Of a stretch of DNA of 49,393 bases, positions 1 to 49,393 are shown piece by piece. The stretch comes from an uncultured Lentisphaeria bacterium (GTDB lineage Bacteria > Verrucomicrobiota > Lentisphaeria > Victivallales > UBA1829). The DNA is taken from positions 1 to 49,393 of the forward strand of contig CASDPB010000127.1 in assembly GCA_949282305.1 (NCBI GenBank), written 5' to 3'. The notes below the pieces were generated by a model that was given only the letters and a program-made list of their open reading frames with translations, searched no databases and was not told where the DNA came from. Position 1 is the stretch's first letter; each line of letters starts with the position of its first letter. Made by a program: the position numbers and the translations under genes.

Positions 1-2126
1 CCGGCGCCGCCGTTGTCGAGGTCAAACGCCGCCTGTCCGCCGATGCCGTCGAACTTTGCCGCCGACATGCCTGCCGCAGTCGGGATCATGACCGCGATCA
101 GAGCGCCCGCAGGCACCGTGCCGATGCTTGTTTTGTTGAGCGCGACAGGGATTGCCTCCTGCATCGTCCCCGCCTCGATCGCCGCCGTAATCATCGCCGT
201 TGTAATCTGCGTCACCTTGATGACCGATCCGGCGACCTCGCCGGTGATGTAACCGTAATACATCGGCTCCGGAGCGTCGGCGATCAGAAATGTCACGCTG
301 ATGACCAGCGACGCCGTCCCCGCCGTGGCGGTGATCTTGACCGTTGTCGAGGCAGTCGCCGTGGGAGTGCCGCTGATCGTGTTGCCGTTGAGTGTCAATC
401 CGGCAGGCAGCGTGCCCTCCGTCACGGCAAACGTGACCGCCGAACCGTCCGAGGCGACCGCGTCAAGCGTCTGTGTTAAAACCGTTTCCAACGCCCCGTT
501 GACCGTATAGCTCGTTGTGCCTGTAATGGTCAGGGCTCCGGCGTTTTCGAGCGCGATCCATGCGCCGTTGCACCGTCCGTAAATGCGGCCGTCTTTCGGC
601 GCTTCCGGCACCGCGCTGGATGCGGCGGCCACCCACTCGTCAAACGTGAGCGTTCCGCCGTTTTCGACATACCATTGATATTGCGTCAGCCCCGCCGCGC
701 CCTGGGAAAAGTAGACTCTGCCCGTCTCAAACTCGGGACAGAGCGAGCCGAAATAAATGTCAACCTGTCCGGTTTCCTGCCGGTAGATTTTTTCGATGCC
801 CAGCGCCGACCAGTAAGGCAACGTCAGCTCGCCGAGCGTCGTATCAATGACCACCGACGCGACCGACGCCGCCGGGTAATCCGCAAACTGAAAACTCAAG
901 AGTTTTGCATCGCCCTCCGGAGCCTGAAACTCCAGCGGTTTGATCAGCGGGAGCGTCTCGCCTTTGGAGTAGTAGGTGATCGCGAGAGGCTTGCACCAGT
1001 CGTTGAGCGCATAAGATTTTTTGACATACAGATACATCGTCGTTGTGCGCGCGGCGGAGTCGCGGACCGTGCTCGCAAACACAAATCCGGCAGGTTTGTC
1101 CGCATACGTCGCGAGCTCCTCGATGTCGCCGGTCGCATCAATTTTTAGGTCCTGCCCCGGCGCGCCGTCTTCACCTTTCATCGAGGCTAAAAACTCGTCC
1201 CGTGTGCCAGTGTATCCGTTTTCAAGCGCCAAATCATAAAGACTGCCGCCGTTTTTGACGTTGTATTCATATTTCGAGCCGTCTGTATAAGTAATCTGAT
1301 AAGTGTCGATCAGCCCCGCCGTCCCGGTCTTTGCAATGGATGCGATCCCGCGCCCGTCAACACCGGCATCAATACCGTCCGACCATGCTCCGTTGAGATA
1401 CAGATAAATTTTGCGCGTGTCGGTTGCAAGGTAACAATATTTTTCTTCGACGGTTCCGGGCCGGTCGGCAAGCAGCCCCGCCGCGTCGGGGCGCAGACTC
1501 CTGCCGTCTGCGCCTCGCAGCATGGGAATCGCCTCCGACCACTCGCCGCCCGCCTGACGGTTGCGGATGCGGTAGTAATGCGGATCGTCGGCATCGCCGC
1601 CCCATTCCGTCCCGTTTTGCGAAAACTGAATCTCAAAACCGGACCGGAAAAGAGCCATGACATACGCGCGGTCGGCAAAAAGATCGACCGTCTCCGGCAG
1701 AGTATCCGTATCGGCGGGATCGACCAGCGCGGAGGCATTGAGCCTGAATTTAAGGTAAAACGCGCGTTTGCCCGCTGCGTCGAATCCGGCAAGCTCGAAT
1801 ATGACCCTGATCTGATCTTTGCCGTTTACGACCTCCAGAAACCGCTGTGTATTGGAATCCAGCGGCACATGAATGCCGTTTTCGTCAACGGTGATCGACT
1901 CCGGCAGTGTGCGGCACATGACAGATGTTTCGCTTTTGAAATCCTCGTCAATCGCCGCGCGGAACGTCGTAATGCCGCCGAGGTCAAGAGGAGTTGCATC
2001 ATCATAAAGCGGCGTCACAACCCATGTCGGCTGCTCGTCAAACGACAGTTCGGGGAGCTCGTAAATCTGGCGCGCATCCGCGTCGCACAGAAAACGCGCA
2101 TCGTAATTATAGTACAAACGTATCAT
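1..2126 (-). CDS. Phage tail fibre / tip protein with Ig-like domain, 3' end missing
   Basis: Open from ATG at 2126 to the window edge without a stop (708 codons seen), so the C-terminus is cut off. The start is preceded by AAGGAGAG. The N-terminal ~190 residues look like a phage-particle attachment region. A short collagen-like stretch GEDGAPGQ lies in the middle. Residues about 533-612 carry a putative immunoglobulin-like (He_PIG type) pattern, TLPAGLTLNGNTISGTPTA, common in phage and bacterial surface adhesins. Last seen gene of the late operon, the usual place for receptor-binding proteins. The role in host recognition is inferred from position and domain. Confidence 0.75.
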   Translation of the reverse strand, partial: MIRLYYNYDARFLCDADARQIYELPELSFDEQPTWVVTPLYDDATPLDLGGITTFRAAIDEDFKSETSVMCRTLPESITVDENGIHVPLDSNTQRFLEVVNGKDQIRVIFELAGFDAAGKRAFYLKFRLNASALVDPADTDTLPETVDLFADRAYVMALFRSGFEIQFSQNGTEWGGDADDPHYYRIRNRQAGGEWSEAIPMLRGADGRSLRPDAAGLLADRPGTVEEKYCYLATDTRKIYLYLNGAWSDGIDAGVDGRGIASIAKTGTAGLIDTYQITYTDGSKYEYNVKNGGSLYDLALENGYTGTRDEFLASMKGEDGAPGQDLKIDATGDIEELATYADKPAGFVFASTVRDSAARTTTMYLYVKKSYALNDWCKPLAITYYSKGETLPLIKPLEFQAPEGDAKLLSFQFADYPAASVASVVIDTTLGELTLPYWSALGIEKIYRQETGQVDIYFGSLCPEFETGRVYFSQGAAGLTQYQWYVENGGTLTFDEWVAAASSAVPEAPKDGRIYGRCNGAWIALENAGALTITGTTSYTVNGALETVLTQTLDAVASDGSAVTFAVTEGTLPAGLTLNGNTISGTPTATASTTVKITATAGTASLVISVTFLIADAPEPMYYGYITGEVAGSVIKVTQITTAMITAAIEAGTMQEAIPVALNKTSIGTVPAGALIAVMIPTAAGMSAAKFDGIGGQAAFDLDNGGA

Positions 2127-2135
2127 AATCTCTCC

Positions 2136-2828
2136 TTATTTCAGATACTTCAAATTTCCGGAAATGCTCCCCTTGATGTTGTTGACATAGATGGTGTAAT
2201 CGTCCTTGACGTCAATCGTCGCAACCCGCATCCAGCGTGACAGCGGCAGAGTGACCCATCCGAGATCGACGCCGTAGACCATGATGCGGACAGCGCTGAT
2301 TTTCGAGTAGTCGTAATGCCCGCCCTGCCAGCGCATGTGCAGCTCAAATCTGCCGGGGCGCGGCTCAAAGTCCTCATAGAGAAAATCGGATGCCGACTTG
2401 AGTGTGATCATACGCTCCGGAGCAGACGACTTGCAGAGCACGCAGCGGGAGTGCGTCCGCGCCTCTTTTGCAAGGTAGACAATCAGGGATGATGCGACAA
2501 AACATGACCGCGTTCCGCGCAGGATTCTGCCGACCGGATCAAGCCGCAGATGACCTTGTCCGTCGAGACGTAAAAAGGGCATGGAATGCTCATCGTCCGG
2601 CCACTCCGGTTTGCCGCCGCCCGGCTGGTCGTCATCCCCGCCGTCGCCGCCGTCCGGATCATCCCACCAGTAATCCCATCTGCCCCCGCCTCCGGAACCG
2701 CCCGAGCCGCCTCCGCCTGATCCGCCCCCGCCTCCGGAACCGCCGCCGTCGTCGCCGCCGCCGCCCGGCTTCCATTGCCCGGAGCCCTCGCCGGGGCGCT
2801 CGTCAAGATAATATTCGTCGTCAGCCAT
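2136..2828 (-). CDS. Gly-rich phage tail-associated protein, unknown function
   Basis: 230 residues. Residues about 15-70 are a low-complexity linker of Gly, Ser, Asp and Trp (repeats such as GGGGSGG), followed by a compact, probably beta-rich C-terminal half ending GSISGNLKYLK. Overlaps the upstream gene by 8 bases and lies 9 bases before the tail fibre, so it is translated within the same late operon. The glycine linker suggests a flexible tether between two structural parts at the tail tip; no family recognised. Confidence 0.6.
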   Translation of the reverse strand: MADDEYYLDERPGEGSGQWKPGGGGDDGGGSGGGGGSGGGGSGGSGGGGRWDYWWDDPDGGDGGDDDQPGGGKPEWPDDEHSMPFLRLDGQGHLRLDPVGRILRGTRSCFVASSLIVYLAKEARTHSRCVLCKSSAPERMITLKSASDFLYEDFEPRPGRFELHMRWQGGHYDYSKISAVRIMVYGVDLGWVTLPLSRWMRVATIDVKDDYTIYVNNIKGSISGNLKYLK

Positions 2829-3390
2829 CGATTGATCCTTTGTTTTTAGCGTAGATGCACTCGCGGCCGAGCAGGAAAACTGCGACCGTTACATAATACT
2901 GGCGGATCTCGACATATTTTTCATTTTCTCCGGCTTCGATGATTTCGATTTCCGCGAGCGGAAAATTTTCGAGATCAGGTTCAGCAATCACAAATTCCGG
3001 ATCGGTGATTTTTTGAGCGGCGGCGTCAAACCGCACCCGCAGGCAGAGCTTGCCCGCTTCGGGCGTGATGGAGTCCGTTCCGGCGACTTCGGTAAACTTG
3101 TATCCGTTGATGTTGCACCAGCCGCCGTTGACGCGCAGCAGTTCGCGTTCCGCGTCATAACTCACGGCAAACGGTCCGTCATACGGCTCCGGCGCGGTTC
3201 CGTCTCCTCCTCCGCCGCTCTGCCGGATCGCGCTGATCATGATGCCGGACGGCGTCTGATTGAGCCGGATGGTCCGGTTGTCGCCTTTGAGTTCGTGGCT
3301 CTTGATGTAATCGATCAGGGCGTTGATCGCTTTCACTGCGGAGGATTTGAACACATCGCCGCTTTTCAGCGGACTAGGCAGCTGGCTCAT
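2821..3390 (-). CDS. Phage tail-region protein, unknown
   Basis: 189 residues, starting MSQLPSPLKSGDVFKSSAVK. It overlaps its neighbours on both sides by 4 to 8 bases, as expected for translational coupling. A Gly/Asp-rich stretch (GGGGDGT) separates an N-terminal region from a C-terminal half with alternating hydrophobic strands. The position between the tape-measure block and the tail fibre fits a tail-tip or baseplate component. No family recognised. Confidence 0.6.
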   Translation of the reverse strand: MSQLPSPLKSGDVFKSSAVKAINALIDYIKSHELKGDNRTIRLNQTPSGIMISAIRQSGGGGDGTAPEPYDGPFAVSYDAERELLRVNGGWCNINGYKFTEVAGTDSITPEAGKLCLRVRFDAAAQKITDPEFVIAEPDLENFPLAEIEIIEAGENEKYVEIRQYYVTVAVFLLGRECIYAKNKGSIDG

Positions 3391-4241
3391 AACTGACCCT
3401 CAAGTTGATTGCCTTTCGCGGCTTCTTTTTGGTAAAGATCGGTGTCCCATCCCTGATCATCTCCGGACCGTGTGTAAGTGAGCGTGGCGATCCAGCATTT
3501 GCCGTTCCATGAAATGCTGGCGCCGTCGCATTTCCAGTTCGGGGCAGGCTTCTTGCCCGGCGACAGTCTTTTGACCTTGTCGCCGCCGAGTCCGAACGTC
3601 TGCGACGGTGTGGCGATCTTGTTCAGTTTACCCTCGATCATCCGTCCCGCTTTCTGAGGCGTCGGATATTTCGCGGACTCCGTGATCTGATAGGTCGCGA
3701 GATCGTAGGACTCTATGCCCGGCTTGACCGGATTCCGGATCGTCCGCCAGCGTTTTCCGTTGTTGTCGACTCCGATCGGCAGCTCGCCGATGGATTTGAC
3801 CCAGTTGTAATTTTTTCTGGTCTCGTCGTTGAGGACCGTGCTTTTCGCAGTCTCCCACCATTCCGGGACCGTATTCTCCGGCAGGCTTGTCGCAAGGTAA
3901 TAGTTCCAGCACGCCAGATACTTCGGATGCGCCTCCAGCGGCATGGAGAGCAGACCGCAGGAAAGCTGCGCGGATTTTTTACCGTAAGCGGTATCGTCCG
4001 GGCCGACAATCGCATCATTGATGCTGTCATTCTGATACCTGACCTCACACTGCCAGATTTCGCCGGATTCCTGCGATATCGCCGCGCTGACGACCCGCTC
4101 GCCGCCCATGCCGGACCCAATTGCCTGTGTGTTGAGGATTTCCTGCATCTCCTCCAACGTCCCGGAGTAGATGATTGTGCGCGACGTCCCGCTTTCATTC
4201 CGTTCCACCTGCCGAGACTGAAATTTGATGATTGCCGCCAT
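3387..4241 (-). CDS. Phage tail-region protein, unknown
   Basis: 284 residues, translated directly after the tape measure (TAATG junction at 4241). The sequence has several aromatic-rich segments (WWETAKS, KYLACWNYYLA) and a C-terminal beta-type segment (ISWNGKCWIATLTYTRSG). Genes immediately downstream of tape-measure genes in siphophages usually encode distal-tail or tail-associated proteins, so such a role is plausible. No signature motif is visible. Confidence 0.6.
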   Translation of the reverse strand: MAAIIKFQSRQVERNESGTSRTIIYSGTLEEMQEILNTQAIGSGMGGERVVSAAISQESGEIWQCEVRYQNDSINDAIVGPDDTAYGKKSAQLSCGLLSMPLEAHPKYLACWNYYLATSLPENTVPEWWETAKSTVLNDETRKNYNWVKSIGELPIGVDNNGKRWRTIRNPVKPGIESYDLATYQITESAKYPTPQKAGRMIEGKLNKIATPSQTFGLGGDKVKRLSPGKKPAPNWKCDGASISWNGKCWIATLTYTRSGDDQGWDTDLYQKEAAKGNQLEGQL

Positions 4242-6070
4242 TATACCTTCCCGCTCTTTTCTACTGTTGTATTCAGTTTTCCGATAAGTCCCTTGATGTT
4301 TTCAAGCAGCTGACATTGTGTTTGGTTGAACCTTGCGACCGCCTTGTTGACGGCATCCTTGTCCGGCATGACCGCGCCGGAGGCAAAACCGCCGCGCGAA
4401 GTCAGGGAATTGGTCTTAATCGAAAGATCGCCCAGCTGCGGCAGAGTCTCATGTCCCATTTTGTAAGTGAGATCGGCGATGCTTTTCACCAGCGCCGTTT
4501 CATTTTCGTCAAGCTTCGCACCCTTTTGTTTTTCGGCGTCGCGAAGCGCTTTCTGCTCGTCAGCCTCTTTGCCGAGCCCGACCTTGTGCATCGCCTGATT
4601 CTGCAACCCGTAAGCCTGCTCTTTAAGGCTGCCCGCCAGCTGAAGGGATTTCAATTCCCTGCGCTCCCGCATGATCTTGTCAACCTTGTCATCACTGACC
4701 TCGGCGCCCTGCTTTTCAAGCTCCATGATGATGCGCAGTTTTTCGGCTTCTTCATCAAGACCGGCGTTGATGAGTTCCTGCTCGCGTTTTTTCGTCGCGA
4801 GGGAGTCCATCTCGTTTTCATAGTAACTGTCCATGCGGACTCTTCCCTGGCGTTCCGCGATCCATTCGGCGTCGCTTTTCTCCAGCTCCATGCCCTGTTT
4901 TTTGGCGTCATTGATCAGCTTCAGGGCATTCGCCTCCTTAATGCGCCCCTCATTGATCAGCTGCTGATATTTGAGCTGCTGTTCCTCGTTTTTCAGCTGA
5001 TCGTGCGCGGAGTCGAACGTATTCTGTTTACGGTCCAGTTCCGCAGACTTGGCGGCGTTCGTATAATCTTTGCCGGGATTGCTTTTATCCAGTGCATGGA
5101 TTTGCGGAGCCAGTTCCGCCATGCGTTTTGTCGCATTCTGAATATTGCCCTGCGCATTGGCTACATCGTTTTTTGATGACCAGAATCCACCTATGATTTC
5201 ATTGTTTCTGGCTATTTCCGATTCCAGTTCCTTGTATTCGCCCTTCATGGCATTCAGGCGGTTCTGCCTGTCCTTTTCCAGAGCGGCGGCGTAAGCCTTG
5301 TCAAATCCCAGCATCCGACCGGTCGCCCCGTCAATGGAAATTCCGAGATTGCCGTAACTTTTCGACAGCAACCCGATCAGCCTTACTGCTTCCGTTTTTT
5401 GTGCGTTGGACGCCTTTTCCGTAACGCTTAAAATATCCAGCGAATCTTTCAGACTTTTCAGACTTTTCCAGTTCGTCTCATTTTTCTGACGCTGCTGTTC
5501 GGCGGCTGCGGCGGATTCACGGATGGCTTCCGCATTTTTCTGTGCTGCGTCCGCTGCTTCCTGTGCGCCGGATATCCCCTTGCGCAGAAAATCCATTGTC
5601 ACCGTCGCCAATGCGCCGACTGCGGTTGTAACCATTGCAACCGGGGAGCAAAGCGCCCCGATCAACTGTCCAAGACCGCCGATCTTGCCGCCTGCCTGTG
5701 AACCGAATGCCGACATGATTCCGCCCGCTTTGGAGATCTCGCCGCCGAGCTGATTGGCGGCCTTGCCCGCAGCCTGTGCGCCCCGTTCCGCCTTGCGCAG
5801 AGACGGCGGAATGTAATCCAGAGTCTGCCGGTCGGTCTCGACCGTCACATTGACGGTTTTATCACTGATGCCGTCCAACACATTTTTCGCTTCCTGCGCG
5901 ACGGCGGGCACATCGCTCTCCGCTTTGATCTCGACGGTTTGCGCACCCTGTGTTCCCGGCATACTGCTTTTCGAGAGCTCGGTCTGTGCCGCCTTAGACC
6001 GCGCGACGACATCGTTAAGCTCTTTTTTATACTCGGCCGCGTCGAGTGTGATCTTACAGACCGTCGGCAT
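4241..6070 (-). CDS. Tail tape-measure protein (short)
   Basis: 609 residues. Long charged alpha-helical/coiled-coil stretches rich in Ala, Glu, Lys and Gln occupy most of the protein. A hydrophobic segment around residues 130-165 (GGKIGGLGQLIGALCSPVAM) resembles the membrane-active segments of tape-measure proteins. The N-terminus MPTVCKITLDAAEYKKELND resembles the start of many tail-length proteins. It follows the chaperone-position gene and precedes tail-tip genes. At this length the predicted tail is roughly 90 nm by the usual rule of about 0.15 nm per residue, an estimate only. Confidence 0.75.
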   Translation of the reverse strand: MPTVCKITLDAAEYKKELNDVVARSKAAQTELSKSSMPGTQGAQTVEIKAESDVPAVAQEAKNVLDGISDKTVNVTVETDRQTLDYIPPSLRKAERGAQAAGKAANQLGGEISKAGGIMSAFGSQAGGKIGGLGQLIGALCSPVAMVTTAVGALATVTMDFLRKGISGAQEAADAAQKNAEAIRESAAAAEQQRQKNETNWKSLKSLKDSLDILSVTEKASNAQKTEAVRLIGLLSKSYGNLGISIDGATGRMLGFDKAYAAALEKDRQNRLNAMKGEYKELESEIARNNEIIGGFWSSKNDVANAQGNIQNATKRMAELAPQIHALDKSNPGKDYTNAAKSAELDRKQNTFDSAHDQLKNEEQQLKYQQLINEGRIKEANALKLINDAKKQGMELEKSDAEWIAERQGRVRMDSYYENEMDSLATKKREQELINAGLDEEAEKLRIIMELEKQGAEVSDDKVDKIMRERRELKSLQLAGSLKEQAYGLQNQAMHKVGLGKEADEQKALRDAEKQKGAKLDENETALVKSIADLTYKMGHETLPQLGDLSIKTNSLTSRGGFASGAVMPDKDAVNKAVARFNQTQCQLLENIKGLIGKLNTTVEKSGKV

Positions 6071-6085
6071 GATATCCCTCAGAGG

Positions 6086-6814
6086 TTAGTGTTTTTTGTC
6101 AGACTTTTCCTTTAAAAAATGTTCCGCGAGTTCATCCACCCGCGCTTCGATCCGCGCCGTGGTCTCCGAGTCCGGACGACGCCTGACCTTGTCGCCGTCG
6201 GCACATTCGCGGCGCCGGTAGTTGACATAATGGCAGCAGACCTCCGTCAGACTCATGCGCCAGTAGACATGCGAGATTTTTTCGTTGCTTTCCCGCGCGG
6301 CGATTCCGCAGAGATTCGTCAGCCACATCGCGTCGAAGTGCGACGGATCTTCCGCAGGTTCGCAAGGCGGCAGCATCCCGAACGGCAGAAAAGCGACATG
6401 GATCACGCTTTTGATCTCCGCGCAGACGGATTCAAAATTCAATCCCGTCGCCGCAGAGTATCCGGACGCCGCGCCCGGTATCTCATGGAGCGCAAGCGCC
6501 ATGCAGCGCAAATCCGGCTGAGCAAGAATGTAGAGAAACAGATCCGCGTCCGCCGTGCTGACCGTGCCGCCCCGCAGAAACGGACTCTTGAAAATGTCAA
6601 GCAGCGCCCATTTCGCTGGTGTCAGCGCCTCCCGGACCGGCAGATTGCCGATCCTGATTCCGAGGCCGCCGATTTGCAGAACCGCGAGCAGAGCCAGAAA
6701 CTCCGCGCCCTCGTCATACTTCGCGGCCTCCAGCTCTTTGAGTACCGGATCAGCGGAAAGTATGCGGTTGAACTCCGCACCTGCCAGGAGTTTCATTTCA
6801 TCGGGCTGCATCAT
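6086..6814 (-). CDS. Unknown protein in the tail assembly chaperone position
   Basis: 242 residues, overlapping the upstream gene by an ATGA junction and ending 15 bases before the tape measure. In tailed phages this slot, between tail tube and tape measure, normally holds the tail assembly chaperones, often made by frameshift; no frameshift pair is obvious here. The C-terminus is strongly basic then acidic (NYRRRECADGDKVRRR, AEHFLKEKSDKKH). Function inferred from position only. Confidence 0.55.
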   Translation of the reverse strand: MMQPDEMKLLAGAEFNRILSADPVLKELEAAKYDEGAEFLALLAVLQIGGLGIRIGNLPVREALTPAKWALLDIFKSPFLRGGTVSTADADLFLYILAQPDLRCMALALHEIPGAASGYSAATGLNFESVCAEIKSVIHVAFLPFGMLPPCEPAEDPSHFDAMWLTNLCGIAARESNEKISHVYWRMSLTEVCCHYVNYRRRECADGDKVRRRPDSETTARIEARVDELAEHFLKEKSDKKH

Positions 6815-7161
6815 GTGCCCTGCTGTTCCTGAGCCGGAGCAGTCTCAAGCGGCCACGGCGCGGAAGCGGTCAGGGAAAGCGTGTAATGTCCCGTGTTGGT
6901 CTGCGTCGTGGAAACGGTGTCAATGGTGTATTTCGTACCGTCGATCGTGAGCTCTGCTCCGATCTTGAGAGCTGTAATATCATCTTTGACCGTGCCGTCG
7001 ACCTGTATCGTCAACTTTTTTCCATAGCGGTCAATCTGTACAACTTCTCCGGCCTCATTCATCGCATCAACCGAGCTGCCGGTCTGATCTTTCCTGATTG
7101 AGGTGATGTAAACTCCCGTCACTTTGTCTTTGTAAGCAACCGTTCCAAATGTGATTGACAT
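6811..7161 (-). CDS. Putative tail tube protein
   Basis: 116 residues from ATG at 7161, chosen over an upstream in-frame start at 7224 because AGAAAGG sits 8 bases before this ATG and the upstream start would run into the preceding gene. Predicted to be almost entirely beta-strand, with regular alternation (KLTIQVDGTVKDDITALKIG, YTLSLTA). Small beta-sandwich proteins between the head-completion genes and the tape measure are usually tail tube or tail terminator. Function inferred from fold pattern and position. Confidence 0.5.
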   Translation of the reverse strand: MSITFGTVAYKDKVTGVYITSIRKDQTGSSVDAMNEAGEVVQIDRYGKKLTIQVDGTVKDDITALKIGAELTIDGTKYTIDTVSTTQTNTGHYTLSLTASAPWPLETAPAQEQQGT

Positions 7162-7181
7162 TTGTACAACCTTTCTGTTTT

Positions 7182-7598
7182 TCAGTTCGTTCCCTGCTTG
7201 ACGATCAGCGTCAGGGCAAGGCACGCAAAATTTTTATCCGCACTCGCGGCGTAACACTCGGCGGGCAGATAAAACACATCGTTGTATGTAAGACCGTCCG
7301 GAGTAAAAATCCCGAGCAGTTTTTCATACGCCTCGAAAACCGACAGTGTCCGTTCCTCGTTCCCCGCAATGAAAGCATTGATCAGGACAAGCGACAACCG
7401 CAATTCGCGGATTGTGTTTTCGCTTGAAAACGAGCTCTGTTCAAACACAATTACGACCGCGGGGAGTTTTGCCGGATTGATGACTTTCAGTTCAAGCAGA
7501 AACTGTTCGCTGACCTGAGCCGACGTCACCCGCACCGTCGCAAAATGTTCCGCGAGCAGCTCTTTCAGATCCATACAGATTTCATTCAGTTTTCGCAC
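7182..7598 (-). CDS. Head-tail connector / tail completion protein candidate
   Basis: 138 residues, starting at GTG 7598 with AAAGGA eight bases upstream; the same RBS spacer (TTTTAACA) precedes the starts at 8941 and 10518, supporting this GTG. Mixed alpha/beta with a helix at the N-terminus (NEICMDLKELLAEHF) and hydrophobic strands LPAVVIVFEQ and ELRLSLVLINAF, a pattern like the tail-terminator proteins (Mu gp37 or lambda gpU position). Lies between the gp36-like gene and the tail tube. Moderate inference. Confidence 0.5.
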   Translation of the reverse strand: MRKLNEICMDLKELLAEHFATVRVTSAQVSEQFLLELKVINPAKLPAVVIVFEQSSFSSENTIRELRLSLVLINAFIAGNEERTLSVFEAYEKLLGIFTPDGLTYNDVFYLPAECYAASADKNFACLALTLIVKQGTN

Positions 7599-7600
7599 TG

Positions 7601-8023
7601 TTAAAATCCTTTCATTTTATCACGCCCGAAAACCGGTTTTTCCGCCTGAAAAAGAGCAATCCCGCTCCCCGGCTCCGAGGAGTTTTTTTCCTCGGCGTCG
7701 GGGAGTTGGAACTGATTCGCCAGGATCATATCAAGATACTTGCGGACCTGATCGACGCGCAGCTTGACCTTTTCGGCATACTCACTGCCCGCACAACGGG
7801 CATAAGCCCGTTCTTCGGCAAGCGTGAGATTCCAGTCTTTGAGCAGCGCAAGTGACCGTCCGCCTTTGACCGGCAGCTTGTAACGGTTTGCAAGCGCGCC
7901 GTCGATTTCCGCCGCCGCAGACTCAAGATCGTCGGACGGCGCCGATTCTGCGGATGTGCTGTAAACAGGCTCATAGATCACGCCGAGCCGCGCCTCAAGA
8001 TCATGGATCTGCGCGTAGCTCAT
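7601..8023 (-). CDS. Mu gp36-like protein (DUF1320)
   Basis: 140 residues. The start MSYAQIHDLEARLG matches the highly typical opening of the DUF1320/gp36 family, followed by a helix-rich head-completion protein (EIDGALANRYKLPVKG, LTLAEERAYARC). The family is encoded directly after the major head protein in Mu-like phages, as here, and is thought to act at the head-tail neck. C-terminal ~30 residues are polar and poorly conserved-looking. Confidence 0.82.
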   Translation of the reverse strand: MSYAQIHDLEARLGVIYEPVYSTSAESAPSDDLESAAAEIDGALANRYKLPVKGGRSLALLKDWNLTLAEERAYARCAGSEYAEKVKLRVDQVRKYLDMILANQFQLPDAEEKNSSEPGSGIALFQAEKPVFGRDKMKGF

Positions 8024-8026
8024 CGT

Positions 8027-8941
8027 TTACCCTCCGGCCGGTCTGCTGCGTCCGAGCAGATGTGGGAACAGAGCCGCCGCGTTGCCGAATGCCTCGGTGC
8101 CGTAGACGACCTCGTTGCGCATGAATACATTGTCATCCTCGTCTTTGTCCAGCGAAACAAGTTTGCCGACTTTGTTTTTCAGAAGCAGGATCGGTTTCAT
8201 CACGCTGTCGAATTTGCCGAGATACCAGTCATTGGCGTAATCGCCGGTCAGCAGCGGATGCACGATGATCTGACACTTGCCCTTGTGCGGGTTCATGACC
8301 TCGTTTCCGTCCGCGTCCCTGTATTTGTCCTGCTGCATGATGATGCGGGCAGTATCCTCCAGATGCGGACCGACAATCAGATGAGTGGGACGCGAAGCGA
8401 TCGGCGTTCCCGCCGCACCGGTAAAGGTCGACATCTGCAAATAAAACGTGCCGAAGTTCTCAAAACTCAGCGCAAGCTCGGCGGTGTTGTTGATCGTGCC
8501 CGCTTTTTTATCCGTGCCGTATTTGCGGTTCGAGGCATAAAACGGTTTGCCGTCGAACCAGTCGGCGGGATTCGCCATTGCTTCAATCGTGAGCTTGTCC
8601 CAGAGTTCTTCGGTTTTTTCGCCCATCGTTGTTATGACAGTCCCGTACATGCCCCAGTTGTCCGTTTCAATCGACCGGCGCGGAATGGAGACGGAGAGTT
8701 CAAACGGTTTCTCCTTGATCCGGATTGTTTTGGTCGACAGGTTCTTGAACTGCCGGTCGCCGAGCCATTCGCGCATCCCCGAAAACTGCTCGATATACGG
8801 AAACTCAATCGAGTCGTGAGCAATGTCGCCCTCGACCATGACCAGATTGCTGTAAAGCGGTTTGTAGCCTTCCACCCCGGCTTTGAATTTGAGGTTGAAC
8901 GCGACTCTCATCGCGTCAAGATTTTTTCTGTTCAGTTCCAT
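8027..8941 (-). CDS. Major head protein, Mu gpT family
   Basis: 304 residues, the usual size for gpT. Motifs typical of the family include the N-terminal helix NRKNLDAMRVAFNLKFKAGVEGYKP, the central FENFGTFYLQMSTFTGAAGTP and GRPTHLIVGP-type segment (SRPTHLIVGPHLEDTARII), and the WYLGKFDSVMKPILLL strand. It forms the capsid shell. Neighbours on both sides are the decoration protein and gp36, exactly the Mu-type order. RBS AAAGGG with the TTTTAACAG spacer. Confidence 0.92.
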   Translation of the reverse strand: MELNRKNLDAMRVAFNLKFKAGVEGYKPLYSNLVMVEGDIAHDSIEFPYIEQFSGMREWLGDRQFKNLSTKTIRIKEKPFELSVSIPRRSIETDNWGMYGTVITTMGEKTEELWDKLTIEAMANPADWFDGKPFYASNRKYGTDKKAGTINNTAELALSFENFGTFYLQMSTFTGAAGTPIASRPTHLIVGPHLEDTARIIMQQDKYRDADGNEVMNPHKGKCQIIVHPLLTGDYANDWYLGKFDSVMKPILLLKNKVGKLVSLDKDEDDNVFMRNEVVYGTEAFGNAAALFPHLLGRSRPAGG

Positions 8942-8962
8942 CTGTTAAAACCCTTTCTGATT

Positions 8963-9388
8963 TTATCCTGCGACGGGCTCATAAACGCCGTCATGATTGT
9001 GATCCGCCTTTGCATATGCGTTGCCGGTGATAACCCATACGCCCTCATCGTCGACCTCGAACACTTCGCCCGCTGCGACTTTGTTGGTGGAGGTTTTGGC
9101 GACGGTCTGATCGTCGGTGACGTAAACCGTCGAGCCGATATCCGCGTTTGTGATCCCGGTCGCGCCGAACGCAAAACATCCCCGCTTGACGTTGATGCGT
9201 TCGCCGATTTCAGCGGGATGCTGCGCAACGCCGATGACAATCAGCCCTGCGGTATCCGCGGCGGGGACCGCCTTGCCGTCCGAATTGAGAGCGACCAGCG
9301 CCCCCGCGTGAATCTTTGTCGCCGCAACCGGTGTGCGGAGCTGCGGAACCCGTTCGCGGGTATCCCTGTCTGCCGTAAGTGCCGCCAT
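8963..9388 (-). CDS. Head decoration-like protein
   Basis: 141 residues between the protease/scaffold and the major head protein. Predicted beta-rich, with a central segment of DUF2190/decoration type (AGALVALNSDGKAVPAADTAGLIVIG, given here in parts: AGALVALNSDGK, AGLIVIGVAQ, GCFAFGAT). Small beta-barrel proteins in this slot bind the outside of the capsid and stabilise it. The C-terminus contains KADHNHDGVYEP, a motif often seen in tail/decoration proteins. Assignment from position and pattern. Confidence 0.65.
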   Translation of the reverse strand: MAALTADRDTRERVPQLRTPVAATKIHAGALVALNSDGKAVPAADTAGLIVIGVAQHPAEIGERINVKRGCFAFGATGITNADIGSTVYVTDDQTVAKTSTNKVAAGEVFEVDDEGVWVITGNAYAKADHNHDGVYEPVAG

Positions 9389-9390
9389 GA

Positions 9391-10518
9391 TCAGGCTCCT
9401 TTCTTTTCGTTGAGATAATCTTCTTTCTTGATTCCGAGCGTGCGGATGATCCGTTCTTCGTCCGCGCTCAATGCGACGTCGTCGCCGTCGGCTCTGCGCG
9501 TGTCGGGCGTGACGGTATTGAGATTGACCTCGACCGCCATGTGCGGCAGCGCCGCGCTCAGCGCCTTGCTGTCAAGACTGTCAACCCACGCCTGATTCCA
9601 GGGACCGACCTTGCCCTGCGATTTTCCGACTGCAACCAGACGCGCATGTTCGGCTTTTTCCGCACTTGCCGCCATTTCGTCGAGCTTCTGCTGTTTTTCA
9701 TCCGCTCCGGCGGCTTTGTCGATGATCGCCTTGAGCGCCGCCGCGATCTCGGAGTTGCCCGCTTCTTCCGCGAGCCCCATGAGTTTTTTGATCTGTTCGA
9801 GCAGATCAGCTTTCTCCTCGACCTCGCAGGCGATCTTGTCTTTTTCCTCTTCCGGGGTTTCCCCGCTCAGCGCGAGATTGTCGCGCCCGAGCAGCCTTCC
9901 GAGCGCACTTTCAAGTTTGCCCATGCTTTCCTTTCTGTCGGACCTGCCCGACTTGTCCGATCTGTCGGACGGTGTTAAGTTTGCGGACGCGGCGAGCGCG
10001 TCCAGATGATTGATTGCCGGTTCATTCTCCATTGCGACCGATGTAAGGCGGAGCGGACCCTTTACGAGCCCCCGCAAAGCCGGTGAAAAATATTTGAAGA
10101 TTTTCTCTTTCATGAGCTCGTACGCTGTCGGCGTCCATTTGACTTTGAAGCGCAGCTCGTCGCCGTTGAGAGCAAGCGAACCGTAACCCATCGCCGCGAC
10201 GCCCGAGGGCAGCAGCCGCAGGACTTCGGACTCGTCGAGTTTTTTGATATTGGCAAGCTCATGCAGATAATGGTTCGAGTCAACCGGTATCAGTTCGCCT
10301 TTTGACTCAAAATAATCAACGATGGACTTCATGTCCTCACCGGAGAGCGTCAGGCTCCCCGCTTCGCCGTTTTTGACAATCGGATTTTCTCCGATTTTAA
10401 GCAGCGTCCATTCGATCGGAACGCCGTTTTCGTCGCGCTTGACTCCGGGCGATTCCGCGCTCAACATGATCCCGTCATGCAGCATCAGCTCCCCGGCCCG
10501 TATTCCCTGGATTTTCAT
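9391..10518 (-). CDS. Prohead protease/scaffold, Mu gpI family
   Basis: 375 residues. The N-terminal ~180 residues match the gpI protease family: EWTLLKIGENPIVKNGE, VDSNHYLHEL with the conserved NH, and ALRGLVKGPLRLTSVAMENEPAI. The rest is a charged, helical scaffold-like region (residues about 200-320), as in Mu, where the scaffold is the C-terminal part of the same frame. A linker at about residue 185 (SDRSDKSGRSDRKES) is encoded by copies of a short repeat found elsewhere in the prophage. Cleaves and guides capsid assembly. Confidence 0.88.
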   Translation of the reverse strand: MKIQGIRAGELMLHDGIMLSAESPGVKRDENGVPIEWTLLKIGENPIVKNGEAGSLTLSGEDMKSIVDYFESKGELIPVDSNHYLHELANIKKLDESEVLRLLPSGVAAMGYGSLALNGDELRFKVKWTPTAYELMKEKIFKYFSPALRGLVKGPLRLTSVAMENEPAINHLDALAASANLTPSDRSDKSGRSDRKESMGKLESALGRLLGRDNLALSGETPEEEKDKIACEVEEKADLLEQIKKLMGLAEEAGNSEIAAALKAIIDKAAGADEKQQKLDEMAASAEKAEHARLVAVGKSQGKVGPWNQAWVDSLDSKALSAALPHMAVEVNLNTVTPDTRRADGDDVALSADEERIIRTLGIKKEDYLNEKKGA

Positions 10519-10532
10519 GTTAAAACCTTTTG

Positions 10533-11060
10533 TTAAAATTCCTGTTCAAAAAAACGTCTGCTTTCCGCTTCGGTTTCCGCCTCGCTCGGCCACCACGGGC
10601 GCGCCTGCTGCATTACCGACCGTTTCAGCACAAACAGCGGCTTGACTTTTGTTTTCAACTGCGCGCCGAGATACACCTTCCCGCTTTTATCCTGCATGAA
10701 AACCGGCTTGCCTCCCGGCCACGGATAATCCCGGGCGAATATTTTTTTTCGCCGGATGCTTTTGTCGATCGGAATTGCAAGAAATTTCGCAGGCGGATTC
10801 GGGCGGATCACGCCGCCCGTGTGAACGTGTTCCGCGATGTAGCTGTCGCTGTAAACGCTTCCCGTCGCCGGTCCCGTCACTTCTTCCCTGACGCTCTGCC
10901 CGATCTCGCGTTTCCAGAAACTGCGGCCGCCCTTTTCAAATGCGTTTTTCCGCGCCAGATTCGCGATTGCAACCGCCCAGCTTTTCATAAAACGTTCCGG
11001 CGCCATGTCCAGGAATGTCTTCGGCGTATCGCCCGCGTCGACCTTGATTTTAATTTCCAT
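10533..11060 (-). CDS. Virion morphogenesis protein candidate (Mu gpG position)
   Basis: 175 residues from ATG 11060, chosen over the GTG three bases upstream because GGGAGG sits five bases before the ATG. The segments WAVAIANLARKNAFEKGGRS, AEHVHTGGVI and FLAIPIDKSIRR are of the type seen in phage virion morphogenesis (gpG) proteins, which act in head-tail joining. Lies between MuF and protease, the gpG position in Mu. A 200-base non-coding gap separates it from MuF, unusual for this otherwise tightly packed operon. Confidence 0.62.
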   Translation of the reverse strand: MEIKIKVDAGDTPKTFLDMAPERFMKSWAVAIANLARKNAFEKGGRSFWKREIGQSVREEVTGPATGSVYSDSYIAEHVHTGGVIRPNPPAKFLAIPIDKSIRRKKIFARDYPWPGGKPVFMQDKSGKVYLGAQLKTKVKPLFVLKRSVMQQARPWWPSEAETEAESRRFFEQEF

Positions 11061-11090
11061 CACACCCTCCCGATGTTCGTCCGACCCGTC

Positions 11091-11119
11091 AAAAAAGTCC
11101 GGAAAGTCCCTTGACTTCC
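11091..11119 (-). terminator. Terminator-like hairpin between MuF and gpG-like genes
   Basis: On the minus strand GGAAGTC pairs with GACTTTCC (one bulged base, four-base loop; + strand 11101-11119), followed by GGAC and a run of six T (11091-11096). It would stop or attenuate late transcription after the MuF gene. It lies 31 bases before the gpG-like start. The stem is short, so strength is uncertain. Confidence 0.45.
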
Positions 11120-11146
11120 TCGAAACAGGCGTTATTGTAACATTCA

Positions 11147-11265
11147 GGCAAGTCCGATGTTACGAGAAGTCCACCCTGTTGGAGAACTGGCATTGGACTT
11201 GCCTACGGCGGTTTCCCGCGTTACGAGTATGGCACATGTTGCGGAGCTGGCGCGGAAGACCGCCG
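11147..11265. repeat. Two tandem hairpin units with different stems and conserved loop blocks
   Basis: Unit 1 is 11147-11203: GGCAAGTCC pairs exactly with GGACTTGCC, extended by four more pairs (one G-T). Unit 2 is 11206-11265: CGGCGGT pairs with ACCGCCG and the stem continues with two single-base bulges. The stems differ in sequence but both close, while the loops share two blocks in the same order: GTTACGAG (11159-11166; 11220-11227) and a TGTTG..GAG.CTGGC block (11177-11191; 11237-11251). Unit 2 begins directly after the stop codon of the MuF gene. Active strand unknown. Confidence 0.75.
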
Positions 11266-12639
11266 TTATTTCTTTTCATGCCGCTCTTTCCAGTATTCTT
11301 TCTGCCGTTCCCGGTCCAGCACTCGCCCGCCTGAAATCTCCCACTGGTTTTCTCCGTAGGATGCGGGAGAACGATGCCAGCTCATTAACTGAAACTTCTT
11401 CGTTTTTTCATCATACCGCGCCACGCAGTAGGATTTCGTTTTCGGATCGAAAAAGGTAATAATTTTCCGAACACCATCTTCCGTTTTCTCCAAAGTTACC
11501 GTTGTTTGTGCTTTCGGATTTCCCAAAGTCGCCTGGAGAATCCGTTCCCCCTCGGCAGGATCGGCAAAAACTTCTTTATGATGTTGCCAGTTATGAGTCA
11601 ATCCGTAAGAGGCTTTCTGATCCCCGAATTCCAGCGTCACGGGGATCGGATCGCTCCCGAATCCGGCGTCCGAACAGGTCTGCGCGGATATTTTCCCGAC
11701 CTCGATTTCCGCAGGAAAATCATCTTGTATTTTCTTCGGGATTTTCGTTCGTTCTTCGGGATTGTTTTCTTTGAATTTTTTATCCTGCCGCTCATATCCC
11801 GGCTGCCGCTTCGGGTCCCATTGCGCCTTGTCCACGGACTCCTCCGCAACCGGCTGGATCTTCCGCATGGCGTCCGTCATCCTGCCCAGTCCATTCAGAG
11901 CCGCGCGCGGATGCGCCTGCTTCGGGCTTTCCACGATCAGACCGATTTTGCGGATTTTACCGGCGCGCACCGACTGTTCCATGCTTCGGACAACCTCCGG
12001 GCGGTCCTTGAGCTGCGTGACGTCGTTTTCGCGGAACGCATTCGCCGGATTGAACATGAATCCGCTTTCCGCATCATATTCCGCTTTCCGGAATTTCTGC
12101 GCCCCGCCGAGCTTTTCCGCCCGTTTCGCGGTGATCTGCTCGCCCCAGCACCGGCAGTTGTAATCCCATTTGCCGGGCATGTGCGTTTGCAGGAACGGAT
12201 CGTCCTTGCTGAATATTTTGCCGTCCAGAGCCGCGTGCGACGGCCTCACGAATCCGTCTTTGTTCGCGTGATAAATCACATACGGCAGATCGTCTTTCGT
12301 CTCCATCCAGACCTGCCACTCTCCGACTCCGCGCGCAATCTGGCGCTGTGTATTCAGCACCGCTGTCGCCCGGCTCCGCGCCGCAAGGTTTCTTGCAATC
12401 TCATCCGGACTGTTCCCGCCGATTTCCTTGAATCGTTCCTGCGCCTCGGTCATCGTGATTTTACCGGCGGCATAATCGTCTGCGACAAAGCGAAAATCGT
12501 CGATCAGATTTGCCTGCGTCAGCTTCGCGATCAGAAACGCGCGGGAGTTGAGTTCCTCCCCGATCTCTTTGAGCTCCGCCGTGCTTTTCCGCGTCACCAG
12601 ATTTACACGGCTTTTCTGCCAGTTTTCGATCGTGTTCAT
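11266..12639 (-). CDS. MuF head morphogenesis protein with nuclease-like C-terminal extension
   Basis: 457 residues. Residues 1-170 are a MuF/SPP1-gp7 minor head domain: ARSRATAVLNTQRQIARG, then the end signature MPGKWDYNCRCWGEQI. Residues about 250-457 are not part of a normal gpF. They contain SYGLTHNWQHHKEVF, FFDPKTKSYCVARYD and FQLMSWHRSPASYG, a pattern resembling the Barnase/EndoU/ColicinE5-D/RelE-type nuclease domains often fused to MuF proteins (PBECR-like). Such extensions are thought to enter the new host with the DNA. Nuclease activity is inference; candidate catalytic residues are the histidines in LTHNW and SWHR. ATGA overlap with portal. Confidence 0.85.
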   Translation of the reverse strand: MNTIENWQKSRVNLVTRKSTAELKEIGEELNSRAFLIAKLTQANLIDDFRFVADDYAAGKITMTEAQERFKEIGGNSPDEIARNLAARSRATAVLNTQRQIARGVGEWQVWMETKDDLPYVIYHANKDGFVRPSHAALDGKIFSKDDPFLQTHMPGKWDYNCRCWGEQITAKRAEKLGGAQKFRKAEYDAESGFMFNPANAFRENDVTQLKDRPEVVRSMEQSVRAGKIRKIGLIVESPKQAHPRAALNGLGRMTDAMRKIQPVAEESVDKAQWDPKRQPGYERQDKKFKENNPEERTKIPKKIQDDFPAEIEVGKISAQTCSDAGFGSDPIPVTLEFGDQKASYGLTHNWQHHKEVFADPAEGERILQATLGNPKAQTTVTLEKTEDGVRKIITFFDPKTKSYCVARYDEKTKKFQLMSWHRSPASYGENQWEISGGRVLDRERQKEYWKERHEKK

Positions 12640-14612
12640 GTTTCCTCCGGTGCGCTGTTGCGCCGCGCCTCCCGCATTCCCGCGAGATATCCGGCGGCGA
12701 GTTCCCGCTGCACCGCCGCCGCAAACACATCCGTGTCGATCGGCGGTTCCGCAAGCAATTGCTCTGTTTTTTTCCGGAATTCAGCCTCGGACAGATCCGC
12801 ATTGAGTGTCAGCTCCGATAATTGTTTCGCAAATTCCCCGAGCCACCGATCCGCAAATCCGTCAGACTCTTTTTTTTTATCCTCTGAGCTCAGTTCCGAT
12901 GCTTTTTCCCGCACCGGCTCGGATTTCAGAACGATTGCATCGACAGGAATGTCGAGTGTCGCGGACAGCAAAGCATTGGTTCCGCGCGTCTGGTGGATCA
13001 ATCCCCATTGCAGAGCGGCAACCAGAGCCTCACCCCGTTCCTGCCGTTTTTCAGCGGACAGAGCTTTGACGTCCTGTTCGATTTTATCGGTGTCTTCATC
13101 TTCAATATTCAAGGCGTCTTCCACGGCTGCCGATTCTGCGGTTTTCAGCGTGATCGGCTGCCGGATTCCTCCGGTCGCCTCCCATGCTTTCTGCACCTCC
13201 GGCGTCATTGCAGGCAAACCGAGTTCTGTCCGCGTCTGCGCTTCAATCTCCGGCGTTGCCGTCAACAGTCCCGCGCGGATCGCCACGCCCATCGCGTCAT
13301 ATTTCTGCTTCAAGTTCAGATTATGCGCCGCGTCAGCATCTTCCGTGCTTGTCGGTGTTTGTCCGCCCTGTCCGAATTGCCCGAAGCCTTCCATGCCCAT
13401 TACGGGCATTTCGCGCCGTGTCAGCTTCAATCCGACCTTTTCTCCGACTTCAGCCGGATCAGCCTCAAGCCCTGCGTTGTAAAGCGTCGCGACCGTTGTT
13501 GCAAACGCCGCCGTGTCTTCGGGCGGTTCGGTCTGAAAATGGATTTTCGGAACCGCGGCGGCACCGAAATTGTAGCGTGTCCACGGCGCCGCGATCTGCG
13601 CACGGATCGTCGATTCCAGCGCCCGCGCGTCCGCCTCAAGAATATCCTGCCGGACCGCGCTCTGCGCCCCGCCGCCGCTCAGCCCCTGACCGTCCGACGA
13701 GCTTGCAAGCTGACCGACCAGCGTGCGGTAAATCGCTTCGCGCGTATAGTCAAGCAGCCGGAAATAGACATTGCCCTCGGAATTCGCCGCCTGAAGCAGC
13801 GAGATGTCCGTCGAATTGGTGACGACTCCGCCGCCGGAGGGACCAAACTGCCTGACCATCTGATGCAGTTTTACAAGCTCCTCCTCCCATGTCTGCCGGT
13901 CGACTTTCGCAAGCACGAACGGCATGCCGTAACGTTCCACGAACGAAAACAAATCCTTGATCGGGAAATTCTGGAACACATGCAGCCATGCAAGCGTGCG
14001 GATCAACCCCGACCGCGCCGGGTCCTGTTTTTTCTTGAAACGGTGGATCACAAACTTGTCAGGCGGCAGCTCCATGCCGTTCGGGAACTCGTCGCAAATG
14101 AGGCGCGGAACAAAACTTTCCCGCAGCGTGAAATGCCATGCGTCCACGGTCTTGAAACCGCCGAGACCGCCGCCCGGCGTCCAGATGATTTCAGCCGCCG
14201 CAAACGGGGCAATCACCGCGTCCGTCAGATTGCGGATGAGGTCATAAAACGTATCATAGCCGTTGAGTTCGCCGCACTCGGCAAGCTCCGCGGCAAATGC
14301 TTTCGCGGCGGCTTTGTCGGCGTCCCCGGTTCCCCCGGGTACGACGTCCCATTTGACGCCGCTGATCGCGTCCGCCCGCTGTTCCATCGCGCCGATGACG
14401 TCCCAGTTGCGCTCCATGATTTCGCGTGCGCAAATGGCAAGCTGTTCGATGTCGCCGGAGTTCGCGGCGCTCATGATTGAGGTCAGACGCTCAGGCGTAT
14501 AAGTGACCATTGACTCGTAGCGGGAGCGGTCGCCCGGCATGGGCAGGAGAAACGCCCCGCTCTGCGGTATGGCCCGTTCAGACCGGCCACGAGTTTGTCT
14601 TTGATATTTCAT
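12636..14612 (-). CDS. Portal protein, Mu gp29 family (DUF935)
   Basis: 658 residues, somewhat longer than the ~510 usual for gp29. Family patterns: REIMERNWDVIGAMEQRADAISG at the N-terminus, WHFTLRESFVPRLICDEFPNG, RSGLIRTLAWLHVFQNFPIKDLFSFVERYGMPFV (in parts) and the DILEADARALESTIRAQIAAPWTRYNFG segment. Forms the dodecameric DNA gate of the head. The extra length is a polar, Glu/Asp/Lys-rich C-terminal tail from about residue 440. The gene overlaps terminase by 35 bases and MuF by 4. Confidence 0.92.
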   Translation of the reverse strand: MKYQRQTRGRSERAIPQSGAFLLPMPGDRSRYESMVTYTPERLTSIMSAANSGDIEQLAICAREIMERNWDVIGAMEQRADAISGVKWDVVPGGTGDADKAAAKAFAAELAECGELNGYDTFYDLIRNLTDAVIAPFAAAEIIWTPGGGLGGFKTVDAWHFTLRESFVPRLICDEFPNGMELPPDKFVIHRFKKKQDPARSGLIRTLAWLHVFQNFPIKDLFSFVERYGMPFVLAKVDRQTWEEELVKLHQMVRQFGPSGGGVVTNSTDISLLQAANSEGNVYFRLLDYTREAIYRTLVGQLASSSDGQGLSGGGAQSAVRQDILEADARALESTIRAQIAAPWTRYNFGAAAVPKIHFQTEPPEDTAAFATTVATLYNAGLEADPAEVGEKVGLKLTRREMPVMGMEGFGQFGQGGQTPTSTEDADAAHNLNLKQKYDAMGVAIRAGLLTATPEIEAQTRTELGLPAMTPEVQKAWEATGGIRQPITLKTAESAAVEDALNIEDEDTDKIEQDVKALSAEKRQERGEALVAALQWGLIHQTRGTNALLSATLDIPVDAIVLKSEPVREKASELSSEDKKKESDGFADRWLGEFAKQLSELTLNADLSEAEFRKKTEQLLAEPPIDTDVFAAAVQRELAAGYLAGMREARRNSAPEET

Positions 14613-16020
14613 ATTGTTTCCGCCTCATTCGGTTCGGTTCGTTAAAACTGTTTCTGATTGCCTGTTCCGGCGTGACGCTCCTGCTTGCCTCCATCCGGCA
14701 CGGACCGTCGTTTCTGCCTTTGGCATGGAGCGCCAAAGCCAGCGCCCAGAATCGGTCGCTGTGACCGTTTTCGTCGCGTTCGCCCTCATACCGAATGTTG
14801 CCTGCGGCGGTCGTCGTTTTGCGTATTTTATGAAGATCGTCACGGATTTCCGGATCGTCGGCGACACGGATCGTGCGATCCTCGAACGAGGCGCGCAGCG
14901 GCATTGCCAGCGACTCTTTGACCGGATTGGAAAACGTGACCCCCTCGACGCGATACTCCCCGTAACAGCGCTGGAGCTCCTCGCAGATCGGGCCGCCCAT
15001 GCCGGTGTAGTCGAGGCAGAGCCGCGCAAGTTTCGGATTTTTGAGTTTGTTTTTCAGAAAATCGGTCTGCACCGGGAAACTTGTTTTTTTGAGCACCTCA
15101 TACTCAACCTGCCAGAGCACATCGCCGCGCAGTTCAAGTTCAAAATAAACCGCGAGGTCCTTCTTCCGTCCGACGTCGTAACCGGCATAACGCAGATAGT
15201 GACTGTCATTCTCCGCTTTCGCCTCGCGTGCGGGGATTTCGCAGGATGCGATGAGCTCATAGGAGAGCAGCGCGGCACCGTCTGTGGAAGGCACGATCAG
15301 ATACTGCGTGTTCCACGCCTCCTCGGTGCGGCATTTCGCGCGGATCATCGCGAGCCATTCGGCACGCTCATAATGCTGTCCGCTGACCTGATTGATCTTT
15401 TCGACAAATCCTTGATCAACTGCATCTAAAATCGTTGTCCGGTGATGACTCCATCCCATCGGATTTCCGTTGTCGAGGATATCGCGCTCCATGCGACAGA
15501 ACGGTGTATTCGGACCGCCGTCCACGCTCAGCGCGGAGAGCATCTCAAGCTGATTGCCCCACGTTGTGCAAGGCATTGCCATGTCGATGACTTTGCCGCT
15601 GTCCTTGTGCAGATCCGCCTCGTCGATGAGCACGTCGCCGCCTTTGCCCGCAAACGCTTCCGGCGTGCTGGAGAGCGACACCACGCGCGAGCCGGTCGAC
15701 TCGTAAGTCGCCACAAACGCGCGGATGCCCTTTTCCGTGTCGATAACCTGTAAATCGTCTCCGAGCAGCCCCTTGCAGACGACGTTCGACGCCTGCGCCC
15801 ATTTCGCGATGTAGTCGGTGATGAATTCATGCGCCGTGAGCTCGTCGCGCGATGTCACCCATTGCGTGAAGTTCCGCCGCCGCAGACACTTGTCATTGAC
15901 GCGGTAACTGGTCGCATAGGTGATCCCGATCCGCCGCGATTTCGCGTATAGTTTCATTGGCGACTCGTCCAGAATCCACGCCCGCTGATAAGGAAGAAAA
16001 TAATCGTTGACCGGATTCAT
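14578..16020 (-). CDS. Large terminase subunit, Mu gp28 family
   Basis: 480 residues. ATPase half: Walker-A-like AKSRRIGIT at residues 26-34 and Walker B DVLIDEADLH near residue 130, followed by a coupling-type segment. Nuclease half (RNase H fold): RYAGYDVGRKKDLAV, LARLCLDYTGMGGP and the C-terminal acidic motif HSDRFWALALALHAKG. It packages DNA into heads, and in Mu-like phages cuts headful lengths that include host DNA. ATGA overlap with the small subunit upstream. Confidence 0.93.
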   Translation of the reverse strand: MNPVNDYFLPYQRAWILDESPMKLYAKSRRIGITYATSYRVNDKCLRRRNFTQWVTSRDELTAHEFITDYIAKWAQASNVVCKGLLGDDLQVIDTEKGIRAFVATYESTGSRVVSLSSTPEAFAGKGGDVLIDEADLHKDSGKVIDMAMPCTTWGNQLEMLSALSVDGGPNTPFCRMERDILDNGNPMGWSHHRTTILDAVDQGFVEKINQVSGQHYERAEWLAMIRAKCRTEEAWNTQYLIVPSTDGAALLSYELIASCEIPAREAKAENDSHYLRYAGYDVGRKKDLAVYFELELRGDVLWQVEYEVLKKTSFPVQTDFLKNKLKNPKLARLCLDYTGMGGPICEELQRCYGEYRVEGVTFSNPVKESLAMPLRASFEDRTIRVADDPEIRDDLHKIRKTTTAAGNIRYEGERDENGHSDRFWALALALHAKGRNDGPCRMEASRSVTPEQAIRNSFNEPNRMRRKQYEISKTNSWPV

Positions 16021-16646
16021 TTTTTCACTCCGAGGAGATTCGACAGCTCGTCCGCGACTCTTGACGGATCGGCAACCGTATTATCCTTTGCCGTCAACCG
16101 TTCAATTTCCGCTTTATGCTCTGCTTTCAGCCGTTCGATTTCCGCATTTTTCGCCTCGATTTCATCATCTTTTTCCCGGAGCTTGCGCTTTAGTTCCGCA
16201 ATCTGATTGTCTTTCGCCGGATTGGTCAGCGCGCCGACGCTTTGTGCCAGACTCCGCAGAGCCTTCACGCGATCCCCGTCCGACAAGTCAGAATTCTCCG
16301 GCAGGTCAGACAGGTCCGACAAAGCCTGAATCAGCTTCACCCGCGCCTGGTCGGACACCGTCTCCAGCGTCCCCGCGTCCCGCAGCAGAGCCGTCGTGAG
16401 CTGGCTGGAACGGTCCGCAAGCTGTTTCCTGCGCCGCGCCGCAGTTACTTCCTGATATTCTTTGCTTTTCTTGATCCCGCTCATCGCGGGCGCAGTCAGA
16501 CGCAACCCCCGTTTTTTGTATTCCCCGGCAATCTCCGGATCATTGGCGACAGCTTCAAATGTCGCGCCGTCGTCAATCATGAAAATGATCTTCCAGCGCA
16601 AAGCGGCGGGGAGCATTGAAAAATTACTCCTCGGACCCGTTCTCAT
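16017..16646 (-). CDS. Small terminase subunit candidate, Mu gp27 family (DUF3486)
   Basis: 209 residues. N-terminal helix-turn-helix region with the family pattern LPAALRWKIIFMIDDGATFEAV, followed by a coiled coil (LKRKLREKDDEIEAKNAEIE, then further heptads). It recognises phage DNA and recruits the large subunit. A linker SDLSDLPENSDLSDGD (about residues 109-125) is encoded by copies of a short GTCCGACAAGTC-type repeat present elsewhere in the prophage. ATGA overlaps at both ends. Confidence 0.82.
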   Translation of the reverse strand: MRTGPRSNFSMLPAALRWKIIFMIDDGATFEAVANDPEIAGEYKKRGLRLTAPAMSGIKKSKEYQEVTAARRRKQLADRSSQLTTALLRDAGTLETVSDQARVKLIQALSDLSDLPENSDLSDGDRVKALRSLAQSVGALTNPAKDNQIAELKRKLREKDDEIEAKNAEIERLKAEHKAEIERLTAKDNTVADPSRVADELSNLLGVKK

Positions 16647-16894
16647 CGCATCGCCTCCGGTCCGAACAGAAACGGATCGCTCCGCAATTCGGAACGTTCG
16701 ATTTTTCCGAGCGCGGCATCCAGTTTCAGACGGATTTCACCCTTGAGTTTATACCAGGAGTCAAAACCGAGTATCGGCTCCAGATATCCTTTCTCCGAAA
16801 GAAAATCAATCTCCTGCCGCACCGTGATCGCGTTATCTTTTTCAATGACAAGGCGGTTGAAGGCAAGACACAGATCCTGATTGAAAAGAATCAC
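16643..16894 (-). CDS. Small phage protein (winged-helix-like), possibly 3' part of a split gene
   Basis: 83 residues from GTG 16894. The region ITVRQEIDFLSEKGYLEPI resembles the recognition-helix part of a winged helix, in the gp26 slot of Mu-like late operons. The GTG start overlaps the stop codon of a 25-codon frame (16891-16968) that has a much better ribosome site and encodes a plausible missing first helix (YVIRRAILGAFYSYQNP). A -1 shift at the junction would fuse them. Either translational coupling, programmed frameshift, or a disrupted gene. Confidence 0.6.
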   Translation of the reverse strand: MILFNQDLCLAFNRLVIEKDNAITVRQEIDFLSEKGYLEPILGFDSWYKLKGEIRLKLDAALGKIERSELRSDPFLFGPEAMR

Positions 16895-16968
16895 CCGGAT
16901 TTCCTGTGCGGGTTCTGGTAACTGTAAAACGCGCCCAAAATGGCACGCCGTATCACATAGGTATTCAT
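16891..16968 (-). CDS. 25-residue ORF upstream of and overlapping the gp26-position gene
   Basis: Starts at ATG 16968, sharing a base with the stop of the upstream gene (TAATG), with GAGGAG six bases before. It encodes MNTYVIRRAILGAFYSYQNP plus five residues and stops at the TGA that overlaps the next GTG start. The peptide looks like the first helix of a small winged-helix phage protein. It may be an independent mini-protein used for coupling, or the true 5' end of the next gene. Confidence 0.5.
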   Translation of the reverse strand: MNTYVIRRAILGAFYSYQNPHRKSG

Positions 16969-17369
16969 TATTTGCTCCTCGTGTTCATTGACAGCAGGAT
17001 ATGACTTTGAAGCTCTTTCCGGAGCTCCCCCAGATCTTCCCGCAGATTCCCGATGTAATTGGTCAGATTCGTAATCGCCTGACTCTGCGCCGCATCCGTG
17101 GACAGAACCTGTTTGATGTCCCTGCCCAGAGTCTCCACGGATTTTGCCAGCGAATTCACTGCCGCAAGCATCTCCCCGTGACGCTGTGAATCCTTTTTCA
17201 GATTCGCGATCTCCGCCTCAGCGGATGCCATCCGCGCCTCCGCGAGCTTGTCGCGCTCGGCCATGATCCGTTTGAAATATGCAATCGCGATACCCCCGAG
17301 GATCGCCGCGATCACGCCGGTCACGCCGCCGCCGACCGCGCCGTAAATGATCGAGTAAATATCGCCCAT
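16968..17369 (-). CDS. Membrane-anchored coiled-coil protein (DUF2730-like, Mu gp25 position)
   Basis: 133 residues. One N-terminal membrane segment (GAVGGGVTGVIAAILGGIAIAY, residues about 11-32, given as GVTGVIAAILGGIAIAY core), then a long coiled coil with heptads (MASAEAEIANLKKDSQRHGE, LREDLGELRKELQSHI). First gene of the late minus-strand operon. Similar proteins stand just before the terminase genes in Mu relatives; the role is unclear, with lysis or envelope association possible. Confidence 0.65.
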   Translation of the reverse strand: MGDIYSIIYGAVGGGVTGVIAAILGGIAIAYFKRIMAERDKLAEARMASAEAEIANLKKDSQRHGEMLAAVNSLAKSVETLGRDIKQVLSTDAAQSQAITNLTNYIGNLREDLGELRKELQSHILLSMNTRSK

Positions 17370-17380
17370 AATATCCCTTT

Positions 17381-17474
17381 TCAGTTAAGAATTAAGAGTT
17401 TTTTAGTGATCAGTGGTTAGTGATTAGTGGTCAGTGAAGGAAAGGGCTGCCGCCCTTTAACCTGCTTTTTACTG
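17381..17474 (+). repeat. Left arm of long inverted repeat (partner 26895-26988)
   Basis: The reverse complement of this stretch matches 26895-26988 along its length with a few substitutions and small gaps. Shared blocks include GCAGG, the hairpin AAAGGGC-GGCA-GCCCTTT, repeated CACTGA/TCACT units and TTAACTCTTAA. The hairpin here is at 17441-17458 followed by AACCTGCTTTTT, so it may act as a terminator. Confidence 0.88.
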
Positions 17475-17481
17475 CCCATAA

Positions 17482-17517
17482 CTTCGCAATCTCGCTATCT
17501 TGCAATTTCGCTATCTG
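17482..17517 (+). repeat. TCGCAATCT-type repeat tract 1
   Basis: Imperfect copies of a ~9-base unit (TCGCAATCT, TCGCTATCT, TTGCAATTT). Same family as tracts at 17890, 19724, 21944, 24075 and 27802. Non-coding here. Confidence 0.85.
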
Positions 17518-17765
17518 AAAAAAAAGCGCCGGATTACGCGCCGGAGCCCGCGCTCATATTGTGAATCAGCCTGTCAACCCGGCCAGGGTAATGAGTAAAA
17601 AAAGGATGCAGCAGATAAACCGCGCTGCTCCGGCGTCCGGGGTGTCAAAACATCCCGACTCTATCCCTCCGAGCCGCCTCAAATCCTGCGTAAAAATCAC
17701 GCGGCGGCAAGTCCGGGAACGTCTTGCCCGGCACGTCGTGCTTTCACAAGTGGGTTTCAAAAAAA

Positions 17766-17861
17766 TGGCGTCTCCGGTCGGACTCGAACCGACGAGACAC
17801 GGCAAGCGGCGCCGCCAACCGTGCCACCCATGGCTGCATTTGGCCGCTCTGCCACGGAGAC
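17766..17861 (-). tRNA. tRNA-like gene with non-canonical anticodon arm (Ser/Cys-type D arm)
   Basis: On minus: acceptor GTCTCCG pairs perfectly with CGGAGAC, followed by discriminator G and encoded CCA. T arm is perfect (GTCGG, loop TTCGAGT, CCGAC). The D arm (GCAGAGCGGCCAAATGC) is of Ser/Cys type. The middle 42 bases do not give a normal 5+7 anticodon arm: the position-equivalent stem GCCAT/ACGGT has one mismatch, its loop GGGTGGC lacks U33 and would read GTG, and an alternative stem CACGG/CCGTG has a 16-base loop. Length 93 plus CCA fits a class II tRNA. Function uncertain; may be degenerate. Confidence 0.6.
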
Positions 17862-17889
17862 GGTAGTAATTTTCAGTTGATGTTTTTCT

Positions 17890-17950
17890 CTCGCAATCTC
17901 GCAATCTGATTCAAATCTCGCAATCTCGCAATCTCGCAATCTCGCAATCT
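17890..17950 (+). repeat. TCGCAATCT repeat tract 2
   Basis: Six near-perfect copies of TCGCAATCT with the interruption GATTCAAA. The same interruption (GATTCAAG) occurs in the copy at 27802-27870, which points to a common origin of the two tracts. Confidence 0.9.
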
Positions 17951-17951
17951 G

Positions 17952-17981
17952 AAAAAAGTTCCCCGCGCACGTCACGCGGGG
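17952..17981 (-). terminator. Rho-independent terminator, minus strand
   Basis: CCCCGCG pairs with CGCGGGG around a seven-base loop (17961-17981); on the minus strand it is followed by AAC and six T (17952-17957). It is well placed to end minus-strand transcripts from the repressor pair (19,366 to 18,501) before they reach the tRNA-like gene and late operon. Confidence 0.7.
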
Positions 17982-18140
17982 CAAAAGAAGAAAGACAGAG
18001 ACAAGCGAGAAAAACAAGTCTCTATATATAACGGGGTTGGTCAGAAAAAATCAACAAAAAACTGGACATTTGAGGCTGAAAAAATCTTTTTTTGGTCAAA
18101 AAACAGAAAATAATTAGATTTCGCTAACTTAAAAAATATT

Positions 18141-18175
18141 ATGTGGTCACTTGAAAAAATATAAATCAACCACAT
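18141..18175. promoter_or_regulatory. Inverted pair ATGTGGT / ACCACAT, candidate operator
   Basis: Seven-base inverted repeat with 21 AT-rich bases between the halves, centred about 40 bases upstream of the gene at 18199. Its size and spacing (two turns) fit a dimeric regulator site. No matching sites seen elsewhere in the window. Confidence 0.4.
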
Positions 18176-18198
18176 ATTAAAATAAAAAAGGATACGTT

Positions 18199-18516
18199 AT
18201 GAAGATTAGATTCGGAATTGAATTATTGGAACAAATGAGGCGGGCAAGCGTCTGCCACAAAGTAACTTACAGCGAGATCGCGCGCAAGGCATTACGCAAA
18301 ACGCGCAGACAGAAGATCATACTGGAATCGGCAGACAGCACCTACGGCGGCGAAGCGATCCGGATTGACGTCGAAGAAAGCGAGTTCCCGCGCGTGACAC
18401 CTGCCGAAATCCGCAGCGCGATCGCATGGTATCTGTCGCGGCAGCCGGAAACTCCGGCGCCGCGCCCCGTTGATGACGGCGGGCTTGTGGAGGGCGTGGA
18501 TTATTTAATAATTTGA
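18199..18516 (+). CDS. Small basic phage protein, possible DNA-binding
   Basis: 105 residues; AAGGA seven bases before ATG. Residues 8-36 (LLEQMRRASVCHKVTYSEIA, then basic KALRKTRRQK) look like a helix-turn-helix or ribbon-helix-helix. The C-terminal part is acidic then Pro-rich (RQPETPAPRPVDDGG). It lies alone on plus, converging with the repressor pair, its 3' end overlapping the 3' end of the next gene by 16 bases. No family recognised; a regulator is a guess. Confidence 0.6.
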   Translation: MKIRFGIELLEQMRRASVCHKVTYSEIARKALRKTRRQKIILESADSTYGGEAIRIDVEESEFPRVTPAEIRSAIAWYLSRQPETPAPRPVDDGGLVEGVDYLII

Positions 18517-19004
18517 TCATGTGATGCCTTATGTAAAGCGAGTAACAATAGATCATCAGGAGGATGAATCTCATCAAAAAACTCTTTAAAATGTTTTATA
18601 TTAGAGTAAATAATTAATATTCGTTTTTGATCACACAAACGAATAACATCTTTGATTCTCATTCTTGCTTTTTCTCTATCAATTTTTCCTTCTATATAGT
18701 CATTATATACCGATTGTATACAAGTGCGAATTTCATTTTCAACTGCTTTTATAAAAGATTTTGGAAGTGCTTTTATAATATGACCATACAGCAAATCAAT
18801 ATCAGAACTATTTGCATTATGAAAAGATGAATCTAATAGACTGATTATTTTCTTTTTGCAAATACCAGTTTTATTAACGAAGTTATCTATTCCGCCTTCT
18901 TCTTCTATTGTTTTTTTTAAGGCAAGAGAAAAAATTTGATATTCTACAAAAAGTTTTTGGGGATTCACTTCCATTATTGTTTTTAGATCAACAATATCAC
19001 TCAT
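18501..19004 (-). CDS. Unknown protein co-transcribed with repressor
   Basis: 167 residues, much more AT-rich than neighbouring phage genes (many Ile, Lys, Asn and Phe codons). Predicted all helical and soluble. ATGA overlap with the repressor-like gene upstream shows a two-gene operon. In prophages, genes cotranscribed with the repressor often serve immunity, exclusion or host defence, but nothing in the sequence identifies this one. The base composition suggests separate acquisition of the pair. Confidence 0.7.
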   Translation of the reverse strand: MSDIVDLKTIMEVNPQKLFVEYQIFSLALKKTIEEEGGIDNFVNKTGICKKKIISLLDSSFHNANSSDIDLLYGHIIKALPKSFIKAVENEIRTCIQSVYNDYIEGKIDREKARMRIKDVIRLCDQKRILIIYSNIKHFKEFFDEIHPPDDLLLLALHKASHDQIIK

Positions 19005-19366
19005 TTTCTCGTTTCCTCCCTTATTTTTTCTCCAAAATTAGCTGCGACAAGAGTTAATAATTTTAATTTTTCACGTGGTTGTAACTGTTTTACCATATCA
19101 GATAGTTCATCAATAATTTCCGCATCTCCGACAGATGGGGGGGATTGAAGCATTGTCGGAATATCTTCGGGAAAACAATAAACCGTAATTTCCGGGAATA
19201 ATTTTGAAAGTGTCTTTATCGGCATATTTTCAATAGCATTCTCTCCGCTATTGAAGCGATTGATCGTTGAATAATCCATTCCCCGATCTTCTGCGAGCTT
19301 CCGCATATTGCCTGCGCGGTCAATCGCTTTCTGAAGTGATTTTTTTAAATAGTCTGCCAGTTCCAT
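19001..19366 (-). CDS. CI-like repressor, helix-turn-helix
   Basis: 121 residues from ATG 19366 (an upstream TTG at 19375 is possible). N-terminal HTH: AIDRAGNMRKLAEDRGMDYS followed by TINRFNSGENAI, a Cro/CI (HTH_3) layout. C-terminal region is helical (ELSDMVKQLQPREKLKLLTLV) and probably dimerises; there is no visible Ser/Lys peptidase domain, so RecA-type self-cleavage is unlikely. Divergent from the small HTH gene at 19515, across a region with repeated GTCCATAA-type sites. Likely the lysogeny repressor. Confidence 0.75.
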   Translation of the reverse strand: MELADYLKKSLQKAIDRAGNMRKLAEDRGMDYSTINRFNSGENAIENMPIKTLSKLFPEITVYCFPEDIPTMLQSPPSVGDAEIIDELSDMVKQLQPREKLKLLTLVAANFGEKIREETRK

Positions 19367-19406
19367 AATATGCAAAAGTCCACATTTTTTTAGATAATAT
19401 ACCTCA

Positions 19407-19502
19407 GTCCATAAATAAAATCTACTTTTTTTGATCTTTTTACTTGAAATTATGGACTAATCCATTATTTTAACACAATATAATATATGTGATAATCCAT
19501 AA
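19407..19502. promoter_or_regulatory. Divergent control region with repeated TTATGGAC/GTCCATAA sites
   Basis: GTCCATAA at 19407-19414; perfect inverted pair ATGGA-CTAA-TCCAT at 19452-19465; half-site AATCCATAA at 19494-19502. A -10-like TATAAT is at 19479-19484 reading plus. The sites lie between the repressor-like gene and the Cro/Ner-like gene, the normal place for lysis/lysogeny operators. Which protein binds is not shown by the sequence. Confidence 0.6.
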
Positions 19503-19514
19503 CAGGAGAATAAA

Positions 19515-19721
19515 ATGTCAACCAGACTAATGAGACAGATACAAAAGTTAAAACTTAAGCAGATTGAAGTTTCCCAGAAAACTGGAATCAAATATAAAAC
19601 AGTCAATAGACAATGCATTCAGGGTATCAAAACTGTTAGAGTTGCTGAACGATATGCCCCATATCTGAATTGTGATCCGCAGGAGCTGCTTGAATTTACC
19701 GCCCGTTCCCCGCGCGCGTAA
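19515..19721 (+). CDS. Small Cro/Ner-like HTH protein
   Basis: 68 residues; AGGAGA seven bases before the ATG. Residues 5-40 form a helix-turn-helix (LKLKQIEVSQKTGIKYKTVN) of Cro type with a short dimerisation tail. It is the first gene of the early plus-strand operon and faces the repressor gene across shared operators, which suggests it shuts off the repressor or tunes early transcription, as Ner does in Mu. The last residues (ARSPRA) come from a GC-rich repeat-adjacent stretch. Confidence 0.68.
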   Translation: MSTRLMRQIQKLKLKQIEVSQKTGIKYKTVNRQCIQGIKTVRVAERYAPYLNCDPQELLEFTARSPRA

Positions 19722-19723
19722 TT

Positions 19724-19760
19724 AAGATTGCAAGATCGCGAGATTGCAAGATTGCGAGAG
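19724..19760 (+). repeat. AGATTGCGA repeat tract 3 (reverse orientation)
   Basis: Four copies of the reverse complement of TCGCAATCT, between the Ner-like gene and the next ORF. Opposite orientation to tracts 1, 2, 5 and 6. Confidence 0.85.
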
Positions 19761-19795
19761 AAAAAGCAACCCCAAAAGAAGGAGAAAAGACAGGA

Positions 19796-19948
19796 ATGTT
19801 TAATGAAAACGGCGAACCTGTGAATGTGAAATGTTACAGGAAGGAAATCCGGTATTTCAAAGGAATTGAGGTAGTCGAACCATGCCGTGTGACTTACTGG
19901 AGGGAGATTACCAATGAGGTAACAAAAGAGGAGAGGACTGAATCATGA
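19796..19948 (+). CDS. Small phage protein, 50 residues
   Basis: ATG 19796 to TGA 19948, with GGAG about 12 bases upstream and AGGA directly before the start. Charged peptide with two cysteines (NVKCYRKEIRYFKGIEVVE, PCRVTYWREI). ATGA overlap with the next gene supports real translation. No family recognised. Confidence 0.5.
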   Translation: MFNENGEPVNVKCYRKEIRYFKGIEVVEPCRVTYWREITNEVTKEERTES

Positions 19949-20193
19949 GAAAGGAAAACGGGCTTGAGCCGGAGGCACCCGAAATCAGAAGCAGAGAAGA
20001 TGCAATCAGGGAGCTGGAGCTTTATTACAATATACGGGCAAGTTATATCGGTGCGGCAAAGCTGCTTGCAAAAATGGCGGATGACACTCCTCCGAACGGG
20101 TCGAAACTTCATCACCTGAATTGTATGGCATCACTGTTTTTCAAGGCGCAGGACAGAATGATCTCACTCTTAACAAACGGCAAGGAGGACTGA
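19945..20193 (+). CDS. Small helical early phage protein
   Basis: 82 residues, coupled to the upstream ORF by an ATGA overlap. Helical: REDAIRELELYYNIRASYIG and GAAKLLAKMADDTPPNGSKL. The next gene starts three bases after its stop. No family recognised; early-operon position suggests replication or regulation support. Confidence 0.6.
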   Translation: MRKENGLEPEAPEIRSREDAIRELELYYNIRASYIGAAKLLAKMADDTPPNGSKLHHLNCMASLFFKAQDRMISLLTNGKED

Positions 20194-20196
20194 AAC

Positions 20197-20496
20197 ATGA
20201 CACTCGAAACAGCAACAACAATACAGATGATTTCTGCCGGAATCTGCACCGGTGTATGTCTTGTAGTACTGATAGGAGCCGCATTGGATGCCATCATGAG
20301 TAAAAAGCCCGGCAAAATACCGCAGCCGGAAAAGGCGAAGCCGCGCGGCGACAACTTCATCGTCTGCGCATGCGCTGACTGCGTGCATCATAGCGTTCCA
20401 GCACATAACCTTCAATGCAGCATAGACCGCACATACATCACCTCGGACGGCAAATGCATATCTTATGTGCTGCGTCCTACCAGCGGGGAGGAGTGA
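20197..20496 (+). CDS. Small membrane protein with Cys-rich tail
   Basis: 99 residues. One membrane segment at residues about 9-33 (MISAGICTGVCLVVLIGAAL) followed by a Pro/Lys linker and a C-terminal domain with four Cys and several His (CACADCVHHS, CSIDRTYITSDGKC) that could bind a metal. Preceded by AAGGAGG. No family recognised; the metal site is a guess from residue pattern. Confidence 0.6.
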   Translation: MTLETATTIQMISAGICTGVCLVVLIGAALDAIMSKKPGKIPQPEKAKPRGDNFIVCACADCVHHSVPAHNLQCSIDRTYITSDGKCISYVLRPTSGEE

Positions 20497-20499
20497 TCA

Positions 20500-20988
20500 A
20501 TGAAACAGTGTCTTGAGAAATTCTCCCGGACAGCGGTATATATGCCGAAACGGATGATAGCAGCGACCGGAGTGATCTGCTATCTTGTTGCAGGTTTCGG
20601 ACAGGTCGCCGCCGCTGGTGATACAGTCGGCAAGGCAGTCGGACAAAAAGATGAATCCAGCGCGCTCGCTGTTCGTGAACAGCAAAAGATCGTCGGAATA
20701 AATCAGGTCGCAGAAAAGCCGGATCGCTCCGGTCTTATCCCCGACTCTGACAAGAATTTTGATAACGGCAATCGCCCGCAGAAGCCTGATGCAGAAAGAG
20801 TCAAATCTGCGGCACCAGCGAACATAGCCGCGAATCAGCCAGCAGCAGAATGCCGCAACAACGACAAGCGTGATATTGTCGCCGAGCCAAACGAAAAACG
20901 CTTTCAGAAACTCGAAAAAGACATCCATCATACTTTCCTGCTTTCGGTTTGTTTGATTTTTGTTGCATGGGTCTTTTGCAGGAAATAA
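20500..20988 (+). CDS. Exported/membrane phage protein, unknown
   Basis: 162 residues, with GGGGAGGAG eight bases before the ATG. A hydrophobic stretch at residues about 20-38 (MIAATGVICYLVAGFGQVAA) followed by AAAGD looks like a cleavable signal; a C-terminal membrane segment (TFLLSVCLIFVAWVF) follows a polar, Asn/Lys-rich middle. A long antisense frame covers the same stretch (20497-21015 minus) and is also protein-like; the plus frame is preferred because of its RBS and operon spacing. Possible lysis or envelope function is unproven. Confidence 0.55.
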   Translation: MKQCLEKFSRTAVYMPKRMIAATGVICYLVAGFGQVAAAGDTVGKAVGQKDESSALAVREQQKIVGINQVAEKPDRSGLIPDSDKNFDNGNRPQKPDAERVKSAAPANIAANQPAAECRNNDKRDIVAEPNEKRFQKLEKDIHHTFLLSVCLIFVAWVFCRK

Positions 20989-21038
20989 TATCACTCTGAA
21001 CCGGAAAATGCAAATCAGGAATAAGGAGGAGCAAGCAA

Positions 21039-21200
21039 ATGGCAAGAGAGATCAAGGTGCAGGTGGAGCATGACATCGGATGTGGGCTGATTGTCGCGAT
21101 CGGTCTGCTGATCGGTGTCCTGCTTACCACTGACAAAATCAATATCAATATCGGATCGACAATCAACACACCTACAACAGAGGAGACAAAAACAAAATGA
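21039..21200 (+). CDS. Small membrane protein, 53 residues
   Basis: ATG 21039, with AAGGAGG eight bases upstream. One membrane segment (GCGLIVAIGLLIGVLL, residues 14-29) followed by a polar Asn/Thr tail. ATGA overlap with the next gene (HTH protein). No family recognised. Confidence 0.55.
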   Translation: MAREIKVQVEHDIGCGLIVAIGLLIGVLLTTDKININIGSTINTPTTEETKTK

Positions 21201-21577
21201 AAAAGACACTCACACTGCCGGAAAGCGAAATCATCACACTGGCGGACGCCGCGAAAGAACACGGAACGGTGGAGCTGGCAAAAGCCATCGGCATCGGCAA
21301 AACACAGCTCTACAAAATCCTGCGCGGACACAATCGCGTGACTCCCGAAACCGCCGACAAGATCAATGCCTGGCTCTCCACCGGCATCCCGCAGCCGGAG
21401 GAGCCGCTAAAGTCGGAGCAGCGTCGGACTTATCCGACGAAGTCCGAACTGCTTGCCGCCTTGCGCAATCCGGTGTTTTTGGAAATCGCAGTGATCGAGC
21501 TCTGCAAAGCGATCCGCGACGGACGGCTGCGGAATGTCACCATCGTATTGGGAGGATACTGCACATGTGGCGACTGA
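21197..21577 (+). CDS. Small HTH DNA-binding phage protein
   Basis: 126 residues. Residues 16-58 hold a clear helix-turn-helix (ADAAKEHGTVELAKAIGIG then KTQLYKILRGHNRVTPETAD) of the Cro/CI-like class. The C-terminal half is helical and ends TIVLGGYCTCGD. Coupled to the upstream small membrane protein; its 3' end overlaps the start of the next mini-ORF. Likely an early regulator. Confidence 0.65.
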   Translation: MKKTLTLPESEIITLADAAKEHGTVELAKAIGIGKTQLYKILRGHNRVTPETADKINAWLSTGIPQPEEPLKSEQRRTYPTKSELLAALRNPVFLEIAVIELCKAIRDGRLRNVTIVLGGYCTCGD

Positions 21578-21648
21578 CTTATTACATGGCGGGCATTGTC
21601 TCCGGGATGCTCGGCGGCGCGGCACTCATCATCGTGATCCACGGATAA
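21565..21648 (+). CDS. 27-residue single-span membrane peptide
   Basis: ATG 21565, with GGGAGG about eight bases upstream, to TAA 21648. The peptide is nearly all membrane segment (MAGIVSGMLGGAALIIVIHG, residues 8-27). It overlaps the preceding HTH gene by 13 bases in another frame. The RBS and perfect hydrophobic span support it as a real small gene. Confidence 0.5.
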   Translation: MWRLTYYMAGIVSGMLGGAALIIVIHG

Positions 21649-21657
21649 GGAGCGGCA

Positions 21658-21942
21658 ATGGCGGACGGGGAAGATTATGTAACAGGTCAGCAGGTCCTGC
21701 AGGCGGCATCGGAGCCGGGACGCATCTACTCCGACCGGCGCATTGTCATGATGCTGTTCAAGGCCGCGAAAAAGCCGGAGTGGGCGCTGGCGAATTTTTA
21801 CGCCCATCTGATGCCGCACTGGTCGCATCAGCAGCTGGCGAACTTCCTCGGCATCAAACGCTCGACGCTGACGACATACCTGCGCGAGGAAGTCACAGAG
21901 GACATTTACGACCTGCTCCCGAAAGAACGGGAAGAGGAATAA
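21658..21942 (+). CDS. Small HTH phage protein
   Basis: 94 residues; AAGGAG six bases before ATG. C-terminal helix-turn-helix WSHQQLANFLGIKRSTLTTY, with the N-terminal half helical (YVTGQQVLQAASEP, MMLFKAAKKPEWALANFYAH). Ends in an acidic tail (LPKEREEE). Third HTH protein of the early operon, possibly a middle or late gene activator or a replication helper. Confidence 0.62.
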   Translation: MADGEDYVTGQQVLQAASEPGRIYSDRRIVMMLFKAAKKPEWALANFYAHLMPHWSHQQLANFLGIKRSTLTTYLREEVTEDIYDLLPKEREEE

Positions 21943-21943
21943 G

Positions 21944-21985
21944 ACAGCAAGATAGCAAGATCGCGAGATTGCGAGATTGCGAGAT
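21944..21985 (+). repeat. AGATTGCGA repeat tract 4 (reverse orientation)
   Basis: Five copies of GCAAGAT/GCGAGAT units directly after the stop codon at 21942. Same family as the other tracts. Confidence 0.85.
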
Positions 21986-22008
21986 AAAGGAAAAATAAGG
22001 AGCTTACC

Positions 22009-22602
22009 ATGTTAAGGAGTAACAGATCAGTAATCAATACGGCAGTCAGGATGATGCTCGTTGAGGGCGGCTGCAATGACATTATCGCGGAGGGTTGCAA
22101 GATCATCCATGAGGCGCTTGCGGCAGAAATGGACGATGAGGATTTCCTCATCCCCGACGACAGCGACGATATCGTCGTCGACGGTCCCGAGCCGAAGGAA
22201 GAACAAGGAACAAGGAACAAGGAAGGAAAAAGGCGGAAGAGAAAACAGGAAGCCGCCGAACCCGTCACTGCGGATTCTCCCAGCTCCGACTTGTCTGACA
22301 GGTCCGTCCCGTCCGGCAGCCCGAGCCCGTCCCGCGTTCCCGCGCTGACTCCGGAGCAGATCCGGCAGGGACAGTCACGGGTGCTGCGCCTGATCCAGCA
22401 GCGCACGCCGCCGGATATCCCGACGCTGGTCCGCGCCTGCATTGATGCGGGATTTACAGAAAAAGATCTCGCCGCCCTGACCGGTCTCAGCTGTCACATG
22501 ATCGCCAGATGCAAGACCGGCGCCGTAACCTTGACGGTCGCGGACCGGTTTCAGGAGCTCTTCGCATTCCCCCGCGACCCCGTGGCACAAGAGGAGGAGT
22601 GA
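22009..22602 (+). CDS. Phage protein with C-terminal HTH and low-complexity linker
   Basis: 197 residues; AAGGAG before ATG. N-terminal ~50 residues are helical and hydrophobic-charged, then an acidic run (DDEDFLIPDDSDDIVVDG), then a linker encoded by repeated DNA: AACAAGG repeats (EEQGTRNKEGKRRKRK) and a GTCCGACTTGTC-type copy (SSDLSDRSVPSGSPSPS). C-terminal ~75 residues contain an HTH (FTEKDLAALTGLSCHMIARC). The linker looks expanded by repeat insertion between two real domains. Confidence 0.6.
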   Translation: MLRSNRSVINTAVRMMLVEGGCNDIIAEGCKIIHEALAAEMDDEDFLIPDDSDDIVVDGPEPKEEQGTRNKEGKRRKRKQEAAEPVTADSPSSDLSDRSVPSGSPSPSRVPALTPEQIRQGQSRVLRLIQQRTPPDIPTLVRACIDAGFTEKDLAALTGLSCHMIARCKTGAVTLTVADRFQELFAFPRDPVAQEEE

Positions 22603-22604
22603 TC

Positions 22605-23126
22605 ATGGCGATTGCACAGGACATGCGGAAATATTTTGCGATGACGAAAGATGAGGCTATCGCCGTCTTTTACCGTCTTGCCCGAATCGAAAATAAAATC
22701 CGGAAAAACAAACTGACTGAAAAAGAGCGCATTCTGAAAATCAAGGAGGAAGCGGAAGCCCGGCGGGCGGAGCTGCAGAAAGATTACGACTCCGAGCACC
22801 GCACCCTCACGGAATATCTGAAAGCGCACAAGGAACGTTTCATCAAGCCGCGCAAGGAAAAGGTCGACGGCGTCGGCTCGTTCGGGTGGGAGAAAGACGA
22901 GGGCAAGGTGGAGCCCATTGAGGGGGAGGAGGAGAAGATCAAAGCGTATTCGGACAAAAACGGACTGACTCTGTATTCCCTCAAAATCGTTCCGGACAAA
23001 ACCGCGATCATGAAAGCGATCGAAGCCGGTCACAAGGTTCCCGGCGTGGATTACACTCCGAAGGGCGAGAATCCGAAGATCAGTTTTTCCAAGAGCATCG
23101 ACGAAACCAGAATCCCGGAGGAGTGA
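22605..23126 (+). CDS. gam: Gam-like host nuclease inhibitor
   Basis: 173 residues from ATG 22605, with GAGGAGGAG six bases upstream. Matches the Mu Gam family: N-terminal coiled helix (KDEAIAVFYRLARIENKIRK, KIKEEAEARRAELQKDYDSE), the strand segment VDGVGSFGWEKDEGKVEP and the C-terminal VPGVDYTPKGENPKISF. Gam is related to Ku and binds DNA ends, protecting linear phage DNA from host exonucleases. Its place just upstream of the transposition genes is usual for some Mu relatives. Confidence 0.88.
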   Translation: MAIAQDMRKYFAMTKDEAIAVFYRLARIENKIRKNKLTEKERILKIKEEAEARRAELQKDYDSEHRTLTEYLKAHKERFIKPRKEKVDGVGSFGWEKDEGKVEPIEGEEEKIKAYSDKNGLTLYSLKIVPDKTAIMKAIEAGHKVPGVDYTPKGENPKISFSKSIDETRIPEE

Positions 23127-23127
23127 C

Positions 23128-23907
23128 ATGACATTCGAGGAAATACACGATCAGATTCTCGCGGGCGGACGGTCGGCGACGCTGGCGGAGGCTGCGGAAC
23201 GCGGACGCGTCCTGACAACCTACGGCGGCAAGTCGCAGCAGATGTTCGCCGTCACGCTCGCGGAATCGAAAAAGATGTTCGACGGTCCGGAGGAGAAATG
23301 GGTCTCCTGGGCGGTCGCGGAATATCACCTGAAAAACAAGAACAACACGCATCACATCCGTCAGATCGGCGACGTGCTCTGCGCATTGCGCGAGGAGGAT
23401 TTCCCGATGTTTCAACGGTTCCTCTCCACCAGCATGTCGAAACTGTTCGAGCTCCATGAAATCTATCTCAACAAAGGCGTTGCCGCGCTCATTAATTTTG
23501 TGAACCTCTATTTTCCGCATGACGACGTCGAACGCGAGGAACTGCGCAGGAAAAAAGCGCAGCTGCTGGACAAGCCGAAACCGGAGTCTCCGGAACAGCC
23601 GGAACTCGGATTGAAATTCGATGTCGCCCGCGACACTCTCGACGAGGCGGAACTTGTGAAACAGACCGCCGCGCGCGGGTTCGACGAGGAGAACGCCCTG
23701 AATATGGGAACGAACGGCGTGCTGCTCTGCCATACCGCCGTCCGCTACGTGGTCGAGAACCACAGCCGGATCGAACAGGAAGCGCAGGGCGAAGCGCGGC
23801 TGATCTATCTGACCTGGCTTCGCGATCAGGAGCAGAAGATGCGCGAGGCCGCCGACGCGCTCCGCGCTCTTGCCGAACGGACCACGGCGGGGATTCAGGA
23901 GGCTTGA
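23128..23907 (+). CDS. Early phage protein of unknown function
   Basis: 259 residues, starting two bases after the gam stop. Mostly helical: FQRFLSTSMSKLFELHEIYL, EREELRRKKAQLLDKPKPES, RLIYLTWLRDQEQKMREAAD. Similar-sized helical proteins stand between gam and the transposase in several Mu relatives. Tight spacing with gam and the transposase argues for a role in transposition or replication. No family recognised. Confidence 0.65.
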   Translation: MTFEEIHDQILAGGRSATLAEAAERGRVLTTYGGKSQQMFAVTLAESKKMFDGPEEKWVSWAVAEYHLKNKNNTHHIRQIGDVLCALREEDFPMFQRFLSTSMSKLFELHEIYLNKGVAALINFVNLYFPHDDVEREELRRKKAQLLDKPKPESPEQPELGLKFDVARDTLDEAELVKQTAARGFDEENALNMGTNGVLLCHTAVRYVVENHSRIEQEAQGEARLIYLTWLRDQEQKMREAADALRALAERTTAGIQEA

Positions 23908-23908
23908 C

Positions 23909-26134
23909 ATGGGGCTCGGATCATTTCTGAAAAAATATGCGGAGGCAAAGGGCGCAGTGTCGCCCGCGACACCGCACACGTCTGTTTCTTCACAAATGGT
24001 TTCAGCAAATCCAGTGTCGCCCGCGACACTCCCGGCAGTCAATCCGGTGTCGCCCGCGACACTGGTTCCTTCCGAATCTCGCAATCTCGCAACTTCGCAA
24101 TCTTGCAATCTTGCAACGCTCCCGGATGTGATTTCCCATGTAAAACATCAAACAGTTTTAGCAAACACAGTGTTGCCGGCGACACTGCACCGGAAAGTGC
24201 AGGAGCTTCCGCGCGAGGAGCGTCTGCTGCGCGATGAAAAATGCCTTTATATTAAAATGTGTTACGAGCTGCATGTCAAGGAAAGAAAACCGTGGCCTGC
24301 CGCCGCCTCGTTCGTCGCGATCCATTTCCGCGACCGGTTCCCGATGCTCGCGGCAAAAAACCTGATGAATCTTTCGAACCTCCGGAACTGGCGCGCGCAG
24401 CTCTGCGAGAATCCCGGCGCAAACAGACCCGATCCGAACGCTCCCCCGGATTTCCGCTACATGGACAATCTGATCCGCGACTACGGACACACCCGCGGAC
24501 TTTACGGCGATCCGCGTTTCTACATCCAGCTGAAAGCGATCATCATGAGCACGAACAAAGCGGTTCTGAACAAGGAATACCGCAAGCTCGCGGACTCGTG
24601 GATGCGCGAATATCCGGAGCTGAAAATCCCGAAACTCAACCAGGTCCGGTATCATCTGAAATCCCTGCCGCCGCGCCTGATGGCGCTTGCCTGCAAGGGG
24701 GAAACCTGGTATGCGCAGCATTACGAGAACTACATCGCGCGCGATCCGGACTCCGTCAGGGTGAACGAGGACTGGGTCGCGGACAACCTCGAATGCGATT
24801 TCTACATCCGCGTCCCGGACGGCAACGGCGGCGAGAAGGCCGTGCGCCCGTGGGTCTGCGCGATCATGGATGTGAAGTCCAGGTATATCGTCGGCTGCCT
24901 GCTGATGGAAAACGGAATCGACAACGCCGTGATCCGCGCGACGCTCGCCGCCGCGATTCTGAATCACGGCCGCCCGATGCGGTTCGTCATGGACAACGGC
25001 AAGGACTTCGGCAAGCGCGGATTCACGACGCCGGTGGTGTTCACGCCGTCCGTCGACAACTCCGTGGTTTACGAGCACAGCATCCTGAAGGAGCTCGCGA
25101 TCGAACCCCGCTTCACCGATCCCTACAACGCAAAAGCCAAACCCGTGGAGCGGTTTTTCAAGGAGATCAACGAGTTCTGCCGGGAGGAGCGCGGATGGGT
25201 CGGCAACTGCATTGAGAACCGGCCGTCGAGCGCCGAACTCTGGAGCCGTCCGGAGAACTGCAAATACCTCAAAGACCGCGATGCCGCTGCAAAGTTCCTG
25301 AATAAGATTCTGAATCATTACCATGCGCTTCCGCAGCCGGACAGCAAATATCTGAAAGGGCTCTCGCCCGATCAGGCGTTCCGCAGTCCCGGCAATGCCG
25401 CGCGCCCGGTCGCCAGCATTCAGGAGCTCGCGTTTGCGTTCCTGATGCCGATCCCCGAAAGCCGCATCGTCGAGCCGCGCGGACCGTCCGTCACGGTCGG
25501 GCGTGTGCGCTATGTCGCCGAGCCAGGACCCGGACGCGAAAAGCTCTGGATGTATGACCGCAAGCCGGTGATGGTCAAGTTCGACATGCAGTCCATTCAA
25601 TACTGTTACGTGTTCGATCTCGACGGCACGCCGCTGGCGATCTGCCGCGCCGAGCAGCAGATCCCGTATTTTTATACGGACAAGGAAGAGGAAGCCGTGC
25701 TCTCCAAAGCGCTCGCGGAGAAAAACCATGATAAAAAAGTCCTCAACGGACTGCTGCTGTCGCACACCGGAGGCCATCACAAGCTCGATCCCGAAACGAT
25801 CGCGCAGCTTCCGCCCGAAGCCTTCGAACATCCCGCGAAGCTGCGTCTGGTCGCCAGCCGCACCGCCGTCAAAGGCGATTCCCACAATCCGAAAATTCAT
25901 GTCACGAAACAGGAATTCAAGGAAAAATCGCAAACAGTTTTAACAGACAATCCAGTGTCGCCCGCGACACTGGAAGAAAAAAAGAAAAACCGGGAACTCG
26001 ATCCGGAGCTCCGCAGGAAACTGCTCGCCACAATCAACGGTGAGGAGGAAACCGGACCGCGTCCCGTCATTCCAACCATAACAAAAGAAGAAGAGGAGAC
26101 AAACCATGTCACACGAATCGTCAACCCTTATTAA
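23909..26134 (+). CDS. MuA-like DDE transposase
   Basis: 741 residues from ATG 23909 (two bases after the previous stop). Residues 1-95 are a disordered linker with four VSPAT/VLPAT copies and one SRNLATSQ stretch made from repeated DNA. DDE core: DWVADNLECDF (D292), RFVMDNGKDFG (D362) and AKPVERFFKEIN (E414), with Mu-like spacing. A beta-barrel-like region follows (VGRVRYVAEPGPG, residues about 530-600), then a C-terminal tail that would contact MuB. Performs DNA strand transfer for integration and replicative transposition. The usual N-terminal end-binding domains look reduced. Confidence 0.94.
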   Translation: MGLGSFLKKYAEAKGAVSPATPHTSVSSQMVSANPVSPATLPAVNPVSPATLVPSESRNLATSQSCNLATLPDVISHVKHQTVLANTVLPATLHRKVQELPREERLLRDEKCLYIKMCYELHVKERKPWPAAASFVAIHFRDRFPMLAAKNLMNLSNLRNWRAQLCENPGANRPDPNAPPDFRYMDNLIRDYGHTRGLYGDPRFYIQLKAIIMSTNKAVLNKEYRKLADSWMREYPELKIPKLNQVRYHLKSLPPRLMALACKGETWYAQHYENYIARDPDSVRVNEDWVADNLECDFYIRVPDGNGGEKAVRPWVCAIMDVKSRYIVGCLLMENGIDNAVIRATLAAAILNHGRPMRFVMDNGKDFGKRGFTTPVVFTPSVDNSVVYEHSILKELAIEPRFTDPYNAKAKPVERFFKEINEFCREERGWVGNCIENRPSSAELWSRPENCKYLKDRDAAAKFLNKILNHYHALPQPDSKYLKGLSPDQAFRSPGNAARPVASIQELAFAFLMPIPESRIVEPRGPSVTVGRVRYVAEPGPGREKLWMYDRKPVMVKFDMQSIQYCYVFDLDGTPLAICRAEQQIPYFYTDKEEEAVLSKALAEKNHDKKVLNGLLLSHTGGHHKLDPETIAQLPPEAFEHPAKLRLVASRTAVKGDSHNPKIHVTKQEFKEKSQTVLTDNPVSPATLEEKKKNRELDPELRRKLLATINGEEETGPRPVIPTITKEEEETNHVTRIVNPY
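23957..24185 (+). repeat. Four in-frame palindromic repeats inside the transposase 5' end (fifth at 25955-25970)
   Basis: GTGTCGC-CC-GCGACAC at 23957-23972, 24014-24029 and 24047-24062; GTGTTGC-CG-GCGACAC at 24170-24185; a fifth exact copy at 25955-25970 near the 3' end. All read V-S-P-A-T (once V-L-P-A-T) in the transposase frame. Copies 2, 4 and 5 share a left flank of the type AGTTTTA.CA.AC..CAG, a piece of which recurs in non-coding DNA at 28986-29000. Between copies 3 and 4 lies TCGCAATCT tract 5 (24075-24117). Confidence 0.9.
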
Positions 26135-26882
26135 GACCACCACCAGCAGAAAAATCTTCCGGTTTCTGGACGGCGCCGCCCGCCTGGGACAGTTCTCCTA
26201 CATGTTCGGTCCCACGGGACGCGGCAAAAGTTTCATCACACGCAAATGGATCGAAGCCAAAGGCAATGCCGCGTGCGTCCGCGCAAGAACCGGCGTCACG
26301 CAGACCGGACTCCGGAAGCAGATCAGCCTTGCCCTGTTCGGCGACGACGGCGCGCGGGAACATGAGATACTGCAATACTTTTTGGAGCATCCCGGCTTTG
26401 TCCTGGTCGTGGACGAGGCGAATCATCTGCTCATGGACGGCAATCTCCGGAGCGCGAAGTGTCTGGACTCCGTCCGCGATTACCATGACGCAGTGCAGGA
26501 GGCGGGCGGCCGCATGAGCGTCGTATTCATCTTCACGGAATACAGCCTCGACCGTCTGCGGAAGTGCAGGATCGCCGCATTCCTTCAGCAGTTCATCAAT
26601 CGGGGCGACAATCATCTGGACATCCCCCGTAAAATCTCCCGCGCCTACGAGATCATTCCCACGGTCAGAGCCTATATTCCCGATCCGCCGGAGGGGCTGA
26701 TCAATGAGGCATGCCGCTTTCACGATATCCGGTCGTTGCACAAACGGCTCGAGGCCGCCGTCAATCACTGCAACAAAACCGGTGCGCCCGTCAGCGCTGA
26801 AATCCTTGCCGGACTTCAGCTCCAGTTCGAGACCGGCAGTTACGAAGACGAAGACGCAGACCGGAGATTTCTTAACTCTTAA
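26106..26882 (+). CDS. MuB-like AAA ATPase, transposition target selector
   Basis: 258 residues. Walker A GPTGRGKS at residues 35-42, Walker B VLVVDEAN at 99-106, sensor-type segment SVVFIFTEYSLDRLRKC. MuB polymers bind target DNA, stimulate MuA and give target immunity. The usual N-terminal HTH of Mu MuB is absent, as in the shorter B proteins. Overlaps the transposase by 29 bases, so the two are coupled. The C-terminus (YEDEDADRRFLNS) runs into the long inverted repeat. Confidence 0.9.
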   Translation: MSHESSTLIKTTTSRKIFRFLDGAARLGQFSYMFGPTGRGKSFITRKWIEAKGNAACVRARTGVTQTGLRKQISLALFGDDGAREHEILQYFLEHPGFVLVVDEANHLLMDGNLRSAKCLDSVRDYHDAVQEAGGRMSVVFIFTEYSLDRLRKCRIAAFLQQFINRGDNHLDIPRKISRAYEIIPTVRAYIPDPPEGLINEACRFHDIRSLHKRLEAAVNHCNKTGAPVSAEILAGLQLQFETGSYEDEDADRRFLNS

Positions 26883-26894
26883 CTGGTCAATGGA

Positions 26895-26988
26895 CAGAAA
26901 AGCAGGTCAAAGGGCGGCAGCCCTTTCCTCCACTGATCACTGATCACTGACCACTGAAAATAACTCTTAACTCTTAACTCTTAACTGA
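26895..26988 (-). repeat. Right arm of long inverted repeat (partner 17381-17474)
   Basis: Begins 13 bases after the MuB stop. Contains hairpin AAAGGGC-GGCA-GCCCTTT (26909-26926), CACTGATCACTGATCACTGA, and three TTAACTC units. The match to the reverse complement of 17381-17474 extends over the whole length with short gaps. A shorter copy of its end (TAACTCTTAACTGAA) recurs at 28808-28822, before another strong ribosome site. Confidence 0.88.
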
Positions 26989-27002
26989 AACCGGAGGTTT
27001 CC

Positions 27003-27212
27003 ATGATTTACGAGGCAAGGATCAGATTGAGCGCGGGCAAACGCAAATGGATGTTTACGTTGAGTCGCAACGGCAGGACGATCTTTGTCTCGGATCACAG
27101 TTACCACACGCGGGAGAGCGCGATCCGCGCCGCGCGCCGCCGGGCGGACGATAACCGCACCGGTCTCTCCCTGTCATGGTGCGCCGAGCGCACCACATTC
27201 AAAGTCCTATAA
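27003..27212 (+). CDS. Small basic phage protein
   Basis: 69 residues; GGAGG seven bases before ATG. Predicted beta-beta-beta then a basic helix (HTRESAIRAARRRADDNRTG) followed by a final strand, a layout reminiscent of small nucleic-acid-binding proteins. No family recognised. Its leader comes from the end of the long repeat. Confidence 0.55.
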   Translation: MIYEARIRLSAGKRKWMFTLSRNGRTIFVSDHSYHTRESAIRAARRRADDNRTGLSLSWCAERTTFKVL

Positions 27213-27262
27213 CCATCCGGCCTGTCCGCTTTGTCCGACCGGTCCGACAGAAAGCAGAAGAA

Positions 27263-27457
27263 ATGACATCCCCTGAACTTTTTGAATATCCGAAGCAGCC
27301 GCCGCGCCGGTTGTCCAGACTGGAACGCCGGGCGGCATACCGTGCGATGCGATTCTACCTTGAAGCATCCCCGGAAAACATGCTCGACGGCAGAGAGCTT
27401 GACGCCCTGCCATCCGCTATGGCAAAACTCAACCCTAGAAAACACCGTAAAAAATGA
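27263..27457 (+). CDS. Small phage protein, unknown
   Basis: 64 residues from ATG 27263; an upstream start at 27176 is less likely because its extra residues (IRPVRFVRPVRQ) are made by a GTCCGACCGGTCCGAC repeat. Basic and helical: LSRLERRAAYRAMRFYLEAS. Ends with KLNPRKHRKK. ATGA overlap with the next gene. Confidence 0.52.
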   Translation: MTSPELFEYPKQPPRRLSRLERRAAYRAMRFYLEASPENMLDGRELDALPSAMAKLNPRKHRKK

Positions 27458-27792
27458 GTAAAGAGAAAGTGCAGATCATGATAAAGACAAGCGATCTGGT
27501 CAACAGTGATCTCTGGCGGTTGTTCCCCGCCATCGAGGTATCAAAAACAAAGGACATCCCGTGTGACTATCCCGGCGCGATGGGCGTGCCGATCACCGCG
27601 TGGGATAAACTCTGCCTGGACCGCCGCTTTCAGCTGCTGGACAGCCTTAGACCGAAAATCGGGAACCGCACCATCTTTCAGCGGTTCATCATCCGCAACC
27701 TTCAGCCCGATCTCCCGGAGGAAGTAAATCTTGCGGATCTGCTGCGGCGCAGCGGATCAAAATATGAAATTATAATAAGGAATGAGCAATGA
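27454..27792 (+). CDS. Small phage protein, unknown
   Basis: 112 residues, coupled to both neighbours by ATGA overlaps. An internal ATG nine codons in is an alternative start. Mixed alpha/beta with the segment DLWRLFPAIEVSKTKDIPCD and a final region PEEVNLADLLRRSGSKYEII. No family recognised. Confidence 0.58.
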   Translation: MSKEKVQIMIKTSDLVNSDLWRLFPAIEVSKTKDIPCDYPGAMGVPITAWDKLCLDRRFQLLDSLRPKIGNRTIFQRFIIRNLQPDLPEEVNLADLLRRSGSKYEIIIRNEQ

Positions 27793-28268
27793 AAAATCTT
27801 ACTTCGCAATCTCGCAATCTCGCAACTTCGCAATCTGATTCAAGTCTCGCAGCTTCGCAATCCCGCACTCTTTACCGCGCTTGCCGCAAACACGTCCCGG
27901 AGAGCTGGATCACCGGCTGGCTCGTCTGGGATGGCGATGCCCCGTTTCTGGTCAGGCGCGACCCGCACACCGGCTGGACGTTTTTCGCCGTCGACGCCGA
28001 CACGCTGGCGCCCGTCCCCGATGACGGTTCCTCCCGTCCGACAAGTCCTTCCTGTCCGACAAGTCCTGTCACCCTTGCTTTTACCGCCGACGAGATCACC
28101 ACCATCATCATCGGCATTGCCAGAAAACGCAATGATCTCCGGCATGACCTCGACAAAAAGATGCGCTTCGGCGAGCTGGCGCACGCCGCCGACCGCCGTA
28201 AACGCATCGCGCAATGCGACGCCATGATCAACAGACTCAACGCCGCACTGGAGGCATCCAAAAAATGA
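27789..28268 (+). CDS. Phage protein with repeat-derived N-terminus
   Basis: 159 residues. The first ~28 residues (NLTSQSRNLATSQSDSSLAA) are encoded by TCGCAATCT repeats. A central compact domain follows (WITGWLVWDGDAPFLVRRDP, GWTFFAVDADTLAPVPDD), then a linker SSRPTSPSCPTSP encoded by GTCCGACAAGTC repeats, then a helical C-terminus (DEITTIIIGIARKRNDLRHD). Two different repeat families have therefore entered one small gene. Coupled to GemA by an ATGA overlap. Confidence 0.58.
   Translation: MKNLTSQSRNLATSQSDSSLAASQSRTLYRACRKHVPESWITGWLVWDGDAPFLVRRDPHTGWTFFAVDADTLAPVPDDGSSRPTSPSCPTSPVTLAFTADEITTIIIGIARKRNDLRHDLDKKMRFGELAHAADRRKRIAQCDAMINRLNAALEASKK
27802..27870 (+). repeat. TCGCAATCT repeat tract 6, inside a coding region
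   Basis: Seven or so copies (TCGCAATCT, TCGCAACTT, TCGCAGCTT) with the same GATTCAAG break as tract 2. Translated as SQSRNLATSQSDSSLAASQS in the gene at 27789. Confidence 0.88.
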
Positions 28269-28810
28269 GCGTCAAGGCAATTAAGATCATGCAGAAAAAA
28301 CTGGGATTGCCCGACGCCGATTATCGCGCACTGCTGATGCGCGAGGCTGGTGTAACGAGTTCCACGCAGCTGGACCCGGACGGCGATAAAAAGGTGATGA
28401 ATGCCCTGAACAGACTCATCAACGAGCGGAATCACGCCCGGCATTCCCGTCCGAAAAGCAAAGCCGAGTCCAAAATATGGGCGATCTGGTATCAGGAGCT
28501 CTGCCCGCACTTGGAGCCGCGCTGCCGCAATGTCCATTACCTGGCGGGGATCATCGAACACCGGATCGGCAGAAACATCCTGTCCGACGGACAGCTTCTG
28601 ACGTCGCTGCTGGATCGCGGCGAACTGCATCAGGCGATCGAAGCCCTGAAGAAAGCCGCCGACCAGCGGCAGAAGCCTCCGCGCCGCCTCCGGCAGCCAT
28701 GTCCGTCTCTCAGTCTTTCCGATCCGACAAGTCTGCCGCCCCCTCCGGTTCTCAACGAATTCGGAAATGACGTTCAGGCACACCCCGAACTCGCGGAGGT
28801 CCCGTTTTAA
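28265..28810 (+). CDS. GemA-like regulator (DUF1018, Mu gp16 family)
   Basis: 181 residues from ATG 28265 (ATGA overlap). Family pattern in the N-terminal half: IKIMQKKLGLPDADYRALLM, TSSTQLDPDGDKKVMNALNR, then YLAGIIEHRIGRNILSDGQL and an amphipathic C-terminal helix HQAIEALKKAADQRQ. The last ~45 residues are Pro/Ser-rich, with SDPTSLPPPP encoded by another GTCCGACAAGTC-like copy. GemA alters host gene expression and supercoiling in Mu; its place in the early operon matches. Confidence 0.83.
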   Translation: MSVKAIKIMQKKLGLPDADYRALLMREAGVTSSTQLDPDGDKKVMNALNRLINERNHARHSRPKSKAESKIWAIWYQELCPHLEPRCRNVHYLAGIIEHRIGRNILSDGQLLTSLLDRGELHQAIEALKKAADQRQKPPRRLRQPCPSLSLSDPTSLPPPPVLNEFGNDVQAHPELAEVPF

Positions 28811-29049
28811 CTCTTAACTGAAAGGAGGTTCCCCATGACATAGCAGCCATTCAATAAACCGCAAAAGAGAGCGGGAGAAGCGGACAATTAGCCGTTGTCA
28901 CACTCCCCACAAATCCCGGTGAGCCAATCACCTGAATCTGATTTTACCGCCCGTAGACTACACTTTTTACGGTAACATTTGTATTCAGTTTTAGCAAGCC
29001 GGGATTTTTTTATTTTAAAGATTTTTATTTCAAGGAAAGAAAAGGAATC

Positions 29050-29868
29050 ATGTATGAGTTGGAATTATTTGCCGGAGCTGGAGGAGGCATTCTCGCGCAA
29101 CAGCTACTCGGACATCTTACAGTTGGCGCGGTCGAGATCACGCCATATTGCCGCAATGTTTTACTTCAGAGACAGAGAGATCTCTGCCTGCCGGTCTTCC
29201 CTGTCTGGGACGACGTCACCACGTTCCGGGCTGACAATCCCGAGTGCGCCGCCTACATCGGCTGGCTGCGATCCATCCGGAGCGAGCTCTGCATCAGCGG
29301 AGGCTTCCCTTGCCAGGATATCTCGTCTTGCGGCAAGGGTATCGGCATCGCCGGAGCAAAATCCGGGCTCTGGCACGAGATGGCGCGCATTATCGGCGAG
29401 ATTCAACCGGCGTTTGTTTTTGCCGAAAACAGCCCCATGCTCGCCACGCGAGGACTCGGGACAGTCCTTGAGTCGCTGGCCGCGATGGGGTATGATGCGC
29501 GATGGTGTGTGCTGGGAGCTGACGATCTCGGATATCCGATCATCCGCAAGCGCATGTGGATACTGGGGGTGCGTGACGGCGTCAATGGGCAAGGATATGA
29601 CGCCGGGCGCGGGCAAAGCAGCCCTGTTGCGCAGTACGTATGGAGCTCAGCGGACATCGCTCGTCTGCAAGATGCTGACGTCGACCGGCTGCTGGCCGAC
29701 GGTCTTGCTCTGCGAGCGCCTGATGGGCTGGCCGGATCAGTGGAGCCGGTCCGAGCCGTTGGCAACGGTCAAGTTCCGGCAGTGGCTGCTCTCGCATGGC
29801 GGCTCCTCTCTGGCGGCCTGATCCGCGAGGACAATACTGCGGCAATGTCCATTCCGGACGCCGCGTAA
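29050..29868 (+). CDS. C5-cytosine DNA methyltransferase
   Basis: 272 residues. Motif I ELFAGAGGG (5-13), motif IV GGFPCQDIS with catalytic C88, motif VI ENSP (126-129), motif VIII RKRMWILGV, motif X AVGNGQVPAVAALAWR. At 272 residues it is short for the family, and the space between motifs VIII and X (about 50 residues) leaves only a small target-recognition domain. No restriction enzyme is seen nearby, so it is a solitary methylase that probably protects phage DNA. RBS AAGGAA. Preceded by a 239-base gap. Confidence 0.9.
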   Translation: MYELELFAGAGGGILAQQLLGHLTVGAVEITPYCRNVLLQRQRDLCLPVFPVWDDVTTFRADNPECAAYIGWLRSIRSELCISGGFPCQDISSCGKGIGIAGAKSGLWHEMARIIGEIQPAFVFAENSPMLATRGLGTVLESLAAMGYDARWCVLGADDLGYPIIRKRMWILGVRDGVNGQGYDAGRGQSSPVAQYVWSSADIARLQDADVDRLLADGLALRAPDGLAGSVEPVRAVGNGQVPAVAALAWRLLSGGLIREDNTAAMSIPDAA

Positions 29869-29889
29869 TTTTTCAAAATGGAGGTTTCT

Positions 29890-30771
29890 ATGACAAACGC
29901 AATACGGGCGCCTTTCCCGTGGTTCGGAGGCAAGGCCGGTCACAAGATCAAGGACGCGATTTTGAGCGCCCTGCCGCCCCACAAACGCTATCTGGAGCCG
30001 TTCGGCGGAGGCGCTTCGATCCTGATTTCAAAACAACCGGCGGAGGTCGAGGTCTACAACGACGTCAACCGGGGCGTGGTCAACTTCTTCCGCGTCATTT
30101 CGGACGTCGATTATTTCGGCAAGTTCATGGCGCGGGCCGCGCTCCTGCCGGTCAGCCGCGAGCTTTACGAGGAGTATTCCCGCACATGGACCGGCATCCA
30201 CGATCCCCTCGAGCAGGCGGTGCGCTGGTATTACATCGCGCGCCAGAGCTTCGGCGGGATGTTCGGCCACAGTTGGGGCACGGCGGTCAATTCATCATGT
30301 GCCGGGATGTCGTCTCGGACGTCTCAGTGGATCAGCAGCTTTGACAACCTGCCGCGCGTTCACGAGCGGATGCAGCGCGTCCAGATCGAGTGCTGCGACT
30401 GGCGCGACGTTCTCAAGCGGTTCGGCGGCGACGGCTGGCTGGCATACTGCGATCCGCCCTACGTGACCGGCACGCGCAAGGCGGGCGGCTACGAACATGA
30501 GCTCCACGATCGTGATCACGAGGAGCTGATCCGGACTCTGATCGCCTACGACGGCGCGGTGGTTCTGAGCGGTTACGACAGCCCTCTCTATGCGCCCTTG
30601 CGTGATGCGGGCTGGGACATGCGGACGGTCGAGGTGACATGTTCCGCCGCCGGTCGGACGCGTGCGAGCGGACTTCAGGGTGCTGGCCATGTCAAGGAGC
30701 GCCAGTCCCGGACCGAGTGCATCTGGCGCAATCCCGAGGCGCTTCGCCGGATCGCCGCATCAAACAAATAA
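29890..30771 (+). CDS. N6-adenine DNA methyltransferase, D12 (Dam) class
   Basis: 293 residues from ATG 29890 (GGAGG seven bases upstream; a start four codons earlier is less likely). Motif X-type PFPWFGGKAGH (8-18), motif I LEPFGGGASI (about 35-44), motif IV DPPY (188-191), and a D12-type middle region FGGMFGHSWGT. Starts 21 bases after the C5 methyltransferase and ends just before a terminator. A likely anti-restriction or regulatory methylase (Dam-type DNA methylation controls mom in Mu). Target sequence cannot be read from the protein. Confidence 0.9.
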   Translation: MTNAIRAPFPWFGGKAGHKIKDAILSALPPHKRYLEPFGGGASILISKQPAEVEVYNDVNRGVVNFFRVISDVDYFGKFMARAALLPVSRELYEEYSRTWTGIHDPLEQAVRWYYIARQSFGGMFGHSWGTAVNSSCAGMSSRTSQWISSFDNLPRVHERMQRVQIECCDWRDVLKRFGGDGWLAYCDPPYVTGTRKAGGYEHELHDRDHEELIRTLIAYDGAVVLSGYDSPLYAPLRDAGWDMRTVEVTCSAAGRTRASGLQGAGHVKERQSRTECIWRNPEALRRIAASNK

Positions 30772-30781
30772 CTCTTAACAG

Positions 30782-30807
30782 AGCCCGGACCTTGCGCCGG
30801 GCTTTTT
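30782..30807 (+). terminator. Rho-independent terminator of the prophage rightmost operon
   Basis: AGCCCGG pairs with CCGGGCT around an eight-base loop, followed by TTTTT (30803-30807). It begins 10 bases after the adenine methyltransferase stop codon. Confidence 0.88.
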
Positions 30808-30836
30808 CATGTACATCGGAGTTCCAGTGTTACATG

Positions 30837-30928
30837 TTACACTCTGCAAATTGTAGTTACGCGCGCGTGCGAGTTACACTCTCTTGTTACACTCCCGATT
30901 TTGCGGATTGCGCCAGTTTGTTACACTC
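30837..30928 (+). repeat. Four TTACACTC repeats, candidate right-end transposase binding sites
   Basis: TTACACTC at 30837-30844, 30874-30881, 30887-30894 and 30921-30928, all in the same orientation. The last two extend into a wider match: TGTTACACTCC, then GATT and GCG..ATT.GCG blocks. The cluster lies between the prophage's last terminator and the interrupted host gene, where a Mu-type element carries its ordered set of transposase sites. The exact terminus could not be fixed. Confidence 0.6.
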
Positions 30929-31022
30929 CGATTGGCGTGATTTGCGAAAACTCCGTTCGATCATCTTTGAGCTCATTTTATCTGCTTCCATCTGTTAATA
31001 CCTGTTTCGATATTATACCAAC

Positions 31023-32252
31023 ATGCGCGACCAGAGTGACCGTTTCTGGAACGGTCATCATTACAATACCACCATCGCGGATTTCTATTATCATTATCGC
31101 GAAGACATCGCAGATATGCGTGATCTGGGACTAAAGAGTTTTCGCTTTTCGCTCTCGTGGACACGGATACTTCCGGACGGCCGCGGCAAGGTCAACCAGA
31201 AAGGTGTTGACTTTTACAATCGTGTGATAGACACATTGCTGGCAAACGGAATAAAACCGTTTGTCGATCTCTACCATTGGGATCTGCCTGAATGTCTGGG
31301 CCGTGAGGGTAGTTTTCTGAACCGGCGGATTGTGGAAGACTTCAGCCGTTATGCGGAGACATGCTTCAAATTGTTCGGCGACAGAGTCTGCTACTGGAGC
31401 ACCATCAATGAACCTTCCGCGATGAGCTGTTTTACAGCCTTTGACCCGCAGTTCAACTTCTGCGATCCGCAGTGTTTTTTCACGTATGTCCGCAATGTCC
31501 TGAAGATGCACAACGCCGCCGTCGGCATTTTCCGTTCTGTTGTTCCCCCGGGAAAAGCCCAGATCGGAGCGGTCAGCGCATGTGTTCCTGTTTATGCGAA
31601 ATCTCTTGATCCGAAAGACGTGGCCGCCGCGCGAATTCAGTCTGACTATACATGCAATGTCTGGTTTTCCGGCATTCTGAAAGGCAAATACCCGGATCTG
31701 CTGCTGAGTTCTCCCGCTCTGGAGTGCCCCTGCCGTTCCGAATTGGCTGATGAACTTGCAGAATGTCATCAGGAGGTCGATTACATGGGAGTGAATTACT
31801 ATTATCCGAATGTCATCGGCTACTGCGAAAATGCTTTTCTGAATTCCGAACGTCTTGAAGTGTATTACGGGCAAAGCGATTACGGTTTTACGATTTATCC
31901 CCAGGGACTCTTTGACGCCCTGATGAGTTTCAAACAGGAATACGGCAATCCGAAAATTTTTCTGACTGAAAACGGCTTTGCCACCGACCGCATCAAACAT
32001 GGGGCGGATCTGGATGATAAAGACAGAATTGACTATCTGCGTGAGCATTTACGTGAACTCAGCCGTGCCGTAAACGCCGGTATCAATGTCCATGGATATT
32101 TTCTATGGTCGATCGTGGACACCTTTGAATGTTACAATGGTCTGCGTTATCAGTTTGGCTTGAATCATGTGGATCTTGAGACGAAAAAAAGAACCAGGCG
32201 CAAAAGCTGGTATTATTATCAGGACTGTATCCGGAACAATCAAATTCCATAA
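31023..32252 (+). pseudogene. GH1 beta-glycosidase, 5' end removed by prophage insertion
   Basis: 409 residues remain; the reading frame is open back to 30999, next to the prophage end. Catalytic acid/base in STINEPS (E130) and nucleophile in LTENG (E316) are present, as are YHWDLP and the C-terminal W..D..E sugar-binding region (LWSIVDTFECYNG). The family's first ~40-50 residues, with the FLWGxATxxYQxEG strand and its substrate-binding Gln, are missing, so the barrel lacks its first strand. It may still be expressed from prophage DNA but is probably inactive. Beta-glucosidase or 6-phospho-beta-glucosidase cannot be separated. Confidence 0.83.
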
Positions 32253-32263
32253 GGAGATGCTTC

Positions 32264-32968
32264 ATGAGGCATAAATTTACCTTGATCGAGCTTCTCGTCG
32301 TTATCGCAATCATCGCGATTCTTGCGGCAATGCTGCTCCCCGCTTTGAACAAGGCGCGGGAAAAGGCAAAGGACATAAGCTGCATGAACAATTTAAAGAA
32401 TCTCGGGCAAGTCGGAACCACATATCTGGACGACAACGACGATATGTTCTGGCATCCCCTGCAGTCCGGCGGGGGAACCGGCGGTTATTATCTGTGGCCT
32501 GCCCAGATGGCGCTGGCAGCCGGCATGATCGCCGATTTCAGCGCTAATGAGATGGCGAAAAAAAGATCCCCGATATTCTACTGTCCGCGTGATCCTTATC
32601 CTCCGGTGAATGGTGTTGATGTCGCAACCATCACGTATGAATCCACTTCTGCAGCCTGGATGCATGTTTACGGGAATAACACCAGGCTTTTCAGAAATAA
32701 GCGCAGCCGTTCGCAGCAGCCATCCACTCTGATTGTTTTTGCCGATGCTGATGCCTGGTCGCCAGAGCTTGCCACCGGCAATGGCCGCCTGGGCATCAGC
32801 ATTGACGGGAACGGGGTGACAGGTGTCATGGCTCCGGACGCCCGGATCGGCAATTATCACAACAAAGGTGCCAACATCAGTTTTCTGGACGGGCACGTCG
32901 CCAATCTTCCCCGTGTGGAACTCGAAAGCACAAACAGCAAGATCAATTATTGGAACATAAACCATTAA
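32264..32968 (+). CDS. Type II secretion / prepilin-like protein with H-X9-DG C-terminus
   Basis: 234 residues; AAGGAG seven bases before ATG. Short basic leader then [20 protein letters not shown], the class III prepilin signal cut before Phe with Glu at position 5. C-terminal [17 protein letters not shown] is the H-X9-DG motif of the large prepilin-like families of Planctomycetes, Verrucomicrobia and Lentisphaerae. Gene 11 bases after the GH1 remnant and 9 bases before the DUF4838 gene, so one operon. Members of this family often stand singly beside glycan-degradation genes; function there is unknown. Confidence 0.9.
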
Positions 32969-32977
32969 GGTGTTTTT

Positions 32978-35692
32978 ATGAAGAAATTACTGTTCGTTTT
33001 TTACACGGCTGTTCTGCTGCCGTTAGGGGCGCTTGAACTGGAGTTTGATCCGCAGGCACAGGGAAAAGAGTTTCTGCTTCAGTCTGTTTCCGATTTTGAA
33101 GGCATAGTCGGGAAAATGGCGAAGAAGAAACAGCCTCCCCGAATTTCAGTCAAGGTCAGTCCCCGACATCCATTCAATGTTCAGGATGCGAAGATCAATG
33201 CCGCGGACGGGAAGATTGAAATTTCCGCTTCCAGCGGGCTGGGGGCATCCAACGCGCTTTACAAACTGCTGGATCTCTGGGGATGCCGCTTCATTACGCC
33301 CGGTGAACTGGGAGAAATCATTCCGGAAAATTCCGACTTCCAACTTCCGGACGGTGAAATACCGGTTAAAATATCCTTTGATACACGGATTGGCGCAATG
33401 AGCGGAAGCAGTGAATTCAACTTATGGCGCAAGCGCAATCAGCGTGCTCACATTCACTGGATTACCGCGCAGCATTACTGGTTTTACGCCATGCCGCCCT
33501 CCAAATATTTTGAGGATCATCCGGAATATTATGCACTGATCGGAGGAAAACGTGTTCCTACACAGCTTTGCGTTTCCAATCCGGAAGTGCGCGATCTTAT
33601 GGCAAAGATTTCCGTGGAAAATCTGAAAAGCCGTCCGGGACTTCAGTGTTTCCCGATGGATCCCGAGGATAATTTTGAACATTGCCAGTGTCCGGAATGT
33701 GTGAAACTCGATGGCCGGGTTGTTTATTACAATGGCTACAAGAATCTGACCAACCGCATTGCCGACTTTGCCAACCATGTCGCCCGGTATCTGCAGAAGA
33801 ACATGCCGGGCATGATGGTCGGTTTTTACGGTTATGCCAATAAAAAACTGCCGCCGGACATTCCACTGGAGAAAAATGTCTATGTGCCAGTGACGCGCGA
33901 TTCCTCCTGTTGTCTGCACCTGATGCCGAATGATAAATGCCCCACGGGGCATGAGTTCTGGCGTTTGCTCAAGCTCTGGCTGAAGGCAGGAGATTTCATT
34001 GCCGTATATGAGTATGACCCGATCAGCTGGATCGGCGGACTGCCGTGCCCGATTTATCTGGAACGGGCACATGCCATCAAACTGCAGCACCGGATGGGAG
34101 TCAAAGGGATTGTCAACGACTCAGGTCCCGTTCGCGATGCTGCCAATTACGTCAACTGCTATCTTGAAATCCGCATGATTGCCGACGCATCGCGAATCCC
34201 CGAGAAAGAACTGGAAGAAATGTGTCTTGCTTACTTCGGACCGAAGGCGGGACCGCTGATGAACCGTTATTATCTTGAACTTGCGAAAGTTACCGGAAAT
34301 CACCTTGACATTCGCTGGGGCATAGACGGGTATGAAAGAATCTTTACTCCGGAAATCATGAAGGAGACAAGACGTCTGCTCAATGAGGCGCACAAAAGTG
34401 TCGGGACCGGGGAGAAGAAAATCAAACGCCGTCTGAATGTGGTCGAACTGGAGCAGCAATATCTGGAAGCCTTCATCCGCTTTTTTGACAATATCCCCGA
34501 AAAAGATTTTGAAACATCCCGGAAAGATATTGCCAGAGTGTATCAGGCGGTAGATCAGCTTGCAGCATGTCCGGATGCCAATTTCAATGATCCGGAAGAC
34601 AGCAAACGGCGGATCCGGAACTGCGAGATGAAGACTTTTGCCAGAGTATTCTATAAGGAACTGGGATTCATCCGCGACTGGCAGCTCGCAGGACCGTTTG
34701 ACAATCCAGATCGTGATGCTCTGATTGTTGCTCCGGCGCCGGAACTGCGTTCGGGCAGATTGTTCCTCAACGGCAGAGAGACCGCCATGTCTCCCTACAC
34801 GTCTCCGAATGGTTTCATTGATATGCGCCGCGCCTGTGGTGACAAGGTGAAACCCGACACTCCGTATTTCTATTATGCTGTTTCCGAATATGATGCTCCC
34901 GAAGAGGGCAGCGCCCAGCTTCGGGTTGACAGCTTCAACCCATTCAAGGTGTATTTGAACGGCACCATGGTCTATGAACGGCGCGGTCTGGATGAAGACT
35001 GTCCTGACAAACGGATTGTGCCCGTCCGCCTGAAAAAAGGCAGGAATACGGTGGTGGTCCTGCTCGACCAGCATGTCACATCGCCGCTTTCCAATGTCGG
35101 ATTCTGGCTGCGCTTTACTGACACAGCCGGAGTGCCGTATCATCAGGCATCGGGCAGCTCTCCTGCCGAAAAGGCTGCTCTTGAAAAAGCCAGAAAACAG
35201 GCGGAGTCAGGCAGGCTGTCCAATCTGGTGCCCAATCCGGGCATGGAGAATATCAGCGATTGGCGTGCAAGTTCTTTTGGCGTCTGGCCGCCTGCTTCCG
35301 CGCCGAATTTCAGCGTCGATACCACCCGTGCCTTCGAGGGAAAACAGTCAATCCGTTTTACGGGAATCAATTCCCCGGTCAGTTTCAACCGTTTTTTCAC
35401 GGTTGCACCCGGAGAACGTTATCTGGTGACTCTTCGGTATGCACCCGGTCCCGGGTGTAAAGGCACCTGCGTCCTGGACATCAACTGGCGCAGCAAAGGC
35501 GTGTTCAATTCGGATCCGAACCTGTATCGTGCATTTTCACCTGTCGAATCTGATGGAATATGGCGGGAAATTTCCGGGATTGTAACAGTGCCGCCCGGAC
35601 AGGACGAACTGGTTTTTGCCGTTTCCGTTTCAGGACAGAATACAGGAGATTTTGCGAATATTGATCAGCTCGGCGTATACCGCCTCCCGTAA
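32978..35692 (+). CDS. Secreted DUF4838-type glycan-associated protein
   Basis: 904 residues. Signal peptide at 1-18 (KKLLFVFYTAVLLPLGALE). Residues about 70-115 (GASNALYKLLDLWGCRFITP) resemble the N-terminal domain of GH20/GH67-type enzymes. The DUF4838 region follows (ISFDTRIGAMSG, WITAQHYWFYAMPPSKYFED, HPEYYALIGGKR, CFPMDPEDNFEHCQCPECV), a probable TIM barrel. Middle helical region, then a beta-sandwich (FNPFKVYLNGTMVYERRG) and a C-terminal CBM-like domain (LVPNPGMENISDWRASSFGV). Predicted exported polysaccharide-acting protein; enzymatic activity of the family is not firmly established. Confidence 0.85.
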   Translation: MKKLLFVFYTAVLLPLGALELEFDPQAQGKEFLLQSVSDFEGIVGKMAKKKQPPRISVKVSPRHPFNVQDAKINAADGKIEISASSGLGASNALYKLLDLWGCRFITPGELGEIIPENSDFQLPDGEIPVKISFDTRIGAMSGSSEFNLWRKRNQRAHIHWITAQHYWFYAMPPSKYFEDHPEYYALIGGKRVPTQLCVSNPEVRDLMAKISVENLKSRPGLQCFPMDPEDNFEHCQCPECVKLDGRVVYYNGYKNLTNRIADFANHVARYLQKNMPGMMVGFYGYANKKLPPDIPLEKNVYVPVTRDSSCCLHLMPNDKCPTGHEFWRLLKLWLKAGDFIAVYEYDPISWIGGLPCPIYLERAHAIKLQHRMGVKGIVNDSGPVRDAANYVNCYLEIRMIADASRIPEKELEEMCLAYFGPKAGPLMNRYYLELAKVTGNHLDIRWGIDGYERIFTPEIMKETRRLLNEAHKSVGTGEKKIKRRLNVVELEQQYLEAFIRFFDNIPEKDFETSRKDIARVYQAVDQLAACPDANFNDPEDSKRRIRNCEMKTFARVFYKELGFIRDWQLAGPFDNPDRDALIVAPAPELRSGRLFLNGRETAMSPYTSPNGFIDMRRACGDKVKPDTPYFYYAVSEYDAPEEGSAQLRVDSFNPFKVYLNGTMVYERRGLDEDCPDKRIVPVRLKKGRNTVVVLLDQHVTSPLSNVGFWLRFTDTAGVPYHQASGSSPAEKAALEKARKQAESGRLSNLVPNPGMENISDWRASSFGVWPPASAPNFSVDTTRAFEGKQSIRFTGINSPVSFNRFFTVAPGERYLVTLRYAPGPGCKGTCVLDINWRSKGVFNSDPNLYRAFSPVESDGIWREISGIVTVPPGQDELVFAVSVSGQNTGDFANIDQLGVYRLP

Positions 35693-35732
35693 TTCAGAAT
35701 CTTTCAACTGCCAAAAAGCGAGGTTATTTGAT

Positions 35733-37178
35733 ATGGAAAAAAGAGTATTGTCAATTGGCTGGGCAAGACGGGACATTACACCGTCATTGCCTGTGGCTCT
35801 GTGCGGTCAATTTCACGTCCGTGTGGCGACTTCGGTTCTTGATCCCCTGACCCTGACAGCCTGGGCTGTTTCTGCAGGACAAGAGGCACTGATCTGGGTT
35901 TCCTGTGATCTGGTCGGTCTGCCGCAGAACTTTCATGCCTGCTGCCGGAAAATGCTGGCGGAGGAACTGCCTGAGTTCGACCCGGAAAAACTCATTATCA
36001 GTGCCACTCATACCCATACGGCGCCATACATGGACGCTATGTGGCATGACGGCGTAATTCCTCCTGATGCGCTTTCTCCGTCTGCTTATTTTCAACAGCT
36101 GGCACGTGCCGTGGTTGATGCAGCGGTCGAGGCATGGCGCAAACGGTCTCCGGGAAAGCTCAGTTACGGGCATGATTACGCGGTATGTGCCCATCAGCGC
36201 CGCATGACTTATTTTCATGACCTGGATCTTCCGCACATAATCGGTGAGAAAACTGAAACCAATGCGGCGATGTACGGTGCAACCGCAACGCCGGAATTCA
36301 AAGGCTTTGAAGGTTATGTGGATCACCGGATTGACTTCATCTTTACCTATGACCCGGAGGGCAAGCCGACCGGAGTTGTCGTTGCGCTTCCCTGCCCGGC
36401 TCAGGCAACCGAATGGCTGAGCGAGGTATCTGCCGATTTCTGGCATGAAGTCCGGCAGTATTTACGGAAACGTTTTGGCGCCGGGTTCCATCTGCTTCCC
36501 CTGTGCTGTGCCGCAGGGGACCTTGCTCCGCGTCAACAGCTGCAGCAGAAGGAGGAAGAGCGCATGTTGAAACTCGGGGGACGTTCCAATCGGCAGGCTA
36601 TCGCAGACCGAATTACAGCAGCCATGGAAGAAGTTCTGAAATGGAGCCGTTCCGAAATGTTTGACGAAGCAGTTTTTCTGCATCAGACCGGCAATCTGGC
36701 TGTGACTCCCCGGATGATTGCAGAGGAAGAATATGTAACTGTGAAATCCGGATTGGAGAAACTGCGTGCTGCACCCCCGGAAGAGAGTCCCCGTGGCGTC
36801 TCGGTAAAACAGGCGAAAATCTATCGGGCGGAACAAATTCTCCGGCGTTATGAAAATCAAAAGACGGATTCACGTGTTCTTGTGGAACAGCATATCATCC
36901 GTCTGGGCGACATTGCGTTTTGTACATGTCCTCAGGAACTGTTTCTGAATTATGCTCTGCGGATTCAGGCGCGCAGTTCCGCACTTTCCACCATGGTAAT
37001 TCAATTGACCGGACGCGGTGTCAATCCCAATGGTTATCTGCCGACTGCCGAAGCGGAAAAAGGCGGAGGATACAGTGCATGTATGTATTGTTGCGCCATT
37101 GGTTCCGAAGGAGGTCAGGAAATGGTGGAATCCATTGTCCGCGCGTTGGAACGGGCTTTCCCTTCGGATGTGGTATAA
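35733..37178 (+). CDS. Neutral/alkaline ceramidase-like protein
   Basis: 481 residues from ATG 35733, preceded by GAGG; upstream in-frame starts lie inside the previous gene. N-terminal pattern of the ceramidase family: LSIGWARRDITPSLPVALCG, then LIWVSCDLVGLP and ISATHTHTAPYMDAMWHDG with zinc-ligand histidines. No signal peptide, so cytoplasmic. Such short ceramidase-N-like proteins are numerous in Lentisphaerae and Planctomycetes near glycan genes; the true substrate (an amide of some lipid or sugar) is unknown. Follows the DUF4838 gene by 40 bases. Confidence 0.82.
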   Translation: MEKRVLSIGWARRDITPSLPVALCGQFHVRVATSVLDPLTLTAWAVSAGQEALIWVSCDLVGLPQNFHACCRKMLAEELPEFDPEKLIISATHTHTAPYMDAMWHDGVIPPDALSPSAYFQQLARAVVDAAVEAWRKRSPGKLSYGHDYAVCAHQRRMTYFHDLDLPHIIGEKTETNAAMYGATATPEFKGFEGYVDHRIDFIFTYDPEGKPTGVVVALPCPAQATEWLSEVSADFWHEVRQYLRKRFGAGFHLLPLCCAAGDLAPRQQLQQKEEERMLKLGGRSNRQAIADRITAAMEEVLKWSRSEMFDEAVFLHQTGNLAVTPRMIAEEEYVTVKSGLEKLRAAPPEESPRGVSVKQAKIYRAEQILRRYENQKTDSRVLVEQHIIRLGDIAFCTCPQELFLNYALRIQARSSALSTMVIQLTGRGVNPNGYLPTAEAEKGGGYSACMYCCAIGSEGGQEMVESIVRALERAFPSDVV

Positions 37179-37820
37179 CTTGAAGGAATCCTCCTTTCCC
37201 TTGTGGAAAGAGGCGGGCGGCTGTTTTTTGAGAAACGGGGGAAGTGTGTTGCCAGTCCCCCGTCCCATAGGAACTTGATGCCGAACGGCTTGTCTGACAT
37301 GGTAAATCGTCTGGAATATCTGACGGAAACCGAAGAATTCCAGACGTTGAGTGAGTTTGTCCCGTAGAAAGACTTCCGCGGAAACTTCGAGGTGATTTAC
37401 CTTCATTGCGCAGGAATCATGCCCGGGTTCGGTTGAGCTTCATGAGTTTTCCGAGTCTGCCTCCTGACAATTGAATTCCGGAAATGAACCCCGTTTGACT
37501 TTTCCGGTTGAAAAGTCCCGGCACAGCATAATACGCGGATAACGGTTGTGCAAATTGCAGCAATCGTTGAACTTGCAAATAGTCTGTCCGCATCCGCATC
37601 AGCCCCGCTTCCGCGTACACCATCATGTAAACTCTTACAATTTCAGACGATTCATTCGACTCGACAATATCAGACGCCGAATGAAGTCTGTTTCGGCACT
37701 TGCAATCGGCAGACAATGAGGCATACTGATTGTTTCCTGTTCTTCCGGATAAAGTCTCATCTTTTGCAAAAAGTTAAATTTCCTCCGGGTGGGAATCCCA
37801 TCTGCGGCTTCAGGTTCAAA
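37179..37820. other. 642-base intergenic region, no confident gene
   Basis: A hairpin just after the ceramidase stop (CCTCCTTTCC with GGAAAGAGG, 37190-37213) followed a little later by TTTTTT may end the plus-strand operon. A 99-codon minus frame (37417-37716, TTG start) has no ribosome site and no recognisable pattern. A short plus frame around 37278-37365 reads MPNGLSDMVNRLEYLTETEE and could be a decayed gene fragment. It forms a convergent junction between two operons. Confidence 0.6.
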
Positions 37821-39080
37821 TCACAATTCGATCTGTTCCGGGAATGCCTCTTTCTGCATGATTCCCCACATTTTGTCTATATACGCAAGTGTATAGAAGT
37901 ATTCATGATAATGATAATAAAACGCACCCTTCCGAGTCAAGATGTAATTCCCGTTCTTTTCTTCGGTAAGAAGACCAAGCCGTTGTGCGATTTTCAATTC
38001 CATGCCGTACATTTTTTTTAACGAAACCCCGAAAAATTTCTCAAAATTCCGGGAATCTATTTTCATGCCGTATGCAGTCCAGAACAGATAATAGACCATT
38101 CGCTGACGCTGGGACATCCGGCAGGTCAGAGCCGTTGGAAGTTCCCCGGAGTTGACGCGCCTGCAATATTCCTCCACGGAAAAGGTATTGATTTTGAACT
38201 GGCTTTTCAGAAGAGTCGTTGCGGAACACCCAAATCCTAAAAAAACATCCCGGGTCATAGAAGAATATTTCGCATTCTCCCTGCTTGAAAATGTCCAAAT
38301 GGAATCGCGGGTGTATCCCTTCTCTGTGCAATAGCGCGTAATCTCCTCCAGAAGAGCCCGTTTTTCCGGACTCGACATCACCGGGATGGAACTTGGCGTG
38401 AATGAAAAATCAATGAACGGATAAATTGCCACATGATTGGCTCCATGCTGAAATGCCGTTTCAAGATCTGCTTTCAGATCCGGGAATGTCTGAGTCGGCA
38501 AAGCAAAAATAAAATCCATGGAAACGGTTTCAAACGGAATGTCAGACAATGTTTTTCCAAGATCGGAAGCATCCAGTTCATTTGTCCGCCCTAACATCTG
38601 CTGAAATTTTCTCTGAAAGGACTGTATGCCGATGCTGATTTTTGTTACGCCCGCTTCTTTTAACTCCCGAAGGACAGAAGGCGTGACATTGTCGGGATGC
38701 AGTTCAATTCCGATTCCTTCACTCAGGACGAAATGCTCCTGAATTGCATCAATGATTTCCTTCAGCCGCTCTGCGGCGAGAACGGGGGTTCCACCACCAA
38801 AATACAGGCTCGTTGCATGTTTCCTGCCGCGATACTGACCGCCGACCAGATGAATTTCCTTCAATAAAGCGTCCAGGTATCTGCCGCACAACTCTCTGGA
38901 ATACAAAATCTTGCAGTATGGGCAGAAGCTGCAGATCTTTTTACAGAACGGAATGTGTACATACAGTCCCAGTTTATCGCAGTCTTCAAACGGCAGTCGA
39001 CGGTCATACTCTTTCCGAAACAGAAACGGTCTGGCGGAACGGGTCAGCCATGTTCTGGTCAATGTTGTCAGAATACTCAT
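37821..39080 (-). CDS. Radical SAM enzyme, HemN/HemW-like
   Basis: 419 residues. Iron-sulfur motif CKKICSFCPYC (C46, C50, C53 as CX3CX2C, with C56 next), then SLYFGGGTPVLAAERL (SAM-binding GGGTP) and ISIGIQSFQRKFQQMLGR, hallmarks of the HemN/HemW group. C-terminal HemN-type domain (FGVSLKKMYGMELKIAQRLG). HemW-like members are haem chaperones or act on tetrapyrroles rather than as true oxygen-independent coproporphyrinogen oxidases. Downstream of a second radical SAM gene by 18 bases, probably in the same operon; the substrate is unknown. Confidence 0.87.
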   Translation of the reverse strand: MSILTTLTRTWLTRSARPFLFRKEYDRRLPFEDCDKLGLYVHIPFCKKICSFCPYCKILYSRELCGRYLDALLKEIHLVGGQYRGRKHATSLYFGGGTPVLAAERLKEIIDAIQEHFVLSEGIGIELHPDNVTPSVLRELKEAGVTKISIGIQSFQRKFQQMLGRTNELDASDLGKTLSDIPFETVSMDFIFALPTQTFPDLKADLETAFQHGANHVAIYPFIDFSFTPSSIPVMSSPEKRALLEEITRYCTEKGYTRDSIWTFSSRENAKYSSMTRDVFLGFGCSATTLLKSQFKINTFSVEEYCRRVNSGELPTALTCRMSQRQRMVYYLFWTAYGMKIDSRNFEKFFGVSLKKMYGMELKIAQRLGLLTEEKNGNYILTRKGAFYYHYHEYFYTLAYIDKMWGIMQKEAFPEQIEL

Positions 39081-39098
39081 GATCCTCCGGATAAGTTT

Positions 39099-40001
39099 TC
39101 AGATGAATTTCGGATAAGTTTTCAGCATTTCAAAAATGATTTTAAGATTTCCGCGAAACAGAAGCGAGTACTCCGCGGCAAAAAAATACCCGCACTTTTC
39201 ACAAAGCCCGGGAATCTCTATGCAGCGTCCGCAAATGGAAAGTTTCCCTTTTTCCATGACAACACATTGACGGCACGGCACGGGAAAACGATTGTCGATC
39301 AGATAAGGAAACGCACTTTTCAGGTTGAATACCGGCACCCCTTCTTCCATCATTTCCGCGATCACGGCGCAACATTCCGCCTTTTCCTTTCTGGAAAGGG
39401 CCAGTTCCGCTGTATCAGGATAGGGAGTATGAAAGTTGAAGGAAACAGCCCGCACATGTTCGGTCTCCCGGGCAGTGCGGCAGACCTCGCGAACAGCATT
39501 TTGATTGATCCGATTGATTGCCATGTAGAAGCAGATATTGTCCGACGTTGCGTTTTTGACATTGTGCAAAATGGTGTCATAGGTATTTCCCCTGATCGCA
39601 TTATGCCGTTCCCGGTCGCCGTCAAGGCTCAGGAGAATCAAATCCGCTTCCGGAAGATCAATGGGAAACGTCCCGTTTGTTACCACGTTAACGATCAGGA
39701 ATCCCATATTTTTTGCCTCAATGACCAAATCTCTCACTGAAAGATTTCCATCTTTCCAGAGGAAAGTTTCTCCGCCGCAGAAGAAGAGAATGCGGACACC
39801 CATCTCATACAGCTGCTGCATTTCATGCCGGATTTGTCTGTAAGGATAAATGACTGAAGTGATATTATTCACGGAACAATGCCTGCAATTCAGATTGCAC
39901 TTGTCCGTAAGAATCACAGTCCCCAGAATCGGATCTCCGGTTCGGAACAGAATGGACCGAATCCCGAAAGCAGCCAAATATAGAAAGGAAGAAGTTTTCA
40001 T
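39099..40001 (-). CDS. Radical SAM enzyme with C-terminal Cys cluster
   Basis: 300 residues from ATG 40001; a GTG at 40061 would add 20 residues but has no ribosome site. Radical SAM motif CNLNCRHC (C35, C39, C42), then FFCGGETFLW (SAM motif) and VNVVTNGTFPIDLPEADLIL. C-terminal region has a dense cysteine set (CRQCVVMEKGKLSICGRC, then C..LCEKCG) likely to hold further Fe-S clusters, resembling SPASM/twitch-type proteins. The pairing with a HemN-like protein suggests a joint role in cofactor, haem or peptide modification; no precursor peptide is apparent. Confidence 0.83.
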   Translation of the reverse strand: MKTSSFLYLAAFGIRSILFRTGDPILGTVILTDKCNLNCRHCSVNNITSVIYPYRQIRHEMQQLYEMGVRILFFCGGETFLWKDGNLSVRDLVIEAKNMGFLIVNVVTNGTFPIDLPEADLILLSLDGDRERHNAIRGNTYDTILHNVKNATSDNICFYMAINRINQNAVREVCRTARETEHVRAVSFNFHTPYPDTAELALSRKEKAECCAVIAEMMEEGVPVFNLKSAFPYLIDNRFPVPCRQCVVMEKGKLSICGRCIEIPGLCEKCGYFFAAEYSLLFRGNLKIIFEMLKTYPKFI

Positions 40002-40521
40002 TGCTTCTGCCGAACCTTGTTTTTTGTTGTTCCAGACCTTTCGGAAGAAGAGAACCTGCACTTAATTATATCATGTTAATTACAGATTGCAAATTGCAAA
40101 TCGCAGAATAAACGGTCTGTTTGCGAATCCAGTAAATACAGTTTGAGCCTCCCGGAATGGGATGATAACAGCTGCTGTATTAGAAACATTCCCAGACCAC
40201 CGGCCGGAGTTGCCGTTCAGACGTAAAAATAATCCTGTCAAAAAACTCTGTTTTGAACGTCCGAATGAAATTCTTCATGCGGTATTCATCTGCGGTGTGA
40301 CCGGCGGCAATTTCCCGATCTCCATTCGGCTGAAGTTGATTTTGAAACAACTTCCATATTGAGATGATACAATCGGTTGTGATTCGCAGGCAAACCGCTT
40401 TCAATTTCACGCGGGGAATCTTTTCCCGTAATCTGAACGTAAAGACAAGTTAAAATTGCCGCCACACGATAAAATGCCTGCAATGGCAGTCGCCAGATAA
40501 CTTTTCTGCGGATTTCTCAAA

Positions 40522-40674
40522 ATGATGTCCCGAGACGAGATTGAAAAGCTGTTGAAAGATGCTACTATAATCATGGTCTGTATTTTCTTGTTCTATATCA
40601 GCGGTTTGAGCACTTCCAGTATAGAACAGCTTCCGATTTTAACAAGTCAGTTCGGAATTTTTACCGGACAGTAA
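40522..40674 (+). CDS. Possible 50-residue membrane peptide
   Basis: ATG 40522 to TAA 40674. Charged N-terminus (SRDEIEKLLKDATI) then a membrane segment (MVCIFLFYISGL) and a polar tail. The composition looks coding, but there is no good ribosome site. It might be the remnant of a larger gene. Confidence 0.28.
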   Translation: MMSRDEIEKLLKDATIIMVCIFLFYISGLSTSSIEQLPILTSQFGIFTGQ

Positions 40675-40680
40675 TGCTGA

Positions 40681-40692
40681 CGGTGTAAGAAA
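40681..40692 (+). promoter_or_regulatory. CGGTGTAAGAAA box upstream of the sigma-factor gene
   Basis: Twelve bases identical to 41746-41757, located 44 bases before the ATG of the sigma factor. Both copies follow a nearby GGAA but at different distances (25 and 15 bases). Could be part of an autoregulated ECF-type promoter or an mRNA leader element. Confidence 0.4.
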
Positions 40693-40735
40693 TCCTGTTT
40701 TCTCTGGAGTAAGCCGATAAAGAGGAGATTGGCTG

Positions 40736-41338
40736 ATGGCTTTTACAACGAAAAAATCACTGCTGGCGAAGGTCCGCGCAGGGGACGAGGTGTCCTGGGA
40801 GGAGTTTTACGAGGCTTACCGTCCGCTGATCCTGCTGTGCGGCGGCGACTGTTCGCTTACACCGGACGAAAACGAGGAACTTGTGCAGCAGGTCATGACC
40901 GAACTGTTCACCAAGGACATCCTCGGGAAATATGATCCCGATCACATTCCTGAAAACGTGGTGTTCCATTACGATCCGAAACGAGGACGTTTCCGGCATT
41001 TTCTCAAGAAGATCGTGCGGAATCAGGCGATCAGGATTTATCACAGGCGATTCGATCATGCACAGATGGAATCTGCGGAAACGGTCTGCGGGGAGAGTGC
41101 ATTCGATTTGATCTGGGATGAGGAATGGCGGCGGCATGTGCTGAACATGGCACTGGTCGAACTCAAGGGCCGGGTCCAGCCGGAAACGTATGCGGCATTC
41201 GAGATGTATGCGATGCAGAACCGGAAACTGGATGAGGTCTGCAAGTTTCTGGATATGTCGCCGGCTTCGGTCTATACCGCCAAAAGCCGGTGCATTGCAA
41301 CATTGAAAGAAATTATCGCGAGTCTGGAGGAGAAATAA
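40736..41338 (+). CDS. ECF-like RNA polymerase sigma factor
   Basis: 200 residues; AGAGGAGA before ATG. Region 2: VSWEEFYEAYRPLILLCGGD, ENEELVQQVMTELFTKDILG, RGRFRHFLKKIVRNQAIRIY. Region 4 HTH: RKLDEVCKFLDMSPASVYTA then KSRCIATLKEI. This resembles the ECF sigma groups abundant in Planctomycetes/Verrucomicrobia/Lentisphaerae. The anti-sigma-like gene starts one base after its stop, so the two act as a pair and probably control this locus. Confidence 0.88.
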   Translation: MAFTTKKSLLAKVRAGDEVSWEEFYEAYRPLILLCGGDCSLTPDENEELVQQVMTELFTKDILGKYDPDHIPENVVFHYDPKRGRFRHFLKKIVRNQAIRIYHRRFDHAQMESAETVCGESAFDLIWDEEWRRHVLNMALVELKGRVQPETYAAFEMYAMQNRKLDEVCKFLDMSPASVYTAKSRCIATLKEIIASLEEK

Positions 41339-41339
41339 A

Positions 41340-41570
41340 ATGAATGAGCATTACACGAAAGAGGAATTGGACCAGTACCGCAACGGAGGAATGTCCATCC
41401 TGCGGAAAATCGGCTGTTCGACGCATTTGAAAAACTGTCCGGCATGTGCGAAACTGCTGGAGGAACTGAACGCGGATGACCAGCTGCTGCGCGATCTGCG
41501 CGGCAGTGTGGAGCTCTATCAGCAGCTTGCCCGGAAAACGAATACACGTCCTGCTCCCAAAACAACATGA
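41340..41570 (+). CDS. Zinc-finger anti-sigma-like protein
   Basis: 76 residues. CSTHLKNCPACAKLLEEL matches the H-X3-C-X2-C zinc motif of ZAS-type anti-sigma factors, preceded by an N-terminal helix (YTKEELDQYRNGGM). There is no membrane segment, so it would be a soluble regulator sensing a cytoplasmic signal or acting with a partner. GGAGGAG lies just upstream of the ATG, within the sigma-factor 3' end. Confidence 0.78.
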   Translation: MNEHYTKEELDQYRNGGMSILRKIGCSTHLKNCPACAKLLEELNADDQLLRDLRGSVELYQQLARKTNTRPAPKTT

Positions 41571-42231
41571 AAGTTGCAAGTCCCTGAAAAAAGCAACAGC
41601 TTATTGATTTCAATTTTATCTCTTTTGCTGAAGCGGGCTGATCTCTTCCCGTTTGCAAAGATAAAAAACAATGTTTTTTTCTGCATGGACATAAAATGTC
41701 CGACTCTGTCTGCTATCTTGTTATTTATGGAAAATCGTTTCCCGGCGGTGTAAGAAAACCGGGGAATTTACGATGTTAGTAAAACAGAACGGAAAATCAT
41801 GTCCGGGACAAAAGAGTGCAGAACAATCGGAGCTTGAAAAGAGGAGAGAGAAAATGTACAGGGAAGTGAGGAGTTTTAGAAGGATTTTTACTTGTCTTAA
41901 AGTTTACTTTCCGGTTTGTATTGTCAAGAAATATACGTATATTATGCAAACGCCGAAAATAGTGAACACATGCGGACAATGCGATATATCAGATAAATCT
42001 CAGGCAAAAATAGAACTTCTCCGGTCTGTACGCAACTGCCGGCTTTTTGCGGGATGCGGGGAAACTTCAGTTCCCGATCCGGAACGGAAGGCATTTGCTG
42101 TATTCAGAGAAATCCGGAGAAATGTCTGTCCTTCGGATAATCAGGATCAGGTCTTAACGGTATCCGGATGTGCGATGCACACCGGACGAAATAAAATCAA
42201 TAGATAACATAACAGAATCAAGGGGATTGCA
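41571..42231. other. 661-base region before the M48 operon, probably leader/promoter
   Basis: AT-rich at first. Holds the second CGGTGTAAGAAA box (41746-41757). A 144-codon plus frame (41773-42207) begins 16 bases after the box but has no ribosome site and a composition unlike its neighbours; it is not called. A palindrome ATATACGTATAT lies at 41931-41942. The M48 gene has its own site AAGGGG seven bases before its ATG. Confidence 0.55.
41746..41757 (+). promoter_or_regulatory. Second CGGTGTAAGAAA box
   Basis: Identical to 40681-40692. It lies 475 bases before the M48 gene and could mark the promoter of the five-gene operon, putting it under the sigma factor encoded upstream. This is inference from sequence identity alone. 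Confidence 0.4.
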
Positions 42232-43542
42232 ATGAATGATCTTTTGGAGTTTTTGTGGGACTGCATTAAGGGTCTGTTCCGGGGAATTTTCTGGTTAGGT
42301 ACGCTGCTGTTTGAGTTCCTGCCATGGCTGTGGAACGGTTCCGAAGAGGACGATGCAACCTGGGAAGGGCGTTTTATTCGTCTGTTGATGACGTTGGCGG
42401 GGGGCGTCCTGATCGGCTGCTGTCTCTGTCTTTTAAACTGGGCAGCACAGCCGAAACTTTCCGTTCTTGAAAAAATCGACGCCATCCAGGTGAGTTTCGA
42501 CCGGCTTGCGATCAACCGGAAAACTCTGATAAACGATTTGAAGCAGCATCCCCTCGAAAAGCGCGTGGAAGTTCCCAGTCATCTGCGGAAACGTTTTCTG
42601 ATCCTGACGGATGACCAGCTGAACAAAATTGATGCGGCATATCTGGCGGAAATCAAAAAACTGGAAGTCGGTCTGCAAAATGCGAAATACCGGAAACGGG
42701 CGGAAGGGATTGCATCCCGGATTCAGTCGGTCATGGAACGCAAGCCGAGCGGAACCGTCTATCTGCTGGACACCGACGAATTTCAGGCATTCTGTCTTTC
42801 CGGAGGGAGCATCATGATTACAAAAGGTCTGATGGATCAGCTCTCCGATGACGATGAACTTGCCTTTGTCATCGGGCATGAATACGCTCATTTTCTATGC
42901 CGGCATACCGGAGAAAGCATTACGAAAGGCATGATTGCGCAGGAATTCGGTGAGACTTTTTTCTTCGAGGAGAAGCCGGAGAACGCCGGGAACAGCCTGA
43001 AAGCGTCATTTGCAAAACTCGGATACCATTATGGGGTGCTGATCGGCGTCCTGCTCCCATACAGCCGCACGATGGAATACGAGGCGGACCGTCTGGGCGT
43101 TCTGCTGATGAAACGGGCGGGATTCAATGTACAGGGGTCGTTCAAGGCGATGGAGAGGATAGCGGCAATGGATCAAGACAGTTCAGCAGTCAGTCATTTT
43201 CTGTCCACGCATCCGAAGGGAGAAAAACGACTTGACGAAATCCGGGAGGCGGCGGCTCTTCTGGAAACCTCCGATACCCCCGTCTGGGGCTCGAAGCTGA
43301 CAGTTGCCACGGAATCGGTAAAAGTCGCGGCAATCAAGAAATGGCTTGCGGCCAGGGAGAAGAAGGCGGTTCCTCCTGCGGAAGAAAACACAATGAACCA
43401 GACGGACAAGCTCAAAGAGAAGTTAATGAACACAAAAAATGCGGCTGCAGATACCGCAGACAAGCTCAAAGAGAAGTTAATGAACACAAAAAATGCGGAT
43501 ACAGATGCCGCAGAAGACAGTGACAGGCAAAAACAGAAATGA
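42232..43542 (+). CDS. Membrane-anchored M48-family metallopeptidase
   Basis: 436 residues. Two N-terminal hydrophobic segments (GLFRGIFWLGTLLFEFLPWL; LLMTLAGGVLIGCCLCLLNW). Zinc motif HEYAH (H216, E217, H220) and third ligand in EYEADRLG (E284); SGGSIMITKGLMDQLSDDDE is the typical M48 segment before HEXXH. HtpX/Oma1/LoiP-like envelope protease, catalytic side outside or in the periplasm. The C-terminus carries two exact copies of DKLKEKLMNTKNA. ATGA overlap with the DUF3142 gene. Confidence 0.88.
   Translation: MNDLLEFLWDCIKGLFRGIFWLGTLLFEFLPWLWNGSEEDDATWEGRFIRLLMTLAGGVLIGCCLCLLNWAAQPKLSVLEKIDAIQVSFDRLAINRKTLINDLKQHPLEKRVEVPSHLRKRFLILTDDQLNKIDAAYLAEIKKLEVGLQNAKYRKRAEGIASRIQSVMERKPSGTVYLLDTDEFQAFCLSGGSIMITKGLMDQLSDDDELAFVIGHEYAHFLCRHTGESITKGMIAQEFGETFFFEEKPENAGNSLKASFAKLGYHYGVLIGVLLPYSRTMEYEADRLGVLLMKRAGFNVQGSFKAMERIAAMDQDSSAVSHFLSTHPKGEKRLDEIREAAALLETSDTPVWGSKLTVATESVKVAAIKKWLAAREKKAVPPAEENTMNQTDKLKEKLMNTKNAAADTADKLKEKLMNTKNADTDAAEDSDRQKQK
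43405..43512 (+). repeat. 54-base tandem duplication in the 3' end of the M48 gene
   Basis: Two copies (43405-43458, 43459-43512); the first 40 bases are identical. Encodes DKLKEKLMNTKNA plus five variable residues twice, an amphipathic helix. A recent duplication that keeps the frame. Confidence 0.92.
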
Positions 43543-44633
43543 CGAGAATATATGGCATTCTGAAACGGCAAGTCGGACTTGTCCTGTGTTTTCCGCTCTG
43601 CGCCTTATTTTGCGCGGAACCGGACTTCTACGTCTGGCAGCGGCAGCACACGCCGGAACTGAAATCGGCGGTTGCGGAGTTTTACCGCAAATGTCCGGGA
43701 CGGCTTTACTTCCTTGCGGGGGAAATCGAAAACAACGGACATGTGATCCGGATTGATCCCCTGAAAGCCGTTGATTTCACCCGCGCCGTTCCCGTAGTCC
43801 GGATTCATGTGAAAAATCTGAAAAAAACGCCCGCGGCGCTGGCGGAGGAGATCATGAAAGTATATATTCCGTGGAAGGCGGCGAATGCTTTGCAGATCGA
43901 CCTCGACGCACCGGAATCCCGGCTGGACTATTACCGGAACGTCATGCTGGAACTGCGGAAAAAACTGCCGGGTGCCGAACTTTCCGCCACGGTTCTGCCG
44001 TGTCACCTCAGACATACTGTCTCTTTCCGTGCGCTGGCGTCGGCCTGCGATTATTATGTGCTTCAAGTGCATGGGCTGGCGCGTCGCAACAAGACGTGGT
44101 CGATTTACGATCATGCAGAGGCGGTCAAGGCGGTTACGCGGGCGGAATCGTTGAAACTGCCGTTCAAAACCGCCCTGCCGCTTTACTGCAGCCGGGTCGG
44201 CGGACAATGGGTCAAGCCCGACATGGCGAAGGTGAGCGAACTGGCGTCGGTCTGCGGCGAAGTGATCGGATTCCGTCTGGGGATTCCCGGCGACGGTTCT
44301 GCACTGGATCTGGAAACTGCGCTCCGGGTCTGTCGTGGACAGGGCTATGCTCCGAAAGCGGAAACCCGCTGGGAACAGAAAACCGGCGGAACGTGGCACC
44401 TTTTCGTCCGGAACTGCGGTTTTTTCGCCGAACGGATCACTCTTTCGCTGGATTTCAAGACCCTTCCGGCGGATCTGGACACGTTCAACCGCGCCAGTCT
44501 GAACGGAAAACACAATGAACTGACACTGGTTCTGCCGCCGCCGGGTATGGAAAAACCGTATCTGTGGGTGCGGACCGGGTCGAATGAAAAACCGTTGACA
44601 ACGATTCAAATACAAGGAAAAAACAAGTTATGA
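43539..44633 (+). CDS. DUF3142-like exported protein
   Basis: 364 residues. Signal peptide at 1-26 (GLVLCFPLCALFCAEP), then FYVWQRQHTPELKSAVAEFY, the characteristic DUF3142 opening. The middle reads as a TIM-barrel-like fold (ALQIDLDAPESRLDYYRNVM, ACDYYVLQVHGL, GVIGFRLGIPGDG-type strand as VIGFRLGIPGDG), compatible with a glycosidase-related domain. C-terminal beta domain. The family is of unknown function. ATGA overlaps on both sides fix it in the operon. Confidence 0.8.
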   Translation: MTRIYGILKRQVGLVLCFPLCALFCAEPDFYVWQRQHTPELKSAVAEFYRKCPGRLYFLAGEIENNGHVIRIDPLKAVDFTRAVPVVRIHVKNLKKTPAALAEEIMKVYIPWKAANALQIDLDAPESRLDYYRNVMLELRKKLPGAELSATVLPCHLRHTVSFRALASACDYYVLQVHGLARRNKTWSIYDHAEAVKAVTRAESLKLPFKTALPLYCSRVGGQWVKPDMAKVSELASVCGEVIGFRLGIPGDGSALDLETALRVCRGQGYAPKAETRWEQKTGGTWHLFVRNCGFFAERITLSLDFKTLPADLDTFNRASLNGKHNELTLVLPPPGMEKPYLWVRTGSNEKPLTTIQIQGKNKL

Positions 44634-46825
44634 AATATTGCAGTATGCGCAATCTTCTTCTGCTGCTTTCAACGGCGGCAATCGGTCTTGCCCCGGCTGA
44701 AAGCCCGGCATGTGGACCGTATTTTCAGCCGCATTACGTCAATGGGCAGTCCCCATATTTGACTGTGCTGCATCGGAAACAGGCGGTCCGGCGGCTGATC
44801 GCCGATCTGGACGATCTGATCCCGAAAGTTCCGGAAATCCCGGACGGAGCTGTTTGGGAAACCGCAGTCAGGCAGGATTTCACCGCGGCAGTCGAGCGGT
44901 ATCTGCCGAAACTTCCCCCGGAAAAGAAACAGGAACTGATCCAGGATTATCTGAAATGTATGCAGGACCGTCCGACCAATCTCAAAGAAGTCATGAAGAA
45001 TCTTCCGGAAGAACTGACGGAATTCGCGCTCTATCGTGCGGGCGTCGCAGAAATGGAACCGGGCGGCAGGGAGATTCCGCCCTCGTGGAAAAAACTGCTG
45101 GAACTGCCCGGTAAATCGCGGCATTTCCGGACGGTCTGGGTGTATTTCATGCTGGGCAATTATCTGAAGCAGGACTGCGGGCGGTATTATCAGGCGTGCC
45201 GGGAGGCGGCAAGGGCAGGATTCGCCGACACGCCGGGACTGCTCAAGGCATCCTACAGGAACGAATTTCGTTTTACAGCCGATCCGGTCAGGAAAATTCA
45301 CCTCGCGCTCGAATTGCAGCGGAACAGGCCCGATCTGGAACTTCTGACAGAAGAATATCTCTCCGTGATTCCGCATTCCGATGCCGAATGCACCGCCATG
45401 CTGGCGGATCCGCTCTGCCGGGAGGTGCTGGTGATTTTCGGCTGCAATCGGAAAATTTTTCAGCAGGAAGTTTGGAAATATCAATTCCGGAATGCGGACA
45501 TCCTTGCCTGGCGCGCATACGAAGCGGGCGAGGTGGAGCTGGCGGAAAAATATCTGAAACTGCGAACGCGCGACACGCTGCTTTCCACTTATATCGAGGC
45601 GAAAATCGCCCGATACCATGGGAACAATGAACTGGCGATTCAAAAGTTGCGTCAATGGCTGAAATTCGTGGAGAAGATCGACCCGAACGACCGTGCGGAC
45701 ATCGTCGGGATCAAGCATGTGAGCGATCCGTGGAACACCGAACCGACTTATCCGCTGCAGCAGGATATTTACGGTCTGCTCGGCAGTGCACTGGTTCTGC
45801 GTCGGGATTTTACGGAAGCGGCGATGTTTTTCTACCGGGCCGGTCAGATCGAAGCCGATGTCATGTATATCGCGGAAAATCTGATGACGCTGCCGGAACT
45901 GACGGTCTTTGCCGACTCCGTTTCCGGCGATCTGAATTCAGAAGACCAGGAAATCCGCCAGGCGGCGCAGAGCATCCGGCACATGACCGCCCGCAGAGCA
46001 TTCCGGGAAAACAAATTCGACATCGCGCGGAAATATCTGCCGGAGGAATATAAAGGAATACTGGATCTGTATCTTGCTTTCATCCATGCCTCCAAAGATG
46101 TCTCCAAATCCTTTGACAGCTTAGCATTGAATCTTTACAATGCAGCCAGAATCATGCGCTGGTACGGGATGGAACTTTGCGGAACGCAGGGCGCACCGGA
46201 TGCTTTTCCCGACGGCGCCTGGGGCATTTCCGCGGATTTCGAGGACTGTCCGGATTGCAAATATGATCCGAAAACCGACCGCTGGACGACGGTCTGCGTG
46301 AAACACAAGGAAGATTGCAAATATGCGACCGGACAATTCTGGACACGGACAGATATCTTTCATACTCCCGAACCCGGACGCTCCCCCGTGCCGCGGAATC
46401 AGCGTTTTCATTACCGCTACCGTGCTGCGGAACTTGCGAAGCAGGCGGGCGATCTCGCACAGGATGAAGATCTGCGGGCTCTTGCCAATTTGTTCGGCGG
46501 GGAGTGTCTGCGCTACCGCGCGCCGCGAAAGGCGGATTTCTTCTACAAGCGGCTGGTAAAACAGTCTCCGAACAGTCCTGTCGCCAGAATCGCGGACAAA
46601 CTCCGCTGGTTCCCGAACAGTCCCACGCTGAAAAAAGAACTGGGCAGTGCGATGCCGTACAAATCGCTTGACGAAGTGAAAAAAGTAATCGGAACAGCAG
46701 ACATTGAACTGCGGGAAATTCTGAAACAGCGGGAGAAAGCACCGGAGGAGAAAAAAACTGACAGTCCGCCGGAAGAGGCTTTCTCCGCCCATGATGCAAC
46801 GGGCTTGCCCCAGGAAACAATCTGA
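44630..46825 (+). CDS. Secreted helical-repeat (TPR-like) protein
   Basis: 731 residues. Signal peptide MRNLLLLLSTAAIGLAPAES then ACGPYFQP, so the mature protein may begin near a Cys. The body is repeated helix pairs with TPR/Sel1-like spacing (AYEAGEVELAEKYLKLRTRD, HGNNELAIQKLRQWLKFVEK, LRRDFTEAAMFFYRAGQIEA). A Cys-rich stretch near residue 540 (CPDCKYDPKTDRWTTVCVKH, then DCKYATG) could bind metal. C-terminal tail polar. Genes of this kind next to DUF3142 recur in bacteria as an uncharacterised pair (recalled from general knowledge, not checked). Likely scaffold of the system. Confidence 0.75.
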   Translation: MKYCSMRNLLLLLSTAAIGLAPAESPACGPYFQPHYVNGQSPYLTVLHRKQAVRRLIADLDDLIPKVPEIPDGAVWETAVRQDFTAAVERYLPKLPPEKKQELIQDYLKCMQDRPTNLKEVMKNLPEELTEFALYRAGVAEMEPGGREIPPSWKKLLELPGKSRHFRTVWVYFMLGNYLKQDCGRYYQACREAARAGFADTPGLLKASYRNEFRFTADPVRKIHLALELQRNRPDLELLTEEYLSVIPHSDAECTAMLADPLCREVLVIFGCNRKIFQQEVWKYQFRNADILAWRAYEAGEVELAEKYLKLRTRDTLLSTYIEAKIARYHGNNELAIQKLRQWLKFVEKIDPNDRADIVGIKHVSDPWNTEPTYPLQQDIYGLLGSALVLRRDFTEAAMFFYRAGQIEADVMYIAENLMTLPELTVFADSVSGDLNSEDQEIRQAAQSIRHMTARRAFRENKFDIARKYLPEEYKGILDLYLAFIHASKDVSKSFDSLALNLYNAARIMRWYGMELCGTQGAPDAFPDGAWGISADFEDCPDCKYDPKTDRWTTVCVKHKEDCKYATGQFWTRTDIFHTPEPGRSPVPRNQRFHYRYRAAELAKQAGDLAQDEDLRALANLFGGECLRYRAPRKADFFYKRLVKQSPNSPVARIADKLRWFPNSPTLKKELGSAMPYKSLDEVKKVIGTADIELREILKQREKAPEEKKTDSPPEEAFSAHDATGLPQETI

Positions 46826-46882
46826 TTACGGAAAATCCGGCAGGGGCGTCGATAAGCAATAAGTGACTTGAAAGGTTTTAAG

Positions 46883-47872
46883 ATGAAAAAGGCATTTATC
46901 ATCAGCTCTGTCATTCTGATTTTGCTTTTCCTCGCAGCATATTTTGTGAAACCGGGCGCAGAGGGGATGAAGATTCCTCTCCGGCCTGATTCTCAGCAGG
47001 AGAATACGGCTGCGTTATGCCGCCAGATAGAGGAAGCGGAGAAAAAATATAATGCGGACTGTCAGGAACTGCTCTCAGAATTTTTGCCGGACCTTGAAAA
47101 AAGAACTGCCCCGGATTTCGAGAAAGCTGACCGTGCTGTTCCCGGAGTTGTGAAAGAGTTGTGCAGTTTCAAAGTCTGCGTGAAACTCTGCTGCAAGGCG
47201 GTGAAGGACAAAATCAAAGGAACCCACGACTTCATGGATGCCTACACCGCCGCAATGGATGCTCCGATTATCCGTCCATGTGTCCATGCCAACTTGGTTG
47301 CCTCCGATATGCTTCAGAACCTTCAGCTGCGTCTGAAAGAAAGACATGCCCGGTATCTCACTGATCTCGCGACGATCTGCAGCAATGACGCTTCTGATGT
47401 GAAACTTCCGCCGAAGGATCTCGAAAAACTTCAGAATTGTCTTGAAACGGTCGCGGGAACGGTTCAGACAACTTATTTGAAAAAAGTGATGGCGGGGATC
47501 GGGACAGCCTTTGAGGTGGTCTTTATCCGGGAATCTTGCGGATACATCGTAAAACTCTTTGCGAAACCGGTGGCAAAAATCTGCGCTTCTGCGGGGGCAG
47601 CCGGAATCTGTGCGGCGGCAGACGGACCGCTGCCTTTGGGAGATATTGCCGGAGCTCTGATATCCATTGGCGGACTGTCATGGACGGTATGGGACATTTA
47701 TGATGTAATGTATGTCATGCCGAAGAAACTCAACGCCGAACTGCGGAATGGAATTGCCTCGACAAAAGCGAAACTGCTGGAGGAATCACGTAAGCAGGCG
47801 GAAAAAATCGTACAGGCATACCGAGAGTCCGGCTGCAGAATCAATCAGGAATTGAAGGAACAGCTGAAATGA
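46883..47872 (+). CDS. Membrane protein of unknown function
   Basis: 329 residues from ATG 46883 (GAAAGG seven bases upstream; a TTG five codons earlier is unlikely). N-terminal membrane anchor (AFIISSVILILLFLAAYF). Helical middle with several Cys. A hydrophobic C-terminal region (ICASAGAAGICAAADGPLPL, GALISIGGLSWTVWDIYDVM) suggests two short membrane-associated helices, followed by a coiled tail (EESRKQAEKIVQAYRE). It sits 57 bases after the helical-repeat gene. No named family. Confidence 0.7.
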   Translation: MKKAFIISSVILILLFLAAYFVKPGAEGMKIPLRPDSQQENTAALCRQIEEAEKKYNADCQELLSEFLPDLEKRTAPDFEKADRAVPGVVKELCSFKVCVKLCCKAVKDKIKGTHDFMDAYTAAMDAPIIRPCVHANLVASDMLQNLQLRLKERHARYLTDLATICSNDASDVKLPPKDLEKLQNCLETVAGTVQTTYLKKVMAGIGTAFEVVFIRESCGYIVKLFAKPVAKICASAGAAGICAAADGPLPLGDIAGALISIGGLSWTVWDIYDVMYVMPKKLNAELRNGIASTKAKLLEESRKQAEKIVQAYRESGCRINQELKEQLK

Positions 47873-47909
47873 TGTTCCGCTGAAAATAAAAACTTGTTAT
47901 GGTGGTGTC

Positions 47910-48728
47910 ATGATGAATATGTTCAAATGCTTTTGGGTGATGGCAATCTGTTCTGCTGTCGTATCTGTCAATGCCGCTGGAACGGGACTGATGACAAAAG
48001 TTGCAGAAGAAACTTTGGAAATCGCGGCCAGGCGGAGCGGGCGGACTCTGACAGAGGGAATGAAGATCACGCTGGGACGTGAAATGCTGAAAATGACGGC
48101 AAAATATGGTGATGATGTTCTGCCGTTGGTCCGGCACGGAGGTCTTGAAGTTTTGGAACAGGGAATCCGTCATGGAGACGACTTCTGGAAACTCTGCAAA
48201 GCTGTTCCGGAAGCCTCCCGCAGTCTCGCCTTGCACTCCGACGAACTTCTTCCGCTCGCAAAACGCATCGGTCCGGATGTGCTGATCCTTGAGGCAAAAG
48301 CCCCGGGACTGTCCGCACGGTTTGCAAAAGAATTCGGCGATGACGGCGTCCGGTTCGTTGCACAACACTCTCCTCAAGATGTGCCGCGCCTGCTTGGATA
48401 CGCCTCAAAAGCTGATTCCCCGGAAACAAAACGTCTTTTCTTTGAAAAATACCGGAAATCCAGGAACCCTTCTGCATTTCTGCAGGCATTGAACTGGAAA
48501 AATATCATGGCAGGCGGTCTTACCACTGCTGCGATTGTAGGCGCATACAAGATTTCAGACGGTATTCAGGATGGACTGAAAGATCCCAAAGCGGCAGAAC
48601 AGACGGTTGATACCATATTGTCCCCGTTTCGATATGCCTTGTATGCTTTATTTGTCATACTTTTAATTCCCCTTGGAATCAAAAGTATCGGCTGGAGCGT
48701 TGCCGCATGGAAAAAGAGGAAAAACTGA
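47910..48728 (+). CDS. Exported/membrane helical protein of unknown function
   Basis: 272 residues. N-terminal signal (FWVMAICSAVVSVNAAGTG). The middle is a set of ~15-20-residue helical repeats around H/YGD: AKYGDDVLPLVRHGGLEVLE, GIRHGDDFWKLCKAVPEA, RFAKEFGDDGVRFVAQHS. C-terminal membrane segment (ALYALFVILLIPLGIKSIGW) and a basic cytoplasmic end (WKKRKN). 37 bases after the previous gene and probably the last of the operon. No named family; with the 329-residue protein it may form a membrane complex. Confidence 0.72.
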   Translation: MMNMFKCFWVMAICSAVVSVNAAGTGLMTKVAEETLEIAARRSGRTLTEGMKITLGREMLKMTAKYGDDVLPLVRHGGLEVLEQGIRHGDDFWKLCKAVPEASRSLALHSDELLPLAKRIGPDVLILEAKAPGLSARFAKEFGDDGVRFVAQHSPQDVPRLLGYASKADSPETKRLFFEKYRKSRNPSAFLQALNWKNIMAGGLTTAAIVGAYKISDGIQDGLKDPKAAEQTVDTILSPFRYALYALFVILLIPLGIKSIGWSVAAWKKRKN

Positions 48729-49393
48729 TTTGCACATGGAGTGTCGTCCGGAAAAACGTATTTCAGGCAGTTTTTTGTAAATTTTTGAGCTGTCCCATGG
48801 AGATGTCACAGCGGCACGGCGATGATATAGTCCAGCTTGAGAACCAAATTCGCAGCGGATCCGGTTGCCTTGGGTTGTGTTGTCAATCATTATAAATCTA
48901 GGCGGCAATACATCATATATTGCGCATCTATTGACGATAAACCAGGTTTTTTCATGGTGTGTATAATGCAGGGATAGAATGTCCCGTCGCCGGACTACCG
49001 AAACAGCCGGACATGCCTGTATGGCAGAGAAGGACTGTTTTTCATGGGTGAGGATACCGCGGTATTGCTGATGCTCCATGCCGGAATGAGCCGCCGATAC
49101 AGCATTACGCTGTAGTCCCCGATTCGGTGAGATGTCGGTGGGACTTATGGAATGTTCACGCCTGTGTCCTGTTGATGGAACTACTTGCCGCACAAGAGGA
49201 AACCGGACATCTGCCCCGCAGTGTTTTCAGTATTTTTCTGAGATAATTTTTTCTTCCGGATTTGCATTATCAGGATTACTGAATTATATTCATTAATAAA
49301 CTGTAATATTTCATGTTCCACTTTTGCAGTTGAGCTCGTTTATACCGTTATATTTCGGCAATACCCTCTGAAACCCGTCAGGGGAAGAAGTTA
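48729..49393. other. 665-base gene-free right end with several stems, candidate RNA region
   Basis: No credible ORF. A -10-like TATAAT at 48962-48967 precedes a run of potential stems: GGGATA/TGTCCC, AAACAG/CTGTTT (enclosing TGCC/GGCA), palindrome ATACCGCGGTAT, CAGC-attac-GCTG, and a long-range pairing AGATGTCGGT (49130-49139) with ACCGGACATCT (49202-49212). This density suggests a structured RNA, but no known class (RNase P, tmRNA, 6S) could be matched with confidence. Confidence 0.4.

Follow-up and report, generated by a model that had tools for sequence, protein, structure and literature searches.

A predicted antisense structured RNA as candidate immunity gene for the BECR-type RNase domain of a phage MuF head protein

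The prophage locus and its paired hairpins

The window, meaning the whole stretch of 49,393 nucleotides that was analysed, carries a Mu-like prophage in a Lentisphaeria genome, with the phage late genes on the minus strand. The features at the locus are the following.

8027-8941, minus strand: gpT capsid gene
9391-10518, minus strand: I-like protease gene
10533-11063, minus strand: late gene of 176 aa, the next one after MuF
11111-11138, plus strand: sigma70-like promoter, TTGACT-16-TATTGT, with the best antisense promoter score among 15 late-gene 3' ends in the window
11145-11278, plus strand: predicted small non-coding RNA of about 134 nt comprising a pair of type-1 hairpins and a 3' end rich in U, called from promoter position, fold and homologues
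11146-11204, plus strand: hairpin unit 1, arms 11146-11159 and 11191-11204, 93% complementary, variable stem AGGCAAGTCCGAT / ATTGGACTTGCCT, covariance model E 3e-16
11159-11191, plus strand: conserved core of unit 1, GTTACGAG ... TGTTGGAGAACTGGC
11205-11266, plus strand: hairpin unit 2, arms 11205-11220 and 11251-11266, 88% complementary, stem ACGGCGGTTTCCCGC / GCGGAAGACCGCCGT, covariance model E 7e-13
11220-11251, plus strand: conserved core of unit 2, GTTACGAG ... TGTTGCGGAGCTGGC
11266-11277, plus strand: U-rich end TTATTTCTTTTC, whose reverse complement is the last codons and stop of MuF
11266-12639, minus strand: MuF head protein with C-terminal nuclease-like domain, Pfam Phage_Mu_F E 1.4e-15
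11269-11724, minus strand: MuF C-terminal domain, candidate BECR-fold RNase with GLTHNWQHHK helix and C-terminal Ser, from alignment, AlphaFold2 and structural matches
12636-14612, minus strand: portal gene
14578-16020, minus strand: terminase gene

Outside this region, ARAGORN called a minus-strand tRNA-His of 96 nt at window positions 17766-17861, close to where the late region ends, and several GTTAAGAG matches at 26876-26985, three of them spaced 7 nt, form a small heptamer repeat.

The sequence-only reading of this DNA had described two hairpins with differing stems and constant loop blocks between the MuF gene and the 176-aa gene. It had taken them for a selected RNA or hairpin DNA structure with one of three roles, namely an RNA partner for the fused nuclease, an attenuator or a mobile palindromic element. 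The hairpins do lie there, and both stems close, an observation that proved real and stronger than stated. The fold of the plus-strand RNA consists of both hairpins and surpassed that of shuffled sequences (z -2.6, 2/200); a chance origin is excluded by the existence of covariance-model homologues. Among 16 aligned type-1 copies, as copies of this hairpin are termed here, two-sided changes were observed at 13 of the 17 stem pairs and 96% of alignment cells paired, a proportion that dropped to 38% when the partner was slid by one column. As the covariation score was moreover reached by none of 500 shuffles, selection on the structure is borne out. The conserved blocks keep their cores and fixed order as described, but they are not plain loops. 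The GUUA in block one is base-paired to the UGGC in block two, with two conserved U.G wobbles, and this pairing encloses first an internal loop and then an apical stem of 3 bp, which covaries as well (CCA/UGG, GCA/UGC, CUA/UAG). What was presumed to be a loop is therefore made up of these two elements. Similarities between GUUACGAG/ACCUUGUU and the complement of the 16S 1492 region and between UACGAG and the sarcin-ricin loop were judged to be chance, and a likeness of UUACGAG to the tRNA-Arg(ACG) anticodon loop was rejected since, with GUUA base-paired, the geometry is wrong.

Across the type-1 family, a sigma70-like promoter ends just 5' of the first stem of each copy or array and a T-rich tract follows most of them. 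Promoters of relatives read TTGACA-16-TATAAT in G087, TTGACT-17-TATAAT in G107 and TTGAAA-17-TATAAT in G277; the exception is G130, with a sigma54-like promoter and no clear U-tract. In the window, unit 2 and the subsequent T-rich stretch constitute an end resembling an intrinsic terminator, and the U-rich end of the predicted RNA directly adjoins the stop codon of MuF, which is encoded on the other strand. We accordingly predict from sequence that 11145-11278 is a stand-alone structured RNA gene of the plus strand. The promoter, the strand of the motif and the U-tract are all oriented against the operon, which speaks against an attenuator. The promoter and strand, like the toxin-type pairing and tRNA-like relatives described below, go beyond what the sequence-only reading had seen.

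Distribution and settings of the type-1 RNA

A pattern search of 149 related genomes gave one more locus, G130, where three tandem units have the same cores and different stems. Covariance models, built first from five units and then from 16, found 17 type-1 copies, with E from 2e-18 to 3e-9; these belong to 10 of the 198 Lentisphaeria genomes, and no genome has more than three, so that the search proposed earlier did yield further copies with covarying stems. A pattern scan of 84,980 species returned nine Lentisphaeria contigs and four actinobacterial matches that were judged to be chance, two having a weak 9-of-16 stem and the other two no stem. Weak model matches without the conserved core (L035-L038, E 0.004-0.09) were likewise treated as chance. 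The pattern scan of IMG/VR gave no exact type-1 match, and two later IMG/VR matches (L065, L066) were chance coding matches without stems. The window type-1 RNA matched nothing in Rfam at E ≤ 10, nor did the whole window at E ≤ 1; the type-1 RNA is a family absent from Rfam.

G107 is another Mu-like prophage remnant in which the type-1 RNA is again antisense and abuts the stop codon of the MuF C-terminal domain (CT1), which is 65% identical to that of the window. In 8 of the 10 genomes the copies occur only outside MuF and without a toxin remnant, and a toxin-unrelated host role is therefore possible. The G130 array (L064:3043-3235) consists of three hairpins between a sigma54-like promoter, TGGCACGGCTTTTGC, and rtcA-rtcB, beside a divergent rtcR. 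This setting in an rsr/rtc operon was found in only one of the 10 genomes, and a test for co-occurrence of type-1 RNA and rtcA was negative. The rtc operon of the source genome (L022:2486-3007) has no hairpins and instead an extra ORF between rtcR and rtcA. Metal-independent RNases leave ends with 2',3'-cyclic phosphate. As RtcR is activated by tRNA halves with such ends (PMC7790460), a type-1 array in an RtcR-type operon would make sense, at this one locus.

Some further observations were made in these genomes. Other GC-rich inverted repeats occupy the rtcR-rtcA leader in G012 (L019) and G045 (L024), and in G005 and G017 (L020, L023) a vWA/Ro60-like (Rsr) coding sequence lies, by eye, apparently directly upstream of rtcA. 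G087 (L062:4656-8408) has two duplicated promoter-hairpin units convergent with a 1250-aa protein that by eye resembles a type IIG restriction-modification enzyme. At L055 and L061 a tRNA gene (tRNA-Leu and tRNA-Arg) precedes the type-1 copy in the same orientation and could be an integration site.

MuF C-terminal domains and the RNAs behind them

A Phage_Mu_F domain followed by variable C-terminal domains within the phage packaging module, the arrangement that marks MuF polymorphic toxins, was found here. The AlphaFold2 model of the window domain (152 aa, pLDDT 85.8) has a His-bearing helix (41-48, with H44), then H49, four strands (73-81, 84-93, 98-105 and 110-118) and a Ser near the end, which is the PBECR layout of His helix, four strands and C-terminal Ser. 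Across alignment A5 of C-terminal domains the G, H and H are invariant. The best VIA-align matches were CdiA-CT 8ey4 (Z 5.7), colicin D 1v74 (5.7) and 1tfo (5.2), and CdiA 7m5f (5.1), followed by CdiA and RelE/YoeB toxins, with Z from 5.7 to 4.2 overall. The top 16 matches were all toxin-system entries, nearly all of one superfamily, at a modest Z below 6. Foldseek alone gave no significant match (best E 0.07, RelE), and Pfam gave no family at E ≤ 10 and hence no curated PBECR family. Concerning membership of ToxN, AbiQ, CptN, TenpN or AbiF, Pfam gave no match, and the structural neighbours among the matches listed were BECR RNases. Searches of the C-terminal domains against curated proteins, PDB sequences and phage collections returned nothing useful, and a structure model of another C-terminal domain (pLDDT 51.6) was too poor for use. 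The BECR-like fold seen in the model of the window domain agrees with the active PBECR RNase domains described on MuF proteins in PMC5512222, and we take the domain to be a BECR-fold RNase candidate. The 176-aa gene follows MuF in the window and in G020 and lies between portal and MuF in most relatives; as its homologues are often upstream of MuF, it is not a dedicated immunity gene.

The regions behind MuF genes of 30 Lentisphaeria genomes were compared. At many MuF genes an antisense promoter and a structured RNA with a U-tract, but with other RNA cores, were observed at the position seen in the window, and the MuF genes with such RNAs were those whose C-terminal domain bears GxxH..H. Every testable BECR-type MuF gene had both promoter and RNA behind it (15, plus one out-of-sample). 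The promoter matrix score fully separated the 15 BECR-type loci, which include L083 and L089 added after inspection by eye, from 11 other MuF loci (Mann-Whitney p 1e-5). With classes set solely by the GxxH..H motif and these two left out, p was 4e-4; both values come from related phages of shared ancestry, so that the loci are not fully independent, and from mostly metagenome-assembled genomes. G104, found later through a domain profile, fitted the prediction (TTGACA...TATATT, hairpin, U-tract). Loci with other toxins, whose classes (ADP-ribosyltransferase-like, protease-like, others) were named by eye, had neither antisense promoter nor structured RNA; at most of them a small ORF directly adjoins the MuF stop, which is what protein immunity would lead one to expect. 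No such ORF was seen at the BECR-type loci. A CGAG element shared among the various RNAs was not clearly above chance. Of the three roles suggested earlier, the RNA partner for the fused nuclease is favoured by this restriction of antisense RNAs to BECR-type MuF toxins.

The type of RNA was found to follow the type of toxin domain. Type 1 goes with CT1 (window, G107), and type 2a/2b goes with CT2, marked by HLWRNHKELF (G108, G052, G015, G082 and an IMG/VR phage contig). The second RNA type reads CCGAGUGUG..CACGAUU..GCCUGCGG, with the sibling form GCGUUA..CACGAUU..UGUG. In G107 the two follow in tandem, in the order CT1, RNA 1, truncated CT2, RNA 2a and protease, and in G022 a domain with about 50% identity to CT2 is accompanied by a further, different RNA. 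The type-2a model found 18 copies in 14 genomes, and its covariation score was reached by none of 500 shuffles. Copies of type 2a away from an intact MuF have their own promoters, and several lie beside a short remnant of the CT2 3' end, unlike the chromosomal type-1 copies; this RNA therefore outlives its toxin.

Some of the RNAs resemble tRNA. The RNA behind the G031 MuF gene gave a match to Rfam tRNA-Sec that stays below the cutoff of that family (E 0.0026). An 85% paralogue of it belongs to a chromosomal array whose RNA units share one promoter. A cloverleaf with a 7-nt loop in the 3' arm was observed in 5 of 6 RNAs examined and in only 0.2-2.4% of interior shuffles, a descriptive figure, since the six were chosen for their tRNA-like appearance. 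In most of the six the middle arm has a short loop and not an anticodon loop, and the type-1 hairpins themselves are not visibly tRNA-like. Upstream of a prs-like gene (L109:1424-1690, G031:C72), one sigma70-like promoter is followed by a chromosomal array that contains two or more distinct tRNA-like RNAs as well as a third hairpin.

Proposed role and comparison with known systems

The reading that we prefer, at a probability of roughly 0.68, is that the structured RNA is an immunity (antidote) RNA for the BECR-type RNase domain of the phage MuF head protein. In a lysogen with silent late genes the RNA would be made from its own sigma70 promoter, and MuF would enter with an infecting virion or leak from late expression. 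The RNA would bind the RNase domain and block its activity, probably via non-productive mimicry of the target RNA, being tRNA-shaped in several relatives and consisting of minimal hairpins here. Matched cassettes of toxin domain and RNA may move together, and hosts may keep orphan or arrayed RNAs as immunity once the toxin decays. We lean slightly towards a wider form of this proposal, in which phage-head polymorphic RNase toxins have antisense, toxin-matched decoy RNA immunity genes, several of them tRNA-shaped, with a lengthened acceptor stem but lacking a proper anticodon loop. These would be exchanged as cassettes and banked by bacteria as orphans or arrays, once in an RNA-repair operon.

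The RNA and the late operon are convergent, and the end of the RNA coincides exactly with the MuF stop codon. The RNA could therefore instead act in cis, as an antisense transcript with a convergent terminator, and so limit MuF expression or transcription of the late operon. The overlap with MuF coding sequence is however only about a dozen nt, which makes antisense repression of MuF unlikely; the cores have been kept in chromosomal copies that have no MuF in their vicinity, other MuF classes have no such RNA, and antisense pairing needs no covarying structure. We consider this explanation improbable. A small RNA of the host with a regulatory or protein-binding function, linked for example to RNA repair, that was acquired by phages and lies near an RNase incidentally would account for the type-1 copies away from phages in eight genomes and for the G130 array between its promoter and rtcA, beside rtcR. 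The distribution in 10 of 198 genomes is nevertheless patchy, no common neighbours were seen and rtcA does not co-occur; different RNAs, moreover, fill the same site behind related toxins, and RNA type follows toxin type. This origin is unlikely.

The same linkage and type matching would be expected if the RNA served the RNase as a cofactor, be it guide, activator or packaged cargo, and not as an antidote. Protection is a better fit to RNAs that keep promoter and structure after truncation or loss of the toxin, and a promoter of its own, directed against the late operon, precedes the RNA, leaving the cofactor role quite improbable. Hairpins with conserved loops, sometimes duplicated in tandem (G277, G087), could also suggest a REP- or MITE-like mobile palindromic repeat or a self-cleaving ribozyme. 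Against the mobile palindrome raised in the sequence-only reading stand the low number of at most three copies per genome, the promoter possessed by each copy or array together with conserved strand-specific cores, and the U-tract on most. No Rfam ribozyme or other family matched at E ≤ 10. To our knowledge the type-1 cores are also unlike hammerhead or twister, and both forms of this alternative are highly improbable.

Returning to the antidote reading, the window domain may be compared with PBECR (phage Barnase-EndoU-ColicinE5/D-RelE) domains, which PMC5512222 describes as fused to MuF, with a His in the N-terminal helix and a C-terminal Ser/Thr. It is likewise MuF-fused with helix His and C-terminal Ser, and its subfamily is unmatched by Pfam. 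That paper mentions no RNA partner or antisense gene. MuF polymorphic toxins are described in PMC5576092 as a MuF N-terminus with exchangeable C-terminal toxin domains, in temperate phages and with an immunity gene expected just downstream, and no RNA partner was found there. The protein layout is the same here, whereas immunity would apparently be provided by an opposite-strand RNA and not a small protein. In the literature examined, the immunity discussed for MuF polymorphic toxins is protein throughout, and no RNA immunity for polymorphic toxins was found in the open literature, most subscription journals falling outside this search. If true, RNA immunity would explain the absence of an immunity ORF at BECR-type MuF toxins, and ORF-limited searches for immunity would miss a class. 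The loci would then also offer a natural set of matched RNase and decoy pairs, whose RNAs may reveal the target of each toxin, and phage-phage conflict would be linked to RNA repair.

Y RNAs and YrlA of rsr-yrlA-rtcBA operons are likewise structured, partly tRNA-like RNAs in an RtcR-controlled operon, a likeness that concerns the single G130 array. Unlike these, the RNAs described here have another sequence and structure, no Ro60 linkage was seen, and most copies lie elsewhere under sigma70-like promoters. A close arrangement is that of type III toxin-antitoxin systems (ToxIN, CptIN, TenpIN; AbiF-RCd22), where an RNase toxin, here a candidate RNase, lies beside a structured RNA with promoter and terminator, often of repeated hairpins. 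In type III the repeats are encoded ahead of the toxin, on its own strand (PMC8860590, PMC12373285), whereas in the linked loci the phage RNA is found behind the 3' end of the toxin gene and antisense to it, and for this reason it is not filed under type III. It differs further in having one to three units, with a single unit at many loci, though promoter and U-tract are present, in a BECR-like toxin domain fused to a virion protein, and in the tRNA shape of several of the RNAs. In type III systems the RNA inhibits the toxin directly, and the same is proposed for the phage RNA here.

Follow-up and report, generated by a model that had tools for sequence, protein, structure and literature searches.

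A portable two-gene membrane family within a composite, sigma factor-led gene cluster of an uncultured Lentisphaeria bacterium

Layout of the seven-gene cluster

Do seven neighboring genes at the end of a contig from an uncultured Lentisphaeria bacterium form one regulated envelope system, or do they combine modules of different kinds? The original prediction for the stretch of DNA analyzed here (49,393 nucleotides; the window) took them as a single surface-assembly or envelope-stress system. All seven genes were found in place on the forward strand, each backed by codon usage, in the order sigma factor, zinc-finger protein, M48 protease, DUF3142 protein, and proteins of 731, 329, and 272 amino acids (aa). 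The dense packing described from the M48 gene onward was also confirmed: ATGA overlaps join the M48 and DUF3142 genes and the DUF3142 and 731-aa genes, followed by gaps of 57 nt before the 329-aa gene and 37 nt before the 272-aa gene. Because of these overlaps and short gaps, the genes from M48 to the 272-aa protein look like one transcription unit. They come after the sigma and zinc-finger genes, as had been said, but not directly, as 661 nt lie between the zinc-finger gene and the M48 gene. The contig stops 665 nt past the 272-aa gene, so that the cluster is visible on the right only to that edge; an Rfam scan of the last 700 nt gave no match.

A survey of 387 genomes from the phylum resolves the cluster into three gene modules, namely, the sigma/zinc-finger pair, the DUF3142 and 731-aa genes, and the 329/272 pair, together with a lone M48 protease. 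On the separate phylogenetic distribution of these modules, the whole cluster was rejected as a single system.

Sigma factor, zinc-finger protein, and promoter

The 200-aa sigma factor (40736..41338) is of the ECF type, with regions 2 and 4 only and a score of 42.9 bits against the NCBIfam profile sigma70-ECF (TIGR02937), exactly at the cut-off of 42.9; the corresponding Pfam regions scored 18 and 15 bits, both under cut-off. An orthologue in genome G014 is 80% identical, and those in six more genomes are 60 to 66% identical. The adjacent 76-aa protein (41340..41570), a putative anti-sigma factor of the ZAS type, carries a Cx2HLx3Cx2C motif whose HLKNCPAC stretch contains the Hx3Cx2C zinc signature expected of a ZAS-type protein. 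It matches the ChrR anti-sigma factor weakly (E 3e-4), and its gene stays beside the sigma gene in most orthologous loci. In RpoE/RseA-type systems, a membrane-anchored anti-sigma factor is released by proteolysis; unlike these, the 76-aa protein has no hydrophobic or membrane segment by hydropathy.

An ECF promoter, TGTAAGA-N17-AGTAAG, is predicted at 40684..40713 on the forward strand, 52 nt upstream of the sigma start. The form TGTAAGA-N17-AGTA occurs with identical spacing upstream of all eight close sigma orthologues, and in 100 shuffles any gapped word was common to at most four of the nine regions. The exact motif has a single copy in the whole genome of the window, which is the sigma promoter itself. 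The sigma/zinc-finger pair is thus predicted to be autoregulated. A candidate second site at 41746..41775 on the same strand, 0.49 kb upstream of the M48 gene, shares the 12-mer CGGTGTAAGAAA with the sigma promoter. This 12-mer is found in those two places only (2 matches against 0.20 expected), and the second has a poor -10 part that does not match that of the sigma promoter. A strict sigma promoter upstream of M48 was looked for and not found, and no good one lies immediately upstream of the 329/272 pair in the window.

M48 protease and the DUF3142 pair

The 436-aa M48 metalloprotease (42232..43542) matches PF01435 at 107.7 bits (8e-31), has an HExxH motif (HEYAH at 216), and is predicted to be membrane anchored by its one strong hydrophobic segment (51-69). 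The nearest NCBIfam model, BepA, is far under its cut-off. No close orthologue was found in the family, where the best relatives are less than 40% identical except for a 34-residue fragment. M48 was set aside as a core component, since no M48 gene was recognized beside the other mapped loci of the 329/272 pair.

The 364-aa DUF3142 protein (43539..44633) scores 48.4 bits against PF11340 (1.6e-12), above the curated cut-off of 30; its profile matches the solved DUF3142 structure 8y6t (E 2e-6), and it has an N-terminal hydrophobic segment. It is otherwise an ordinary member that, in this phylum, nearly always comes with a partner like the 731-aa exported helical protein (44630..46825). The two are present in the same eight genomes of the family, adjacent where mapped, and they occur together in 27 of the 30 DUF3142 loci of the phylum and in Xanthomonas. 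A sequence search of solved structures with the 731-aa profile returned nothing significant. The two genes are an ancient pair with a separate function, sharing an operon here.

Proteins of the 329/272 pair

The last two genes represent an undescribed, portable two-gene membrane family. The 329-aa helical protein (46883..47872, from an ATG; the listed ORF begins at TTG 46868) has an N-terminal hydrophobic segment, and the 272-aa helical-repeat protein (47910..48728; model pLDDT 89) has one at each terminus, that at the C-terminus being the membrane segment. By prediction, each protein is either anchored in the membrane or exported across it. In the family alignment of the 329-aa protein, D247, G248, P249, and D254 are invariant within the motif ADGPxPxGD (ADGPLPLGD at residues 246 to 254, codons 47618..47644), which the all-helical model (pLDDT 79) places at the turn of a long helical hairpin. 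Hydropathy does not mark this hairpin as a membrane segment. The two genes are inherited together, and in almost all loci that extend far enough a 272-type gene lies beside a member of the 329-aa family.

Searches of Pfam, NCBIfam, PADLOC, and PHROG with either protein gave no significant match. Among solved structures, sequence searches returned nothing significant for the 329-aa profile and only a de novo designed protein for the 272-aa profile (E 0.007). Foldseek found no match with an E value below 0.001. The best structural Z score for the 329-aa model, 12.3, is under the level trusted for helical bundles. TAL-effector repeats, considered for the 272-aa fold, were set aside, since the best Z score of 6.0 is not trusted. 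The 329-aa family had no match in plasmid and phage records, and among viral contigs a single one, from a Mu-like phage, carries the pair.

Genomic contexts of the pair

About 16 long-form loci of the pair were mapped, some of them related to one another and mostly from metagenome assemblies. The original prediction had raised the co-occurrence of the 329- and 272-aa proteins with DUF3142 and M48. Instead, the 329/272 and DUF3142-731 pairs occur apart, on different contigs in G014, and no M48 gene was recognized near the other mapped loci of the 329/272 pair. Since each of these pairs occurs without the other, scattered homologues speak against most of the proposed single system. The link of the 329/272 pair to the sigma and zinc-finger genes did stand, as it recurs in G014, in G277, and probably in G285. 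In G014 and G277, which represent two families and other genera than that of the window, the gene order is the pair, a kinase, sigma, and zinc finger, and the TGTAAGA promoter element of the sigma gene, with the same spacing and a -10 of AGTC, lies directly upstream of the pair (65 and 29 nt, respectively). Both this genomic linkage and the sigma promoter have been established computationally.

Other copies have different partners. At G032:C145 the pair is directly upstream of Cas13b-Cas1-Cas2-array, and a second G032 pair adjoins an array whose repeat is nearly identical to that of the second Cas13b locus. In that genome, a short 3' remnant of a 272-like gene precedes Cas13b (G032:C252), and in the genome of the window itself the place expected for the start of Cas13b is taken by a decayed 272-like gene (G000:C102). 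In G219, 0.46 kb separates the pair from the CRISPR array at a Cas13b locus, and in G309 the pair is directly upstream of Cas1. Cas13b occurs in 4 of the 387 genomes, 3 of which hold the pair (hypergeometric, 2e-4). The pair is also found with TerY-P genes, in G095 (with a dynamin-type GTPase gene) and at G032:C33, and it flanks genes for STAND-type NTPases and AAA ATPases. The window copy has no CRISPR or TerY-P neighbor; it groups with the two CRISPR-linked G032 copies in the 329 tree (support 99/97, including G095) and in the 272 tree (97/96). Most pair loci are without CRISPR genes. Because the gene block that includes the pair in G219 also occurs in G161, there without CRISPR, and G224 combines TerY-P with Cas13b but lacks the pair, the links to CRISPR and TerY-P are loose and could reflect shared residence on islands. 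Repeats resembling tmRNA surround the G032 copies and suggest mobile islands.

Relation to known systems

Several known systems resemble the pair in part. Csx27 and Csx28, the type VI-B accessory proteins, are likewise membrane proteins encoded beside Cas13b, and Csx28 reportedly assembles into an octameric pore of the inner membrane once Cas13b is activated (PMC12669027). The present proteins are two, larger, predicted to face the periplasm, and also found with non-CRISPR partners. Adjacency to Cas13b is seen for the G032 copies and nearly so in G219, but not in the window, and the HEPN R-x4-H motif is not conserved in the 329-family alignment. The TerY-P phospho-switch (vWA, PP2C, kinase), a kind of module tied to defense (PMC11090510), recurs in the neighborhood of the pair; it is a regulator encoded next to the pair in G095 and G032 and is absent from the window.

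In structure, the 329-aa model appears to share a long four-helix bundle with the stalk or trunk of the dynamin superfamily (MxB, BDLP, LeoA, and IniA). Dynamin-family chains made up 19 of the best 20 VIA rows, with Z scores of 9.2 to 12.3, under the level trusted for helical bundles. Unlike dynamins, the 329-aa protein has an N-terminal membrane anchor and no GTPase domain, as Pfam matched neither Dynamin_N nor another GTPase and the model is all-helical. The multicomponent alpha-helical pore-forming toxins (AhlB/AhlC, SmhB, and ClyA) may resemble the model in their long helical bundle of similar length. Their matches are weaker than those of dynamins (Z 7.5 to 8.6 and rmsd of about 11 Å for AhlC, AhlB, and SmhB), they have no sequence relation to the pair, and they are secreted, whereas the pair is predicted to be membrane anchored.

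Proposed role and alternative explanations

The explanation that we favor, with evenly balanced confidence, is a composite cluster in which the 329/272 pair acts as a portable helical membrane effector with an envelope anchor, connected to a sigma factor here and to immunity elsewhere. The partners in other genomes (Cas13b, CRISPR arrays, Cas1, TerY-P, and STAND) point to a role in defense or stress, and the pair is probably a reusable membrane effector turned on by stress or infection. It is quite improbable that the sigma factor instead controls M48, DUF3142, and the 731-, 329-, and 272-aa proteins as co-working exported parts of one dedicated envelope-stress or surface-assembly system. The tight operon, the recurrence of the sigma/pair linkage in other genomes, and the candidate half-site 0.49 kb upstream of M48 are consistent with such a system; the existence of DUF3142-731 and 329-272 as separate pairs elsewhere, the lack of M48 at the other mapped pair loci, and a zinc-finger protein without the membrane segment of classical envelope-stress anti-sigma factors argue against it. 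Of the original proposal, the envelope part agrees with the predicted location of the proteins, and surface assembly found no support.

We consider it unlikely that the pair serves envelope maintenance or adhesion in general and happens to travel on genomic islands, with CRISPR, TerY-P, and phage neighbors as mere fellow passengers. The many and varied contexts, the G161 block without CRISPR, and the repeats near the G032 copies would fit this explanation, which has more difficulty with the position of the pair immediately upstream of Cas13b (G032:C145) and of Cas1 (G309), with the 272-like remnant before Cas13b and the decayed gene of G000:C102, and with the sigma promoter immediately preceding the pair in members of two families. 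Very improbable is a strict type VI-B accessory module like Csx27/Csx28, of which the window copy would be an orphan without its CRISPR partner. The nesting of the window pair with CRISPR-linked copies, as well as the decayed 272-like gene and the sequence upstream of Cas13b in its genome, agree with this origin; against it are the majority of loci without CRISPR genes, the sigma- and TerY-P-linked copies, and the failure of either protein to match a model at E 0.1 or better in a scan with the PADLOC library.

For the membrane effector that we favor, the following course of events may be proposed. In this genome, the pair would be expressed once the zinc-finger protein lets go of the sigma factor; the freed sigma would boost its own expression and possibly drive the M48-to-272 operon through the site at 41746. 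The 329-aa protein would fold into a long helical hairpin tipped by the ADGPxPxGD turn, and the 272-aa protein could be its co-anchored regulator or co-effector. Together, they might perturb the inner membrane, by pore formation or remodeling, as a last-line response; this membrane-damaging action is what we infer from the evidence above. A bolder version is possible but rather doubtful, in which the pair is a plug-in membrane executioner of general use, attached in different bacteria to alarms that are RNA-guided (Cas13b), phosphorylation-based (TerY-P), or sigma-factor-based, so that CRISPR immunity and transcriptional stress responses share one effector.

If the favored explanation is right, an undescribed family of membrane effectors would be added to type VI CRISPR and TerY-P defense, and the same effector under an ECF sigma factor would link immunity to classical stress regulation. 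This link is directly testable, since both the promoter of the sigma factor and the genes of the effector are defined. Furthermore, the widespread and uncharacterized DUF3142 family gains a regular partner of the 731-aa type.

Several modules within one gene cluster

All seven genes of the original prediction were found where it had placed them, but the single envelope system that it proposed splits, by gene distribution, into several modules. The M48, DUF3142 and 731-aa genes overlap one another in turn at ATGA. The 329-aa gene starts at an ATG at 46883, 57 nt past the 731-aa gene (a TTG at 46868 is given as its start in the ORF listing), and 37 nt separate it from the 272-aa gene. The M48 gene does come after the sigma and zinc-finger genes, but not directly, as 661 nt separate the zinc-finger end (41570) from the M48 start (42232). 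The contig, from a 4.36-Mb assembly that is 96% complete, ends 665 nt past the 272-aa gene. Near this end, positions 49028-49311 (minus strand) form a repeat with 85% identity to the first 275 bases of another contig of the same genome (C129), just before a short-form pair.

The DUF3142 and 731-aa proteins occur in an identical set of eight genomes among the 36 of the same GTDB family, and their genes are neighbors in unchanged order wherever mapped. Across the phylum, DUF3142 is present in 48 of 387 genomes, with a 731-type gene beside it in 27 of the 30 loci read. The same pair is carried by a Xanthomonas sacchari plasmid outside the phylum (NZ_CP010410.1; locus L150, 5926-9322), where DUF3142 precedes a hypothetical 721-aa member of the 731 family. 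This shared distribution and adjacency, together with the plasmid copy, argue that the two genes are an ancient two-gene unit. For the M48 protease, no close orthologue was detected in the family genomes, and no M48 gene was recognized at the other mapped 329/272 loci.

The 329-aa and 272-aa proteins form a second two-gene unit, which in G014 is on another contig than the first. Within the family, the long-form pair occurs in G032 (two copies), G014, G012 and G004 (at a contig end), and beyond it in G095, G366, G277, G212, G285, G186, G309, G219, G161 and G049. In trees of both proteins, the window copy groups with the two CRISPR-linked G032 copies and with G095, whereas the window's sigma factor and DUF3142/731 have their nearest relatives in G014. 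Consequently, the window operon is a mosaic. It is important to consider that these loci come mostly from metagenome assemblies, several of them at contig ends, and that genes outside the window were called by a simple codon-based caller.

A short-form pair (about 259 and 130 aa) is found in many genomes, preceding genes for a beta-clamp-like protein, a PD-(D/E)XK nuclease resembling Cas4 and a DUF932 protein; this conserved downstream cluster is possibly an unrecognized mobile element. At L092, L097, L199, L200, L201 and other loci, a small protein follows the beta-clamp-like gene, and a dynamin is sometimes present.

The sigma factor and its promoter element

Close orthologues of the sigma gene (60-80% identity) occur in seven genomes, usually with a zinc-finger gene next and a kinase nearby. 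The element TGTAAGA-N17-AGTA lies upstream of all eight close orthologues with spacing identical to the base, while in 100 shuffles any such gapped word reached at most four of nine regions. In a ten-genome scan, its exact form had one copy each in G000 (the window's genome), G014, G032, G033 and G012, always before the sigma gene; in G010 it also precedes a Sel1-like gene upstream of the kinase.

A form of this element whose -10 reads AGTC is found upstream of the 329-type gene, at a distance of 65 nt in G014 and 29 nt in G277. Both genomes, which are of different families, have the gene order pair, kinase, sigma, zinc finger, and in G285 a zinc-finger gene of the same family adjoins the pair. 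Control of the last two genes by the sigma factor, as originally predicted, thus gains independent support from other genomes, but the window itself offers only a half-site. A 12-mer from the sigma promoter, CGGTGTAAGAAA, has one further exact copy, at 41746, before the M48 gene and with a poor -10; this candidate half-site may tie the sigma factor to the operon that begins with M48.

CRISPR and other contexts of the pair

In G032 (contig C145), the pair is followed by a 1,090-aa Cas13b, Cas1, a Cas2-like gene and a CRISPR array. This Cas13b carries the HEPN motifs RNYFAH and RNQVFH and matches the PADLOC Cas13b profile (4e-15) and, below cut-off, that of NCBIfam (6e-9). The second G032 pair adjoins an array with a repeat almost identical to the one at a second Cas13b locus (C252), and the two may be ends of one locus. 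A contig of the window's own genome (C102) carries sequence with 93-99% identity to the region before the C252 Cas13b, including a decayed 272-like gene, and this genome has no Cas13b. In G219, from a different class, the 272-like gene is separated by 0.46 kb from the CRISPR array of a Cas13b locus; the sister genome G161 shares this block, including a STAND-like ATPase, but not the CRISPR. Cas1 (6e-79) directly follows the pair in G309, and in G012 the contig with a Cas13b fragment is not the one that carries the pair. Cas13b occurs in 4 of 387 genomes, three of which hold the 329 family; the co-occurrence has a P of about 2e-4 among long-form genomes and 2e-3 among all, uncorrected for kinship and under rough assumptions. 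The pair's family, its linkage and the promoter element are shown by computation.

TerY-P modules have been tied to defense (PMC11090510). TerY-P genes (vWA, kinase and PP2C) and a dynamin-type GTPase flank the pair in G095, and TerY-P genes lie beside it in G032 (C33). TerY-P genes also flank Cas13b in G224, where the pair is missing; there, Cas13b and Cas1 adjoin the TerY-P triad (L196, 7734-14854). On one Mu-like viral contig (IMGVR_UViG_3300042282_000389; L202/L247), the pair comes after MuB-like, GemA and methylase genes, with an AAA ATPase gene immediately before it, and seems to be carried as cargo. The window also holds Mu-like phage genes (22509-30771): Gam-like, Mu-type transposase (rve), MuB-like ATPase, GemA, and C5 and D12 DNA methylases.

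Predicted structures and proposed action

The 329-aa model (pLDDT 79) combines an N-terminal anchor with long helices, of which the final two make a hairpin with a conserved ADGPxPxGD turn (family alignment A3). Dynamin-family stalks rank first among its structural neighbors (Z up to 12.3), followed by F-BAR domains and alpha-pore toxins, all below the level trusted for helical bundles. These are membrane-acting helical bundles, although the GTPase domain of dynamins is absent from the 329-aa protein. The 272-aa model (pLDDT 89) is built of successive short helices and has a membrane segment at its C terminus; fold comparison returned no convincing neighbor. Most likely, the two proteins are an effector pair, anchored in the membrane, that would perturb or remodel the inner membrane when triggered by the particular alarm to which it is connected; this membrane action, the part of the 272-aa partner and the wiring in the window's genome are inferred. 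As an analogy, Csx28 with Cas13b is reported to depolarize the membrane (PMC12669027).

tmRNA-like RNAs

In G032 and in the window's own genome (C102), TerY-P, CRISPR and pair genes are interspersed with repeated tmRNA-like RNAs that lack a message part. Four are 81 nt long and end in CCA (L084, 4393-4473 and 5098-5178; L095, 1984-2064; L147, 2030-2110), and another is on the minus strand without terminal CCA (L084, 9768-9849). Their acceptor stem covaries, and three exceed the Rfam tmRNA cut-off.
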